A DNA stretch of 64,000 bases from Hellea sp. (GCA_028224375.1 JAOIVW010000006.1:62001-126000); one strand, 5' to 3'; shown: positions 1 through 64,000, numbered from the stretch's first letter. Made by a program: numbers and translations. The notes: generated by a model from the sequence alone, not told the origin.

Positions 1-99
1 CTTTACCATGCCTGCGCGCAGCATATAGCGGTGCGAAGCGATGGTCGCGTCAGAAGGCGTCTCTTTGAGAAGCGGTAGAAAATAGCGTGACAAACGCAT
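1..99 (-). CDS. proS: Proline--tRNA ligase, N-terminal fragment running off the window edge
   Basis: Reverse strand reads ATG at 99-97: [33 protein letters not shown], the typical ProS N-terminus; not in the ORF track because it is truncated by the window. Confidence 0.85.
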
Positions 100-194
100 G
101 AGAGATTCCTTGTTATTCTACTTAGGCTTAGCGGGTTGTGCGCCAGGCTACAAGTTCGCGTGTGAGGTGATGGACGTTTATTTATGAGCGGAGA

Positions 195-473
195 TTATTC
201 CGCAAGCTTATCAATATTGATCCACTCGGCAATCATATCCCAGTTCAGCACGCCACTCCAAATAACCGTGCAGACGATAAGCCAGATGATGGTCGCGAAA
301 ATTGTCGTGACTTTCACCTTGCGCTTCATATTGCTTTCGACAGGCGCGCCGGGTTCAGAGCCGCGAACAATTTCGCCCTCTTCCGCTTGGCCGCGAATAC
401 CCATGGGCAGGACAGCAAATAGCGTCAGCCACCAGATGAGCAGATAAACAACGAAAAGCGAGAATGGAGACAT
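195..473 (-). CDS. DUF1467-family small membrane protein
   Basis: 92 aa, two hydrophobic segments, WWLTLFAVLPMGIRGQ...GSEPGAPVE motif; next to proS/mce as in other alphaproteobacteria. Confidence 0.8.
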   Translation of the reverse strand: MSPFSLFVVYLLIWWLTLFAVLPMGIRGQAEEGEIVRGSEPGAPVESNMKRKVKVTTIFATIIWLIVCTVIWSGVLNWDMIAEWINIDKLAE

Positions 474-482
474 GGGCTCTAC

Positions 483-914
483 CTAATGCGCCTCTTTGGG
501 CGTTTCCATGAGTTCAATTAGCACACCACCTGCATCGCCGGGGTGCAGAAACACAACAGGCGTGCCATGGGCGCCAATACGCGGCTCGTTTAAAACCCGC
601 ATGCCCTTCTCTGCCATAGCGAGGCTGGCCGCATGAATATCTTTGACTTCAAAACAGATATGATGCTGTCCGCCCTTAGGGTTCTTTTCGAGGAATTTCG
701 TAATGGGAGATTTATCACCATAAGGCTGGATGAGCTCAACTTGCCCGCTTGGTAGGTTCACGAAGGCAAATGTCACGCCTTGGGGTGGCAGGTCTGCGGG
801 CTCGGTAATATCTGTCACGCCAAAGACATTACGGTACATCTCGATGGCTTTGTGAATATCCGGAACAGCAATGCCGACGTGGTTTAAAGGGCCAAGAAAT
901 GTGTCATAAGTCAT
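483..914 (-). CDS. mce: Methylmalonyl-CoA epimerase (VOC family)
   Basis: LNHVGIAVPDIHKAIEMYRNVFG ... HHICFEVKDI ... HPGDAGGVLIEL. Confidence 0.9.
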   Translation of the reverse strand: MTYDTFLGPLNHVGIAVPDIHKAIEMYRNVFGVTDITEPADLPPQGVTFAFVNLPSGQVELIQPYGDKSPITKFLEKNPKGGQHHICFEVKDIHAASLAMAEKGMRVLNEPRIGAHGTPVVFLHPGDAGGVLIELMETPKEAH

Positions 915-915
915 C

Positions 916-2601
916 TTATTTTACCTTATGGGCGATGATTTCAATGTGGCTGCGCTTGCCAGTTTGCTCTTTAACATAGCGCTTTATCTTAGACATGAGC
1001 CGTTCTTCAACAAGATCTTCATCGCGGCGTGAATTGTTTGACATCGCCTCATAAACCTCTTCAGCTTTGTCAGCAACGCCGTCGATTAAGTCTTCGATGA
1101 AGCTGCCGTCGAGACCTTCGGCGAAACCGGAAATACGGGGCTCTGGCCCGCTGACGATATGACCTTTATTGTTAAAAACCAGGCTGACACTAACATGTCC
1201 TGCATAGGCCATTTTCTTACGCAGGCGCAGACCTTCGTCGCGGTCGCTAACAATGGCGTTGCCGTCCTGATGCAGACGGCCTGAGGGTACGATATCAATA
1301 ACTTCAACACCGCGTTCTGACAGGCTGAACATCTCGCCATTGCGCGGGGCGACAGCGTGTTTCGGGCCGAGCGTTCTGGCTAGTTTCGCATGTTCCAAAA
1401 GGTGACGTCTTTCGCCGTGGACAGGGATAGCAATATGAGGCCGCGCCCATTCATACATTTGCTCAAGCTCACCGCGGCAAGGGTGACCTGAGACGTGGAT
1501 GGGCCGCATCTTTTCAGTAATGATTTCGACGCCGTCATCCGCCAATGCATTTTGCAGCGCGAAGATACCCTTCTCATTCCCCGGAATAATTTTGGACGAG
1601 AAGATAACAACATCGCCCTTATGGAAGCGCACATTACGGTGTTCGCCTGCCGCAATGCGAGAGAGCGCCGCGCGGGGTTCGCCTTGAGAGCCTGTGCAGA
1701 GATAAAGCACATGCGCAGCTGGCATAGAGCGCGCATCATCCTCATCAATCATATGACCAACATCTTTTAGCAATCCGATGGATTTCGCCGCCGCTGTCAT
1801 GCGTTTCATCGAACGCCCAACAAGACAGACGGAGCGGTCATTAGCTTTGGCCGCCATCATCACGGATTCGAGCCGCGCGACGTTAGAGGCGAATGACGCC
1901 ACAGCCACGCCCTTCCCTGCATATTCGCCGACCAGTTTTATAAGCTCGTCACGCACACCGTCTTCACTGCCCGCATAGCCGGGGGAGAACACATTGGTAC
2001 TGTCGCAGACCATGGCGAGAATACCTTCATCGCCTAGCGCTCTGAGAGCTTTGGCATCGACAGGTTCGCCAATTTGCGGGGCCTCATCAATCTTCCAATC
2101 GCCTGTGTGCAGGATAGTGCCAAGCTCTGTGCGAATAGCGAGGGCGTTTGGCTCCGCGATGGAATGGGTCATGGTGATGAGTTCAAAATCAAACGGACCG
2201 AGACTGAATTTGCCTTTGAGCTCAACCTCATGCAGCTCAACCAAATCCAAAAGCCCAAATTCTGACAGGCGGTCTTTGACCAAGTACATGGTGAAAGGCG
2301 TCGCATAAACGGGGCATTCCAGCTGTGGCCATAAACGGCCCAGCGCGCCCATATGATCTTCATGGGCATGGGTCAGCACAATGCCGAGCAAGTCTTTCTT
2401 GATAGAGAGAATAAACTCAATATCGGGCATAATGATTTCAATGCCAGGTGTGTCCGCGCCGCCAAAAGTCACGCCAATATCGACGATGACCCATTTACGG
2501 TTATTGGGCGGGCCGAAGCCAAAGAGATTAAGGTTCATCCCAATCTCGCCACACCCACCGAGTGGCAGGAATATCAGCTCGTTTTTATTTTTCTGTGCCA
2601 T
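916..2601 (-). CDS. rnj: Ribonuclease J
   Basis: Metallo-beta-lactamase HAHEDHMGAL motif, PVHGERRHLLEHAKLA; start placed at MAQKNKNELIFLPLGGCGEIGMN (ORF track extends upstream). Confidence 0.93.
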   Translation of the reverse strand: MAQKNKNELIFLPLGGCGEIGMNLNLFGFGPPNNRKWVIVDIGVTFGGADTPGIEIIMPDIEFILSIKKDLLGIVLTHAHEDHMGALGRLWPQLECPVYATPFTMYLVKDRLSEFGLLDLVELHEVELKGKFSLGPFDFELITMTHSIAEPNALAIRTELGTILHTGDWKIDEAPQIGEPVDAKALRALGDEGILAMVCDSTNVFSPGYAGSEDGVRDELIKLVGEYAGKGVAVASFASNVARLESVMMAAKANDRSVCLVGRSMKRMTAAAKSIGLLKDVGHMIDEDDARSMPAAHVLYLCTGSQGEPRAALSRIAAGEHRNVRFHKGDVVIFSSKIIPGNEKGIFALQNALADDGVEIITEKMRPIHVSGHPCRGELEQMYEWARPHIAIPVHGERRHLLEHAKLARTLGPKHAVAPRNGEMFSLSERGVEVIDIVPSGRLHQDGNAIVSDRDEGLRLRKKMAYAGHVSVSLVFNNKGHIVSGPEPRISGFAEGLDGSFIEDLIDGVADKAEEVYEAMSNNSRRDEDLVEERLMSKIKRYVKEQTGKRSHIEIIAHKVK

Positions 2602-2620
2602 TAAAGCGCTCTCATTCTTT

Positions 2621-3388
2621 TCATTTATTGAGGCGCCAAATCTCGTAAAGACCGTCAATGGTCAGGTTTGAATCGTAATGCTGTATCGTCTCAGAGGCAT
2701 CCTTGAACAATGAGGCCACACCGCCCGTTCCGATAACCGTGAACTCGCGGCCATCCTCTTCAATTATTTGGCGCACCAAACCATCGATTAGACCTATATA
2801 ACCCCAGAAAATACCTGACTGCATCGCTCCGACAGTATCAGTCCCGATGACCTTTTCGGGTTTCTTTATTTCAATACGTGGGAGTTGTGCGGCCGCTTCA
2901 TGCAAGGCTCTGACAGACAGATTTATACCGGGCGCGATAATGCCGCCTTCAAAATGCTTATCTTCTGACACGACATCAAAGGTCGTCGCCGTGCCGCTAT
3001 CAATGATAATCAAGTTTCCCTTGTAACGCTCCGTCGCGCCCAACGCCGTGACGAGCCTATCAGCCCCAACTTCTTTGGGATTTACATTGCGGATGCCAAT
3101 GCCGATTTTCACGCCCTCTTCACCAATGATAATCGGATCTACGTTTAAATGCCGCCTTGCAAGATTACGCATATTAAACAGCGATTGCGGAACAACGGTT
3201 GAAATCACACACGCCTCAATGTCTGAAAACTTAAAGCCCTGCATCTCCATCAGCTGATGAAACCACACAGCATATTCATCAGCGGTGCGCGTCGCATTCG
3301 TCGCAATGCGCCATTCGACGACCCAATCTTTGCCATCATGAATGGCGAAAAGCGTATTCGTATTTCCTGTATCGATGGCGAGAAGCAT
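2621..3388 (-). CDS. coaX: Type III pantothenate kinase
   Basis: [49 protein letters not shown]. Confidence 0.93.
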
Positions 3389-4146
3389 TAGTCGTCCTGT
3401 GAAGTTCCGAAGAAGACGTCTCCGGCATGTATGTCTCTTATGGTGCCATTCTCAAGGCGCACGCGCAACGCCCCATTTGCGTCGAGCCCAAGGGCTTCTC
3501 CTGTAAACGTTTCTTGTGGGAGCCGAACCATAACGGGGCCTGGTAGATTGTGGGCGCGCGACGTCCAAGCCTGCCCAATGGGTTCAAACCCTTTCGTTAG
3601 CAGAATATGCCGCCAGTAATCAAAGCGATTTGCAAGGATGGCAAGCACCGCTTCTACGCCTGTCATAATCGGTTCAGGACCGCTTAAATCAGCAGCTAAA
3701 ATATGAGCCAGCATGTGTGTCGCTGGGAACTCTGTGCCTTCAGGGTGGTGCGTCAGGTTAAGACCAATGCCAATAACCATCCATTTTTGATGATGTTTCT
3801 GGCCGCTCTCTAGCAGAATGCCTGATGTTTTCTGTCCGCCCAGCAAGACATCATTCGGCCATTTGAGGCTGATGAGGTCTTTGGGCACATAGCGCTCTAA
3901 AGTTTCCGCAAGCGCTAAAGCTGCCACAAAACTCATTTGGGCTAATTGATGGACATTACCGTCATGAGGATAAAGGCCTGAACAAAAGAGGTTGCCCGTT
4001 TTGGATGTCCATTCGCGGCCTCTGCGGCCACGTCCTGCGCTTTGACTATCTGCCCTTATCCAAAACGGACCAAAATCACCCTGCTCCGCAAGGCGTTTCG
4101 CCTCAGCATTAGTCGAGTCGACCGTCTCTAAAGAGATAAATCTCAA
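3388..4146 (-). CDS. birA: Biotin--[acetyl-CoA-carboxylase] ligase
   Basis: [38 protein letters not shown]. Confidence 0.92.
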
Positions 4147-4147
4147 G

Positions 4148-5584
4148 CTAAAAGAGGCTCGCGGCGGCTTGAGAAATCAGGCTTTGCGCGGGGATTGAGA
4201 TCATCGGCAAGAGCAAGAGCGGGAAGATGAGTAACGCGGTAATGACCGCTAAGCCGCGCAATGTCTTGGGCGCCTGAACAAACTCTTGCTCATTTTCATC
4301 ACCCCACATGATTTTGACGAGGCGCAGATAATAAAACGCGCCAATGACAGAAGCGACAAGCGCAATCACGACAAGCCAGGCAAGTCCGGCTTCCATTGCT
4401 GGCACAAAGGCAAAAAACTTTCCAAAGAAGCCCAGCAGCGGCGGAATGCCCATGACCGAGAACATGAAGATTGTCAGCACAATGGCGAGGCCGCGATTAG
4501 TCTTGGACAGTCCTGCAAGATCTGAAATCTGCTCAACCATGCCGTTGCGAATCCGCATCTGCAGGATACAGGCAAAGATACCGATAACAGTAATGGTGTA
4601 GATGCTCATGAAAATCAGCATGCCCTTAACGCCAGCTTGCGTCCCTGCGGAAAGCGCGACAAGCGCATAGCCCATATTGGCGATAGAGGAATAGGCCATA
4701 AGGCGTTTGATGTTGGTTTGTGTCAACGCGCCAATCGCGCCGACAAACATGGACAGAACAGCAAGCACGATAATAACCTGCTGCCACTGTGTCGTGATAT
4801 CGCCGAAAGGGCCCACCAAGAGACGGGCAATCAAAGCCATAGCTGCGAATTTAGGGGCTGCGGCGAAGAAACCTGTGACAGGTGTCGGCGAGCCTTCATA
4901 GACATCGGGCGTCCACATATGGAACGGCGCGGCAGAAATTTTAAATGCCAAGCCGCAGAGCAAGAAGACCATACCGGCAATAATACCGGGGGTCGCGCCA
5001 TCTGCCGTTATGACCTGTGCAATCCGCGCAAATTCCAGCGAGCCTGTAAATCCGTAAATCAGCGACGCGCCGTAAAGCAGCAGACCTGACGATAAAGCGC
5101 CGAGGACAAAATATTTCAGGCCTGACTCTGAGGCCCTAAGGCTGTCGCGGTTAAAGGCGGCCATGACGTAAAGCGCCAAAGACTGCATCTCGATACCGAT
5201 ATAGAGCGCCAGCAATGTATTGGCCGACACCATAATGGACATGCCGAGCGTGCAATAGAGCACCAAAACCGAGAATTCAAAACGGTCCAGTTTCTCTGTT
5301 TGGAAAAAGCTTTTTGAGAACATCAGCGCTGCTGCCGCAGACATGCCGAGGAAGAAATTCATATAATGGCTATAGCTATCGACAATCAGCGCGCCTTTGA
5401 AAGCTGTGCCTGTGGGCTGACCCAATAGAAAGCCAATCACGGCATAAAGCACTAGAACGCCAACGGCGAAATAACGCACGCCAACAGAAATATCTTTCTT
5501 GGCAAAAGCGCCAGTGGACAAGAGCTGAGAGGCAAAGAACGCCAGAACAAGCTGCGGGGCAAAGAGTGAGATAGTCTGCAACAT
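4148..5584 (-). CDS. nuoN: NADH-quinone oxidoreductase subunit N
   Basis: Antiporter-like multi-TM protein, last gene of nuo operon; start at MLQTISLFAPQ. Confidence 0.95.
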   Translation of the reverse strand: MLQTISLFAPQLVLAFFASQLLSTGAFAKKDISVGVRYFAVGVLVLYAVIGFLLGQPTGTAFKGALIVDSYSHYMNFFLGMSAAAALMFSKSFFQTEKLDRFEFSVLVLYCTLGMSIMVSANTLLALYIGIEMQSLALYVMAAFNRDSLRASESGLKYFVLGALSSGLLLYGASLIYGFTGSLEFARIAQVITADGATPGIIAGMVFLLCGLAFKISAAPFHMWTPDVYEGSPTPVTGFFAAAPKFAAMALIARLLVGPFGDITTQWQQVIIVLAVLSMFVGAIGALTQTNIKRLMAYSSIANMGYALVALSAGTQAGVKGMLIFMSIYTITVIGIFACILQMRIRNGMVEQISDLAGLSKTNRGLAIVLTIFMFSVMGIPPLLGFFGKFFAFVPAMEAGLAWLVVIALVASVIGAFYYLRLVKIMWGDENEQEFVQAPKTLRGLAVITALLIFPLLLLPMISIPAQSLISQAAASLF

Positions 5585-5588
5585 AGCC

Positions 5589-7121
5589 TTAATTCCCTGC
5601 CACGGCTGTTGCGGCATTAAAGTTCGCAATCAGGTTTTCAACAGATGCTGATGTGATGTCGGTAATAAGTGACGGATAGACACCCAATACAATTGTCAGA
5701 ATGGCGAGCGGGGCGAGGATAAGAACCTCGCGGCGGTTCATGTCCAGAATATCGTCGAGCTTCTCATTAGTCTGCTCGCCAAAGATAACTTCGCGGTAGA
5801 GATGAAGCGCATACATGGCTGACAAAATCATACCGAGCGCAGCACCTGCCGCAATCCAAGGACTAACCTGATAGGCGCCGACCATTGTCAGGATTTCGCC
5901 CACGAAACCCGATGTCCCCGGAAGGCCAACATTGGCCATGGTAAAGAGCATGAGAAAGGCGGCGTAAACAGGCATGCGTTTGACCAGCCCGCCATAAAAG
6001 GCAATCTCGCGCGTATGCATACGGTCATAAATCACGCCGACACAGAAGAAGAGCGCGCCGGAAATAATCCCGTGTGAGAGCATTTGGTAAATACCGCCCT
6101 GAATACCTTGGAGGTTGAAGGTAAAGATACCCATTGTCACAAAGCCCATATGCGCGACTGAGGAGTAGGCAATCAGCTTTTTGATATCGTTCTGCCGGTA
6201 AGCCACGAGCGAGGTGTAGATAATCGCAATGATGGACATCCAGAAAATCAGCGGCGCGAGTTCAACAGAGGCGTTCGGGAAAAGCGTTAGAGAAAAACGC
6301 AGGAAACCATAACCGCCGAGCTTTAGCAAAATACCCGCAAGGATAACGGAGCCAGCTGTCGGCGCTTCAACGTGAGCATCCGGCAGCCATGTATGAACTG
6401 GCCACATCGGCATCTTGACCGCGAAGGAGGCAAAGAAGGCCAGCCAGAGCCAGGTTTGGATACCGCCCGGAATTTTCAGCTCCGTTATAAGCCGTTCCAT
6501 ATTCGTTGTTGGCGCGCCGAGTTGTTGTCCGCTGAAATTATAAATCCACAGTATGGCGGCAAGCATTAGCACTGAGCCGAGCAGCGTGTAGAGGAAGAAC
6601 TTATAACTCGCATAAACACGGTTCTTACCGCCCCAAACGCCAATGATAATAAACATCGGAATAAGAACAGCTTCAAAGAAAAGATAAAACAAGATGAGAT
6701 CAAGCGCCACAAAGGTGCCAATCATCAGCGTTTCCAAAATTAGGAACGCGACCATATAGTCTATCATGCGTGTCTTGATCGATTTCTCACTCGCCAAAAT
6801 ACAGAGCGGCGTGAGGAAGGCTGTTAATAGGACAAAGAGAATTGAGATACCATCCACGCCCAAGCGGTAATCAATACCACCGCCAAGCCAGCTTGTATCT
6901 TCAACGAATTGGAAGCCCGCATCAGCGGAGTCAAAATCAATGGTCAGCGCGAGGGCTAAGAGGAAAACGACAAGCGAGACAATAAGCGCAACACGGGGCG
7001 CATTGCGTTCTAATCCTTGATCGTCACCTTTCGGCCAAATTCGGGCTACAAACATTAGAGCTAACGCCCCGGCAAGCGGAATGAATGTGATGGCGGAGAG
7101 AATGGGAAGACCTTCAAACAT
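5589..7121 (-). CDS. nuoM: NADH-quinone oxidoreductase subunit M
   Basis: [58 protein letters not shown]. Confidence 0.96.
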
Positions 7122-7124
7122 GAT

Positions 7125-9203
7125 CTATCCTCCTACCGTGCGGAACACTAAGGCGATAATCACCGCAACGCCCAGCAACATGATAAAGGCATAGTGATAG
7201 AGATAGCCTGATTGAATTTTAGAAAGACGCTTCGCCGCACCAACTGCAAAAGCCGCGACACCATTAGGGCCAAGACCGTCTATAATTTTCATATCGCCAA
7301 TTTTCCAGAAGATGTCGCCAAGCTTGCGCGCGCCTTTTACGACGGTCGCGTCATAGAGCTCATCAATATACCACTTATTGAGCAGGAAGTTATAAAGCGG
7401 CGTTCCGCCTGTTTCCTCAATATTGCGAATATGTTTAGCCGTGCCCTCACCGCGCATATACATAAAGAAAGCGATAACACCCCCTGCAACAGAAGCGACC
7501 AGCGGCAGAAGCAAGACCCAGAACGGATAGCCGTGAACTTTGTTAAAGAGCCATCCAAAAAGTCCGCCATGTTTAACCGCGTCGTGAGCATCATGGCCCG
7601 TTTCAGCAGCGGCCATTAAATGCTCTCCTGCAATGGCCGCATGCTCTGCTCCATATTTTGTCGGTAAAGCGCCGTGCCAGAAATCGCCCGCATTACCCAT
7701 AAATTTGGAATAGAACACAAAACCGGCCGCGACTGCGCCTAAGGATAAAAGCCCCAGCGGCACGAGCATATTCATCGGGCTCTCATGCGCATGGTCAAAT
7801 GTATGCTTATCGCCGCGATAGTCTCCGTGGAATGTCATGAAGATAAGACGCCAGCTATAGAAGGCTGTCATCAGTGCCGCGATTAATCCAATCCAGAAGG
7901 CAAAAGCCCCTGCGCCTGACCCTGCGATGCCTGCAGAGTAAGCCGCTTCGATAATGGCGTCTTTGGAGAAGAAACCCGCAAAGCCAATTTTCGTGCCAGG
8001 AATACCGATACCCGTAATGGCAAGCGTTCCGATAATCATCGCAGCATAGGTGAAAGGCACCTTCTTACGAATACCGCCCATTTTACGCATATCTTGCTCA
8101 TGGTGCATGGCGTGGATAACCGAGCCTGCACAAAGGAACAAAAGCGCTTTAAAGAACGCATGCGTAAAGAGATGGAACATGGCAGCACTGTAAGCGCCGA
8201 CGCCTGCGGCGAAGAACATATATCCAAGCTGAGAACAGGTTGAATAAGCAATCACGCGCTTAATGTCATTTTGAACCAAGGCGACACTGGCTGCGAAGAG
8301 AGCGGTAAACGCGCCTATCGCCGTGATGAAGCCTGATGTGATAGGCGCGGCCTCATAAATCGCAGAGGCGCGGCAGACAAGGAAGACACCGGCTGTGACC
8401 ATGGTCGCGGCATGAATAAGGGCTGATACAGGGGTCGGGCCTTCCATCGCGTCAGGGAGCCAAACATGCAAAACAAATTGGGCAGATTTACCCATCGCGC
8501 CGATAAAGAGCAGCGCCGCAATTAATTCTATGGCGTTAAATTCCATACCCAAAAATGGCAATGTGCGGTCGCTATTTTCAGCAATCGCGCCAAAGACTGT
8601 GTCGAAATTGACAGAACCAAATACGAGGAAGACCGTCATAACCCCGAGGGCTAAGCCGACATCACCGACGCGGTTGGTCACAAAGGCTTTGATAGAGGCT
8701 GCATTGGCTGTGTCTTTTTTGAAGTAGTAGCCAATTAAGAGATATGAGGCGAGACCCACCCCTTCCCAACCAAAGAAGAGCTGAATGAAGTTATCAGATG
8801 TCACCAACATCAACATCGAGAATGTAAACAGCGAGAGATAGGCAAAGAAACGCGGCTTAAACTCGTCATCGCTCATATAGCCCCAGCTATAGAGGTGGAC
8901 GAGCGCGGAAACAGAGTTCACCACTACCAACATAACAGCCGTCAGCGTGTCGATCTTGAAAGCCCAATTAGCTTTCATATCACCAACATCCATCCAGCGC
9001 AGGACGTTTATATTCGCTTCTTCATGGCCTACGCCAACCTTGAAAAGCGCAATCCATGACAGGATAGCAGAGAGGAAAAGCAGTCCCGTTGTAATCACCA
9101 TAGACGGCTTTTCAGGCAGGAATTGACGCCCAAAGCGCGTGCCGAGCAAGCCCGCTATGATAGCGCCGAAGAGCGGCGCGAATACTATGATATGGTAAAG
9201 CAA
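7125..9203 (-). CDS. nuoL: NADH-quinone oxidoreductase subunit L
   Basis: GWEGVGLASYLLIGYY, HVWLPDAMEGPTPVSALIHAATMVTAGVFLV. Confidence 0.96.
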   Translation of the reverse strand: MLYHIIVFAPLFGAIIAGLLGTRFGRQFLPEKPSMVITTGLLFLSAILSWIALFKVGVGHEEANINVLRWMDVGDMKANWAFKIDTLTAVMLVVVNSVSALVHLYSWGYMSDDEFKPRFFAYLSLFTFSMLMLVTSDNFIQLFFGWEGVGLASYLLIGYYFKKDTANAASIKAFVTNRVGDVGLALGVMTVFLVFGSVNFDTVFGAIAENSDRTLPFLGMEFNAIELIAALLFIGAMGKSAQFVLHVWLPDAMEGPTPVSALIHAATMVTAGVFLVCRASAIYEAAPITSGFITAIGAFTALFAASVALVQNDIKRVIAYSTCSQLGYMFFAAGVGAYSAAMFHLFTHAFFKALLFLCAGSVIHAMHHEQDMRKMGGIRKKVPFTYAAMIIGTLAITGIGIPGTKIGFAGFFSKDAIIEAAYSAGIAGSGAGAFAFWIGLIAALMTAFYSWRLIFMTFHGDYRGDKHTFDHAHESPMNMLVPLGLLSLGAVAAGFVFYSKFMGNAGDFWHGALPTKYGAEHAAIAGEHLMAAAETGHDAHDAVKHGGLFGWLFNKVHGYPFWVLLLPLVASVAGGVIAFFMYMRGEGTAKHIRNIEETGGTPLYNFLLNKWYIDELYDATVVKGARKLGDIFWKIGDMKIIDGLGPNGVAAFAVGAAKRLSKIQSGYLYHYAFIMLLGVAVIIALVFRTVGG

Positions 9204-9207
9204 AGCC

Positions 9208-9534
9208 CTAACCCTTCATCAGATCAATATTTTCAACGGCGATGTTTCCGCGGTTACGGAAATAGACGACGAGGATAGCGAGGCCCACAGCCGCTTCAGC
9301 AGCGGCCACGGTGAGAATAAACAAAGCAAAGATTTGTCCCGCCATCGGGTTGTTCCCCGGCAGGTCAGCCATATGCGTTGAGAAGGCGACAAAATTGATG
9401 TTCACGGCGAGCAGGATAAGCTCGACACACATCAGAATAATGATGACGTTTTTACGGTTTACGAAAATTCCGAAAACACCAATGGTGAAAAGAATAGCCG
9501 CAACAGCGAGGTAATGTGAGAGACCGATAGTCAT
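9208..9534 (-). CDS. nuoK: NADH-quinone oxidoreductase subunit K
   Basis: 108 aa; [27 protein letters not shown]. Confidence 0.95.
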
Positions 9535-10133
9535 TATCCAATCCCCTGTCCTGGTTCGATATCGACCATTTCCATACCTGTTTCTTTAGTCCGCGCCATT
9601 TGCGCTGTGGCATCTTGTTTGCGAACGCCGTCGCGGTCCCGCAATGTCAGAACAATTGCGCCAATCATAGCAACCAGAAGCACGAAACCAGCGGCCTCGA
9701 AGATACCTGCATAATCTGTGTAGAGAACCTGTCCGAACGCTTCGAGATTGGAGACACCTGTTTCGCGCACGACAACCGTTTTGGTCTCGCCCGCAACATA
9801 AGCCGCGCCAACCATCAGCATTTCCAAAAGCAGTACGATAGCGACCAAAGCCCCAATAGGGAGATAGCTCAAGAAACCTTGCTTCATTTCAACGAAATCA
9901 ACATCGAGCATCATGACCACAAAGAGGAACAGCACGGCCACCGCGCCGACATAAACCATGACGAGGAGCAGCGCCAAAAACTCTGCGCCCATTAAAATGA
10001 AAAGTCCTGCCGCACTAAAAAATGTCAGGATAAGATACATGACCGAGTGCACGGGGTTGCGCGCAGCCACGACCATAAAGGCAGCTGCGACAGCAACAAA
10101 TGCCAGTAAGTAAAATGATATAACCGTCAACAC
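9534..10133 (-). CDS. nuoJ: NADH-quinone oxidoreductase subunit J
   Basis: [51 protein letters not shown]. Confidence 0.95.
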
Positions 10134-10161
10134 GATCTTGGTCCCTTCTTAACTTACCGCG

Positions 10162-10653
10162 CTAACGGTAAGGCGCATCCAATGCTAAATTCTTAGCGAT
10201 TTCCCGTTCCCAGCGATCACCGTTCTCGAGAAGTTTTTCTTTGTCATAATAAAGCTCTTCGCGCGTTTCTGTCGCAAACTCGTAATTCGGGCCTTCGACA
10301 ATCGCGTCAACGGGACAAGCCTCTTGGCACAGCCCACAATAAATACACTTGACCATATCGATATCGTAACGCGTCGTGCGGCGTGAACCATCATCGCGCG
10401 GCTCGGCTTCGATTGTGATGGCTTGCGCAGGACATATGGCTTCGCAGAGCTTACAAGCAATGCAGCGTTCTTCCCCTGACGGGTAGCGGCGCAAAGCATG
10501 CTCACCGCGAAAACGAGGGCTGAGTGGCCCCTTCTCGAATGGATAGTTGATGGTCACTTTGGGGCGGAAGAAATATCTCATCGCGAGCCAAAATGCGCCG
10601 ACGAATTCTAACAGCAGCGCGCCGCGAATAACTTGTTTGATACGGGTAAACAT
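10162..10653 (-). CDS. nuoI: NADH-quinone oxidoreductase subunit I
   Basis: Two 4Fe-4S motifs [12 protein letters not shown] and [12 protein letters not shown]. Confidence 0.96.
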
Positions 10654-11736
10654 CTAGGCACTTCCCCCTAGGAAGACAACGAATGTCGAAACAATCACAA
10701 CGGCCGCCAGCGATGTCGGCAAGAAGACTTTCCAGCCCAAACGCATTAGCTGATCATAACGGTAACGCGGGACAATCGCCTTCACCATCGCGAACATGAA
10801 AAACATAAATAAGCACTTCAATATGAACCAGAAAACGGGCGGAATAAATTGAACGCCAATATCAATCGGGGCGTGCCAGCCGCCGAGGAAGAGGATTGTA
10901 AACATCGCGCACATCAGCGTCATGTTCAGATACTCGCCAAACATAAAGAGCAAATAAGGGGTCGACGAATACTCAACCATGAAACCCGCAACGAGTTCTG
11001 ACTCGGCTTCGGGCAAGTCAAATGGCGGACGGTTCGTCTCAGCCAAGGCTGAGATAAAGAACATCACGCCCATATAGAACATGATGGGGAAAAGAAGCAG
11101 ACCCAAAGGCCCATATTCGCCCACAGGATTAATGCGGAACATATTCCAGTTAAAGAACCCGCCCGCTTGGGTATCAACGATAGCTGTAAGGTTCATAGAA
11201 CCTGAGAGGAAAATCACTGTCAGAATAATGAAACCAATAGAGACTTCATAAGAAATCATCTGCGCGGCAGAACGTAGCGCGCCCATAAAGGGGTATTTAG
11301 AGTTAGAGGCCCAACCCCCAATGATGATGCCGTAAACGCCTAGTGATGAGATGGCGAGCACGTAGAGAACACCGACATTAACGTCAGACATCACCCATCC
11401 CGGGGCAATAGGCACCACCGCCCAAGCTAAAAACGCCATAACCAGCGTGATAATAGGCGCGAGAATGAACAGGCCTTTGTCAGACCCAGATGGAATGATG
11501 ATTTCTTTAAAGACGAATTTCAGAAGGTCAGCAAAAGACTGAAGCAAACCAAATGGGCCAACCACATTGGGACCACGGCGCATTTGAACAGCCGCCCAGA
11601 CTTTACGGTCCATCAAAATGAGGAAGGCCAGAAGAACGGATAAGATAAGGACGAAAGCCGCAACCTGCGCAAATTTCAGCCCAAACCATGCGAGCGGTGA
11701 GAGGTCAGACCAGAACTGGATGAGAGACATCGTCAT
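10654..11736 (-). CDS. nuoH: NADH-quinone oxidoreductase subunit H
   Basis: [52 protein letters not shown]. Confidence 0.96.
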
Positions 11737-13844
11737 TATTCCGCCGCCTCTTGAACAGTGTCGCCATCTTTAAGCGCAGAGCACTCAGCCATGACATCAG
11801 AGGCCCGCAAAATCGGGTTGGTCATGTAAAAGTCAATCACGGCGTTTTCGAATGGCACGTCATTCACAGCCCCGCTTGCGCCCATAGCGCCTAAATCAAA
11901 TTCAGCAGCGCCTTCCGTGCCGGGCGCATAGCCCAATCCTGAGAATGTTGGATAGTCCGCGAATAGTTTTTCCCGCAACGCGCCAAGATTGTCATAAGGT
12001 AGGACCCTGTTGAGGTGACCCGACAATGCCCGAATAATTGCCCAGTCTTCTTTGGCCTCACCTTTCGGCGCGACGGCCTTGGAGCCCATTTGCACGCGCC
12101 CTTCAAGGTTGACGTAAAGACCATCTTTTTCAGAATAGGCTGCGCCCGGCAAGATAACATCGGCGACATGCGCGCCTGCATCACCATGGCTGCCTTGATA
12201 AATCACAAAAGCATTTTTGAGTTTAGCTGTGTCGAGCTCATCCGCGCCCAAGAGATAAACCGTTTTGACAGCGCCTTGCTCAGCCGCATCAAGTATTTCA
12301 TGTGTGGCAAGACCACCTTCACCCGGAAGGAAACCCATATCCAATCCGGCAACACGAGAGGCCGCGGTGTGGAGAATATTCAGGCCATTCCAGCCCTCAC
12401 TAACGAGATTCACATTCTTCGCTAAACTACTGATAGAATTGAGTATTTGCGGCGCATCAGAACGATTAAGCGCGCCCGCGCCTAAGATAATCGCAGGTTT
12501 TTTGGCAGCTTTAAATTTCTTCGCAAAACCTTTGGTGGCTTTAGTAAGAGCTGCAATATCAGCGGGCGTTGCGCCGAGATGCTCATAGTCATAGGTCAAG
12601 TCTTCAGCTTCGCCAATGACGCCAATCTCCATACCGCCTTCAATCCAGGCTTTACGCAAACGCGTGTTCACAAGAGAAGCCTCAAGACGAGGATTTGCGC
12701 CAATAATCAGAACCGCATCAGCGTCTTCAATTCCATTAATGGTGGAATTAAATAGATAAGATTGACGTGCTCCCGCGCCAATCACCATGCCGTCTTGACG
12801 GCAATCAATATTCTTCACGCCAAGGCTGCCCATAAGGTCTTTAAGCGCTTTCATAGACTCAGCATCACACAGGTCGCCCGCAATCGCAGCAATCGTCTCA
12901 GGCTCGCCTGAAAGCTTCTCGGCTACAACAGCCAAAGCTTCGTCCCAACCTGCGGCGCGGAGTTTTCCGTTTTCGCGAATATAAGGTTTGTCCAAACGCT
13001 GACGCGCAAGACCGTCCCAATTAAAGCGGGCTTTATCTGTAATCCATTCTTCATTCACGGCGTCATTGATGGTCGGCATAACGCGCAGCACAGCGCCGCG
13101 GCGGCTATCCACACGGATGTTAGAGCCGACGGCGTCCATCACATCGATAGACTCGACATGCTCTAATTCCCAAGGCCGCGCATTAAAGGCGTAAGGCTTG
13201 GAGGTCAAAGCGCCGACGGGACAAAGGTCGATAACGTTACCTGACAGCTCAGAGGTAAGAGATTGCTCAAGATAAGTCGTAATCTCCGCATCTTCACCGC
13301 GCGACGCTAGGCCAATTTCTTCAACGCCTGCGACTTCGGTGACAAAACGCACACAGCGCGTACACTGGATACACCGCGTCATAATCGTATTGACCAGCGG
13401 GCCCATAAATTTGTCATCAACGGCGCGTTTATTTTCCTCGAAACGCGAGGCATCACGGCCATAAGCCATAGCTTGGTCCTGAAGATCGCACTCACCGCCT
13501 TGGTCGCAAATCGGACAATCCAGCGGGTGATTAATGAGCAGAAATTCCATCACGCCTTCGCGTGCTTTTTTCACAGTTTCAGAATTTGTGCGAATATTAG
13601 CAGGTGTTCCGTCACGGTTTGGACGCAAATCTTTGACTTGCAGCGCGCAAGAGGCTTGAGGTTTAGGCGCGCCAACCCATTCGACGAGGCACATACGGCA
13701 ATTCCCCGCCACAGAGAGACGTTCATGGTAACAGAAACGCGGAATCTCAGCCCCCGCCGCCTCTTCACAGGCCTGCATCAGCGTGTATTCGCCGGGCACT
13801 TCATATTCAGTGCCATCAATATTGATTTTGCGTAGCTCGCTCAT
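11736..13844 (-). CDS. nuoG: NADH-quinone oxidoreductase subunit G
   Basis: [26 protein letters not shown]-terminal molybdopterin-like domain. Confidence 0.95.
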
Positions 13845-13846
13845 CT

Positions 13847-14110
13847 CTATGAGTCCTCAAACTTTTCTGCGATTTCAGCAAAGGAATTATCTTCCGTCAA
13901 ATCAAGACGGCGTTCAGTGCGATCCATACGAACTGCAATATTATCAATACGGTGATTAACTTCAGCGATAGCTCCCTCAACCGCCGTAATCCGTTTAGAC
14001 ACGTTCCTGACTTCTTCAGTTAAACCGTCTATTTTTTCGTCAATACGGTTTAGCTTCCCGTTCATTTGATGAAGCATTGGCATGACCATATCTTGGATAT
14101 TATCGACCAT
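13847..14110 (-). CDS. Small coiled-coil protein encoded between nuoG and nuoF
   Basis: 87 aa, heptad-like MNGKLNRIDEKIDGLTEEVRNVSKRITAVEGAIAEVNHRIDNIAVRMDRTERRLD; tightly packed in the operon. Confidence 0.7.
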   Translation of the reverse strand: MVDNIQDMVMPMLHQMNGKLNRIDEKIDGLTEEVRNVSKRITAVEGAIAEVNHRIDNIAVRMDRTERRLDLTEDNSFAEIAEKFEDS

Positions 14111-14115
14111 CGAAC

Positions 14116-15423
14116 CTACTCCGCCGCCTGCACGAATACAGGCTTATTGGCGCGGTAATTATCTATGCGTTCTTCAATCTCGTGGCGGAAGTGACGGATG
14201 AGACCTTGAATGGGCCAAGCCGCCGCATCGCCTAGGGCGCAAATAGTGTGGCCTTCGACTTGCTTTGTGACTTCGAGAAGCATGTCAATTTCAGACGTTT
14301 CAGCATTACCCGCGACCATGCGTTCCATAACGCGCCACATCCAACCTGTGCCTTCTCGGCAAGGCGTACACTGCCCGCAGCTCTCATGCTTATAGAAATA
14401 GCTAAGCCGCGCGATGGCCTTAATCACATCAGTGGACTTATCCATGACAATCACCGCCGCAGTCCCAAGGCCGGATTGATGCTCGCGCAGCGCGTCAAAG
14501 TCCATTAGCACCGTATCGCAAATCTCTTTAGGGAGAAGCGGGACAGAGGAGCCGCCTGGAATGACACATTTAAGATTATCCCAACCGCCGCGCACGCCGC
14601 CCGCATATTCTTCGAGCAACGTCTTCATCGGAATAGAGAGCGCTTCTTCGATATTGCAAGGCTTGTTAACGTGACCAGATATTGAAAAGACCTTCGTGCC
14701 TTTATTATTGTCACGGCCAAATTGCGTCCACCAATCCACGCCGCGGCGCAATATGGTCGGCACGACGGCGATAGATTCGACATTGTTCACAGTCGTAGGA
14801 CAGCCATAAAGCCCTGCCCCTGCCGGGAATGGCGGTTTCAGACGCGGCTGTCCTTTCTTACCTTCAAGAGATTCCAGCAAGGCGGTTTCTTCGCCGCAAA
14901 TATAGGCGCCTGCCCCGTGATGCATATAGACATCAAAATCCCAACCTGAACCGCAGGCATTCTTACCGACAAGGCCCGCCGCATAAGCTTCTTTGATAGC
15001 GGCCTCAAGACGGTTACGTTCTTGGATATATTCGCCGCGCACATAGATATAACAGGCATGGGCTTGCATCGCGAAAGACGCGACCAAGCAACCCTCAATC
15101 AAAAGATGCGGATCATGGCGAAGAATATCGCGGTCTTTACAAGAGCCCGGTTCGGATTCATCGGCATTAACGACAAGATAATGCGGGCGATTGCCGACTT
15201 CTTTGGGCATGAAAGACCACTTAAGGCCCGTTGGGAACCCAGCACCGCCGCGCCCGCGAAGGCCGGAAGCTTTAGTTTGATCAATGAGCCAGTCTTTACC
15301 TTGGGCGAGCATAGCAGCTGTCCCCAGCCACGCGCCGCGATCCCGCGCTGCGTCCAAGCTCCAATCATTCAGACCATAAAGGTTCTGGAAAATGCGGTCT
15401 TTGTCTTCGAGTAATTTGACCAT
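14116..15423 (-). CDS. nuoF: NADH-quinone oxidoreductase subunit F
   Basis: [58 protein letters not shown]. Confidence 0.96.
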
Positions 15424-16556
15424 TATGCCTTACCCTTTTTCTGGGCCGTTTTTGCCAGTGCCTTGCCTTGCTTGACCCAGTCATCACGCTTCACACGGCC
15501 TGTGGCAAGAGACTTAATCTTATCTTCAACAACTTTTATGTCCGCCGCTTTCCAAGCCCCAATTTGGCGGAAGTAATAGACCCCATTGGAATTGAGTTCT
15601 TTCTCAAATTTCGGGCCGATACCTTTGATAAATTTGAGATCATCAGGAACGCCGTCAGACGCCCCATCTGTGTAGAGCACTTTAGGCTTGGCGGTCTTAG
15701 CTCTAACGGGATTTGTACCGCGCTGGGGGAGACCTTTATGCGGATCATCATCGACTAAGCCGGCAGAGATAAGATCGCGGCCATGATTGCTGCTCCGCTT
15801 TCTCGGATCAGGATTAGCTTTGCGGTTAGGGTCTACCCACCCCTTACGTGTCCCGCGCTTCTCCTTGGGATCCCACTCATAATAATTGATTTTCACTTTC
15901 TTGTCGGCATTTGGTAATTTCACCATTGTGCCGCGAGCTTTGGATAAGTTCTTAGTGGTCAAAGCCATCGCGCCGCCGATTGGCTCTGAACTAAAGCGGC
16001 CGTTTTTAGGACCTTGCGGCGGTTTCTTTCCCGCCACTAAATCATCGAGCACAGCTTCTAGAGTCTCAGCCGTCAGGTCTTCGTAATAATGGTCACCATC
16101 GCCATTTGAAATTTGCACCATAGGTGCGTTGGAACATGAACCCAAACATTCGACTTCAAGCCAGGAGAGCTTACCATCCGCAGAAATAGAGCGCTGCGGC
16201 CCAATCTTGCGCGTGAGCATCTCTTTGAGCTCATCAGAGCCGCGCAACCAGCAGGGCGTTGTCCCGCACATTTGGACGAAATGCATACCAACAGGTTCAA
16301 GGTTGAACATCGTGTAAAAGGTCGCGACTTCATAGACGCGAATATAGGCCATATCGAGCATATCGCCGAGCTCACGCAAAGCGAGCTCAGGCAGCCATCC
16401 GCCCGCATCCTTCTGCGCAATCCATAGCGCGGGGATAAGCGCTGAACGCTGACGGCCCTTGGGGTATTTCTTAACCCAAACCGCAATGTCCTTTTTGGCT
16501 TTTGCAGATAAAGCAAAAGTCTCAGGCTGTCTTATGGCGAGACGCCTTGAACTCAT
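15423..16556 (-). CDS. nuoE: NADH-quinone oxidoreductase subunit E with C-terminal extension
   Basis: Thioredoxin-like 2Fe-2S domain ([20 protein letters not shown]) plus ~200-aa extension ending in a helix-hairpin-like [27 protein letters not shown] segment. Confidence 0.92.
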
Positions 16557-16756
16557 TTCATGACCCTTGTGATTTGAACATCAGAATCCATCAAGAAACT
16601 ACCCGCTATAACCTTTGCATGAGGCATTTGAGCGATGACGACATTTTCTTTTGATTGCAAAATTTGAAAATGAAAACCATCGGCGAAATAAGCCGAAACG
16701 ACCTCATAGCCAAGCTCAAGATAATCTGTGTAAGTTTTTTTAATCGGATCACTCAT
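16553..16756 (-). CDS. Hypothetical 67-aa protein between nuoE and nuoD
   Basis: 4-nt overlaps with both flanking nuo genes. Confidence 0.65.
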
Positions 16757-17949
16757 CGGTCAATCTCTCCAAATACAATATCTAATGAACCTAAAATCGC
16801 AGAAACGTCGGCAAGCATATGCCCTTTATTGAGGTAATCCATGGCGGCCAGATGCGGGAAGCCTGGCGCGCGGATGTGGCAGCGATAAGGCTTGTTGGTG
16901 CCGTCCGCGACGAGGTAAACACCGAACTCACCCTTTGGAGCTTCGACGCAAGTATAAACTTCGCCCGCAGGAACGTGGAAGCCCTCTGTATAGAGTTTAA
17001 AGTGATGAATAAGCGCTTCCATGCTCTGCTTCATCGCGGCGCGGCGCGGCGGCGTGACCTTATTATTCTCAGCCATAACAGGGCCTTCAGGCATCATCTC
17101 AAGGCATTGGCGCATAATTTTCACAGATTCATGCATTTCTTCGACGCGGCAAAGATAGCGGTCATAGCAATCGCCGTTTTTGCCCAGCGGGATTTGAAAC
17201 TCAAGTTCGGAATAAACTTCATAAGGCTGATTACGGCGTAAATCCCATGGCAGGCCTGAGCCGCGCACCATCACGCCTGAGAAACCCCAATCATAGCAAT
17301 CTTGCTTGGACACAACGCCAATATCGACATTACGCTGTTTGAAGATACGGTTACCTGTCAGCAAGGTCTCGATATCATTGAGCTTTTGCGGAAATTGATC
17401 ACACCAATTGAGCATGTCGTTAATCAGCGCAGGCGGCAGGTCTTGATGGACGCCGCCGGGGCGGAAATACATGGCATGCATGCGCGAGCCACAAGCCCGC
17501 TCATAAAACACCATTAGTTTTTCGCGCTCCTCAAAGCCCCAAACAGGCGGCGTCAACGCGCCAACATCCATAGCTTGCGTCGTGATATTGAGCATATGCG
17601 AGAGAATACGGCCAATTTCAGAATAGAGCACGCGGATAAATTGGGCGCGGCGCGGCACTTCGATATCCATCAGCTTCTCAATGGCGAGACAGAAAGCGTG
17701 TTCCTGATTCATCGGCGCGACATAATCAAGGCGGTCAAAATAAGGGAGCGCTTGGAGGTAAGTCTTATGCTCAATCAGCTTTTCCGTGCCGCGATGCAGC
17801 AGGCCAATATGCGGGTCCACGCGCTCAACAATCTCGCCCTCAAGTTCAAGCACAAGACGCAATACCCCATGAGCCGCAGGATGCTGAGGGCCAAAGTTAA
17901 TGGTGAAGTTACGGTCGTCACCTTCGAGATATGCTTCGGTGGTGGTCAT
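16753..17949 (-). CDS. nuoD: NADH-quinone oxidoreductase subunit D
   Basis: [36 protein letters not shown]. Confidence 0.96.
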
Positions 17950-17960
17950 GAGAGAGTCTC

Positions 17961-17984
17961 AGTGAGCAGTGAGCAGTGAGCAGT
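17961..17984. repeat. Tandem heptamer (AGTGAGC)x3 + AGT
   Basis: agtgagcagtgagcagtgagcagt just upstream of nuoD. Confidence 0.9.
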
Positions 17985-17986
17985 TT

Positions 17987-18436
17987 TCATGATTTAGATT
18001 CCATTAACTCAGTAAATCCGCAAATCGAATCTGAAAGTTCACGTTCGCAAATTTTATACTGTGCAAAGACCTCGTCACCCGAAGAGGGCTTGACCGTATC
18101 CGCCATGAAATCCCCATAAAGCTGAAAGTGATTTGGAGTGACCCTTCCAGAATTTGGACCGACATCACCCGTAACTTTGACTTGAGCAGACTGAGTCCAT
18201 ACATTTTGAGCCAGTATACCCTCGGAAAGCTGAATTTCATCAATATTTCCTGAGTGATGATTTAGAAAACGATCTGTCCATGCTGTACACTGAGCAATTC
18301 TCGGCTCAGTGACACCATTTGCGATGCAACGTGATACAGAGACCACATTGAATTTGTTCGCCTCGGATGATGAGTCTGCACTACAACCTGAAAGGCCAAG
18401 CGATAAAGCCGCAAACAACAAACAACCACGCATCAA
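17987..18436 (-). CDS. Putative lipoprotein between nuoD and nuoC
   Basis: [23 protein letters not shown] lipobox-like signal; 4-nt overlap with nuoC. Confidence 0.65.
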
Positions 18437-19041
18437 CCCTCCTCCACTTTCTCGTCACCTGGGAGGACATATTTTGCGCCTTCCCACGGACTCATAAAGT
18501 CGAAGCTGCGATATTCTTGCGGCAGGTTGACGGGCTCATAGACAACCGCTTTGCGCTCTTCGTCATAGCGAACTTCGACGAAGCCTGAGAGCGGGAAATC
18601 TTTGCGCAGCGGATAACCTTCAAAACCATAATCGGTGAGGATACGGCGCAAGTCAGGATGTTGGTCAAATAAAATGCCGTACATATCAAAGGCTTCGCGC
18701 TCATACCAATTGGCATTCGGGAAAAGCGAGGTGATGCTGTGAACGGGCTCGGTTTCGTCTGTCATGACTTTAATGCGAATCCGCGTATTATGCGCCATGG
18801 ACAGCATGTGATAGACCACATCAAAGCGGCGTTCACGGCTTGGGTAATCCACGCCGCAAATATCAATTAGGCTTGAGAATTTACAAATCGGATCATCGCG
18901 CAGAAAGCTTATAACTTTCACGATTTCAACGCGGCGGGCATTGACGGTCAGCTCACTGCCCATTTTACCAAAAGAGGTAATCTCGCAGCCATTTATAGCC
19001 TCGCCGAGTTGAGCTTCGATATGATCTTTTAAGTCCAACAT
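18433..19041 (-). CDS. nuoC: NADH-quinone oxidoreductase subunit C
   Basis: [48 protein letters not shown]. Confidence 0.96.
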
Positions 19042-19044
19042 ATA

Positions 19045-19611
19045 TCAGCGCTCAATATTGCCTTCGCGGCGGATTTTCTTTTGTAATTGCAGAATACCGT
19101 AAACCAAAGCTTCCGCGGTCGGCGGGCAGCCCGGCACATAGACATCAACGGGCACAATACGGTCACAGCCGCGCACCACGGCATAACTGTAATGATAATA
19201 ACCACCGCCATTGGCGCAACTACCCATTGAAATCACGTAGCGCGGGTTTGGCATTTGGTCATAAACCTTGCGCAAAGCCGGCGCCATTTTATTGGTCAGT
19301 GTTCCCGCCACGATCATCACATCAGATTGGCGGGGGGACGCGCGGGGCGCAAATCCAAAGCGCTCAAGATCATAACGCGGCATCGAGGCCTGCATCATCT
19401 CAACTGCGCAACAAGCGAGACCAAAAGTCATCCACATGAGGGACCCTGTCCGCGCCCAGGTAATCAAATCATCAGAGGCCGCCGTGATAAAACCTTTATC
19501 GGCGAGTTGGTCAGACATGCCGTCAAAAAAGGCATCATGTTTTTTCGGATCATAGGCAGGCGTGCCCAAATCAACAGCGGATGAATTTGCAGGTGTCAAA
19601 ATCTTTGTCAT
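19045..19611 (-). CDS. nuoB: NADH-quinone oxidoreductase subunit B
   Basis: [76 protein letters not shown]. Confidence 0.96.
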
Positions 19612-19615
19612 CCCC

Positions 19616-19981
19616 CTACTCCCAATCCAACGCGCCGAGCTTCCACGCATAGGCCAAACCTACGGCGAGTTCGGCGAGGAAAATCATGACAACAAACCAG
19701 CCCCAAAACCCGACTTGGTCAAGCGAGACGGCATAAGGAAAGAGGAAAGCGACTTCGATATCGAAGATAATAAAGAGGATAGCGACGAGGTAAAACCGCA
19801 CGTCAAATTTCATGCGGCTGTCGTCAAAAGCGTTAAAACCGCACTCATATGTAGATAGCTTTTCCGTATCTGCACTTTTTGGCGCGATGATAGCCGGAGC
19901 TACAAGCAAGGCGAGAGAGAAAGCCGTCGCGATTCCAAATAAAATTAAAACTGGCAAATAATCGAGTAAAAACTCAGACAT
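19616..19981 (-). CDS. nuoA: NADH-quinone oxidoreductase subunit A
   Basis: [40 protein letters not shown]. Confidence 0.96.
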
Positions 19982-20139
19982 ACAGGCTCTTTTGGTTCGA
20001 ATTTAGGAGCCGGAAAGACTCATAGAAACTGTCACAATCGCTGCGGAACCTAGTCAGAGGACCCTATGATTGCAACGCCTATCTTACAGAAAATTTATGC
20101 CTCTGCACAGCTTTTAACTGCGGCGTTTTGAATAGGGTT

Positions 20140-20310
20140 TATATCTCTCCTCACCCCGCTCGCGGGGGAGGTGCTGTAGCGCAGCGAAAGCGGAGGGGGA
20201 GCACCACAGGTCAGCACTTCCAATGATAAGCTTTCCTTTTACTCTCCCCCCATCCCCGTCTGCGTTTTTTCAAAACGCCAACGGTACTTCCCCCGTGAAC
20301 GGGGGAAGAC
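20140..20310. repeat. Extragenic palindromic element with three consecutive hairpins
   Basis: CCCCGC-tc-GCGGGG (20154-20167), GCGTTTT-ttc-AAAACGC (20262-20278), TTCCCCCGT-ga-ACGGGGGAA (20288-20307) in the nuoA/20319 intergenic gap. Confidence 0.7.
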
Positions 20311-20318
20311 AACAACCC

Positions 20319-20804
20319 TCAACCTATATCAGGCTCGCCTGGCCAAATTGTGATGCGGGTGATGTGCTCTTCTGCTGGAACTTTCAGCTCGCTTGTCACG
20401 GCGCCCTGCACGCTCATGCCCGCTTCATGAATACTGTCGCGAGAGCCGCTGATGAGATGATGATAGTCTGGTAAATCTTTGCCATCCGCGACGAGCCTGT
20501 AAGCGCAGGTTTGGGGCATCCAGTTGAGCTGCTCCACATTATCCTTCGTCAGGGTCACACAATCAGGCACGATTTTGCTGCGATTCGCGTAATCAATGCA
20601 CTGGCACGTTGCAGGATCAAAGAGCTTGCAAGACACATCGGTGATGTAAATATCACCCGTAATATCGTCCTCCATGCGGATGCAACAGCACTTTCCGCAA
20701 TTATCACACAGGCTTTCCCACTCTGTCTGGCTCATTTCTGCCATATTTTTAGTCTTCCAGAAGGGAAGTTGCGCGGTCTCGTGCTTATTTTGTTTGTCTG
20801 TCAT
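20319..20804 (-). CDS. YcgN/UPF0260-like cysteine cluster protein
   Basis: MTDKQNKHETAQLPFWKTKNMAEMSQTEWESLCDNCGKCCCIRMED..; Cys-rich CxxCGKCC motif; start moved to 20804. Confidence 0.85.
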   Translation of the reverse strand: MTDKQNKHETAQLPFWKTKNMAEMSQTEWESLCDNCGKCCCIRMEDDITGDIYITDVSCKLFDPATCQCIDYANRSKIVPDCVTLTKDNVEQLNWMPQTCAYRLVADGKDLPDYHHLISGSRDSIHEAGMSVQGAVTSELKVPAEEHITRITIWPGEPDIG

Positions 20805-20821
20805 AGGGAGTCGCATATAGA

Positions 20822-22828
20822 ATGTCATTAGACATGCCAACATATCGTGCAGACATAGATGTCGCAAATGACAATACAACGCGCAAGAAGCGAAATATCT
20901 TCTTGGTCGTGCTGGCTGTTCTATGCGTGCTGCTCGCTATGGGTTATTTTCTGACGCGAAACTACCTGATGGACGGCATGCCTAACCTGCCGGACAAAAC
21001 AACCATGTGGGAGATGAACCTTAAGCCCAACATGACCTTGCTGGATAAAGACGGGCGGGTTATCGGCCATCGCGGCCCTATGGTTGGCGAACCTCTTAAA
21101 CTTGCAGACATGCCTGATCACCTCTCAAGAGCGTTTCTCGCGATTGAAGATGAGCGGTTTTATGAACATGCAGGAATTGACCAGAAGGCGATTTTGCGGG
21201 CGGTCTTTGCAAACACGAAGGCCGGCAGCAAAACTCAAGGCGGGTCAACCCTGACTCAGCAACTTGTTAAAACGATGATTTTGACGCCGGAGAAAACCTA
21301 TCGCCGCAAATTCCAAGAGGCCCTCCTCGCCCATGATATGGAATCCATTCTATCCAAACCTGAAATCTTGGAGCTTTACTTAAACCGTATCAGCCTTGGA
21401 CCACAAATTTTTGGTGTTGAAGCGGCGGCGCAGCGCTATTTTGGCAAATCTGCCCGTGATGTAACCTTATCCGAAGCCGCCATGCTGGCCTCACTGCCAA
21501 AAGCGCCTAGCCGTTACAATCCTGTCTCTAATTATGAAGGGGCGTGGAATCGCGCTGAACTTGTCCTGCAGCGCATGGTCGTCAATGAGATGATTACATA
21601 TGATGAGATGCAAGCCGCCCTCGCCGCTAAGCCTGTTATTGCCGAAGATGCCGCCCCGCTAATTGATGCTGACGTCTTAGGGTACGCCTTTGACCTCATA
21701 TCAGAACAAGCTCACGGCTTAATCGGTAGCAATCATCAAGACTTGATTGTGACAACCACCATTGATGTGGATCTGCAAAATAAAGCTGCAGAGACGATAA
21801 GCACTATCGTTGATAAGAATAAAAAGTCCAAAAAGGTCAGCGAGGGCGCGCTTGTGTCCATCGACAACCAGACGGGCGCCATTCGCGCCATGGTCGGCGG
21901 ACGCGATTACGCCACATCTAAATTTAACCGCGCTTATCAGGCCAAACGTCAGCCCGGAAGCGCATTCAAAGCCTTCGTCTATGCGGCGGCCTTAGAGGAC
22001 GGCTTTACGCCGGGCACAATCCGCATCGACCAACCGACAGAGATTGGCGATTGGGCCCCTGAAAATTACACAAAACGCTATCGCGGCCCCATGAGCCTGA
22101 GAGAAGCCTTGAAACTCTCTATCAACACGATTGCGGCCCAGGTCACAGCGGAAATAGGCCCGACACGTGTGGCTAACCTTGCGACTCGATTCGGCATAAC
22201 AACCGAAATGCGCCCTGAATATTCCATTTCACTTGGCTCGTCTGAAACCACGCTTTTGGATATGACCTCAGCCTATATGGTCTTTGCCAATGAAGGCTTG
22301 TCCATCCAGCCCTATTTCGTAACAAGCATTACAGATACCACCAAGAAAACACTTTATACCCGCCGTAACGTTAGTCCTGTTCGCGCCTATCCTGTGCCTT
22401 ATGCGCGGCAGATGACATCCATTCTGCGCGACGTGATTGATAGCGGGACAGGCCATGGCGCGCAGCTCGGCTCGCGTCAAGCCGCCGGCAAGACAGGTAC
22501 AACACAAGATTATCGTGATGCGTGGTTTTTGGGCTTCACAGCCGATTACACAACAGGCGTGTGGATGGGTAATGATGATAATTCGCCCATGCGTAAAATT
22601 ACAGGTGGCCTGCTCCCTGTCGATGCGTGGAAGACTTATATGCTTGCAGCCCATAAGGGGCTTAAAAGAAAACCTATCAATGCGCCTGATCCGCTCATTG
22701 ATGATCCCGAAATTAAAGCTCAAATCGCCTTTTACGGAGAGCTGGAAACAGCTCTCGTCGCAGAGCGGGATATTGCCAGCGGCGCACAGCGCCCAAGCGG
22801 CGGCGCAGGCGGCACAGCGGGACGTTAA
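20822..22828 (+). CDS. PBP1A-family penicillin-binding protein (transglycosylase/transpeptidase)
   Basis: ERFYEHAGID, GGSTLTQQLVKT, QPGSAFKAFVYAAALE, AGKTGTTQDYRDAWFLGFT. Confidence 0.93.
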   Translation: MSLDMPTYRADIDVANDNTTRKKRNIFLVVLAVLCVLLAMGYFLTRNYLMDGMPNLPDKTTMWEMNLKPNMTLLDKDGRVIGHRGPMVGEPLKLADMPDHLSRAFLAIEDERFYEHAGIDQKAILRAVFANTKAGSKTQGGSTLTQQLVKTMILTPEKTYRRKFQEALLAHDMESILSKPEILELYLNRISLGPQIFGVEAAAQRYFGKSARDVTLSEAAMLASLPKAPSRYNPVSNYEGAWNRAELVLQRMVVNEMITYDEMQAALAAKPVIAEDAAPLIDADVLGYAFDLISEQAHGLIGSNHQDLIVTTTIDVDLQNKAAETISTIVDKNKKSKKVSEGALVSIDNQTGAIRAMVGGRDYATSKFNRAYQAKRQPGSAFKAFVYAAALEDGFTPGTIRIDQPTEIGDWAPENYTKRYRGPMSLREALKLSINTIAAQVTAEIGPTRVANLATRFGITTEMRPEYSISLGSSETTLLDMTSAYMVFANEGLSIQPYFVTSITDTTKKTLYTRRNVSPVRAYPVPYARQMTSILRDVIDSGTGHGAQLGSRQAAGKTGTTQDYRDAWFLGFTADYTTGVWMGNDDNSPMRKITGGLLPVDAWKTYMLAAHKGLKRKPINAPDPLIDDPEIKAQIAFYGELETALVAERDIASGAQRPSGGAGGTAGR

Positions 22829-22915
22829 GCCCGCATCATTTGTAACAATTCACAACCTTGTCATGATTGTCACACTCCAACCCTTTTATTCGCGCGTATA
22901 AAGCTTTAGTTTAAG

Positions 22916-23272
22916 GTGATGATTAGAATGAATCAGTTGACGATGAACGGCCCTGATAAAAAGGATGGTGAAAACACGCCTGAGCGCGGCGTTGCGACTA
23001 AAGTCCGTCCTAAGACCAAAAAGCCATCTATGTACCGCGTCATTCTGATGAATGATGACTATACGCCTCAAGAATTTGTTGTGATGATTCTGATGGGAAT
23101 ATTTAAAAAATCCCAAGAAGAAGCCTTCACAATCATGATGCATGTGCACCAAAAAGGCATCGGGACTTGCGGCGTGTACACATTTGAGGTGGCCGAGACA
23201 AAAGTTGCACAAGTAATGGACGCGGCGAAACGCGCGCAGCATCCACTGCAATGCACCCTTGAAAAGACGTAA
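22916..23272 (+). CDS. clpS: ATP-dependent Clp protease adaptor ClpS
   Basis: [25 protein letters not shown], upstream of clpA. Confidence 0.94.
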
Positions 23273-23309
23273 TTGAGTCACAAGATATGACTCCTGAAAG
23301 GATTTTATA

Positions 23310-25637
23310 ATGGCTTCATTTTCCCCCGTCCTAGAAGAGACAATCCACCGCGCGCTGACATTGGCGACGGACCGTAAACATGAGCTTGCCACTTTGGAGC
23401 ATCTCTTGCTGGCCTTGCTTGATGATAAAGACGCGTCAGCGGTCATTACGGCCTGTGATGTCGATGTTGAGCCGCTTCGCACGGATGTTACGCGCTATCT
23501 GAACGAAGACCTTGCCTCACTTGCCGTACAAGACTTTGAAGAAGCCCGGCCAACAGCAGGTTTCCACCGCGTGATTCAGCGCGCCGTGATTCATGTACAA
23601 TCCTCAGGCCGCGAAGAAGTGACAGGCGCGAATGCCCTCGTCGCATTGTTTGCCGAGCGTGAAAGTCATGCCGTTTACTTCCTGCAAGAGCGCGACATGA
23701 CCCGCTATGATGCCGTCAATTACATCAGCCACGGCATCTCTAAAACTGGCGAGTCTAATGTCGCTAAGCCTATTCAAGGGGCTGAAGACACGCCGGGTGA
23801 AGACGCCAAGCAAAAAGACCCGCTCGAAGAATATACTGTCAATTTGAACCAGAAGGCCCGCGAAGGCGATATTGACCCGCTCATCGGGCGCGACGAAGAA
23901 GTCGAGCGCTGTATCATGGTGCTGTCTCGCCGCCGTAAGAATAACCCGCTCCTCGTGGGCGATCCCGGCGTTGGTAAAACAGCGATTGCCGAAGGCATTG
24001 CCCGCCGCATTGTCAATGATGATGTGCCTGATGTCCTCGCGGATGCGACGATTTTCTCTCTCGATATGGGCGCGCTGCTTGCGGGCACACGTTACCGCGG
24101 TGATTTCGAAGAACGCCTTAAGGCGGTCATGAATAAGCTTCAGGAAACGCCTGGCGCAATTTTGTTCATTGATGAAATCCACACCATCATTGGCGCGGGC
24201 GCGACAAGCGGCGGGGCAATGGATGCGTCTAATTTGCTTAAGCCTGCGCTTCAAAGCGGTAAGCTCCGCTGCATGGGCTCTACGACTTATAAAGAGTATC
24301 GTCAGCATTTTGAGAAAGATCGCGCCCTATCTCGCCGTTTCCTCAAAATCGATGTGTCTGAGCCGACGCCCGAAGATGCTGTAAAAATCCTTCAAGGCCT
24401 AAAATCCTATTTTGAAGAATTTCATAAGGTCAAATATACGGCCGCCGCTATTCAAGGCGCGGTAGATTTATCTGTGCGTCATATCACGGACCGCAAGCTG
24501 CCCGATAAAGCCATCGATATTATTGACGAAGCCGGTGCCCGCACCAAACTCGTCGAAGAGAAAAAGCGCAAAAAGAAAATCGATATTAAAGAGATTGAAT
24601 CTGTCGTGGCCAAAATCGCCCGCATCCCGCCAAAGTCTATTTCGCGTGATGACGAAAAAGCGCTCAAGTCTCTGCCTATGGATTTGAAACGCATGGTGTT
24701 TGGTCAAGACAAAGCCATTGAGCAAGTCACCGCAGCGGTCAAGCTCGCCCGCGCAGGTCTGCGCGAGCCAGATAAACCTATTGGGAGCTATCTCTTTGCC
24801 GGTCCGACAGGCGTGGGTAAAACCGAAGTCGCCAAACAGCTGGCTATGACGCAGGGCTTGGAATTGCTTCGCTTTGACATGTCTGAATATATGGAACGCC
24901 ATACGGTGTCTCGCCTCATCGGCGCGCCTCCCGGCTATGTCGGCTATGATCAAGGCGGTCTTTTAACGGACGCCGTGAACCAGAACCCGCATTCTGTCCT
25001 ATTGCTGGACGAAATCGAAAAAGCCCATCCGGATATTTACAATATCCTGCTGCAAGTGATGGATAATGGTTTCCTCACCGACGCCAATGGCCGCAAGGTT
25101 GATTTTCGCAATGTCATTTTGATTATGACGACCAATGCGGGCGCATCAGATGCGGCTAAGGCTGAAATCGGCTTTGGACGCGGCATGAAAGATGATGAGC
25201 AAGAGGCCGCCATTAAGCGCCGCTTCACGCCTGAATTCCGCAACCGCTTAGATGCTGTTGTCTCCTTCGCAGCCCTATCGCCTGATGATATTGCGAAAGT
25301 TGTCGATAAATTTGTTATACAGCTCGAAGCGCAACTTGCCGACCGCAAGATTGAGTTTGAACTGACGAAAGGTGCTAATGTTTGGCTCGCGACTAAAGGC
25401 TATGACAAGCGTTATGGCGCGCGTCCACTGGGCCGCACGATACAAGAATATATCAAGAAGCCGCTCGCAGATGAGATATTATTTGGCAAGCTTAAGCAAG
25501 GCGGCTTGGTAAAAGTCGGCGTGGACCGTAAGAAGGAAAATCTAACCTTCAAAATCGTCCCGCCCGCCAAGCTTAAAATCGAAGGGCGCAAAGGCGGCAA
25601 AGGGCTACCGGCCCCAAAGCCAACGGAAGACGCTTAG
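23310..25637 (+). CDS. clpA: ATP-dependent Clp protease ATP-binding subunit ClpA
   Basis: Two AAA+ domains [13 protein letters not shown] and [14 protein letters not shown]-terminal Clp repeats. Confidence 0.96.
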
Positions 25638-25650
25638 ATAAAATGTCAAA

Positions 25651-25677
25651 AAGCCCGACTTAGGTTGGGCTTTTTTT
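25651..25677 (+). terminator. Rho-independent terminator of clpA
   Basis: aagcccgac-ttag-gttgggctt followed by T-run. Confidence 0.85.
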
Positions 25678-25691
25678 ATGGGGAGAATACT

Positions 25692-26429
25692 ATGACAGAA
25701 ACACCGCCAGAGGACCCGCAAAAGCCGACCTTGATGGACCGCGGCAAGAAAGCCATGGAAACAGCTGATCGTGCCTCGACGGTTGTTGATACCGCCAATA
25801 CGGCCTTTGGCGCGATAAAATGGATTGCGATTGCGGTTGTGACCGTGACCCTCGCGGGCGGCGCATTTGTCGCCTATAAAGCGGTCTCCGCCCCCGCTAA
25901 AGCTGTCGGGAATGCTGCTGGGGCTGTCACAGAATCTGTCAAAAGCGGTGCGGGTAAAATCAAAGATAGCAGCGCCAATGTCATGAACCGCTTGGACATT
26001 CCCAGCACTGATCAAACAGCCCTAAACGCGGCGTCCGAGGCCGCTTTCACAGCGCTGACGACAATGGCCGAGACTGAGCCTGAAGGCGTGAAGGACCGTA
26101 TTTACCGCCGCACCAATTTTGGCGGTCATGAAAACCGGGTTTGCAAACTCACTGTCAAAACAGGCACCGTCTCCATACCCGTGACGCTCGCAGCGGATAA
26201 TGATGATCACGCAACAGCCAAAGCCTTGGGGTCAAAAGATAATCGTCTCATTCGTATAGTCCTGACAGCAGGCGATGACGATATCGCTTTGCGCGCGGAG
26301 TGGGATGAGGACGCCAAAAACTGGGTTATGCGATGGAAAGGTACGACTATTAAAAAAGAAGTTGGTGATGCAGTTGCAGGACAACGTATTATGGATGTCC
26401 TGAAAGCGGCTGCAACGGGCTGCAAATAA
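25692..26429 (+). CDS. Hypothetical membrane-anchored protein
   Basis: One N-terminal TM segment (WIAIAVVTVTLAGGAFVAYKAV); start at MTETPPEDP since the ORF-track start lies in the clpA terminator. Confidence 0.7.
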   Translation: MTETPPEDPQKPTLMDRGKKAMETADRASTVVDTANTAFGAIKWIAIAVVTVTLAGGAFVAYKAVSAPAKAVGNAAGAVTESVKSGAGKIKDSSANVMNRLDIPSTDQTALNAASEAAFTALTTMAETEPEGVKDRIYRRTNFGGHENRVCKLTVKTGTVSIPVTLAADNDDHATAKALGSKDNRLIRIVLTAGDDDIALRAEWDEDAKNWVMRWKGTTIKKEVGDAVAGQRIMDVLKAAATGCK

Positions 26430-26434
26430 AGGCC

Positions 26435-27181
26435 TTAGAGCATTTCATAAACGAGATTGACCGTCACGCTGATCGTGAGCTCACCCCCACTGACAGGCGT
26501 AGAAACACCGCCGCCTTCACCGCCACCACCGCCGGTAACTACAATTTCATCATAGCTTTGGTTGTTGGGAAAATAACCGTTATTATTGACATTTATGCTT
26601 TGCAAAGGGCCTAATGTGACACCTGCGCTTCGCGCTATAAGTTGTGCTCTAGCACGTGCTTTCCCAATTGCCTCTTCCAAGGCTTTAGCCTGAATAGCGT
26701 CAGGGTCACTTAAAGAAAATTTTACATTCTGAATATTATTTGAGCCTGCTTGCACAAGCGCATCGATAATGGGCGTCACTTTCGTCAAATCCTGCGTTGT
26801 AACAGTAACGAGGTTATTGGCCGTATAACCGACAATACGCGGCTTTTTTCGGCTCTCATAATCATATCTGGGCGACAAAGATAATTGCGAGGTTCTTATA
26901 TCGCTTGAGGGAATATTCGCGCGGGTCAAAGCGTCAAATACCGCCGTCATTTTCACCGCATTTTCAGAGGCTGTTTCAGAGGCATTCTTACCCTCAGTGA
27001 CGACACCCGCAGAAACGGTCGCCTTGTCAGGGGCCGCTTTAATCTGTGCACTGGCTGTAACGGGTAAAAGCCGTTTTGGCGCTACGGTTTCATGGCCAGT
27101 ATTGACGGTATGAGCTGTAGCCACTGAGCTTAGGAATAAGCTCGCCCCAACAATTAAAGTCGATAATCGTCTTTTCTTCAT
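26435..27181 (-). CDS. SIMPL (DUF541) domain periplasmic protein
   Basis: Signal peptide; VTASAQIKAAPDKATVSAGVVTEGKNASEA-like, SLSPRYDYESRKKPRIVGYTANNLVTVTTQDL. Confidence 0.85.
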   Translation of the reverse strand: MKKRRLSTLIVGASLFLSSVATAHTVNTGHETVAPKRLLPVTASAQIKAAPDKATVSAGVVTEGKNASETASENAVKMTAVFDALTRANIPSSDIRTSQLSLSPRYDYESRKKPRIVGYTANNLVTVTTQDLTKVTPIIDALVQAGSNNIQNVKFSLSDPDAIQAKALEEAIGKARARAQLIARSAGVTLGPLQSINVNNNGYFPNNQSYDEIVVTGGGGGEGGGVSTPVSGGELTISVTVNLVYEML

Positions 27182-27368
27182 AATAATTCTCCCTCAGATA
27201 TTATTTTGCATAGCACACCCACTACCTATTCGCCATTAAGCTTAACAGTAAATCACCACGGCCATTGCCTTTATGAATGTGTTTGTTGCATTGATGGTAT
27301 TATTCTCGCGGCGGCAAAGAATTGCAAATAATCGCCTTCTCCTCTAAGAAAGTGCAAGGAGAACCTCA

Positions 27369-28541
27369 ATGTTTCAAGATATTAGTAGATCGATTGAAGC
27401 CTGTGCCGCGCATTATGGGGCGGATGCTGAGGCGGTAAAAACCTATTTAATTGAAGGGCAAGCTAAAGCTTTGGCGCTCCCAAATCGCGGTCCGCTTAAA
27501 TTTGAAGCCAATGGTGACATCCACACTGATATCCTAAGCGCCTATTCCGAATATGGGTTTTATATTTTTGAAGGCGTTTTATCAGGCGATGAACTCGCAG
27601 ATATAAGAGCTGACCTGCAAGAGATGCGGGAGAATTTCCCGAGCTATATGGGCGCGGAAACAGATAAACATGGCCGCCCTGCACTCGGCGCTGATAATAA
27701 AGCCATGACTCTTCAATGGGCGAGACCTTTATCAGATCCGCTTGGAGGTACGCAAATTTCAAATGGTCGGCACCAAGTTAAACTCTTTGAACCTAAGGCG
27801 GCCAATGACGCGCCGCCCGCTGTCCCAGTCTATCTAAGCGGTTCGCTGCAATTTTCTCCCGCTTGCCTACGTGCTTACGCGCATCCTGGCCTGCTTAAGC
27901 TGGCAGAGACGATTAACGGTCCGGATTTCGTACCCTTCACAGAAGGTCTTTTCATCAAAGATGCGGGGCTCGGCGCAGCCGTTTCATGGCACCAGGATGG
28001 CGACACACATTGGGATAACCCTGACTTTGACGAAAACATTCACGGCTTTAATTTTATGGGACAAATCTATGGCAGCACCGCGGTAAATGGCGTCTGGGTG
28101 GTCCCGGGCAGTCATAAAATGACACGCGCTAATATCGTCAAAATGGTTGAAGACGCCGGAAGTGAGCGCCTGCCAGATGCGGTGCCCATCATCTGTAACC
28201 CTGGCGATGTCGTCATTAATAATCGCCAAATCGTGCATGGTTCATTTGCAAATACAGGCTTTGAGACCCGTATCACCGCCAATTTCGGGTTTCATAAGAG
28301 GTCTTCAGTTCTGAACGTGAAAGGCGCAGGTATTCATGCCGATGCGGTCACTATGGACGCTGATTATATTGATACGCGTTCACGTCTCATTGGCCTTGCT
28401 ATTGATGCCAGGCGGCAGCGCTTTCCTGATGAAACGCCATATAATTACGCCCCATTTGCTAAGCGCAAAGATGAATTTAAATGGAGCGAAACGGCGCAAG
28501 CTGAGCTTAAAGACTATAATCTGATGGATCTAAGCATCTAA
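27369..28541 (+). CDS. Phytanoyl-CoA dioxygenase family protein
   Basis: SWHQDGDTHWDNPD iron-ligand-like motif, NGVWVVPGSHK, IVHGSFANTGFETRITANFGFHKR. Confidence 0.8.
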   Translation: MFQDISRSIEACAAHYGADAEAVKTYLIEGQAKALALPNRGPLKFEANGDIHTDILSAYSEYGFYIFEGVLSGDELADIRADLQEMRENFPSYMGAETDKHGRPALGADNKAMTLQWARPLSDPLGGTQISNGRHQVKLFEPKAANDAPPAVPVYLSGSLQFSPACLRAYAHPGLLKLAETINGPDFVPFTEGLFIKDAGLGAAVSWHQDGDTHWDNPDFDENIHGFNFMGQIYGSTAVNGVWVVPGSHKMTRANIVKMVEDAGSERLPDAVPIICNPGDVVINNRQIVHGSFANTGFETRITANFGFHKRSSVLNVKGAGIHADAVTMDADYIDTRSRLIGLAIDARRQRFPDETPYNYAPFAKRKDEFKWSETAQAELKDYNLMDLSI

Positions 28542-28621
28542 TCTATCCCAAAACTCATTCAGACGGTATTCACGCATGATTTCTTATGTTGAACACAGAT
28601 AATGTGAAGGAATCTTTTATG

Positions 28622-29074
28622 ATGCGCCCTATTTATGCTCTCTCCCTATCCGCAATCTATTGTGCCTCATTGGCCGCTTGTACAACCGTGCCAAAGGCCG
28701 ACACCTTGACGGCAGGCATTCCTGCAAATACGGCATCCAAGCCAGCTAATGGACAATTAAGAAGTGAGTCTGACCCTGTTTGTCAAAGGTTTTACACCAA
28801 TGCTAAAACTTATATAGCTCAAGCGAAAAAACCTAGTCCCGGCGGACAATTTATGAAAAGGGTTGCCATAGGTACTGTGGCCGGAGTTGCAGCGTCGAAC
28901 ATAGGTTCAACCGGAAGCCAGGTTGGGACGATAGCGGCACGACGCGCTACAAGCACGGCGGTCTCTCAAGGCAGCAATATCGCACTTGATGGGATAAAGA
29001 TAGATTCAGGCGCCAGCAAACAACTTGAAGCGACAGCGGCAGAACTGGCGTGCCCCGTTACCTTCACAATTTAA
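28622..29074 (+). CDS. Putative lipoprotein
   Basis: MRPIYALSLSAIYCASLAACTTVPKAD lipobox; Gly/Ala-rich segment. Confidence 0.65.
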   Translation: MRPIYALSLSAIYCASLAACTTVPKADTLTAGIPANTASKPANGQLRSESDPVCQRFYTNAKTYIAQAKKPSPGGQFMKRVAIGTVAGVAASNIGSTGSQVGTIAARRATSTAVSQGSNIALDGIKIDSGASKQLEATAAELACPVTFTI

Positions 29075-29079
29075 GCCCT

Positions 29080-30258
29080 TTAGCTTCTGTTTCGGCCATG
29101 CTTGTCATGGCTGGACACCCATTCATCCGAGATCACGGCTGAGGCGAGTGAAATCTCGCCCGCCAAAACTGAGCCAGCAATTATTTCAATGAGCTTTTCG
29201 ACTTTGCCTGTGCCAAAGCAATCCATAATTTCCAGTGCTTCGCGCTGTGTCGCAAGGCCCGTCCCTCCGCCATAGGTTGCCACAATAAGTGACGGCAAAG
29301 TGAGTGACCAATAGAGGTCATTATTTTCAAGTAGCTCGACATAGGTAATACCTGTAACCGCTTCGGCGACATTGGCTTCGTCTTGCCCTGTCGCGATAAA
29401 TATCGACGCCACGCCATTGGCAGGGTGTACGCAATTATTGCTTGAGCCTACAAGCAGCGCCCCTGTCGTGGAAACTTGCCGCGCGCGATACATGTCCCGC
29501 GTATCCGCCCGTGTCATTTGCTTGACCAGATCATGCGGCAAGACCGCTTCGGCGATGACCCGCGCGCCGCGAGAATGCAGGCTGTTAATCGCAGAGTGTT
29601 TCTTCTCGGTCTCAATAGAGCCTGAGAGCGTAAAGCGCATCTTATGCGGATAGACTTGCTCTATCCATTTACAGGCCGCTTGTGTGGCCTTGCCGCACAT
29701 ATTCTGCCCCGCCGCATCGCCCGTTGTGTAGTTAAAGCGCGTGTACCACATCTTGGCTACGCCATATTGTTCGATGTGCGAGAGCTTACCAACAGAGGTG
29801 GTCGACTCAGCGACCTCTTTGACTTTCTCGAAATTCGCCGTCAGCCAATCGCGAAAATCACGCGCGGCGCGGGCATCGTCAAAATGAAAGACGGGGGCGC
29901 GCTGCATATAACGCTCAACGATGGTCGTTTTCACCCCGCCCGCCGCCGTCAAAAGCCGCATACCGCGTGAATAGCTCGCAACCAATGTGCCCTCGGTCGT
30001 CGCCATAGGTACATAGAAATGTCCCTGTGCATGTTCGCCGTTCACTTTAAGCGGCCCCGCGAGCCCTAGAGGAATTTGCGTCACCCCAATGGGATTCTCA
30101 ACATTGCCAGAGAGTGTCGCCGGATCAATCGACATATGAGACGTATGGGTCATCGAAGCCCCCGTCTCGCGCTCAATGAAATCCTGCCGCTCTTTGATAA
30201 TCTCAGGCTGAAAATTACTTCCCGCAATACGCGGAATGGATTTGGGTGGGTTGGTCAT
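29080..30258 (-). CDS. Hydroxymethylglutaryl-CoA reductase (HMGR family, class-I-like)
   Basis: ENPIGVTQIPLGLAGPL, VPMATTEGTLVASYSRG, GDAAGQNM, ATGQDEANVAEA, GGGTGLATQ, C-terminal SSHDKHGRNRS; start at MTNPPKSIPRIAG. Confidence 0.85.
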   Translation of the reverse strand: MTNPPKSIPRIAGSNFQPEIIKERQDFIERETGASMTHTSHMSIDPATLSGNVENPIGVTQIPLGLAGPLKVNGEHAQGHFYVPMATTEGTLVASYSRGMRLLTAAGGVKTTIVERYMQRAPVFHFDDARAARDFRDWLTANFEKVKEVAESTTSVGKLSHIEQYGVAKMWYTRFNYTTGDAAGQNMCGKATQAACKWIEQVYPHKMRFTLSGSIETEKKHSAINSLHSRGARVIAEAVLPHDLVKQMTRADTRDMYRARQVSTTGALLVGSSNNCVHPANGVASIFIATGQDEANVAEAVTGITYVELLENNDLYWSLTLPSLIVATYGGGTGLATQREALEIMDCFGTGKVEKLIEIIAGSVLAGEISLASAVISDEWVSSHDKHGRNRS

Positions 30259-30350
30259 AGTTTTGCTTAGACAGCTAAATAGTGTAGAGCAAGCTGTAAG
30301 AAAATAAGCCGATACAAACTCCATAAAGTAAAACCAAAAGATAAAATCGT

Positions 30351-30833
30351 ATGAGAACTACTTCGAATGAGCACGCTTTGTTGATTGATTTTCGCGATTT
30401 CATTGCAAAAAATTGGGAATTCATCACTGCCCTAGACGCGCAAGACGAAAGTGACGCATTATTAATTGACTGGTTGCAAGCCAATTGGGAAATCATTGTC
30501 GAACAACAATTAAAAAATCCGAAAATCATATTCGAATTTTATGGTGATGGAGCCGATAATGGGAGAAGCTCTCGGATCCAACAAAGTGAAGCCATTCCTA
30601 CCCATGAAGTTGTTTGCCTGCCTAAAAACGGAACTGGCATTTTTGACTACCTTAACAAGGTTGAGCATAACGTTGATACTAATGCGCTTGTTTTTGATAG
30701 ATTTGTAACTATGCGCTCCGATGGTTGGTACTATGAAGAACCACCTTTTGATAAGGGTCTTTGTTATGCTAATAACAAAGAGGTAATCGTCAACTTAGAC
30801 GAAATAAAATTTCAGCTTGCACCTCACTGTTAA
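30351..30833 (+). CDS. Hypothetical protein
   Basis: Single 160-aa ORF in an otherwise open interval; no recognised family. Confidence 0.5.
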   Translation: MRTTSNEHALLIDFRDFIAKNWEFITALDAQDESDALLIDWLQANWEIIVEQQLKNPKIIFEFYGDGADNGRSSRIQQSEAIPTHEVVCLPKNGTGIFDYLNKVEHNVDTNALVFDRFVTMRSDGWYYEEPPFDKGLCYANNKEVIVNLDEIKFQLAPHC

Positions 30834-31018
30834 GTAGCAGCTAAATCGCCCACAAAAACCCCTTGCGCCCTGCCCTTTTCCCTTTATAAGCCGCCCATCA
30901 CGGATGCGGTCTGTGGGTTTCTTGTCGGCATGGGGTCGGCATCGCCTGACAGAGCCATCGTTTTGCCCCGGCCTTCACCGGGAATAAGCGCCGCCTCCAT
31001 TACATGAAGGAAGACACT

Positions 31019-31372
31019 ATGTCTCTCTACGAGCACGTGGTTATATCACGTCCGGACATCTCTACGGCGCAAGTCGAAGAATTCGTCCAAAACCTCGCTA
31101 CAAAAATCGAAAATATGGGCGGTTCCGTTGAAGGCGCCGAATATTGGGGTCTGCGTAACTTGGCGTATCGCATGAACAAAAACCGCAAAGCGCATTACAG
31201 CCTTTTGAAAGTCAATGCATTGCCTGACACTATCCACGAGATTGAGCGTCAGCACCGCATTAACGAAGACATTCTGCGTTACATGTCCATCCGCGTTGAT
31301 GAGTTCTCTGAAGACCCATCACCCATCTTAAAGAAACGCGAAGAGCGCAAGCGCCGCGAAGATAGAAAGTAG
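31019..31372 (+). CDS. rpsF: 30S ribosomal protein S6
   Basis: [44 protein letters not shown]. Confidence 0.96.
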
Positions 31373-31376
31373 GATC

Positions 31377-31640
31377 ATGGCTAGAAAAGATGCAATCAAA
31401 ATTGAAAACCTGCCAAGCCGGACAAGTTTTCGTCGCCGCCGTAAGGTCTGTCCATTCTCAGGTGATAACGGCCTAACAATCGATTATAAAGACCCGAAAA
31501 TGTTGCAGCGCTATATGTCTGAAAAAGGCAAAATCGCGCCGTCACGTATCACGGCTGTCTCTCATAAAAAGCAACGCGAATTGGCAAAAGCTATCAAACG
31601 CGCACGCTTTCTGGGCCTTCTGCCCTATGAAGTGAAGTAG
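31377..31640 (+). CDS. rpsR: 30S ribosomal protein S18
   Basis: [47 protein letters not shown]. Confidence 0.97.
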
Positions 31641-31650
31641 GAGCGTCACC

Positions 31651-32286
31651 ATGGACATCATTTTATTGGAACGCATTGAGAAGCTCGGCGCGATGGGCGA
31701 CGTTGTTAACGTCAAACCCGGATTTGCCCGCAACTTCCTCCTGCCGCAAGAAAAAGCGCTTCGCGCAACGAAAGCCAATTTGGCCCGTTTCGAAGCTGAG
31801 CGTGAATATCTTGAAGCGCGTAATGCTGAGAACCGCGAAAAAGCGGCCGACTCAGGCAAAGCCGTTGACGGCGCTAAAGTCATCGTTATCCGCAATGCCG
31901 GCGATACAGGACAGCTTTACGGCTCAGTCTCTGCTCGCGACGTGGCTGAGATGCTTGCCGACAAAGACGTTAAGCGCAACATGGTCATTCTTGAAACGCC
32001 TATCAAAGCGTTGGGTCTGCATGAGGTCAAAGTTCGCCTTCACCCTGAAGTCACTGTGACAGTCACCGTCAACGTGGCCCGTACGGAAGATGAAGCAGCT
32101 CGCCAAGAAAAAGGCGAAGACGTTATCGCAACACAGCAAGCTGAAGAACGTGCTGACGATCAAGAAGCCAATGCAGAACGCGCAGCCAATGCCGTCTCTA
32201 TGTTCGAAGGCGACGCGCCAGACGAGTTTGTAGCGCCAGAAGAAGGCGCTGAGGAAGCTCCCGCAGCCAAGGCTGAAGAAGAGTAA
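31651..32286 (+). CDS. rplI: 50S ribosomal protein L9
   Basis: [36 protein letters not shown]. Confidence 0.97.
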
Positions 32287-32310
32287 GCTCTCGCTTATAA
32301 CAATTTAAAA

Positions 32311-32336
32311 AGCCCCGTTTACACGGGGCTTTTTTT
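32311..32336 (+). terminator. Rho-independent terminator of rpsF-rpsR-rplI
   Basis: agccccgt-ttac-acggggct + T7. Confidence 0.9.
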
Positions 32337-32359
32337 GTGGGCGCCAAACAAACAACATC

Positions 32360-32487
32360 GTCATTCCGACGTGGCGCGACGCGACACCCAGAACCCATGC
32401 CTAAATATCTCGCCTATCGAAATACTTCACATAGGCGCGATATCTAGGCATGGGTACCGTCAATGCTTCGCATTGTGTCGGTATGAC
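32360..32487. repeat. Large imperfect extragenic palindrome
   Basis: 25-bp arms acccatgcctaaatatctcgcctat (32393-32417) / ataggcgcgatatctaggcatgggt (32431-32455), 2 mismatches, nested in outer arms gtcattccgac (32360-32370) / gtcggtatgac (32477-32487). Confidence 0.85.
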
Positions 32488-32507
32488 AGAACTTTTAAAT
32501 TTTATGA

Positions 32508-33737
32508 CTACTCAGCCGCCTGCAGCTTACTCGCCATGCCCGCCATTAATGCGCCTTGATTATCTTTCAAATCAGCAAAGGCTTTGAGGATGGTGTTGAT
32601 GTCCTTTTCCGTGTGGGCCGCAGAGAGGCTGATGCGCAGAAGGCTTGAGCTTTGCGGCGTTCCGGGCGGTACAGCGAGGTTCACGTAAACGCCGTTTTCA
32701 ATCAGCCAATTCCATTCCATCGCGGCGACAGCTTCATTCGGACGGCGCACGGCGATTACGGGGCTAGCATCTGCGCAGAGATCATATTGCATCTCGGCTA
32801 GGCCTTGATGCAACTGCTTGGCGCGAGCCATTAAATTGTCGCGCAACGCTCCGCCCGTCTTGATTTTTTCAACGGCGGCTCTGGCGGCGGAGACATTTGA
32901 TGGTGTCGGCGAGGCTGTGAACATATAGGGCCGCATGACTTTGCGCGTGATTTCAAATTCAGGATGTTTGGAGGCGCAAAAGCCGCCAATCGAGGCCAGA
33001 GATTTAGAGAATGTGCTTGAGAGAAAATCGACTTTATCCAACACGCCTTGGGCTTCAGCAATGCCGCAACCTGTGGGGCCGAAGACGCCGTAACTATGAG
33101 CTTCGTCGATATAGAGATAGCCGCCATGGCGATGGGTCACATCCAGAAATTCGTCAATCGGCGCGATATCCCCGAACATGGAATACATGCCTTCAATGAC
33201 AACAAGCGCATGGCCGCCTTCAATTTCGCCTTGGCGCTTCAGGCGCTTATCCAAGTCTTCAGGGTTGTTGTGGCGGAAGCGAATAGTTGAGGCTCCTGTC
33301 AGGCGCGTGCCGTCAATAATACAGGCATGAGCATCCGCATCCATAAAGATGATATCATTATCACCCGCCAAGCCTGAGATGGCGGCCAAGTTTGTCTGAT
33401 AGCCGGTTGAAAAGACAATACAGCTGGGCATGCCCAAATGCTCTGCAATAGCTTTCTCTAAATCCACATGTTCGGTATAAGTGCCGTTGGCGATACGCGA
33501 ACCCGTTGTGCCTGTACCGTGGTCATCAATAGCTTTCTTCGCCGCCGCAACGCAATCCTCATCAAAGGTGAGGCCAAGATAATTATTCGTGCCGGCTAGT
33601 AGAATTTCGCGGTTGCCGATACGTCCTCTCGTTGCGTCGATAATATCGTCAAACTCCACACCGAGCGCGTCCTTGCCGATTTTCATCATCATATCGACGC
33701 GGGTTTGAAGAGGGGCGTATTTATCAAAGAGTGACAT
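32508..33737 (-). CDS. spt: Serine palmitoyltransferase (alpha-oxoamine synthase family)
   Basis: NNYLGLTFDE, GTGTTGSRIANGTYTEHVDLEKAIAEHLG, YIDEAHSYGVFGPTG, FSKSLASIGGF; next to ACP and acyl-AMP ligase; start at MSLFDKYAPLQ. Confidence 0.88.
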   Translation of the reverse strand: MSLFDKYAPLQTRVDMMMKIGKDALGVEFDDIIDATRGRIGNREILLAGTNNYLGLTFDEDCVAAAKKAIDDHGTGTTGSRIANGTYTEHVDLEKAIAEHLGMPSCIVFSTGYQTNLAAISGLAGDNDIIFMDADAHACIIDGTRLTGASTIRFRHNNPEDLDKRLKRQGEIEGGHALVVIEGMYSMFGDIAPIDEFLDVTHRHGGYLYIDEAHSYGVFGPTGCGIAEAQGVLDKVDFLSSTFSKSLASIGGFCASKHPEFEITRKVMRPYMFTASPTPSNVSAARAAVEKIKTGGALRDNLMARAKQLHQGLAEMQYDLCADASPVIAVRRPNEAVAAMEWNWLIENGVYVNLAVPPGTPQSSSLLRISLSAAHTEKDINTILKAFADLKDNQGALMAGMASKLQAAE

Positions 33738-33744
33738 GGTTAGC

Positions 33745-33996
33745 CTATTCGCTTGTAAGTTCTTTAATCGCTGTGGCCAGCTCACCCACAGTTTTTATAT
33801 CTGAAACCATCTCCATCGGGATTGAGATATCATAGTGGTCTTCAAGACCCATGACGAGGTCAAAGACAGCGACAGAATCGACCTCAAGGTCAGACATGAT
33901 TCCGCTGCTCATCTTAATGGGGTGGTTCTTTGGATTATAGGGTTTTAGAAGCTCGCAAATCTTATCATAGATTTCCTCGCGTGTAGGCTCAGACAT
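33745..33996 (-). CDS. Acyl carrier protein of the sphingolipid cluster
   Basis: DLEVDSVAVFDLVMGLEDHYDISIPMEMVSDIKTVGELA, DS phosphopantetheine site. Confidence 0.9.
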   Translation of the reverse strand: MSEPTREEIYDKICELLKPYNPKNHPIKMSSGIMSDLEVDSVAVFDLVMGLEDHYDISIPMEMVSDIKTVGELATAIKELTSE

Positions 33997-33997
33997 A

Positions 33998-34912
33998 TTA
34001 TTCTTTCGTGTAGGACGCCGCCGTTATGCGCAGCGCGTCGATAAAAGGAGTCGCGTTTTGAATCACGTCCTGACTTGACCAATCTTCATAAAGGAACTCC
34101 CGCAGCTTGCCTAGGGTCAAGTGCCCTACGCCGAACAGGCGGGAAGTCAAGGATGTTGCGCCTGCTACAGCCTTAATGACAGGCAGTGGAATAAGAGTGA
34201 CCTTCACAGATTTATCGAGGGCTTGCCCTGCATCGCTCGCAAATTGCTCCCATGTCAGAGCGGGGACTGTGCAAGGCGTGAGGGTTTGATAATCATAGTC
34301 TCCGCTCACAGCCCGCAGCGCTATGTCGTTGACCAAGTCACTAACAAAAACCATCGCCATTTGGCGTGATTTCCAGTTCGCTCCTCCCGCGACAGGGAGA
34401 CGGCCTTTGGCGATGAAGTCAAAGAATGGCTTGGTCGCCTCATCACCCGGACCAAAGACAGCGGGAGCGCGGATGATGGCCAGCTTGCCCCGATAGGCCT
34501 CTTTGACAGCGATTTCGCCTGCATGTTTAGACGCTGCATAATCGGAAAGCTGTGGCTGCCCAGCCGTCTGTGAGGACAACAAAACCAAGCGTGGCACTGA
34601 GGCGTTTTGCGCGGCTATGGCAATAGCGCCTGCGGCGTCGCGATTGACCGCCATTATATCTTGCCTTGTCTTGGCTTTTATCAGGCCAGCCATGTGCAGA
34701 AGAACGTCAGCTCCTTTGACTAAGCCTGCATCATCACTGCCTAGGCCGCCTTTGATAATCTCAAGGTTTTGATGTGTGACATGAGAGAGTTTAGACAGCG
34801 TTCTGGCCAGCGCTCTGACGCGGTAGCCCTGCTCTAGCAAAGCCTTTATCATGTGCTGCCCGACAAAGCCCGTGCCGCCTGTGACAGCTATGAGCGGCTT
34901 GGCATCAGACAT
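33998..34912 (-). CDS. NAD-dependent epimerase/dehydratase family protein (candidate ceramide reductase)
   Basis: TGGTGFVGQHMIKALLEQGYRVRALAR; YAASKHAGE; position in sphingolipid operon. Confidence 0.75.
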   Translation of the reverse strand: MSDAKPLIAVTGGTGFVGQHMIKALLEQGYRVRALARTLSKLSHVTHQNLEIIKGGLGSDDAGLVKGADVLLHMAGLIKAKTRQDIMAVNRDAAGAIAIAAQNASVPRLVLLSSQTAGQPQLSDYAASKHAGEIAVKEAYRGKLAIIRAPAVFGPGDEATKPFFDFIAKGRLPVAGGANWKSRQMAMVFVSDLVNDIALRAVSGDYDYQTLTPCTVPALTWEQFASDAGQALDKSVKVTLIPLPVIKAVAGATSLTSRLFGVGHLTLGKLREFLYEDWSSQDVIQNATPFIDALRITAASYTKE

Positions 34913-34915
34913 AGA

Positions 34916-36667
34916 TTAGGCTGTTTCAGCACCTATAACGGTGACTGGGCTCTCGGCCTGTAAATCAAGGATTGCGCCTTTGAGATATTTGTCCTTCACG
35001 CGGGCGCGCGAGAGTTTCCCTGAAGAGGTGATAATCATCGTGCCGCGCGGAACGAGTTGCAAACGCACAGGCACGCCGACTTCGAGGCGGATAGCCGCCA
35101 TAACGGCTTTGTATATCTCGTCGAGTAATTGCGGGTCACGCGTGCGGCATTCGAGCAGCAACATGACTTCCTTCTCATCACCCGCCCCGCCCATAGCAAA
35201 AGAACAAGCACGCCCGCAGCGATGCGGCGCAGCGGCTTGCGCGGCCCATTCAATATCTTGCGGCCAAATATTGCGGCCATGCCACAGAATAAGGTCTTTA
35301 AATCGGCCTGTAACCACTAATTGGTCTTCGAGCCAATAGCCCAAATCACCGGTATCCAGCCATCCATCAGCCGAGAAGGCCGCTTCTGTCGCTTGTGTGT
35401 TTTGGAAATAACCCGGCGACAGACTAGGCCCTTTGAGGCAAATACGCCCAACTTGGTTGCCGCTGAGGACATTATTGTCAAAGTCGCGAATTTCAATTTT
35501 ATGGTCAGGAAGAACTTTTCCGCAAGCTACAAATGTTCGCTGATTTTCTTCAGGCGTCAAATCCGTTGCCTCTACAGCTTCCGACGTGCGCTCATAGCGC
35601 TCCATATCAATCGTGTGCTTTAAAAGACCTTGACCAGGCGGCGCGAAAGTCGCCGCTAAGGTTGTTTCCGCAAGACCATAGCTTGGCGTGAAAGCCCCTT
35701 CTCCAAATCCCATTGTTCCAAATAAGTCCTGAAACTCAGTCAGCGGTTCCGGGCGAACCATATCACCGCCAATACCCGCTGTGCGCCAACTCGATAGATT
35801 AAGTTCACGGTCATCACGCCAACGGCGAACGCAAAGTTCATAGCCAAAGGTCGGGGAATAGGAGAGCGTGCCTTTATGGTCAGAGATAAGCTGCAACCAT
35901 GTAATTGGGCGGCGCGTGAAATCTTGGGGATCAATAAAATCAACACTTATCTGACTGGTCAATGGTGTCAGCATGAAGCCAATAAGGCCCATATCATGGT
36001 AAAGCGGAAGCCAGCTTGTACAGCGGTCGTCCTCGTTAACAGCAAGGCCATGTTTTGAAATGCCGTGACAATTGGCCGAAACTGACGCTTGCGTCCCAAT
36101 GATGCCTTTCGGCGAGCTGGAAGACCCTGATGAATATTGAATATAGCACAGATCATCTGCGGTGAATGGGCGTAGGATCTCGCCTTGGGGCAAATTATTG
36201 ACGTCTTCGAAAGTCAGAACCGGAATAGCTTGGTCATTAAGAGCCGAACTCATGATGGGTTCCATAGAACTCGGGCAGAAAAGAGCGTGGAAGTCGCCAG
36301 TATCGGCCATACGCTCTAATTGACGTTCATATGAACCACGGCCGCCCAGTGTTACCGGCAATGGCAGCGGCGCAGGCACGAGCCCTGCATATTGGCACGC
36401 CATAAACATCACTGCAAATTCAGGTGTTGAAACCGCCGCAAGTCCTATACGGGCATTTTTCTCTGCAAATGGCACCAAACGCTTTGCCAGCTCTACAGCT
36501 TTTTCACGTAATTCTGAATAAGGCAGTACCGTTACAAGATTGGCTTTACCGTCAAAATAGTTAAAACCCGTCTGACATGTCGCGGCGTAATCTAAAGCTT
36601 CACAAAGCGTTGCAAAGTCCCCGTGCCTTAATGCTTTACCGCGAGTTGTGGGCGTTGGTAGGCTCAT
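34916..36667 (-). CDS. Fatty acyl-AMP ligase / acyl-ACP synthetase
   Basis: IQYSSGSSSSPKGIIGTQASVSANC, SWLPLYHDMGLIG, PSYGLAETTLAATF, LDTGDLGYWLEDQLVVTGRFKDLI; start at MSLPTPTTRGKAL. Confidence 0.88.
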   Translation of the reverse strand: MSLPTPTTRGKALRHGDFATLCEALDYAATCQTGFNYFDGKANLVTVLPYSELREKAVELAKRLVPFAEKNARIGLAAVSTPEFAVMFMACQYAGLVPAPLPLPVTLGGRGSYERQLERMADTGDFHALFCPSSMEPIMSSALNDQAIPVLTFEDVNNLPQGEILRPFTADDLCYIQYSSGSSSSPKGIIGTQASVSANCHGISKHGLAVNEDDRCTSWLPLYHDMGLIGFMLTPLTSQISVDFIDPQDFTRRPITWLQLISDHKGTLSYSPTFGYELCVRRWRDDRELNLSSWRTAGIGGDMVRPEPLTEFQDLFGTMGFGEGAFTPSYGLAETTLAATFAPPGQGLLKHTIDMERYERTSEAVEATDLTPEENQRTFVACGKVLPDHKIEIRDFDNNVLSGNQVGRICLKGPSLSPGYFQNTQATEAAFSADGWLDTGDLGYWLEDQLVVTGRFKDLILWHGRNIWPQDIEWAAQAAAPHRCGRACSFAMGGAGDEKEVMLLLECRTRDPQLLDEIYKAVMAAIRLEVGVPVRLQLVPRGTMIITSSGKLSRARVKDKYLKGAILDLQAESPVTVIGAETA

Positions 36668-36846
36668 TATTCTTATCTCGCCTTGAACGTGCGCCGCCTC
36701 CAAAACTGGAGAAAAAAGCACTGTCAAAAAAATGTCTTATTAGTGTATTAACTTAATAAGTAAAGGTTACCCTAACACGAGAAAAACAATTCATTTTTCA
36801 CGTGTTGATACATATTGTAACAATTCAACGACAGTTTGTGATAGGA

Positions 36847-37890
36847 TTATGACAGTTTCAAGCGCTCTCTGGCCATCTCATCTGCGATGTCATTTGTTGG
36901 CCGTCCCAAGCTTTTAGACCGGTCAAAAACCTCTTGGAGCGTGACACGCAAGCCCTCAAGCTTTCCATCCACCCATTTATAATCATAAGTGCCTGAGACT
37001 TCTGCCGCGACATTGATAATACCGCCGGCATTTAGGACGTAATCAGGACAATAGAGGATGTCCCTATCCATCAACGCACGGCCCATTTCAGCCGTTTTGA
37101 GCTGATTATTGGCGGCCCCGCCAACGATGTAAGCCTGAATATCGTCAATCGTGTCTGCATTTATCGCCCCGCCAAGCGCGCAAGGCGCAAAAATATCGGC
37201 TTCTTGGGCATGAATTTGGTCTACTGTAACGACAGTGGCCTTTAGCTCTTCAGCAGCACGCTGTGTCGCCTCTTGATTAATATCTGCCACAATCAATTGC
37301 GCGCCCGATGTTTTAAGCTTTTGTGCCAAAGCATATCCAACATGTCCTAAGCCTTGCACGGCGACAATCAGCCCGCCCACGCCGTCAACTCCGAGTTTAT
37401 GTTTGACCGCAACTTCAAGCCCTCTGAAAATACCGTCAGCTGTATGCGGAGACGGATCGCCCGAGGCCGCCTCGCCGTCATCCAGTCCCGCCACATAATC
37501 TGTTTGGGTTTTGATAACGCGCATATCATCCGTGGACACACCCACATCTTCCGCCGTGATATATTGCCCGCCAACTTTCTCAACTGCGCGGCCATAGGCG
37601 GTGAATAGAGCCTCACGGTCAAACTCACCTTCGGGTTTTAAGATAACGGCCTTGCCTCCGCCCAGCGGAATCTCGGCCATCGCATTTTTGTAGCTCATCG
37701 CTTTTGACAGCCGCAAGACATCAGTCAGCGCGGCAGTATCGTCTGCATAGGACCAGAAGCGCGTGCCGCCACTGGCCGGGCCACGATTTGTATTATGGAC
37801 GGCTATGAAACACTTGAGCCCGCTTTCAGGCTCAGAAAAGGTGTATAGGCCTTCGTGATTGTCAAAGTCAGGATGAGAAAATATCGACAT
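36847..37890 (-). CDS. Leu/Glu/Phe/Val dehydrogenase family protein
   Basis: NRGPASGGTRFWSYADDTAALTDVLRLSKAMSYKNAMAEIPLGGGKAVI, AVQGLGHVGYALAQKL. Confidence 0.88.
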   Translation of the reverse strand: MSIFSHPDFDNHEGLYTFSEPESGLKCFIAVHNTNRGPASGGTRFWSYADDTAALTDVLRLSKAMSYKNAMAEIPLGGGKAVILKPEGEFDREALFTAYGRAVEKVGGQYITAEDVGVSTDDMRVIKTQTDYVAGLDDGEAASGDPSPHTADGIFRGLEVAVKHKLGVDGVGGLIVAVQGLGHVGYALAQKLKTSGAQLIVADINQEATQRAAEELKATVVTVDQIHAQEADIFAPCALGGAINADTIDDIQAYIVGGAANNQLKTAEMGRALMDRDILYCPDYVLNAGGIINVAAEVSGTYDYKWVDGKLEGLRVTLQEVFDRSKSLGRPTNDIADEMARERLKLS

Positions 37891-37932
37891 GTTCGACCTT
37901 TAGAGCGGAACGACAGGTATTTCATTCTAAAG

Positions 37933-38907
37933 TTAAGGTGTTTTTAACGTCCCGAGCGCTTGGCAGGCCGAGCGAAGCGTTCCGAGGGCAAAAGCTGACC
38001 CTGTCCCGTCCCCTATTCCGATTTGCATATCCAGCATAGGCTTTAGCCCCAAGCGATCCAGTAACGCACGGTGCGCCGGTTCCGCAGATACATGCCCCGC
38101 CATACAATGAGAAATAGCGTCTGGATGCAGTTTATGCAGCACAGCCGCCGCTGCGCAGACGACATAACCGTCCAAGATAATCGGTATGGCTTGATGTCTG
38201 GCGGCCAGAATCGCGCCGACCATTCCGGCTATATCTCTACCGCCAAAGCGCCTTAAAACGTCGAGCGGGTCTGCCAAATGGCCTTTATGACAGGCGGTGC
38301 CCTTATCAACAGCGTCTATACGGGAGCGCGCGGCGGGGCCGTGGCCCCCTGCCCAATAATCTGCCGTTCCGCCGTAAAGCCCTCTCGCGATAGCCGCTGC
38401 AGCTGTCGCGCTGCCAAAGCCGGCATTACCAAGCGCGATAATATCGGCGCCTTCCGCCACGACCTCCATACCAAAGGCGATAGCCGCCGCGCAATCTTTC
38501 TCAGACAGAGAAGCCCTTTGCGTGAAGTCTGCGGCGGGATATTCGATACCTAATTCAAAGACCTTAAATGCGGCTTGAAGGGAGGCTGATATCCCGCGCA
38601 CGCCCGCCGCGCCTTCTGTCATGGCTTTCACCCGCGCTTGTGCTTTTGGAATAACATCATCACCATAAATATGCTTAGCCACATCATGAGAGCCTGCAAA
38701 AACAGCAATAAGCGGCCTGTCCACCGAGGGCAGCTTCCCTTGCCAGCCCGCCAGCCAAATAGCGTATTCAGACATTTGGCCCAACGGGTTAAGCGCAGCG
38801 CCAAAGTCCTTAAGGGTTGCCTCAACCGCGTTTTGAGCGGCCACATCTGTCTCAGGCATAGCCTCAGTCAGAGCGCGAATATCATCAAAGGGGCGTCCAG
38901 TTGTCAT
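37933..38907 (-). CDS. cobT: Nicotinate-nucleotide--dimethylbenzimidazole phosphoribosyltransferase
   Basis: LGNAGFGSATAAAAIARGLYGG, DPLDVLRRFGGRDIAGMVGAILAARHQAIPIILDGYV. Confidence 0.88.
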   Translation of the reverse strand: MTTGRPFDDIRALTEAMPETDVAAQNAVEATLKDFGAALNPLGQMSEYAIWLAGWQGKLPSVDRPLIAVFAGSHDVAKHIYGDDVIPKAQARVKAMTEGAAGVRGISASLQAAFKVFELGIEYPAADFTQRASLSEKDCAAAIAFGMEVVAEGADIIALGNAGFGSATAAAAIARGLYGGTADYWAGGHGPAARSRIDAVDKGTACHKGHLADPLDVLRRFGGRDIAGMVGAILAARHQAIPIILDGYVVCAAAAVLHKLHPDAISHCMAGHVSAEPAHRALLDRLGLKPMLDMQIGIGDGTGSAFALGTLRSACQALGTLKTP

Positions 38908-38975
38908 GTGGGTGTCCTAAGGAGAAATTTTCAAACATTAAAGTCTTAAAAACCTTGATGTGCCATAATTAAGCC

Positions 38976-39518
38976 ATGGGAAATACAATTCTACGAGATG
39001 CAGTTGTTATTAGCGCTATTGGAGTTGGAATGGTTTTGACATTCCAGCATCGCGATAAAGTCTATGCGATGGCGGGTTTAGAACGCCCGGCTCTTCAGCA
39101 AGAGGTCGCTCTGCCTGAGCCGCCGCCTAAGCAACAAGTCAATCAAGGCAGCGTCGTCTCTATTCCAAAATCACTACGCGATGGGCATTTTTGGGCGGAA
39201 GCTACCGTCAATAGCGGCTATGTCAGGTTTCTTGTCGATACAGGCGCGTCATCTGTTGCCTTAACCAAAGAGGACGCGCAAAAAGCGGGCCTTCGCTTAC
39301 ACGATCTTGAGTATAATGTGCCTATTCGCACGGCGGGCGGACGTAATATGGCGGCGCGCGTGCAGCTTAAATCTATTGCTGTCGGGTCCATTACACTGCG
39401 CAACGTAGAGGCTTTAGTCGTCCCTGAAGGCCTTGAAACCTCACTTCTGGGCATGAGCTATTTAGGACAATTACAAAAAGTCGAAGCCACACCCAGCGCG
39501 CTCCTCTTACGTTTTTAA
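38976..39518 (+). CDS. Retropepsin-like (clan AA) aspartic protease family protein
   Basis: N-terminal TM; VRFLVDTGASSVALTKEDAQKAGL ... TSLLGMSYLGQL. Confidence 0.82.
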   Translation: MGNTILRDAVVISAIGVGMVLTFQHRDKVYAMAGLERPALQQEVALPEPPPKQQVNQGSVVSIPKSLRDGHFWAEATVNSGYVRFLVDTGASSVALTKEDAQKAGLRLHDLEYNVPIRTAGGRNMAARVQLKSIAVGSITLRNVEALVVPEGLETSLLGMSYLGQLQKVEATPSALLLRF

Positions 39519-39526
39519 CCTGCACT

Positions 39527-40369
39527 TCACGTCAGAGCTTTTCTGGCCATATTTGCCGCGACTATCAACAACCCAATCCCGAAGATAAGTTTTAGCTTTT
39601 TCTGGCTCATGCCATGCGCCAGCCTTGTGCCTAAAGGTATGGTGAGAAACGCCACGGCGGCAATGACCGTGAACCCCAGCATATTGACATAACCTAATGA
39701 AAAGGCCGGACGTCCTGCCGCGCCCCAACCTGAGACAATAAATCCAATCGTTGCGGGCAAGGCAATAGCCAGCCCAAATCCTGAGGCCGTCCCGATGGCG
39801 CGGTGAATAGGAACGCCGCACATATTCATCAGGGGCACAGTCAAAGACCCCCCGCCTATGCCCATAATGGCAGATAATGCGCCGACACCTCCGCCGACAA
39901 TAGGTCTCGCCGCGCCGCCGGGCACGTTGTCGCGAAAACGCCAATCAGGCTGCCCGAATATGAATTTCAAAGCCACAAGGCTTGCGACCACCGCGAATAT
40001 AAGAATCAAAGCTGTGCTCGAGAGGCGCGGGGCGAGCCAAATCGCGCCCAGAAATGCTCCCACCCCAATCCAAAGTCCGTAAGACAGCAGCGGGTTTTTA
40101 GGCCAGAGCAAATCCCAATCCACGGCCCCGTGTTTGTTATGGCTCCTGACCGAGCGTATCGCGTTGAAAATGATGACGGAAGACGACGTTGCCACCGCGC
40201 AATGCATCACGACATCTTCGGGTACGCCCAGCGAGATAAAGGCGTAAAACAAAACCGGCACCATGACCGAGCCGCCGCCAATCCCGAAAAGCCCTGAAGT
40301 CAATCCCGCCACCGCTCCAACAAGAGAGAGCGTGATCATCAGCGGCCAATATGAGAGAAGCTCAGCCAT
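39527..40369 (-). CDS. TauE/SafE-family sulfite exporter/permease
   Basis: GLTSGLFGIGGGSVMVPVL, repeated GIGGGSLTVPLM. Confidence 0.88.
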   Translation of the reverse strand: MAELLSYWPLMITLSLVGAVAGLTSGLFGIGGGSVMVPVLFYAFISLGVPEDVVMHCAVATSSSVIIFNAIRSVRSHNKHGAVDWDLLWPKNPLLSYGLWIGVGAFLGAIWLAPRLSSTALILIFAVVASLVALKFIFGQPDWRFRDNVPGGAARPIVGGGVGALSAIMGIGGGSLTVPLMNMCGVPIHRAIGTASGFGLAIALPATIGFIVSGWGAAGRPAFSLGYVNMLGFTVIAAVAFLTIPLGTRLAHGMSQKKLKLIFGIGLLIVAANMARKALT

Positions 40370-41379
40370 TAAGCCGCGTCTTGCAATTGCGCCATGGCCT
40401 CGGCGCCCATACGGATAACCTCAGACGGCCTAGCGCCCGTTGCCATGCCTTCGCTAAGTGTGCGCCGCCAAAGCCTCGCCCCAGGACGCCCCGCATAGAG
40501 GCCCATAATGTGGCGAATAAGCGCTTTGGTAGAGCGGTCTTCCCCCTGCTTACGCTCGGCATAATCTATGAGGTCAGCCACAATATCCTCTCGCGCCAAA
40601 GTAAAGTCAGAGCCCCCATAAAACATCGCGTCAATGTCTTTTAATATCCAAGGATTGTGATAGGCCGCGCGGCCCAACATCACCCCATCAAGTCCCCTCG
40701 CCTCTGCTTGCGCCTCACTCAATGTTTTGACGCCGCCATTTAGCACAATCTCCAAATGCGGATATCGCGCTTTCATGGCGTGAACCAAGCCATAATCCAG
40801 CGGCGGCACATCGCGGTTCTCTTTGGGCGATAACCCCTTAAGCCACGCTTTACGCGCATGAATAATAAAATGTGTCGCGCCCGCAGCTGACACCTTCTCG
40901 ATAAATTCGGGTAAGGTCTCATCAAGGTTTTGATCATCAATACCCAAACGGCATTTGACCGTGACTGGCACCTCAACCGCATTGGCCATCGCATCATAAC
41001 ACTCCGCCACCAAATCAGGCTCGGCCATAAGACAAGCCCCGAAGCGGCCAGATTGCACACGGTCAGACGGGCACCCAATATTGATGTTAATCTCATCATA
41101 GCCAAATTGCTCACCTACCTTTGAGGCTTTAGCGAGTTTCACGGGATCGCTCCCGCCAATTTGCAGCGCCACAGGATGCTCCTCAGGATTATAAGACATC
41201 AAATAATCCTTATCCCCATGAATAACCGCATCGGCGACAACCATCTCAGTATAAAGCAAAGCCCGCGCAGACAACCGCCGATGAAACCAACGGCAATGCC
41301 GATCCGTCCAATCCATCATGGGCGCCACGCTAACTGTAAATCCTTGATTTTGTTGCATTTTCTGTAATACTTCAATCAC
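40369..41379 (-). CDS. dusA: tRNA-dihydrouridine synthase A
   Basis: VAPMMDWTDRHCRWFHR, NINIGCPSDRVQSGRFGACLM, GLDGVMLGRAAYHNPW. Confidence 0.95.
   Translation of the reverse strand: MIEVLQKMQQNQGFTVSVAPMMDWTDRHCRWFHRRLSARALLYTEMVVADAVIHGDKDYLMSYNPEEHPVALQIGGSDPVKLAKASKVGEQFGYDEININIGCPSDRVQSGRFGACLMAEPDLVAECYDAMANAVEVPVTVKCRLGIDDQNLDETLPEFIEKVSAAGATHFIIHARKAWLKGLSPKENRDVPPLDYGLVHAMKARYPHLEIVLNGGVKTLSEAQAEARGLDGVMLGRAAYHNPWILKDIDAMFYGGSDFTLAREDIVADLIDYAERKQGEDRSTKALIRHIMGLYAGRPGARLWRRTLSEGMATGARPSEVIRMGAEAMAQLQDAA
41308..41328. repeat. Left att core repeat (inside dusA 5' end)
   Basis: ccaatccatcatgggcgccac identical to 61821-61841; similarity continues to ~41425. Confidence 0.85.
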
Positions 41380-41469
41380 TTAAAACAGGAACCTTTTACT
41401 CCAAATTACCGCAGTATCACCCTTATTACCGTCACTTCTCGCTGGCACTGCACACAAATTGCACACGCT

Positions 41470-42375
41470 ATGGCAACAATCGTAAAACTCAGCTCAGGTA
41501 ACTACCGCGTCCAAGTCGGACGTAAAGGTCAATATGCCTCAAAAACGTTCAGACGCAAGGCCGATGCTTACGCATGGGCCCTAGAAGCCGAACGGCGTTC
41601 TGATCAAGGTAGAGCTATCAAAGCTCCAAAGATCACTGGCTTCAACACCTTTGGCCAACTCATAGATTTACACATAGTTGATATGCTGGAAGTTGGAAAA
41701 CCGCTAGGCCGCTCAAAAGAGTTTGCGCTGCGAACTTTGCGTAAGCATCTTGGCAAAATTAAACTCCCTCACCTTAGCCGCGGACGGATAATTAGTTTTG
41801 GCAGACAGCGCGCCAAGGCAGGTGCAGGCCCCGCGACATTGTCAGCCGACATTTCTTACATTCATACCATAATAAGCCATTCAGCAGCCGTACACGGCGT
41901 GAAAATATCGACAGAGGAAATAGACCTAGCGCGTATTGCTCTGCGTAGGCTTGGCCTCATTGGCCGTTCTAATGAGAGAGACCGCCGACCAACACAAATC
42001 GAACTTGACCGCCTTATAAGTTATTTTGAAAACTTTTCTAACACTGAAATACCAGTTGCAAGAATCATAAAATTCGCAATTGCCACCGGCATGAGACAAA
42101 GCGAAATATGTAGAATTACTTGGGAGGACGTCGATGCTCGAACTCGTTGCGTGACAGTACGAGACCGAAAAGACCCTAGACACAAACATGGCAACCATCA
42201 GCGTGTAAGCGGACGCCTGAAACAGAGGCCGCGAAAGCGGCAAGCGTCAGGGATCGCCGCCGTATGGCCGAGACCGCAAAGCGGGCTTGGTTTACAAGAG
42301 CCCGACCCTCAGGGAGACGCCCAAATTCAAGACCCAAATAGCGACTCTCAAATCACCCAACCTCATACCCCATAA
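41470..42375 (+). pseudogene. Tyrosine integrase (dusA-type), C-terminally truncated
   Basis: MATIVKLSSGNYRVQVGRKGQYASKTFRRKADAYAWALEAE; catalytic domain begins FAIATGMRQSEICRITWEDVD but the HxxR/H/Y portion is replaced after ...DPRHKHGNHQ by Arg/Gln-rich unrelated sequence. Confidence 0.82.
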
Positions 42376-42578
42376 AACAGAATCGCCATTACAAAGACTG
42401 CGGGCCCATAGACTATTCCCTCCATCCCATGCCCGCATTTCGCCCCGAGTTGAAGTCGCGTTCATCCTCATTGCGGACATCAGCCGAACAATTTAAATTA
42501 CCCGAAAAGCGTATTCAAAATGATAAATACGCTAGCAAATCCTACGCCGCCTTATAAGACTCAATCCAATTACTGTAG

Positions 42579-43490
42579 TTATAACTTAGCCAAACGGACA
42601 CCGCCGAAGAGACCTGCGTCGTCTCCTAATTCGGGTGTAACTATCAAGTTATCTATCTCATCTTTTGATTGTCCGAGATAATCATTCATTAATTCAGCAT
42701 ATTGATGCCGCACATTCCCAATCAGGTGAGGCGCTAACATCAGGCCGCCTCCTAAGACAATTTTGCTAGGGCGCAGCATTAAAGACAGCGCAGTGCAGGC
42801 TTGGGCCAAGTAATAAGCTTCAATATCCCATCCTATGTGCCCCTTTGGTAGATTCACGGGATTACCAAAGCGGCGTGTCAAAGCCGTCGCCGAGGCAAGT
42901 CCCTCCAAGCAATCACCATGTATAGAGCATCCGCCTGAAAACGCTTTATCGGCGTCGTGACGCTGCACTCTGATATGTCCAAATTCAGGGTGGTGTGGCT
43001 TCCCAATGAGGTTACCATTGGCGAAAATGCCGGCCCCTATGCCTGTTCCAATCGTAACATAAGCGGCTGCGTCTACGCCTTTCGCAGCCCCCCATTCCAT
43101 TTCAGCTAATAGAGCTCCATTAACATCAGTGTCTACTGCGACAGGAATTGAGAGCGCCTGCTCGAAATAGTCTTTCAAGTTCGTCGCAGCCCAACCGAAT
43201 TTAGGGCCATCCAATATCATTCCGTAATTTGATGAGTTAGGGTCAACATCAATTGGACCGAACGAGGCGATTCCCATGGCGGAAGCGTTCAATCCTTTTC
43301 TGGCCTGCTCTTTGAAAAAAGCCGCGCAGGAAGATAAGGTTTCATCAGGACTTGTGGTCGGTACTCGCATTCCCGCTATTACGCCTCTTTCCTCTTGGAT
43401 GAGAGCACATTTAAATGTGGTACCGCCCGCATCGATTGATGCGATAATTGGGGGTTGCTGGGAACCGCTATCTGTTGACATCATACTCAC
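42579..43490 (-). CDS. ROK-family fructokinase
   Basis: IDAGGTTFKCALI, HPEFGHIRVQRHDADKAFSGGCSIHGDCLEGLAS. Confidence 0.85.
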   Translation of the reverse strand: MSMMSTDSGSQQPPIIASIDAGGTTFKCALIQEERGVIAGMRVPTTSPDETLSSCAAFFKEQARKGLNASAMGIASFGPIDVDPNSSNYGMILDGPKFGWAATNLKDYFEQALSIPVAVDTDVNGALLAEMEWGAAKGVDAAAYVTIGTGIGAGIFANGNLIGKPHHPEFGHIRVQRHDADKAFSGGCSIHGDCLEGLASATALTRRFGNPVNLPKGHIGWDIEAYYLAQACTALSLMLRPSKIVLGGGLMLAPHLIGNVRHQYAELMNDYLGQSKDEIDNLIVTPELGDDAGLFGGVRLAKL

Positions 43491-43559
43491 CTTCTGCAGT
43501 CCAAAAGAGACTTTTTAAAATCACAGTCTAAGACATCTCTATGGCAAATAAAAAAATAA

Positions 43560-43577
43560 AATACAATCGATTGTATT
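43560..43577. promoter_or_regulatory. Perfect palindrome AATACAATCGATTGTATT, candidate LacI-family operator
   Basis: 18-bp perfect inverted repeat in the divergent kinase/transporter intergenic region; near-copies upstream of the TonB receptor. Confidence 0.75.
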
Positions 43578-43677
43578 ACTTATGTGATTAAGATATAGCG
43601 AGGGCGCATTGAATGCTTTGCTGCAGTTGGGGCGGGATCCGCTAATTAATGCAATAGGAAGCCTGGGAAGAAATGAC

Positions 43678-45069
43678 ATGACACTACACAAACCGAATAC
43701 AGCCCCCCTCTCGCTGACGGAAAAGATTGGCTATGGCTTGGGCGATATGGCCTCGAACTTCTATATGGGATTCTTCGGCATATTCCTGCTGATATATTAC
43801 GTAGATGTTTATGGCATCTCTCCTGCTGCCGCCGGCACAATGTTTCTGGTAACCAAAATTGTCGACGCTGTCACAGACCCCGCTATGGGCCTCCTTGCTG
43901 ACCGTACGACGACAAAATGGGGTAAATACCGACCCTACCTTCTCTGGATGGCGATTCCATATGCACTTTTGGGATATCTCTTATTTCTCGGACCAGAATT
44001 TGGAGACTCAGGGAAATTGGTCTTCGCATATGCCTCTTACTCACTCGTCATGCTGGCCTATACAGCCATTAACGTGCCTTACTCCGCGCTATTGGCTGTT
44101 ATTCATCCGAAATCTGCCGAGCGCGAAAAGGCGACGCAATGGCGCTTTATTTTCGCATCACTGGGCACCATTGTCGTAGGCGCGACAGCAAAACCTTTGG
44201 TCGAAACATTTGGCGGCGGTAATGAATTACTGGGATACCGCATGACCATCATATTATTTGCTGTCTTATCAGTCATACTGTTTTGGGCTGTATTCTTCTT
44301 AACGCGCGAGCGAGTCGCGCCTAAACGCGAAGGCGGCTCCATTAGCAAAGACTTTGGTGTTTTGCTGAAAAATGTATCCTGGATCGTTCTGGCCATATCC
44401 GGCATTTTAATTGTCGTGGGTCTGATCGCACGCATTTCATCGGCGACCTTCTATCTTAAATATTACGTCCCCACAGGGGAGCAGAGCGGCCTGTGGTGGA
44501 TGGATAGAACATCTCTTCTCATCACACTTGGCTTTATCGGCCAATTATTCGGAGCCATGTTGACACCGACATTTTTGAAGATTTTTGACAAACGCAGCTT
44601 GATGATTTTCATGGCCGTATTAAATGCGGCCTTGCTTGTTGGATGTTACTTTGTACCGCCGAGTTGGTACTGGACGGTCACCGCCTTTCACGTCGCCAGT
44701 ATCTTCACCTTCGGCGTTATGATTACGCTGCTCTTCGCCATGTATACTGACTGCGCGGAATATGGGGAATGGAAATCGGGCGTGAACAGTGCCGGCCTGA
44801 CGGTATCAGCCTCCATGTTTTCTCTTAAGTTTGGGTCAGCTGTCGGAAGTGCTGTGCCGGCCTTTATTCTGGCCGCATTCGGCTTCATTGCAAATGAAGT
44901 GCAGACGCCCGAATCTATAAAAGGTATTCGGATGATGTTTAACGTCGTACCCGCCATTTTCTTTTTCGCTGCAGGCCTGTTGATGACTTTATATAAGCTT
45001 AATGGCGTTATGGTGGAAGAAATGGAACAGGCACTGATGAAACGCCGGTCCGAAGCTCCGTCAGCTTAA
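43678..45069 (+). CDS. GPH-family (MFS) sugar:cation symporter
   Basis: LSLTEKIGYGLGDMASNFYMGFFGIFLLIYYVDVYGISPAAAGTMFLVTKIVDAVTDPAMGLLADRT; start at MTLHKPN. Confidence 0.88.
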   Translation: MTLHKPNTAPLSLTEKIGYGLGDMASNFYMGFFGIFLLIYYVDVYGISPAAAGTMFLVTKIVDAVTDPAMGLLADRTTTKWGKYRPYLLWMAIPYALLGYLLFLGPEFGDSGKLVFAYASYSLVMLAYTAINVPYSALLAVIHPKSAEREKATQWRFIFASLGTIVVGATAKPLVETFGGGNELLGYRMTIILFAVLSVILFWAVFFLTRERVAPKREGGSISKDFGVLLKNVSWIVLAISGILIVVGLIARISSATFYLKYYVPTGEQSGLWWMDRTSLLITLGFIGQLFGAMLTPTFLKIFDKRSLMIFMAVLNAALLVGCYFVPPSWYWTVTAFHVASIFTFGVMITLLFAMYTDCAEYGEWKSGVNSAGLTVSASMFSLKFGSAVGSAVPAFILAAFGFIANEVQTPESIKGIRMMFNVVPAIFFFAAGLLMTLYKLNGVMVEEMEQALMKRRSEAPSA

Positions 45070-45091
45070 TTTTGAAAATTCAATATCCACC

Positions 45092-46210
45092 ATGGTTCAC
45101 ATGATGCCTCTAACAAGAACAAATATTTCGCCTGATGCCGCAACGCGGTCGGCTATACCTCTACCCGAGCCTCCCCTGCATCCCTTTCGCAAAGGTGTTG
45201 CGCATCCCGATTTGTGGCTGTGGGACAGTTGGACATTGGCTGAAGACGATGTCTGGCATCTCTACTGCTTAGCCCTTTCGCGGCTCGATAATGACGGACA
45301 TGATATTCCGCCGCAAGATCGTAATAAGCACCCCTTCCATATACGCCATTTCCTTAGCCGAGACGGCGGGCAGTCTTGGTGGGATGAAGGGGTTTATTTT
45401 AAACCCGAAAAGACGCCTGACGGTTTCTATAATCGCAATGTCTGGAGCGGGTCAGTCCTGAAGTTGAAGAACGGCCGTTACCTCACCGGATTTACAGCTA
45501 TTCGCGATGTCGACGCCGATCATCCATTTGTACAGTCAATCGGTCTCGCCACGTCAGAGGACAATCAATCGATTACACACGTACAGGATAGGCCCTTATC
45601 TTGTCCCGTTAGGGATTATGAGCAGATCACGTCATTAGGGTATTACCTGGGGCCTAAAGAGTTTCTTGGGCACAGAGACGGCGAAGAAGGCGGACCTATA
45701 CTAGCGTGGCGGGATCCCTATCTTTATCAAGACAGTGATGGTCGTATTCATGCATTCTGGTCTGCAAAAGTTTCGCCAAAAGAAGGCGCCATGGCACATG
45801 CGACGCTGGCCGAAACAGAAATGGGATTCGTTATAGAACGTCTATATCCGCCTGTTCGTTTCCCTGACAGTGAAAAATTTACGCAGGCAGAAGTCCCGAA
45901 AATCTATTATAATTCTACATCGGGTACGTATTACTGCCTGCTCGCGGCCTGTGACCGTCTTTATGAGGGGCAACCCGATAGCGAAGTGACAAAAGTTACA
46001 CGGCTTTACAAGGGGCCGACATTAAAGGGGCCATGGCAAGCCTTCAACAATAAGACATCAAAACTTGACGGATTGGAAAATCTTTTTGGCTGTAGCATAA
46101 TCAAGACCGATTTTGATGCCGGAAAAGTCGCGCTTGTAGCGCCCATAACTGAAATGGCGAATAACGATATTCAGCTGACGTTCGCGGATATAATTACTCT
46201 TACCATCTAA
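45092..46210 (+). CDS. GH68-like (clan GH-J) fructosidase, no evident signal peptide
   Basis: DLWLWDSWTL, VWSGSVLKL, WRDPYLYQD, EVPKIYY in the order of the clan nucleophile, RDP and acid/base motifs. Confidence 0.72.
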   Translation: MVHMMPLTRTNISPDAATRSAIPLPEPPLHPFRKGVAHPDLWLWDSWTLAEDDVWHLYCLALSRLDNDGHDIPPQDRNKHPFHIRHFLSRDGGQSWWDEGVYFKPEKTPDGFYNRNVWSGSVLKLKNGRYLTGFTAIRDVDADHPFVQSIGLATSEDNQSITHVQDRPLSCPVRDYEQITSLGYYLGPKEFLGHRDGEEGGPILAWRDPYLYQDSDGRIHAFWSAKVSPKEGAMAHATLAETEMGFVIERLYPPVRFPDSEKFTQAEVPKIYYNSTSGTYYCLLAACDRLYEGQPDSEVTKVTRLYKGPTLKGPWQAFNNKTSKLDGLENLFGCSIIKTDFDAGKVALVAPITEMANNDIQLTFADIITLTI

Positions 46211-46214
46211 ATCT

Positions 46215-47225
46215 TCAAGCGCCGCTCGAACGTCTGACAACCAATTCTGTTTTCGTAAATGCCGACTTAACGGGCTTGCCGTTGATTTTATCCATTAAGA
46301 GATCAACAAGCATTTGACCGCCTTGCGCGATGTTTTGGTCAATTGTCGTTAAGGAAGGCGTGGCCATTGAAGCTTGACCTACATTATCATATCCGACAAC
46401 GGCGATATCTTCTGGTACACGCTTACTAGCCGATTGCACGGCTTGGATCGCTGCCATTGCCAGAACGTCCGAGGCTGCGAAGATGGCATCAAATTCATGA
46501 CCCGCCGCCAAAAAGTCTTTCAAGGCGTGAAATGCCGTCTCGCCGCCGAAATTCTGTCGCAGGATGAGACTGTCATCAAATGCCACCTCGGCTTCTTGAT
46601 GTGCCAGTTTGTAACCTTCATAGCGAAGCGCGACTTCGGGCAGGTCAATATCGCCCAGGAACAAAATTCTTTTGCGTCCCAGAGACAGTAAATGTTCGCT
46701 CGCCAGACGCCCGCCCCGCTTATTATCACTCCCGACCAGCGTATAATTCGGGTTGCCTTCACGGCCACCCCAGACGACGATGTTACTTTTTAATGTGTGT
46801 AGCTTATTCAAACGCTCTGAACGTCCAGCCTGACCAATGACGATCAGACCATCAGCTCGGCCAGTCAGCAACAGACGCCTTTCAGCGATTTCCGTCTCGC
46901 TCTGCGGGACAGAGACAATCAAATCATAGCCTTTTTGCGAGGCTGCATGCGAGACCGCTCCCACCATTTCCAAAAAGAATGGATCGGAAATTGTTTGTCC
47001 GGAACCCGGTGCCATCGGGATAACTATGCCAATGGCCTGTGCTGATTGACGGCGCAAATTCCGGGCAGAGGCATTGACGACATAACCGGTTTCGGCGGCA
47101 ATCTTCAACACGTGAGCTTTTGTATCGGCTTTAACCAGTGCACTATCGTTCAGTGCACGGGAAACCGTGGAAACATCGACTTCTGCAAGCCGCGCTAATT
47201 CCGCCATTGTTACTTTTTTCGCCAT
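46215..47225 (-). CDS. LacI-family transcriptional regulator
   Basis: KVTMAELARLAEVDVSTVSRALNDSALV..; periplasmic-binding-like sensor domain. Confidence 0.93.
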   Translation of the reverse strand: MAKKVTMAELARLAEVDVSTVSRALNDSALVKADTKAHVLKIAAETGYVVNASARNLRRQSAQAIGIVIPMAPGSGQTISDPFFLEMVGAVSHAASQKGYDLIVSVPQSETEIAERRLLLTGRADGLIVIGQAGRSERLNKLHTLKSNIVVWGGREGNPNYTLVGSDNKRGGRLASEHLLSLGRKRILFLGDIDLPEVALRYEGYKLAHQEAEVAFDDSLILRQNFGGETAFHALKDFLAAGHEFDAIFAASDVLAMAAIQAVQSASKRVPEDIAVVGYDNVGQASMATPSLTTIDQNIAQGGQMLVDLLMDKINGKPVKSAFTKTELVVRRSSGA

Positions 47226-47298
47226 AATAGTCGATAGTCTATAATCGAGTGATTAGATAGCAAAGCTTGATTTTGTAATTCTTCAAGAAAACAGAAGT

Positions 47299-47337
47299 AA
47301 AAAAAAGGCCCGTGCTCAAATTTTGAGCCACGGGCCT
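47299..47337 (-). terminator. Rho-independent terminator of the TonB-dependent receptor gene
   Basis: ggcccgtg-ctcaaattttgagc-cacgggcc preceded by A-run on + strand (U-run on - strand). Confidence 0.88.
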
Positions 47338-47355
47338 GAAGTCAGGGATTTTTGA

Positions 47356-49707
47356 TTAAAAGTCGTACCGTACTGTGGCAGAGATTGTGCGACCATTAAT
47401 CGGGCGGAATCTTATAAATTCACCGATTGAGGGCGCCCCCTCTTCCCCTTCTGTGAACCCCTGTTCATCCAGCAGGTTATTTGCATTCAGGCTCATCGTC
47501 AGGCCATCGTAAACTTCATAATTCACATAAGCACCGACGGTCGTGTAAGATGGTAAATCAAACGCGTTATCATCTTGCACAGGCGCATCACCCGTCGAGA
47601 AAATGTTAAGCCCCACATCATAGTTTTCACCCATATAATAAGGATTTATATTGGCCGTATAGGGGGCCTGACGACGGGATGTATTTCCTGCATTAACTGT
47701 ATTTGTGAGCTCTGAATCGGTTATGGTTACATTGCCTCTAAGACCAAAGCCATTTTCTAAAGCAAAATCGGCTTCGACCTCGACACCATTCGTATCAAAC
47801 TCGTTTTGAAGTGTTTCTTGGGTCGTAACTTCAAATTGAGCCGCTTCTGCAACTTGCGCATCAAAGTATACAACACTCCAATTCCCTATTCCCGTCTTAA
47901 ACCGTAACCCGACTTCAAACTGATCCACGAAGTTGAGGAAAAGGTCATCATCTGGCGATACGCCGACACCATTTGTCACCACAAGATTGCCAGTTGAACG
48001 GTCAGGGGCTGTTAACGATGCACCTTCAGAATAGTTACCAAAGACTGCGAGATTGTCATTGACTTGGTAATTTCCGCCAATCGAAAAAGCTGTATGATCA
48101 GCGTCATAATCTGTTTCAACAAGCGCATCAGGGTTGAATTGCTGCGCCCCCTGCTCATTCGTGCCAATCATGCCGTCGCCATTGGCATCAAATGGCCCTA
48201 CAATCGCATTTCCAAAGCTAATGAAGTCACCAGTGACATTATTGTTCTCGAAGCGGACCGAGCCATCAACTGTCAGATTGCCGACATCAAATTCACCTGC
48301 GAGATAAGGCGCAATTTGCTCAATTTCAAAATCCCAATAGACGGAGCAACAATTTCCGAAGTTAGAATTCCCGAAGGCTTGCCCATTGATAAAGGACCCG
48401 TCTGCTGGGTTGACGAACAGGTTATTAGGATCATCGGTAACAAACTCTCCATTTACCAATGTCGCGCGTGCATCATTAAAGTTCCAAGACTGCTCGCTCT
48501 GCTGGTTGCCATAGAAAACACCAGCTTTTACTTTGAAGAAATCAAAGTCACCTTTCACACTAATATCACCGAAAAGGTTTCCGACATCCGTTACTTGTGT
48601 ATCAAACAAGACGAAGTTTATGTTGGCAGGCCCACCGGCAAAAGTCCCATCAGCGTTTTGTGAGCTAGCATCAAGTCCGGCAGGAAAAGGCGCAAAGAAG
48701 TTCCCGTCAATATCGGCCCAACGACCTTTTGCAGCAACTGTGAATTGGTCGGTAATGTCGTACTCACCCTCAATACCGATAGACGTAAAGTTAGCCTGGA
48801 CACCTTCACTGTTTGTGTCGAGCGTTTGATTACCATCCTCAAACCTGACGGCTGTATCGACAATACCGAGTGATGTCGTGCCATCGCCTAAATCTAAACC
48901 ATTTAACGCGCCAATAGACCCATCATTTTGAACGATCGCTGGTAGCGGTAAAAACGTCGGAACGCGGTCGTCGAGATGTTTGAAGTGAACGGCGACATTA
49001 CCACGTTCAAAGTCTTTTCCGACTGTTGCTTTAATTTGGTAGCCCTCTTCAAAATTTCCAACTGTATCGCGTACACCTTCGCCGGTGCGGGCAAAGCCCC
49101 CAACATGATAGTAAATATCATTGTCCAGAACGCCGCCATATTCAGCATCAACGCGGAAGCTATCATAATCAATTCCGACAGTGCCAGCGACAGAGCCGCC
49201 ATTCTCAGTGGGCTTTTTCGAAATCAGGTTGATAATTCCACCTGCAGCATTCGGCGCTTGCGTGGCAGCTGAGCCGCCCCGAATAGCTTGAACAGAGCCG
49301 ATAGTGCTATCTGCCCGAAGGTAGGAGTCAGCTGTTGAAAACGCGACATCGCCCACGAGTAAAGTGGGAATGCCATTCTCTTGCAATGAAAGATAACGCG
49401 CACCACCCGATGCAATAGGAAGACCGCGAACTTTGATATTGGCGTTAGCGTCCCCGCCAGTATCTTCAGACTTAATGCCCGGAATACTGCGGAATAGCTC
49501 GTTTATGGATCTTGGCGCTAAGTTAGAAATTTCTTCGGGAGTAATTGCAGTCACTGAAGCCGTCGACTCAAATACTGTTGTGGGAGACGCGACCCCTGTA
49601 ACGATAATCTCATCTTCAAATTCGCTATCCTGCGCAAAAGCAGGTGATGTCATGAGCGCTGCGCCTGCAGCAGTCGCGAGAAGTTTTTGGCTGGTACGTA
49701 TGATCAT
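47356..49707 (-). CDS. TonB-dependent receptor
   Basis: Signal peptide; ITPEEISNLAPRSINELFRSIPGIKSED plug domain; C-terminal ...RPINGRTISATVRYDF; start at MIIRTSQKLLA. Confidence 0.92.
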   Translation of the reverse strand: MIIRTSQKLLATAAGAALMTSPAFAQDSEFEDEIIVTGVASPTTVFESTASVTAITPEEISNLAPRSINELFRSIPGIKSEDTGGDANANIKVRGLPIASGGARYLSLQENGIPTLLVGDVAFSTADSYLRADSTIGSVQAIRGGSAATQAPNAAGGIINLISKKPTENGGSVAGTVGIDYDSFRVDAEYGGVLDNDIYYHVGGFARTGEGVRDTVGNFEEGYQIKATVGKDFERGNVAVHFKHLDDRVPTFLPLPAIVQNDGSIGALNGLDLGDGTTSLGIVDTAVRFEDGNQTLDTNSEGVQANFTSIGIEGEYDITDQFTVAAKGRWADIDGNFFAPFPAGLDASSQNADGTFAGGPANINFVLFDTQVTDVGNLFGDISVKGDFDFFKVKAGVFYGNQQSEQSWNFNDARATLVNGEFVTDDPNNLFVNPADGSFINGQAFGNSNFGNCCSVYWDFEIEQIAPYLAGEFDVGNLTVDGSVRFENNNVTGDFISFGNAIVGPFDANGDGMIGTNEQGAQQFNPDALVETDYDADHTAFSIGGNYQVNDNLAVFGNYSEGASLTAPDRSTGNLVVTNGVGVSPDDDLFLNFVDQFEVGLRFKTGIGNWSVVYFDAQVAEAAQFEVTTQETLQNEFDTNGVEVEADFALENGFGLRGNVTITDSELTNTVNAGNTSRRQAPYTANINPYYMGENYDVGLNIFSTGDAPVQDDNAFDLPSYTTVGAYVNYEVYDGLTMSLNANNLLDEQGFTEGEEGAPSIGEFIRFRPINGRTISATVRYDF

Positions 49708-49794
49708 CAGTATTCCCCTGTATGGTCGTGTTGTTTGTTTAAAAGAGGACATTTTTCGTCCTCAAAATCTTTTTCACACTCTCCCATACCAAAA

Positions 49795-49833
49795 TTACAA
49801 TCGATTGCAACAATAAAATACAAACGATTGTAT
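49795..49833. promoter_or_regulatory. Two candidate LacI-family operators upstream of the TonB receptor gene
   Basis: TTACAATCGATTGCAA (49795-49810) and ATACAAACGATTGTAT (49818-49833), each close to ATACAATCGATTGTAT. Confidence 0.7.
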
Positions 49834-50290
49834 TTTTTGATAAGCGTTGTATATTTGCTATACTGGTGACCCTATTTCTTGAACAGGTAGTTTTTCTATC
49901 AGCCCATTCAAAAATGTATCTCGTGGCTAGCCTATCAAATAGCGAGGACTTTAATCCAACACTGCTGTTCATTTCTAAGGAAGAACTTTACATCGGGAAC
50001 GGCGCCGAGACTTACTCGTTTCTCACTGGTGAAAAGATGGCTTATATAATCGAGGGCTATTTGCTGACGTCCGCTAAGCCCCCTGAGCTGAAGTAGCGAA
50101 GATCCTCATAGCGGACGTTAGCTAAGCGTCTTAAAACGCCCGAAAAAGGATGCCCACTCACATGATTATCAAAAAAGAATAAGCACGCCTGCGGCGTATC
50201 AACTGGTTTACAGTTGCGTTTGCACATTCATACCGTTAAAGAAATGTAAGACCCTAACATTAGGTAATAGTAGTATAATCGGATAGGCGC

Positions 50291-52357
50291 ATTTCTGATA
50301 AATTAAAGACAAGAATTTCGATCCTTGGTGATTTCGAGCTTACGAGCGCGGATGGGCGGACAGTTCCGATTTCAAATCGTAGAGGCCGGGCGATCTTGGG
50401 AATGCTATGCGTCGTTCCAGGACTTTCTCTGCAGCGGGAACTCGTCAGTAAACTTATCTGGCCCGGACGTTTCAAGCCACAGGCACGGGCCAGCCTTCGT
50501 CAGTGTTTACATGAGTTGAACCGTGAGCTGCAAGCGAGCGGCCTTGAAATACTTCAAACCTCAAACACACAGATTGCTTTGTCTACGATCAGCGTTCAAA
50601 CCGACGTTCAGGAATTGGAAGCCGCCCTTTCAAACCAGGATGCAAAAACAGCCAGCGCTATTTTCGGGCAGACGACTTGCCAGAGTATCCTGTGTGATCT
50701 GAATCTAGGAGAGGAACTCGAAAACTGGCTCTCGGTCCACCGACTTCACCTTGAGAACCGCCTCAGATTGTCAGTAAATCAGCTCTTGGCTGACTTGAAG
50801 ACGACTGTGCAATATACGGCTCATGACACATTGGCCGCCGCTTGGCAGCATTGGTCCGGGGTGGGAAGATTGCAGGACCGTGTAGGGTTGGCAATCCTGC
50901 CCTTCCAACATCTTGATGACTTAGGCGATGAGTCATTTTTGCCGGAAGGTGCAGGTGAAGAACTGTCTTCACGCCTTGGGGCGATTACAGAGATCGCTTT
51001 AGCGAGCCGGACATCCGTACTGGCTCTGCAGAGTCAGTCGATAACCCTGCCGCAAATGGCGGAGAAATTAAACGTCACACATCTTATAGAAGGGACTATG
51101 CATCGAAGGTCCGATGGCGTGAGTCTCTGCATTCGCCTGATTGATGGCCTCAGCGGCATGCAGCTCTGGGAAGATCGGGTGTATGCGAGCGAGACAGACC
51201 TCTTTAGAGGTCGGCAGGTCATCGGTGCCAATATTGTCGCCAGTCTTTGCAAGGCTCTCGGCATCTCACCCTTATCAACTCCTGCGAGACGGATGACGCC
51301 TCATCGCGATGCTTACGCACTCTACTTGCAGGGTCGGTCCCTGTCGCAGAAGACCATGGTTTCAGGCGCGCCTGAAAAGGCCGTCGAATTGCTACAAAAC
51401 GCCTTGGAGATTGATCCTGACTTTGCCGAATGCTGGACAGCACTGGCCGAAGCTTATATTTCGACAATTGTATATACGCCTTGTGTGGACAAAGTTGAGC
51501 GCTCTGCGAAGGCTGCTGAGTGCGCAGAGCGCGCCTTGGCATTAGAGGATAAGCAAGGCTATGCGCACGCAATTCTAAGCATCCATGAGTGGACGAGCTT
51601 TAACCCCTCAAAATCTCTTGAATATGCGCTTCAAGCCTATCGTCTGGAACCAGCCAATGCTGATGTGACCCTGCGTCTCGGCTCATGCCTTCTATATCTC
51701 GGTCGCACCCGTGAGGCCTTACCTCATATTCAGGATGCAATCGACCAAGATCCGGTCAATGGCCGAAACTATGCCATGCTCTGTACGGCCCACCTCAATC
51801 TCGGCAATTATCCTTCGGCTCTGGCAGCCGGTCAAAGCATGGTGGATATGGGCCTTCCGGGCTTCCATCTGGCGCTGACACAGGCCGCTATGGGAAACCA
51901 CGACACCGCCGTTGAGACTTATTATGATATCCGGCGTTTTGTCGGTACGATGATCATGTCCCCTCCAGGGAGTCCAGAAGTCTCGGATGAAGCGCGGGAT
52001 TTCTATCTGCTGACGGCAGCAAAAGGGGTCGTGAGCGGCGATGCAGAGGCGCGTGAGACCTATTCTAATCTGATTGAAATGCTGCATCAGACTCTGTCAG
52101 ACCCTTATGATCACTCTGTGGCGTGGCCGGCCATCTGGATGGGGCATTCAGAGCTTGTCATGAAGATTTATCGGGAATGCATTCACCCTGCCAACATGCC
52201 GGGCCTGATGCATCTCTGGACGGATATTGAGCCCATGAACCGCACCAGAAATCATCCCGGGTTTATGGATTTTGCTGAAGATGTCGGCTTTGTCGACGCG
52301 TGGGAAAAATATGGTTGGCCCGACCTTCTGGCGTCGGACAATCGCGCCAAAGCTTAA
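50291..52357 (+). CDS. Winged-helix/BTAD-like N-terminal domain plus TPR regulator; N-terminus only reachable via ATT at 50291 (ORF track starts 50396)
   Basis: In-frame upstream codons read (I)SDKLKTRISILGDFELTSADGRTVPISNRRGRAILGMLC...LIWPGRFKPQARASLRQCLHELNREL, then VGLAILPFQHLDD..FLPEGAGEELSSRLG and TPR-like repeats. Confidence 0.75.
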   Translation: MSDKLKTRISILGDFELTSADGRTVPISNRRGRAILGMLCVVPGLSLQRELVSKLIWPGRFKPQARASLRQCLHELNRELQASGLEILQTSNTQIALSTISVQTDVQELEAALSNQDAKTASAIFGQTTCQSILCDLNLGEELENWLSVHRLHLENRLRLSVNQLLADLKTTVQYTAHDTLAAAWQHWSGVGRLQDRVGLAILPFQHLDDLGDESFLPEGAGEELSSRLGAITEIALASRTSVLALQSQSITLPQMAEKLNVTHLIEGTMHRRSDGVSLCIRLIDGLSGMQLWEDRVYASETDLFRGRQVIGANIVASLCKALGISPLSTPARRMTPHRDAYALYLQGRSLSQKTMVSGAPEKAVELLQNALEIDPDFAECWTALAEAYISTIVYTPCVDKVERSAKAAECAERALALEDKQGYAHAILSIHEWTSFNPSKSLEYALQAYRLEPANADVTLRLGSCLLYLGRTREALPHIQDAIDQDPVNGRNYAMLCTAHLNLGNYPSALAAGQSMVDMGLPGFHLALTQAAMGNHDTAVETYYDIRRFVGTMIMSPPGSPEVSDEARDFYLLTAAKGVVSGDAEARETYSNLIEMLHQTLSDPYDHSVAWPAIWMGHSELVMKIYRECIHPANMPGLMHLWTDIEPMNRTRNHPGFMDFAEDVGFVDAWEKYGWPDLLASDNRAKA

Positions 52358-52441
52358 GAATTGACACTTTATTGACGCCTTGCGGCATTGCCACCCCACC
52401 TGTCTTCGCTGACATTCCCCTCATCACACGGGAGGGCTTTC

Positions 52442-52837
52442 ATGAAGACGCGCGCTATCAATCCGACACCTTGGCTTCAACATTTCAATATGAACCATGC
52501 GATCGAAGTGACGGGCGCGTCGCGAACGCTGTATCTCTCGGGCCAGACCTCCACTAACGCTGACGCTGGCCCGCTTCATCCCGGTGATATTGTGGCGCAG
52601 TTTCAAACGGCTTGGGACAATCTGAAGGCTGCAATTTCCGAAGCCGACATGGAGCCCGCTCATATCGTACGCATGAACATCTACACCACGGATGTCGCCC
52701 AATTCATGGAAAAGGCGGACGATATCATTCCGATCTTCGCCGCTGACGGGGTTCAACCCGTTTGCACGCTTTTAGGCATCTCTGCGCTCTTCGATCCCGA
52801 CCTGATGGTCGAAATCGAAGCGACGGCGGTGGCGTAG
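52442..52837 (+). CDS. RidA-family protein
   Basis: RTLYLSGQTSTNADAGPLHPGDIVAQFQTAWDNLKAAISEADMEPAHIVRMNIYTTD. Confidence 0.85.
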   Translation: MKTRAINPTPWLQHFNMNHAIEVTGASRTLYLSGQTSTNADAGPLHPGDIVAQFQTAWDNLKAAISEADMEPAHIVRMNIYTTDVAQFMEKADDIIPIFAADGVQPVCTLLGISALFDPDLMVEIEATAVA

Positions 52838-52896
52838 GTGACTTCCCGACTGCGGGTTGATCTTTTTACTGGCCTCACAGGAAAGCGTCTCCCGGA

Positions 52897-54150
52897 ATGA
52901 CTCTGCTGAATGAAAAACCAGTACCGACCGCGCGGGGTGAACGCTACGATGTGCTCGACGCGTTGCGGGGCTTTGCGCTGCTCGGGATATTTGCAGCGAA
53001 TATCCGCTTTTTCAGTGGTTGGGAGTTCCTTTCTGAAGCGGATCGTGTTGCGCTTGCTGGCGAGAGCCATGCTCTGTGGGATTTCCTGCACCTCGCCCTC
53101 ATAGACGGAAAATTCTACACATTGTTTTCGCTTTTATTCGGCATTGGCTTTGCGTTGCAGCTTAGCCGATTGGAGCAGCGGGGGACGGCCGCAACGAAAA
53201 TTTATTTGCGCCGGACCTTTATTTTACTGGGGTTTGGCTTCATCCATCTCTTCGTTTTCTGGGAAGGTGACATCCTCACCTCCTATGCCCTGCTCGGGTT
53301 TGTTCTACTCGCAATACGGCGATGGTCTGACAGGGCATTGCTTGTCACAGCGGGCGTTTCCCTGCTGGTCCCACCCATTGGGTATGCGCTCTTTTGGGGG
53401 TTCGGTATCGATCAAAGTCTAGGGCTTTACGGGGTTGCAAGCGGTATTTGTCCATCCTTCTTCACTGACCCGGTCGCTGAGATACGGCTCGCCACGATTG
53501 GGGAACAGTTAACGTGTTCAATAGGCGGCGGCATCGCTCGTTTTGGTTATCTCTTTGACACATGGCGCTGGCCCAAACTCTTCGCCATCATGCTTCTTGG
53601 CCTTTGGGCCGGTCGTCAGCTTGTCCGTGGGGAGTTGCTGGATAACACCAAACTTTTGACGGCTATTCTTGTCATTGGCGGACTTAGCGGCGCGGTCGCT
53701 GGTCCCGTCCTCGCCAGCCTTAACGGGATCGGGTTTCTCAGGCCGCATACCGTGCAGGGCTTTTATGCGGTGATCGCTTATACGTTTGCTGTCATACCGC
53801 TCGGACTGGCCTATGCGGCGGGGTTCGTTCTTCTGTGGCGCGTGGCTCGTCCGGCTTTAAATGTCCTCGCTGCGCCGGGCCGCATGGCGCTGACAAATTA
53901 CCTCACCCAGACAGCGATAGGCCTGATTGTTTTCCTCGGAATCGGCTTCGATCAGGCAGGTCTATGGTCGATCCAGTCGCTCTACCTCTTCGTGGGCGCT
54001 GTGTTTCTGTGCCAAATCATTTTCTCCAATCTCTGGCTCAGCCGCTTTCAATACGGGCCTCTGGAATGGGTTTGGCGGACACTGACATACGGGCAAATGC
54101 CCGGAATGCTGAGCCGTCGTTCGACACCAAAAACGTCGGCAAATTCCTGA
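52897..54150 (+). CDS. DUF418 family membrane protein
   Basis: RYDVLDALRGFALLGIFAANIRFFS...; C-terminal APGRMALTNYLTQTAIGL...GPLEWVWRTLTYGQ. Confidence 0.88.
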   Translation: MTLLNEKPVPTARGERYDVLDALRGFALLGIFAANIRFFSGWEFLSEADRVALAGESHALWDFLHLALIDGKFYTLFSLLFGIGFALQLSRLEQRGTAATKIYLRRTFILLGFGFIHLFVFWEGDILTSYALLGFVLLAIRRWSDRALLVTAGVSLLVPPIGYALFWGFGIDQSLGLYGVASGICPSFFTDPVAEIRLATIGEQLTCSIGGGIARFGYLFDTWRWPKLFAIMLLGLWAGRQLVRGELLDNTKLLTAILVIGGLSGAVAGPVLASLNGIGFLRPHTVQGFYAVIAYTFAVIPLGLAYAAGFVLLWRVARPALNVLAAPGRMALTNYLTQTAIGLIVFLGIGFDQAGLWSIQSLYLFVGAVFLCQIIFSNLWLSRFQYGPLEWVWRTLTYGQMPGMLSRRSTPKTSANS

Positions 54151-54157
54151 GGACCAA

Positions 54158-54895
54158 ATGTTACTGCGACGTCTCACAAAACACATCCAAGACCAGAACT
54201 GGTTTGCGGTCAGCATCGACTTTTTAATCGTCGTCGTCGGTGTCTTTATCGGTTTGCAAGTGCAGGAATGGAGCACGGCACGGGGCGATGATGAACGGCT
54301 GAGATCGCAGTTGAACAGTTTGCGGACTGAACTGGTCATGGCGCGCGGCGATCTCGATGACCACGAATCCTACTATACAGCGAGAACTAACGCCGCTGCC
54401 GAACTGCGCGTGCGGCTTGCAATGCGAGACCCATCGCTGACCGAGGACGAGTTTAATCGGCTCGCAGCCTCGGCGATCCTGAGTCGGTCGTTCAACGTTT
54501 CGTATCGCAACTTCGAAGAACTCTCATTGTCTGGCGCTCTTGCACGGATCTCCGACGATGCGCTTCGTGATCTCGTTTTCCAGTGGGATAATCAACTCAC
54601 AGACATTCGTAATCTTGATGTCTCGAGCGAGGAATTCCGGGCCACGACCATCGTGCCCGCTTATTTATCGACGGTTGTGTTAGGGAATAGTTTCCAGAAA
54701 GATGAACGCTACACAGATATTGTAACCCTGACGGACAGGTTTAAATTTGATCTCGATGGGATCGGCGCCAACCTTGAATTCGAAAATGCGCTTGCAATGC
54801 GCCGCCTGCTGACATTGCAAAAACTCGAGCATCTTAGGGAGTTTCGCGCCATCAGCGAAGACTTGATCGCCGCGCTGGAGGACAGCGCGCCATGA
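54158..54895 (+). CDS. Array paralog 1: single-pass membrane protein (DUF6090-like architecture)
   Basis: MLLRRLTKHIQDQNWFAVSIDFLIVVVGVFIGLQVQEWS..; motif FEELSLSGALARISDDALRDLV. Confidence 0.85.
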   Translation: MLLRRLTKHIQDQNWFAVSIDFLIVVVGVFIGLQVQEWSTARGDDERLRSQLNSLRTELVMARGDLDDHESYYTARTNAAAELRVRLAMRDPSLTEDEFNRLAASAILSRSFNVSYRNFEELSLSGALARISDDALRDLVFQWDNQLTDIRNLDVSSEEFRATTIVPAYLSTVVLGNSFQKDERYTDIVTLTDRFKFDLDGIGANLEFENALAMRRLLTLQKLEHLREFRAISEDLIAALEDSAP

Positions 54896-55668
54896 TCTTC
54901 CGTCGCCTCAAAGCCCACGTCGAAAGGGAGAACTGGTTCGCCGTTTTTCTCGACTTTTGCATCGTCGTGATTGGCGTCTTCATCGGTCTGCAGGTCGCAA
55001 ACTGGAATGAAAGCCGCGCCAATGCCCAACGCGAAACGCAAGTCCTTCAGGAAATTCTCGGTGATTTGCGCGAGGACGCGGTGACTTTGCAGTCTTCCAT
55101 TGAAGCGGCCAAGTTGACCTTTGACTCCACAAATATCCTTTTATTGCGCGCGGACCTCGAGCCCATTACGCGGCTTGTCGTTCCCGTTCAGATCCGTTTG
55201 ATCGATGACGTTGAAATAACAACGCCGACGCCGTTGACCACCGATCCCACACCTCAATTTTGGGCCAGGATTACGACGCGGTTTTTCCCCCAGCAAAGCC
55301 GTACCGCGGTCGAGAGTCTGATTGCGTCGGGTAATTTCTCGATTATCGGGGACCAACAGATCGTACAGGCCCTCCAACAAAACACAGCCCTTTGGGAAAC
55401 TGTTACGACAAGCCACAACTTGACCTACAGGCCGCTAAGAGACCGTGTCGTTTTTGTCGGCCAAAGACATGGCCTTAGCCCGTTCATGACGGTCGATCTC
55501 GATACTCTGGTGGAGATCGTCAAGTCCGATCCAGAGCTGCATGGCGCGATACGGACCAATGCGGAGTTTGCCACTTTTCACTACCAGTCACTGCAAGCCC
55601 TTAAAGCCAACACCGACTCCCTCATAAGTCGGATTGAAGAAGCCCTCGGCATAGAGGGTAAGCCATGA
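54892..55668 (+). CDS. Array paralog 2
   Basis: MIFRRLKAHVERENWFAVFLDFCIVVIGVFIGLQVANWNESRAN; ATGA overlap with previous gene. Confidence 0.87.
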   Translation: MIFRRLKAHVERENWFAVFLDFCIVVIGVFIGLQVANWNESRANAQRETQVLQEILGDLREDAVTLQSSIEAAKLTFDSTNILLLRADLEPITRLVVPVQIRLIDDVEITTPTPLTTDPTPQFWARITTRFFPQQSRTAVESLIASGNFSIIGDQQIVQALQQNTALWETVTTSHNLTYRPLRDRVVFVGQRHGLSPFMTVDLDTLVEIVKSDPELHGAIRTNAEFATFHYQSLQALKANTDSLISRIEEALGIEGKP

Positions 55669-56408
55669 TCCTCCGCCGTATCAAAGCCCATGTCGAAAAA
55701 GAAAACTGGTTCGCGGTTTTTCTCGACTTCTGCATCGTCGTCGTTGGTGTGTTTTTTGGCCTTCAGGTGCAGGCATGGGCAGAGGAAAAAGACCGAGAGC
55801 GGCAGGAAGCCATCTATGCTTTGCGGCTCCACGATGAGGTCACGGAACTGCAGTCGGTACGACAGCCCCTTCTGGCTTTGCGAGAGCGCATCGTCGACAA
55901 TTTGTTCTCTGCAAGGCCATTGCTCTACAGCGAAACTGACCGGACTTTGACCGAAGAAGAGTGTGATAGCCTCGCACTTTCAGCGATCCTCACCAACCCC
56001 ACAGACGACATAGCGACCTTAATTGAGTTACAACAGACGGGCGGGCTTAGGTCCTTTCGCAATGAAAACGTCCTGAGCGCCGTGCGCGACTTTCTTCTGA
56101 CGAGAGCCCGAGCCCGCGATGTCCTAGAAGGGAGCGTGCGAGCGGTTAGGCCTCTCGTGCATGACTATCCGGCGCTCATGCAAATCGCCCCAGATAAAGA
56201 CCCTTCTGACCGATTTTCGGGATTGATCGTGTGTGACCTGAGCGCGATGCGTCAGGACATAGATTTTATGAATACGTTGAGTTGGAATGCGGCGGCTTAT
56301 CAGGAGCATGTTCAAAGCAATAGGCGGGTGAGCGAAAGCCTTGAGGGCCTTCACCAGGCTCTGGATGCGTTCATTGACAAACCCCATGAGATTGGGCTTG
56401 AAGAATGA
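55665..56408 (+). CDS. Array paralog 3
   Basis: MILRRIKAHVEKENWFAVFLDFCIVVVGVFFGLQVQAWAEEKDR; ATGA overlap. Confidence 0.87.
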   Translation: MILRRIKAHVEKENWFAVFLDFCIVVVGVFFGLQVQAWAEEKDRERQEAIYALRLHDEVTELQSVRQPLLALRERIVDNLFSARPLLYSETDRTLTEEECDSLALSAILTNPTDDIATLIELQQTGGLRSFRNENVLSAVRDFLLTRARARDVLEGSVRAVRPLVHDYPALMQIAPDKDPSDRFSGLIVCDLSAMRQDIDFMNTLSWNAAAYQEHVQSNRRVSESLEGLHQALDAFIDKPHEIGLEE

Positions 56409-57136
56409 TCCTCCGCCGCATCAAAGCCCATGTCGAAAAAGAAAACTGGTTCGCGGTTGGCATCGACTTCTGCATCGTCGTGGTCGGTGTGTTTATCGGT
56501 TTGCAGGTCGCAAACTGGAATGAAGCTCGCAGTGAGAACCAGCGCGTCGCCACCCAGCTTGCGAGTTTTCAAACAGAACTCATTCTGGCGCGTGACGACC
56601 TCGCCGCGATGCAAGCCTATTATCAAGATCGGATCGAGAGCGTTGCCACGTTAAGGCATCGGCTTGAACAGGGCGGCGACTTCCCCGCAGATGAGTTTAA
56701 TCCCTTGGTTGTGTCCGCCATCAGAGGGGACGGGCTCAATATGGCATTTCGCAGCTATGAGGAGATCACGACAACAGGCACAATCAGCAAGGTTGCTGAC
56801 GCGCGCTTACGAGATTTGCTTCACGAATGGGATACACAGTTAACCTTTATCAATAATTCTGACATGAGGCTCGAGGACGGGCGAGCCAATTTGATAATCC
56901 CGGCCGTTCTACAAGGGACTATTTTTGGAAACGCGCTGCAAACGGATGAGCGCTACGCAGATTTGACCGTGGCCGAGCGGTTCGAGTTCGACATCGAAGA
57001 GATTCGTACCAATCGAGCCTTAGATGGCGCGCTGGCCATCAGGCACCTGCAAGCCAAACAGCAACTGAATTCCCTCGATGACTTTATCAACATAACGGAA
57101 GCCCTGATCATCGCTTTGAGCGACGGAGACGCGTGA
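56405..57136 (+). CDS. Array paralog 4
   Basis: MILRRIKAHVEKENWFAVGIDFCIVVVGVFIGLQVANWNEARSEN; ATGA overlap; full-length relative of paralog 1. Confidence 0.87.
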   Translation: MILRRIKAHVEKENWFAVGIDFCIVVVGVFIGLQVANWNEARSENQRVATQLASFQTELILARDDLAAMQAYYQDRIESVATLRHRLEQGGDFPADEFNPLVVSAIRGDGLNMAFRSYEEITTTGTISKVADARLRDLLHEWDTQLTFINNSDMRLEDGRANLIIPAVLQGTIFGNALQTDERYADLTVAERFEFDIEEIRTNRALDGALAIRHLQAKQQLNSLDDFINITEALIIALSDGDA

Positions 57137-57906
57137 TGCTGTTTCGCCGTATCAAAGCACACGTTGAGAAAGAGAACTGGTTCGCGGTAGGGATTGATTT
57201 TCTCATCGTCGTGGTGGGCGTCTTCATCGGTATTCAGGTCGCGAACTGGAACGAGGATCAGGGCCGCAAGGCGCAGGAGCATTCTTACCTTGTCTTGCTG
57301 CATGATGAACTGGTGCAAAACGCTGATCAGTCTGCGCGTTTGCTTGAGTACTACACTATTGTCACGGATGCCGGGGAGCGCGCGCTCGATTTCTTAAAGC
57401 GGGACGAAGCGTGCATGGACGATTGCGAAGACCTTCTCATAGATTTCTTCCACGCCTCGCAACTCAGGTCTATCACATTTGAAAAAACAGCTTTTCGGGA
57501 GGCGACCGAGCTCGGGTTTCCGTCCGACAACGCTCTGCGTGAAAAGCTGTTCACGACCTATGATCTGACCGACAGCTTTGATGTGGTCAACCAAGTGTCT
57601 CCGCCCTTTCGGGAAGCGGTTCGCGAATATATCGGACCCAATGCCGCCCGGATTCTGTGGAGTGAGTGCTGGGAGTTGGACTTGGCGACCGTAACTGAAA
57701 TACTGACACGCGGGTGTGCGGAACGATTGGACGCCGTCGACGCCGCCGGAATGCTGCGTGACATCAAGCGCGATCCAGATATTAAGGGAATGTTGCGTTA
57801 CTCGCTTACCCAAAACATCTTCGCCATGCACAACTATCCTGCCGTGACGGACCGAACTACCGCAACGGCGGACATGGTGGCCGCTGAAATCAAGACAGTT
57901 CGATGA
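57136..57906 (+). CDS. Array paralog 5
   Basis: MLFRRIKAHVEKENWFAVGIDFLIVVVGVFIGIQVANWNEDQGRK; TGATG junction with paralog 4 (ORF track uses GTG at 57133). Confidence 0.86.
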   Translation: MLFRRIKAHVEKENWFAVGIDFLIVVVGVFIGIQVANWNEDQGRKAQEHSYLVLLHDELVQNADQSARLLEYYTIVTDAGERALDFLKRDEACMDDCEDLLIDFFHASQLRSITFEKTAFREATELGFPSDNALREKLFTTYDLTDSFDVVNQVSPPFREAVREYIGPNAARILWSECWELDLATVTEILTRGCAERLDAVDAAGMLRDIKRDPDIKGMLRYSLTQNIFAMHNYPAVTDRTTATADMVAAEIKTVR

Positions 57907-58391
57907 CCCTTGAGCAAATTGCGCTAATCGCTCAGATCATTGGCGTCGCTGTTGTCGCAGTGACACTGATCTATTTGACCATTCAGGTGCGTCAGGGCGC
58001 TGAGCAGATGAGATCCGAGTCCCGGCAGGCGCAGCTCGCCAATGATCAGACGGGGGTTTATAAATTTGTTGAATTTCCAGACCTCGGACGCATCGCCTCT
58101 CAGGGTGAGACGCCGACCTTTGAAGAGAAAACGCAACTCTTCTTCTGGATGATCGGACAGCTTCGGGCCCGTGAATTTGAGTATCTCCAATATAAAAGCG
58201 GGGCGATGACGAAAGAAGCTTGGGAAACTTATCGCGACGTGATTTTCTTCGTACTTGGCACGCCGAGGACCCGGGCCTTATGGGAACTTTGTAAAGGCTA
58301 TTTCAATGCCGACTTCGCCCAAATGGCTGACGATATGGTCAAAGATGTCCCGCCAATCCCACTTTGGGATGAAATCTCAAAAATAAAGTAA
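57903..58391 (+). CDS. Small membrane-anchored protein embedded in the array
   Basis: MTLEQIALIAQIIGVAVVAVTLIYLTIQVRQGAEQMRSESRQAQ; ATGA overlap with paralog 5. Confidence 0.8.
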   Translation: MTLEQIALIAQIIGVAVVAVTLIYLTIQVRQGAEQMRSESRQAQLANDQTGVYKFVEFPDLGRIASQGETPTFEEKTQLFFWMIGQLRAREFEYLQYKSGAMTKEAWETYRDVIFFVLGTPRTRALWELCKGYFNADFAQMADDMVKDVPPIPLWDEISKIK

Positions 58392-58407
58392 TCATGGAAA
58401 CCTCAAA

Positions 58408-59148
58408 ATGATCTTTCGCCGCATCAAAGCCCATGTCGAGAAAGAAAACTGGTTCGCCGTCTTCCTCGATTTTTGTATCGTGGTGGTCGGCGTCTTCATC
58501 GGTATTCAGGTCGCGAATTGGAATGCATCTCAGTTTGAGGCCCGCGAAGAAACGGCCATTATTGAAAGGCTTCAGTCTGATTTTAAGCGAATTGAGCAGG
58601 ATGCTGACCGCAGCCTTGCGTTCCACACGCAGATGACTGAGGATATGCGGACTGTGTTGCGGTCCCTGCGCTCCGGCGAACTAAAGGATGAAAACATTCC
58701 AGCCTTTGAACGCGCGCTTTTGCTAGGGACTGGATTTCAAACAAGCGCTGATCGGTCTGGGAGCTTTACGGAACTTATGTCCTCGGGCCGAGGCAACATC
58801 CTGCGGGATCGCGACCTGCTTCATGCTTTGGTCGATTATGAAGATTTTCTGGAGCGTTTCGCAATTGCACGAAGCTACTATGTTGAAAGTGCGCTGCTCG
58901 CGACACGCGATTTCAAGGATGGGTTCGAATACGATATTGAGTTGCGGTTCACGGAAGACATCTTTGCTTTGGTCGAACAGGAACAGTCACTCGTCTCTTA
59001 CGACTTCGAGATGTTGGCCTCTGACCCGACTTTCTACAATGCAGTGGAGGAATTACTCTTCGTGCACAGTGGGTTTACCATTTGGCGCTCACGGATCAGC
59101 GATCGCATTGATATCATTCAACAGAACCTTGCCGCAAAGGAGCCGTGA
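58408..59148 (+). CDS. Array paralog 6
   Basis: MIFRRIKAHVEKENWFAVFLDFCIVVVGVFIGIQVANWNASQFEARE; FTELMSSGRGNILRDRDLLHALVDYEDF. Confidence 0.87.
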   Translation: MIFRRIKAHVEKENWFAVFLDFCIVVVGVFIGIQVANWNASQFEAREETAIIERLQSDFKRIEQDADRSLAFHTQMTEDMRTVLRSLRSGELKDENIPAFERALLLGTGFQTSADRSGSFTELMSSGRGNILRDRDLLHALVDYEDFLERFAIARSYYVESALLATRDFKDGFEYDIELRFTEDIFALVEQEQSLVSYDFEMLASDPTFYNAVEELLFVHSGFTIWRSRISDRIDIIQQNLAAKEP

Positions 59149-59240
59149 TTATACGTCACAAAATTGGCGCAGATAAACGCTATATAACAGCATCTTAAAT
59201 TCAACTCAAATTAAATACGCTTTGATATCCGCAATGCCCC

Positions 59241-59888
59241 CTATAGATCAATGCTTTCCGAGAGTGCGAGAGCATCTTCGACCTCAACCCCTAGATACTT
59301 AACAGTGCTATCAATCTTTTCATGACCAAGGAGAAGTTGAACTGCTCTGAGGTTTCCGGTCTTGCGATAAATAAGAGTTGCCTTCGTTCGCCTTAGCGAA
59401 TGTGTAGCATAAGACGACTTAGGCAGATCAATCGACCCGATCCATTTTTTGACAATCCTTCCGTATTGTCGGGTTGTCATAGCAGAGCTCCGATCTTTAC
59501 GACTTGGAAAAAGCCAATCGTAGATGTTTAGGTTTTTAGAGTTAATCCAGTCCACCAAAGCTTCCCTGGTTTGCTTTGTAATTTCGAACTGAACTGGCTT
59601 GCCAGTTTTCCTTTGGATGATTTTGGTGCGAGACCTAATCTCATTCCCTGTTTGAACATCAGAAACCGTCAATGTCACCAAATCACATCCTCGTAATTTG
59701 CTGTCCAAAGCTAAGTTGAAGAGTGCCAAATCTCGCTTATGGTCGGCCAATTGAAGCCTGACCCTTATAGCCCATACCTGTTGAGGGGTTAGCGGCGATT
59801 TTTGCCCTATAAGTTTACCTTTATTCCACGGGCGTTTGTCTGCCACGACAGTTTTTTTTGATCCGCATTCCATTTTCAATTCCTCCAT
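59241..59888 (-). CDS. Stand-alone tyrosine recombinase (catalytic-domain type)
   Basis: PLTPQQVWAIRVRLQLADHKRDLALFNLALDSKLRGCDLVTL, HSLRRTKATLIYRKTGNLRAVQLLLGHEKIDSTVKYLGVEVEDAL; start taken at MEELKMECGSKKT. Confidence 0.88.
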   Translation of the reverse strand: MEELKMECGSKKTVVADKRPWNKGKLIGQKSPLTPQQVWAIRVRLQLADHKRDLALFNLALDSKLRGCDLVTLTVSDVQTGNEIRSRTKIIQRKTGKPVQFEITKQTREALVDWINSKNLNIYDWLFPSRKDRSSAMTTRQYGRIVKKWIGSIDLPKSSYATHSLRRTKATLIYRKTGNLRAVQLLLGHEKIDSTVKYLGVEVEDALALSESIDL

Positions 59889-60055
59889 AGTGGAATTTTG
59901 GATATGCAAATTATGGGCTAACCTAGTTATCCTCATACCAGATGAGGTGGATGGCTCCTGTCCCCGGCGTCGCAATGCGCCATAATGCAGATCTATCGAA
60001 ACTGCTGACTAATAGGAGCCACCCAAGCAGAAGAAAGGTGGCGGCACTTTTAGCT

Positions 60056-60907
60056 CTAGGACTTGAGTAATTTTTTCAATTTTGATTCAAAAAATCTATT
60101 ACTCCAAAGACCGAGAGACTCCGCTTCAACAGGCCGCAGAAAACGCCTCACATCGAGCCTGGCATCTTCCCAGTCGATTTCGTGAATTTTGCTAGTAATT
60201 TGCGTTTCAAACCAATTTCTATCGACGCTAAGGCTCTTATCTTCTGACCAAGGGCCAAACTGACGAAGGGCAGCTTCTAAATGTGGCAGGTTTGGAAAAA
60301 TGCCCTGCGCAACATACCAAGAGAAGTCGTACCAATCGCGCCCCTTTACATATTCCCTGCACAAGAGCGCGTGAATTTTGAGTGCGAAGTTAGAAGGAAG
60401 ATCTTGATGGCGCACCTCGTAATCCACCGGAAAGTCGAGGAATGTAAAGGCATCGATTGAGTGGACTGGCGGTTCAACATCGATTTCCAGTTTAATCTTG
60501 AGCTTCTTTCGAGCATCGCGCGCGCCAAATGATAAGCCCAACTGGTTGGCCACCGAATTATCTTTGATTACAGCGTTTCTTATACGCCTATCCATCTGCT
60601 CTCTCGAAACTGTTTCAGGATTCAAGCCATATTCTTGAAATGTCTCAGTCAATATTTTTAAGTAGGGCGCCCAATCAAATTTTGGGTTGGGCTCAATCAA
60701 CATGAAATCGAGGTCTTCGGAAAACCGCGGCAGCTTGTGAAGGATTCGCAAACTCGTTCCACCCTGAAAAACAGCAACATCAAAAAACCTCGCTCTCCAA
60801 AGCCCGTACAAAGCAACCTCTTGAATGATTTCCTTCGTGGCATTCTCTTCTTCGATTGCGTTTGCAGCCTTATACTCAGCTAGTCTTGCCTGAATAATAT
60901 CATTCAT
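60056..60907 (-). CDS. AbiEii/AbiGii-type nucleotidyltransferase toxin
   Basis: FQGGTSLRILHKLPRFSEDLDFMLIEP; HALLCREYVKGRDWYDFSWYV; start at MNDIIQARLAEY. Confidence 0.88.
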   Translation of the reverse strand: MNDIIQARLAEYKAANAIEEENATKEIIQEVALYGLWRARFFDVAVFQGGTSLRILHKLPRFSEDLDFMLIEPNPKFDWAPYLKILTETFQEYGLNPETVSREQMDRRIRNAVIKDNSVANQLGLSFGARDARKKLKIKLEIDVEPPVHSIDAFTFLDFPVDYEVRHQDLPSNFALKIHALLCREYVKGRDWYDFSWYVAQGIFPNLPHLEAALRQFGPWSEDKSLSVDRNWFETQITSKIHEIDWEDARLDVRRFLRPVEAESLGLWSNRFFESKLKKLLKS

Positions 60908-60917
60908 GTCGTTACCT

Positions 60918-61595
60918 TTATCGCTCTCGTCGTGCCGAAGATTGCCTGTCAAAAACTGCAGCTTCTAATCCATTCAGAAAGTTACTTGCGGCCTTATGCT
61001 TATAAACGTCCACAAGAGCTTCGAAGTCGCGGCGACACAATTGCAGGAGAGATGAGCGTTCAATGCGCAATCCAGACTCAATCCAGCTTATTCCCGCCCA
61101 GTCTTGCTTACGATAGGCCACAATGTCCATCAGTGCCCTCAGAGGTGATGCAACAAGCGATGGCTGCAAGCTTAGTACATGTCTCTCAACGCCTGACAAA
61201 AAACCTGACGTGTGAAGTGCCAAGGGCCTAAATTCAAATTGCCCAAATGTTTCGTGGTGAACGTTTTTTGACTTTCGCCCTGGCGTAACGCTTACCGTCG
61301 TGAAAACTGCTTCTGGAATCCACCCATGAAACGCTAAAGCTGTTTCCATGGACACATAGCTACCTACGACTAAGGTCTGGGCCAGCGCAAAGGGGTGAAC
61401 AGGGTTTGTTCGGCAACTTTCCGCCAACACATAGTGTCCGCGTTTGATCCGAATAAGGTCTCCTGACTTCAAGGCCCGTTTTACCTGACCATAGCGACGA
61501 TCATCGCTACCACCAATGATGCGCGCCAATTGCCGATCATTTAAAATACGGTCCGTATATCCGGCGTGAGTGATGAGTGAAATCAGAGTGGTCAT
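60918..61595 (-). CDS. AbiEi-type antitoxin
   Basis: ALKSGDLIRIKRGHYVLAE, SYVSMETALAFHGWIPE, SPLRALMDIVAYRKQDW; directly upstream of the AbiEii-like gene. Confidence 0.82.
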   Translation of the reverse strand: MTTLISLITHAGYTDRILNDRQLARIIGGSDDRRYGQVKRALKSGDLIRIKRGHYVLAESCRTNPVHPFALAQTLVVGSYVSMETALAFHGWIPEAVFTTVSVTPGRKSKNVHHETFGQFEFRPLALHTSGFLSGVERHVLSLQPSLVASPLRALMDIVAYRKQDWAGISWIESGLRIERSSLLQLCRRDFEALVDVYKHKAASNFLNGLEAAVFDRQSSARRER

Positions 61596-61607
61596 AAAAT
61601 TCCCTAT

Positions 61608-61626
61608 ACTGTCACAACATGACAGT
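61608..61626. promoter_or_regulatory. Inverted repeat ACTGTCA-caaca-TGACAGT upstream of the AbiEi-like gene
   Basis: Perfect 7-bp arms, 5-nt spacer, 13 nt upstream of the start codon. Confidence 0.65.
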
Positions 61627-61790
61627 TACAAGAATTTTTAATAAACGCCTGTATATGAACTTTAGTTCGCTAAAGCAGTCTTAAAAGCAGCCTGAACGCA
61701 GAACTCTTGCCCTCCGATTCTTTCCCGTAAATCATACTATTTCAAGACCAAAACTTTTTCGCAGTGCACAAATAGTGCACACAAAACCGT

Positions 61791-61871
61791 CTAACCTATT
61801 GATTTAATTGAATAGTCGCCCCAATCCATCATGGGCGCCACACTTACTGTAAATCCTTGATTTTGTTTCAT
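61791..61871 (-). pseudogene. dusA 5' remnant at the right island junction
   Basis: Reads MKQNQGFTVSVAPMMDWGDYSIKSIG*, matching MQQNQGFTVSVAPMMDWTD of intact DusA and diverging exactly after the att core. Confidence 0.88.
61821..61841. repeat. Right att core repeat
   Basis: ccaatccatcatgggcgccac identical to 41308-41328; similarity continues to ~61931. Confidence 0.85.
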
Positions 61872-61926
61872 TTTATTATATTCAATTACTTAAAACAGGA
61901 ATCTATTACCCAAAATTACCGCAATA

Positions 61927-62283
61927 TCATCTAAGATATAAGGGCGATAGAAGCAGCGCTGTCAAAATTACGTCTACGGCGATACCGACCCAAATGATTT
62001 TGATAGGGCATTTATCTATGACTGTGAATGTCGATTTTATGACAGCGGCGGCTAGGGCGGCATATCCGAAGAAGGTGAAGAACTCCGGGTTTTGCTTGAA
62101 GAGTAAAATCAGAGGCAGCGTTGTGAGAAAGCAGCCGAAAAGGACTCTGATTTCGACAAGCCCTACTTTTGTTTCCGGCGCTAGGCCGACAAGTTTGCCC
62201 ATGTGAAGCGGGCGGAACAGACCGTTCAACCCCACCATCAGCGCCAGCGCGGCGCCTAAATTTTGGAGAATGAGCGTATTCAT
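61927..62283 (-). CDS. Small integral membrane protein (DUF4345-like)
   Basis: 118 aa, four hydrophobic helices, LGAALALMVGLNGLFRPLHMGKLVGL. Confidence 0.6.
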   Translation of the reverse strand: MNTLILQNLGAALALMVGLNGLFRPLHMGKLVGLAPETKVGLVEIRVLFGCFLTTLPLILLFKQNPEFFTFFGYAALAAAVIKSTFTVIDKCPIKIIWVGIAVDVILTALLLSPLYLR

Positions 62284-63161
62284 GACGTGCCTTTCGGCGG
62301 CTTGTTAAGAGCGTTCACAATTAAGCGGTCCGCAAGGCGTCTTGGCATGAGAGATGAGGCGAAAATCCGCGCAATATTTCGGCCCTGTCCACAGTGATAG
62401 CTCACCCGTTTTTTGCGCCCCTCGAGGATGTCCAAGACGGTCTCAGCGATAACGCTAGGCGGCAGAGCAGACTTTTTCGCATATTGCATAATTTTATGAG
62501 ATTTGACGGCCATGTTTTTATAGTCCGTGTCCGAGAACGGAATTGTTTCTTCAATATTTTTGCGCCAGATTTCCGTGGCGATTGGGCCCGAGCGAATAGA
62601 GACGACATCGATGTTTTCCGGTAGCAGCTCGCGGCGATAAATCTCGCCAAGGCTTTCCATCGCATGTTTGGAAATACAATAGCCGCCATTCATTGGGGTG
62701 TTGAAAATTCCTGAAAGCGACGAGACGTTAATGATACGGGCTTTACCAAACGTATCACGGCCAAGACGTAGCGCTGGGAGGAAGGCATTGGTCACGCTAC
62801 GTGTGCCTGTCACATTCACATTCATAATATGATCAAAACTGGCGTCATCCAGCAATTCAATTGGGCCAAAGACCGCAAGCCCTGCATTATTGACCAACGC
62901 TTCTATTCCGTCAGAGCCGACCATTGCGGTTACGCGTTTTCCTTCGGCGGCGATGGCCTCTCTGTTGCAGACGTCAAATATCATCGGCTCGAACATGCCT
63001 GGAAACGCTTCAATCAAATCCTGTGCATGTTCGGGTTTACGCACACTGCCAAAAACGTGGAAGCCCTTTTCAATCAATGTCTTGCAAATGGCTTTGCCGA
63101 TGCCTGAGGACACGCCTGTGACAACAATGTTTCGGGTCGGCTTTAAAGTTGGCGTGCTCAT
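62280..63161 (-). CDS. Short-chain dehydrogenase/reductase
   Basis: VVTGVSSGIGKAICKTLIEKGFHVFG, LVNNAGLAVFGPIE, GGYCISKHAMESL. Confidence 0.9.
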   Translation of the reverse strand: MSTPTLKPTRNIVVTGVSSGIGKAICKTLIEKGFHVFGSVRKPEHAQDLIEAFPGMFEPMIFDVCNREAIAAEGKRVTAMVGSDGIEALVNNAGLAVFGPIELLDDASFDHIMNVNVTGTRSVTNAFLPALRLGRDTFGKARIINVSSLSGIFNTPMNGGYCISKHAMESLGEIYRRELLPENIDVVSIRSGPIATEIWRKNIEETIPFSDTDYKNMAVKSHKIMQYAKKSALPPSVIAETVLDILEGRKKRVSYHCGQGRNIARIFASSLMPRRLADRLIVNALNKPPKGTS

Positions 63162-63175
63162 GACTAATCCTGCGC

Positions 63176-63913
63176 TTATAAAATGCGGTTATAAAGACCT
63201 GCGTAAATCTGTTTTGGCGTTTGCGTGAGAGATTGAAAATCGGGCGATTCTATAAGGGTTTCGATGACCGATGCGCTGTCAGATTTTAATACATGTATCC
63301 CGCTAATGATGCAGGGCACGCGGTTGCAGGCATCACTCGTCTTACCGGTTGCAATCTCTCCGCTGATGAGGCCGCTATAATATAAATCAATATCGGCGTG
63401 TTTATCCAGAAGGCGGTATAATGCGCCGGAGTCAAACGCCCCTGAATATTGAATCACCGTAATAACGGATTTCGTCGGCGCTTTTGGATCATGCGGCGGC
63501 AAATCCGCGCCCCCATCCTGCCGCTTCGTAAAACCGAATGTGAAGTCCGAGACAGCGGCTGTGCGGAGTAGGCTGACGAGTTGAAACATCGTACTTTCGA
63601 GCATGCGGCGAAAATTGACGAGTGAGGGATATTTTACAATCAACAACACGTCGCGGCGCAGCGTGTCATCATCCATAAGTGTTTTTTCTAATTTGCATTT
63701 AATAAACGGCCCGCCGCCGATTTTACGCACAGAGCGCACAGCCAGAAAATTATAAAAATCATAGACGAGTGCGCTGCGCGTATTAAACCAATTAATTGCG
63801 TAAACGGGCTCGTCATCTTGGAGCAGCGAGTTGTCGCGAAAGATAAACGCCTTCAACGAACCGGGCAATTTGGCATCGTGGATTTGTATATCGGGTTGCG
63901 GTGAATCTGTCAT
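63176..63913 (-). CDS. Hypothetical protein
   Basis: 245-aa ORF in tandem with SDR gene; no recognised family. Confidence 0.6.
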   Translation of the reverse strand: MTDSPQPDIQIHDAKLPGSLKAFIFRDNSLLQDDEPVYAINWFNTRSALVYDFYNFLAVRSVRKIGGGPFIKCKLEKTLMDDDTLRRDVLLIVKYPSLVNFRRMLESTMFQLVSLLRTAAVSDFTFGFTKRQDGGADLPPHDPKAPTKSVITVIQYSGAFDSGALYRLLDKHADIDLYYSGLISGEIATGKTSDACNRVPCIISGIHVLKSDSASVIETLIESPDFQSLTQTPKQIYAGLYNRIL

Positions 63914-63921
63914 GAGCGGCC

Positions 63922-64000
63922 CTAGTAAACATCTTTGAGATAGCGGCGGGATTGCTGCATTTGCGTGACGTATACATCAGCTGCATCGCTATCCATTTTA
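63922..64000 (-). CDS. C-terminal fragment of a gene running off the right edge
   Basis: Reverse strand reads ...MDSDAADVYVTQMQQSRRYLKDVY* in an open frame to the window end. Confidence 0.45.
   Translation of the reverse strand, partial: KMDSDAADVYVTQMQQSRRYLKDVY

Follow-up and report, generated by a model that had tools for sequence, protein, structure and literature searches.

In the EsaG and TipC arrays, which encode T7SS immunity proteins, recombination within conserved blocks alters both copy number and sequence; the TipC protein is bound to the membrane and directed outward (Garrett et al. 2022, PMC9484751). TsaI is a membrane protein with five TM helices that shows little evidence of recombination (PMC9484751). 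The same paper summarises the lpl genes of Staphylococcus aureus as tandem lipoprotein genes containing a conserved block of ~130 nt through which neighbours recombine (PMC9484751). No paper naming either DUF6090 or PF19578 was found in the literature searched, nor any description of the DUF6090 module, its arrays, their recombination or their disulfides.

Here we analyse a 64,000-nucleotide stretch of DNA (the window) from a marine alphaproteobacterium, in which positions 54158-59148 hold six same-strand paralogues arranged head to tail. The family to which they belong resembles EsaG and TipC in forming strings of non-identical paralogues that vary in copy number and recombine through shared blocks, and resembles TipC in being, as predicted below, membrane-bound and outward-facing. 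The proteins are nevertheless unrelated, EsaG and TipC loci encode a cognate toxin whereas none was found at DUF6090-type arrays, and here the single block is a 5’ TM anchor, with interspecies transfer as a prominent feature. TsaI shares with the array family a conserved N-terminal membrane part, a divergent remainder and multi-copy arrays, but the array family has one TM helix and clear recombination. The lpl genes, as summarised there, are likewise tandem, envelope-anchored paralogues with one conserved recombining block, although they encode Gram-positive lipoproteins with a central block and no sequence relation is claimed. A preliminary description of the locus had put it forward as a candidate for an undescribed system; this stands in so far as DUF6090 (PF19578) is absent from the literature searched, but paralogue arrays of this recombining type had already been described for other protein families (PMC9484751). 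What is new, as far as that literature extends, is that in DUF6090 the shared block is a TM anchor at the 5’ end and the part fused to it is a periplasmic domain that is exchanged.

All six paralogues, encoded on the + strand, begin with a membrane-anchor module of ~38 aa and differ in their C-terminal halves. Gene 1 (54158..54895, 245 aa) carries the module variant MLLRRLTKHIQDQNWFAV and has a C-terminal domain 42% identical to that of gene 4 (56405..57136, 243 aa). Gene 2 (54892..55668) encodes 258 aa; the C-terminal domains of gene 3 (55665..56408, 247 aa) and gene 5 (57136..57906, 256 aa) contain two and four cysteines respectively; and gene 6 (58408..59148) encodes 246 aa. The first module copy (54158..54271, 38 codons) consists of a basic head followed by a TM helix with D/E21, G28, Q34 and W38, and the same module starts again at 54892, 55665, 56405, 57136 and 58408, forming a six-copy direct repeat of ~136 nt whose copies are 60–80% identical to the reference copy. 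The near-constant N-terminus reported for all six reading frames is thus present in each, and the divergence reported for the C-termini is equally clear, with 66–83% nucleotide identity among the modules of the window versus 18–42% amino acid identity among the C-terminal parts. Synonymous codons agree between modules at 0.56, versus 0.38 expected from codon usage. Repetition of the module is not a chance effect, as there are six copies here and 396 same-family ORFs in 110 loci.

Junctions 1/2, 2/3 and 3/4 are ATGA overlaps and junction 4/5 is TGATG, so that the first five genes are overlap-coupled as the preliminary description had it; this takes ATG 57136 as the start of gene 5, a codon confirmed to be there, in place of the upstream GTG used by the automated ORF call. 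The row of six, on the other hand, had been read with a gap at 57903-58391, and although the six paralogues are real, that interval is filled by a seventh coupled gene of a second family, referred to as p6 (57903..58391, + strand, 162 aa), which is joined to gene 5 by ATGA and followed after 16 nt by the start of gene 6. Arrays in relatives are built in the same manner: neighbouring pairs lie on the same strand in 289 of 290 cases (66 loci), and of the 250 junctions closer than 200 nt, 181 are at −4 and 47 at −1 (91% ATGA- or TGATG/TAATG-type). Based on this same-strand layout and the overlapping stop and start codons, the cassettes are probably co-transcribed and translationally coupled, with the whole set made together; the layout thus favours the co-production proposed earlier, as an argument from gene arrangement. 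A shufflon or silent-cassette system of antigenic variation was rejected, as the cassettes are complete from start to stop codon, the pairs lie on one strand with coupled junctions in 289 of 290 cases and the domains are under purifying selection.

The resemblance to DUF6090 proposed in the preliminary description is supported by profile searches. Against Pfam PF19578 (gathering cut-off 23.5 bits), gene 2 scores 24.0, gene 6 scores 23.3, which is below the cut-off by 0.2, genes 4 and 5 score 14–15 and genes 1 and 3 are unmatched, whilst of the 146 aligned family members 86 reach E ≤ 0.01, the best at 1.3e-8. A canonical DUF6090 protein (L032:7836-8651; 40.3 bits to PF19578) shares an array with members of the window family, and hhalign aligns the family profile (A3) to it with a probability of 98.7% (E 3.4e-16, 134 columns). 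Since gene 2 passes the cut-off, more than half of the aligned members match and the profile aligns to the canonical protein, the array family is treated as a divergent branch of DUF6090. Both share the TM exit ..VVxGxxIxxQxxNWN and the E-L-x-x-x-G motif; they differ in that several array-family members score under the Pfam cut-off, and the PF19578 model alone gave no match at 1e-5 in 299 genomes of the phylum, including that of the window. The weak C-terminal motif noticed at first sight is real and family-wide, with E122 conserved in 80%, L123 in 73%, G127 in 94% and R138 in 70% of the 146 members. Searches of every array gene with Pfam, NCBIfam, PADLOC and PHROGs returned nothing beyond DUF6090; a known anti-phage defence protein was rejected as a candidate, array genes having no match in PADLOC and none in PHROGs.

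Within the order, 83 of 200 genomes (about 40%) carry the family, which also occurs in 3 of 145 other genomes sampled across the class and in several gammaproteobacteria. Copy number ranges from 1 to about 25 per genome, with up to 25 confirmed; some genomes have 36–45 preliminary candidates, only 13 of them scored.

The charge distribution (+2.1 in the basic head ahead of the TM helix, −1.5 in the acidic stretch after it) predicts a periplasmic location for the C-terminal domain. The cysteine content of this domain in 318 proteins is 0 in 93, 1 in 7, 2 in 202, 3 in 1 and 4 in 15, so that the count is odd in 8 and even (0, 2 or 4) in 310, whereas control protein windows have no even/odd bias; a second, partly overlapping set (0 in 40, 1 in 1, 2 in 61, 4 in 13) contains one odd count in 115. 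This parity is the decisive sequence evidence for a periplasmic, disulfide-bearing domain, in line with the earlier proposal of single-pass envelope proteins; the charge pattern also argues for a C-terminal domain outside the cytoplasm. Aligned cysteine pairs occupy three alternative positions, (181,187), (101,198) and (90,204), and there are also a four-cysteine and a cysteine-free class, as would be predicted of one fold that is stabilised by disulfides in different places. The AlphaFold2 model of gene 6 (pLDDT 93) has a long helix leading outward from the membrane, then a helical bundle and a β hairpin at 173-198, and ends with a further helix; a fold search with it found no match in the PDB or among viral structures at E ≤ 0.001, and the family profile against PDB sequences gave a best E of 0.065, which is not meaningful. 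Within the TM helix, D/E21, G28 and Q34 are near-invariant (315, 315 and 301 of the 318 proteins).

How the arrays change is illustrated by two congeneric species, G016 and G032, in which they are kept at the same place. Shared C-terminal domains are mostly 93–99% identical at the nucleotide level, in scrambled order, and their dS is 0.03–0.21 versus 0.65–0.96 for the flanking genes. In several pairs the domain is 94–99% identical versus 76–83% for the 114 nt that encode the anchor, a mismatch also seen between other genomes; the identity profile drops inside the module, beyond which lie unrelated neighbours. Across genomes, in 26 pairs whose domains are at least 78% identical and which are not fully independent of one another, identity averages 79% over the first 54 nt and 88% over the domain (Wilcoxon p 0.002), although the gap reaches 10 points, that is a clearly different anchor, in only 11 of the 26. 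The pair L034/L015 joins MAGs labelled as gamma- and alphaproteobacteria, where a binning error is possible. Nearest-relative counts agree: 103 of 268 members have their closest module in their own genome (6.5 expected), but only 12 of 268 have their closest C-terminal domain there (6.2 expected), which indicates that anchors are homogenised within a genome whilst domains are drawn from a pool that genomes share. Together, these sequence comparisons show recombination bounded by the module and transfer between genomes. A precise site-specific recombination point is not supported, as the codon-by-codon profile is a gradient through the module, even though stub cassettes have a junction near codon 18 in common. 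The constancy of the anchor may derive largely from gene conversion rather than from a common partner. At the codon level, the median dN/dS of 0.22 over 20 domain pairs shows the domains to be under purifying selection, and because of this value their diversity is read as reassortment of old variants, not fast point change.

The array lies in a variable region, as judged from two features of its surroundings. A DUF418 membrane protein gene (52897..54150, + strand) ends 7 nt before gene 1, possibly on the same transcript, and has no match in nine congeners; synteny with the one congener that retains the right flank ends at 61929. RidA and a TPR/FlgO-type protein are also encoded upstream, and downstream a convergent tyrosine integrase gene (59241..59975, − strand) directly adjoins the array and is followed by an AbiEi/AbiEii pair. 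The integrase is not recurrent beside arrays: integrases do not form a recurrent neighbour cluster and are not among the 25 most frequent neighbour Pfam families. A recombinase-associated island of acquired immunity was rejected, since in spite of the integrase in the window no recombinase is recurrently linked to arrays elsewhere. No relatives of the array genes were found among the viral contigs, phages and plasmids searched, and there is thus no evidence for phage or plasmid carriage.

The reading that we favour, with a probability of roughly 0.6, is that of a repertoire of periplasmic proteins, anchored in the inner membrane, that can expand and that recombines. The sequences show its modular, horizontally exchanged make-up: every gene is a cassette in which the common 5’ module supplies a short basic head on the cytoplasmic side and a single TM helix, and the remainder encodes an old, diverged helical domain of common fold in the periplasm; homologous recombination inside the module adds, removes and re-joins domains, often from other species. 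In addition, members would work independently, D/E21, G28 and Q34 would let the anchor dock on a membrane partner that all have in common, and each domain would bind a different envelope-exposed ligand. Exchange by recombination in the anchor suggests such a swappable repertoire of binding proteins. The opposite idea, a fixed hetero-oligomeric envelope complex in which the paralogues are joined in set stoichiometry via their common TM helix, would account for the tight translational coupling and for near-invariant helix residues that could pack against a like helix; it is very improbable, as copy number among relatives varies from 1 to about 25, and C-terminal types differ between genomes while shared types move singly and acquire new neighbours. 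The stoichiometric set suggested in the preliminary description is therefore not supported, given that composition varies between genomes, members are gained or exchanged singly and the nearest C-terminal relative is almost always in another genome. The arrays might also be weakly selected accretions, in which module homology eases integration and each copy brings little benefit. Some arrays do contain truncated copies and stub mini-cassettes, and some p6 copies carry in-frame stops; with a dN/dS of about 0.2 and conserved cysteine pairs that show the domains to be kept functional, and with the family established in so many genomes of the order, such accretion is improbable.

A further reading is a set of sensors: every periplasmic domain would respond to its own cue, and the signals would pass by way of the common TM module to a single partner, perhaps p6. 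Relatives of p6 comprise 31 distinct ORFs, all on the strand of the array wherever the locus shows one and most adjoining array genes, and they occur in 15 of 61 genomes, all within the 27 that carry arrays (hypergeometric 2.5e-7), an association partly built in, since the p6 query was made from array-adjacent members. The protein has one TM helix with a conserved intramembrane acid, and from the charge pattern and from cysteines that do not come in pairs its C-terminal domain is predicted to face the cytoplasm, a topology opposite to that of the array proteins. Common ancestry of the two families was rejected (hhalign probability 1.8); the predicted fold of p6 is all helical (pLDDT 86.5), gives no functional lead and had no match in the PDB at E ≤ 0.001. 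The p6 neighbourhood, topology and acid are what a signalling partner would lead one to expect, but 12 of the 27 genomes with arrays gave no p6 match, neither protein bears an effector domain and the choice of query biases the association, which leaves a sensor set rather unlikely.

As to what the favoured repertoire would do, passive protection against diverse foreign envelope-acting proteins or peptides, in the manner of orphan immunity arrays, is the likeliest single function, tentatively so, because the nearest precedent is that of recombining immunity-gene arrays. Next to the arrays, however, the 25 commonest Pfam families of 126 neighbours included neither a cognate toxin nor an effector. 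There is no T6SS sheath gene in the 61 genomes, including the host, and any immunity would therefore face foreign attackers or another delivery route. The low dN/dS gives no sign of an ongoing residue-level arms race, which counts against immunity. It is conceivable, at a similarly tentative level, that such bacteria possess a widespread Gram-negative repertoire of dozens of co-made periplasmic recognition proteins, with an interchangeable anchor and a domain pool shared between genera, that protects against, or senses, diverse proteins directed at the envelope and has p6 as its partner.

For a family that had no function attached to it, these results provide a testable architecture, comprising the location of the variable domain, its anchoring, its exchange and the single cassette as the unit of selection. 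If the domains are specific binders, the arrays would constitute a modular periplasmic recognition repertoire that evolves like immunity-gene arrays, and whose composition could be read directly from the genome.

Stub mini-cassettes, in which a REP-like palindromic repeat is joined onto the initial 42-57 nt of the constant module (the first ~38 codons of each array gene), end at the 3' side in a stop codon that often touches the ATG of the following gene. They occur in three genomes with three different REP-like repeats, and in all three the module/repeat junctions fall inside the CAGAACTGGTTCGCGGT stretch. Among loci related to the window array, they are located in L029 (2188-2421, 6776-7009, 7779-7991, 7991-8224 and 10999-11199), L034 (5451-5687 and 6469-6876), L069 (7810-8013), L070 (7001-7216), L096 (8801-9013) and L129 (8592-8786). 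Separately, a small multi-TM protein (FFFFYSLVLFGIVAVFFPLHALVNADYLPPIRP) is found repeatedly within arrays at L090 (14225-14866), L092 (8236-8892) and L022 (8484-9092), which represent three genomes.

TPR proteins, most of which carry a RRNVFRVAAAYLVVGW segment at the N-terminus, are over-represented in the vicinity of arrays: of 65 matches across 61 genomes, about 14 fall within ~10 kb of an array by our own count; examples are found in L091 (9392-16783) and the window (50396-52357). In the variable region on the right side of the window array, an AbiEii/AbiEi type IV toxin-antitoxin pair (60056-61595) adjoins an integrase (59241-59975). A second tyrosine-integrase ORF, a short one, lies at another place in the window (41470-42375).
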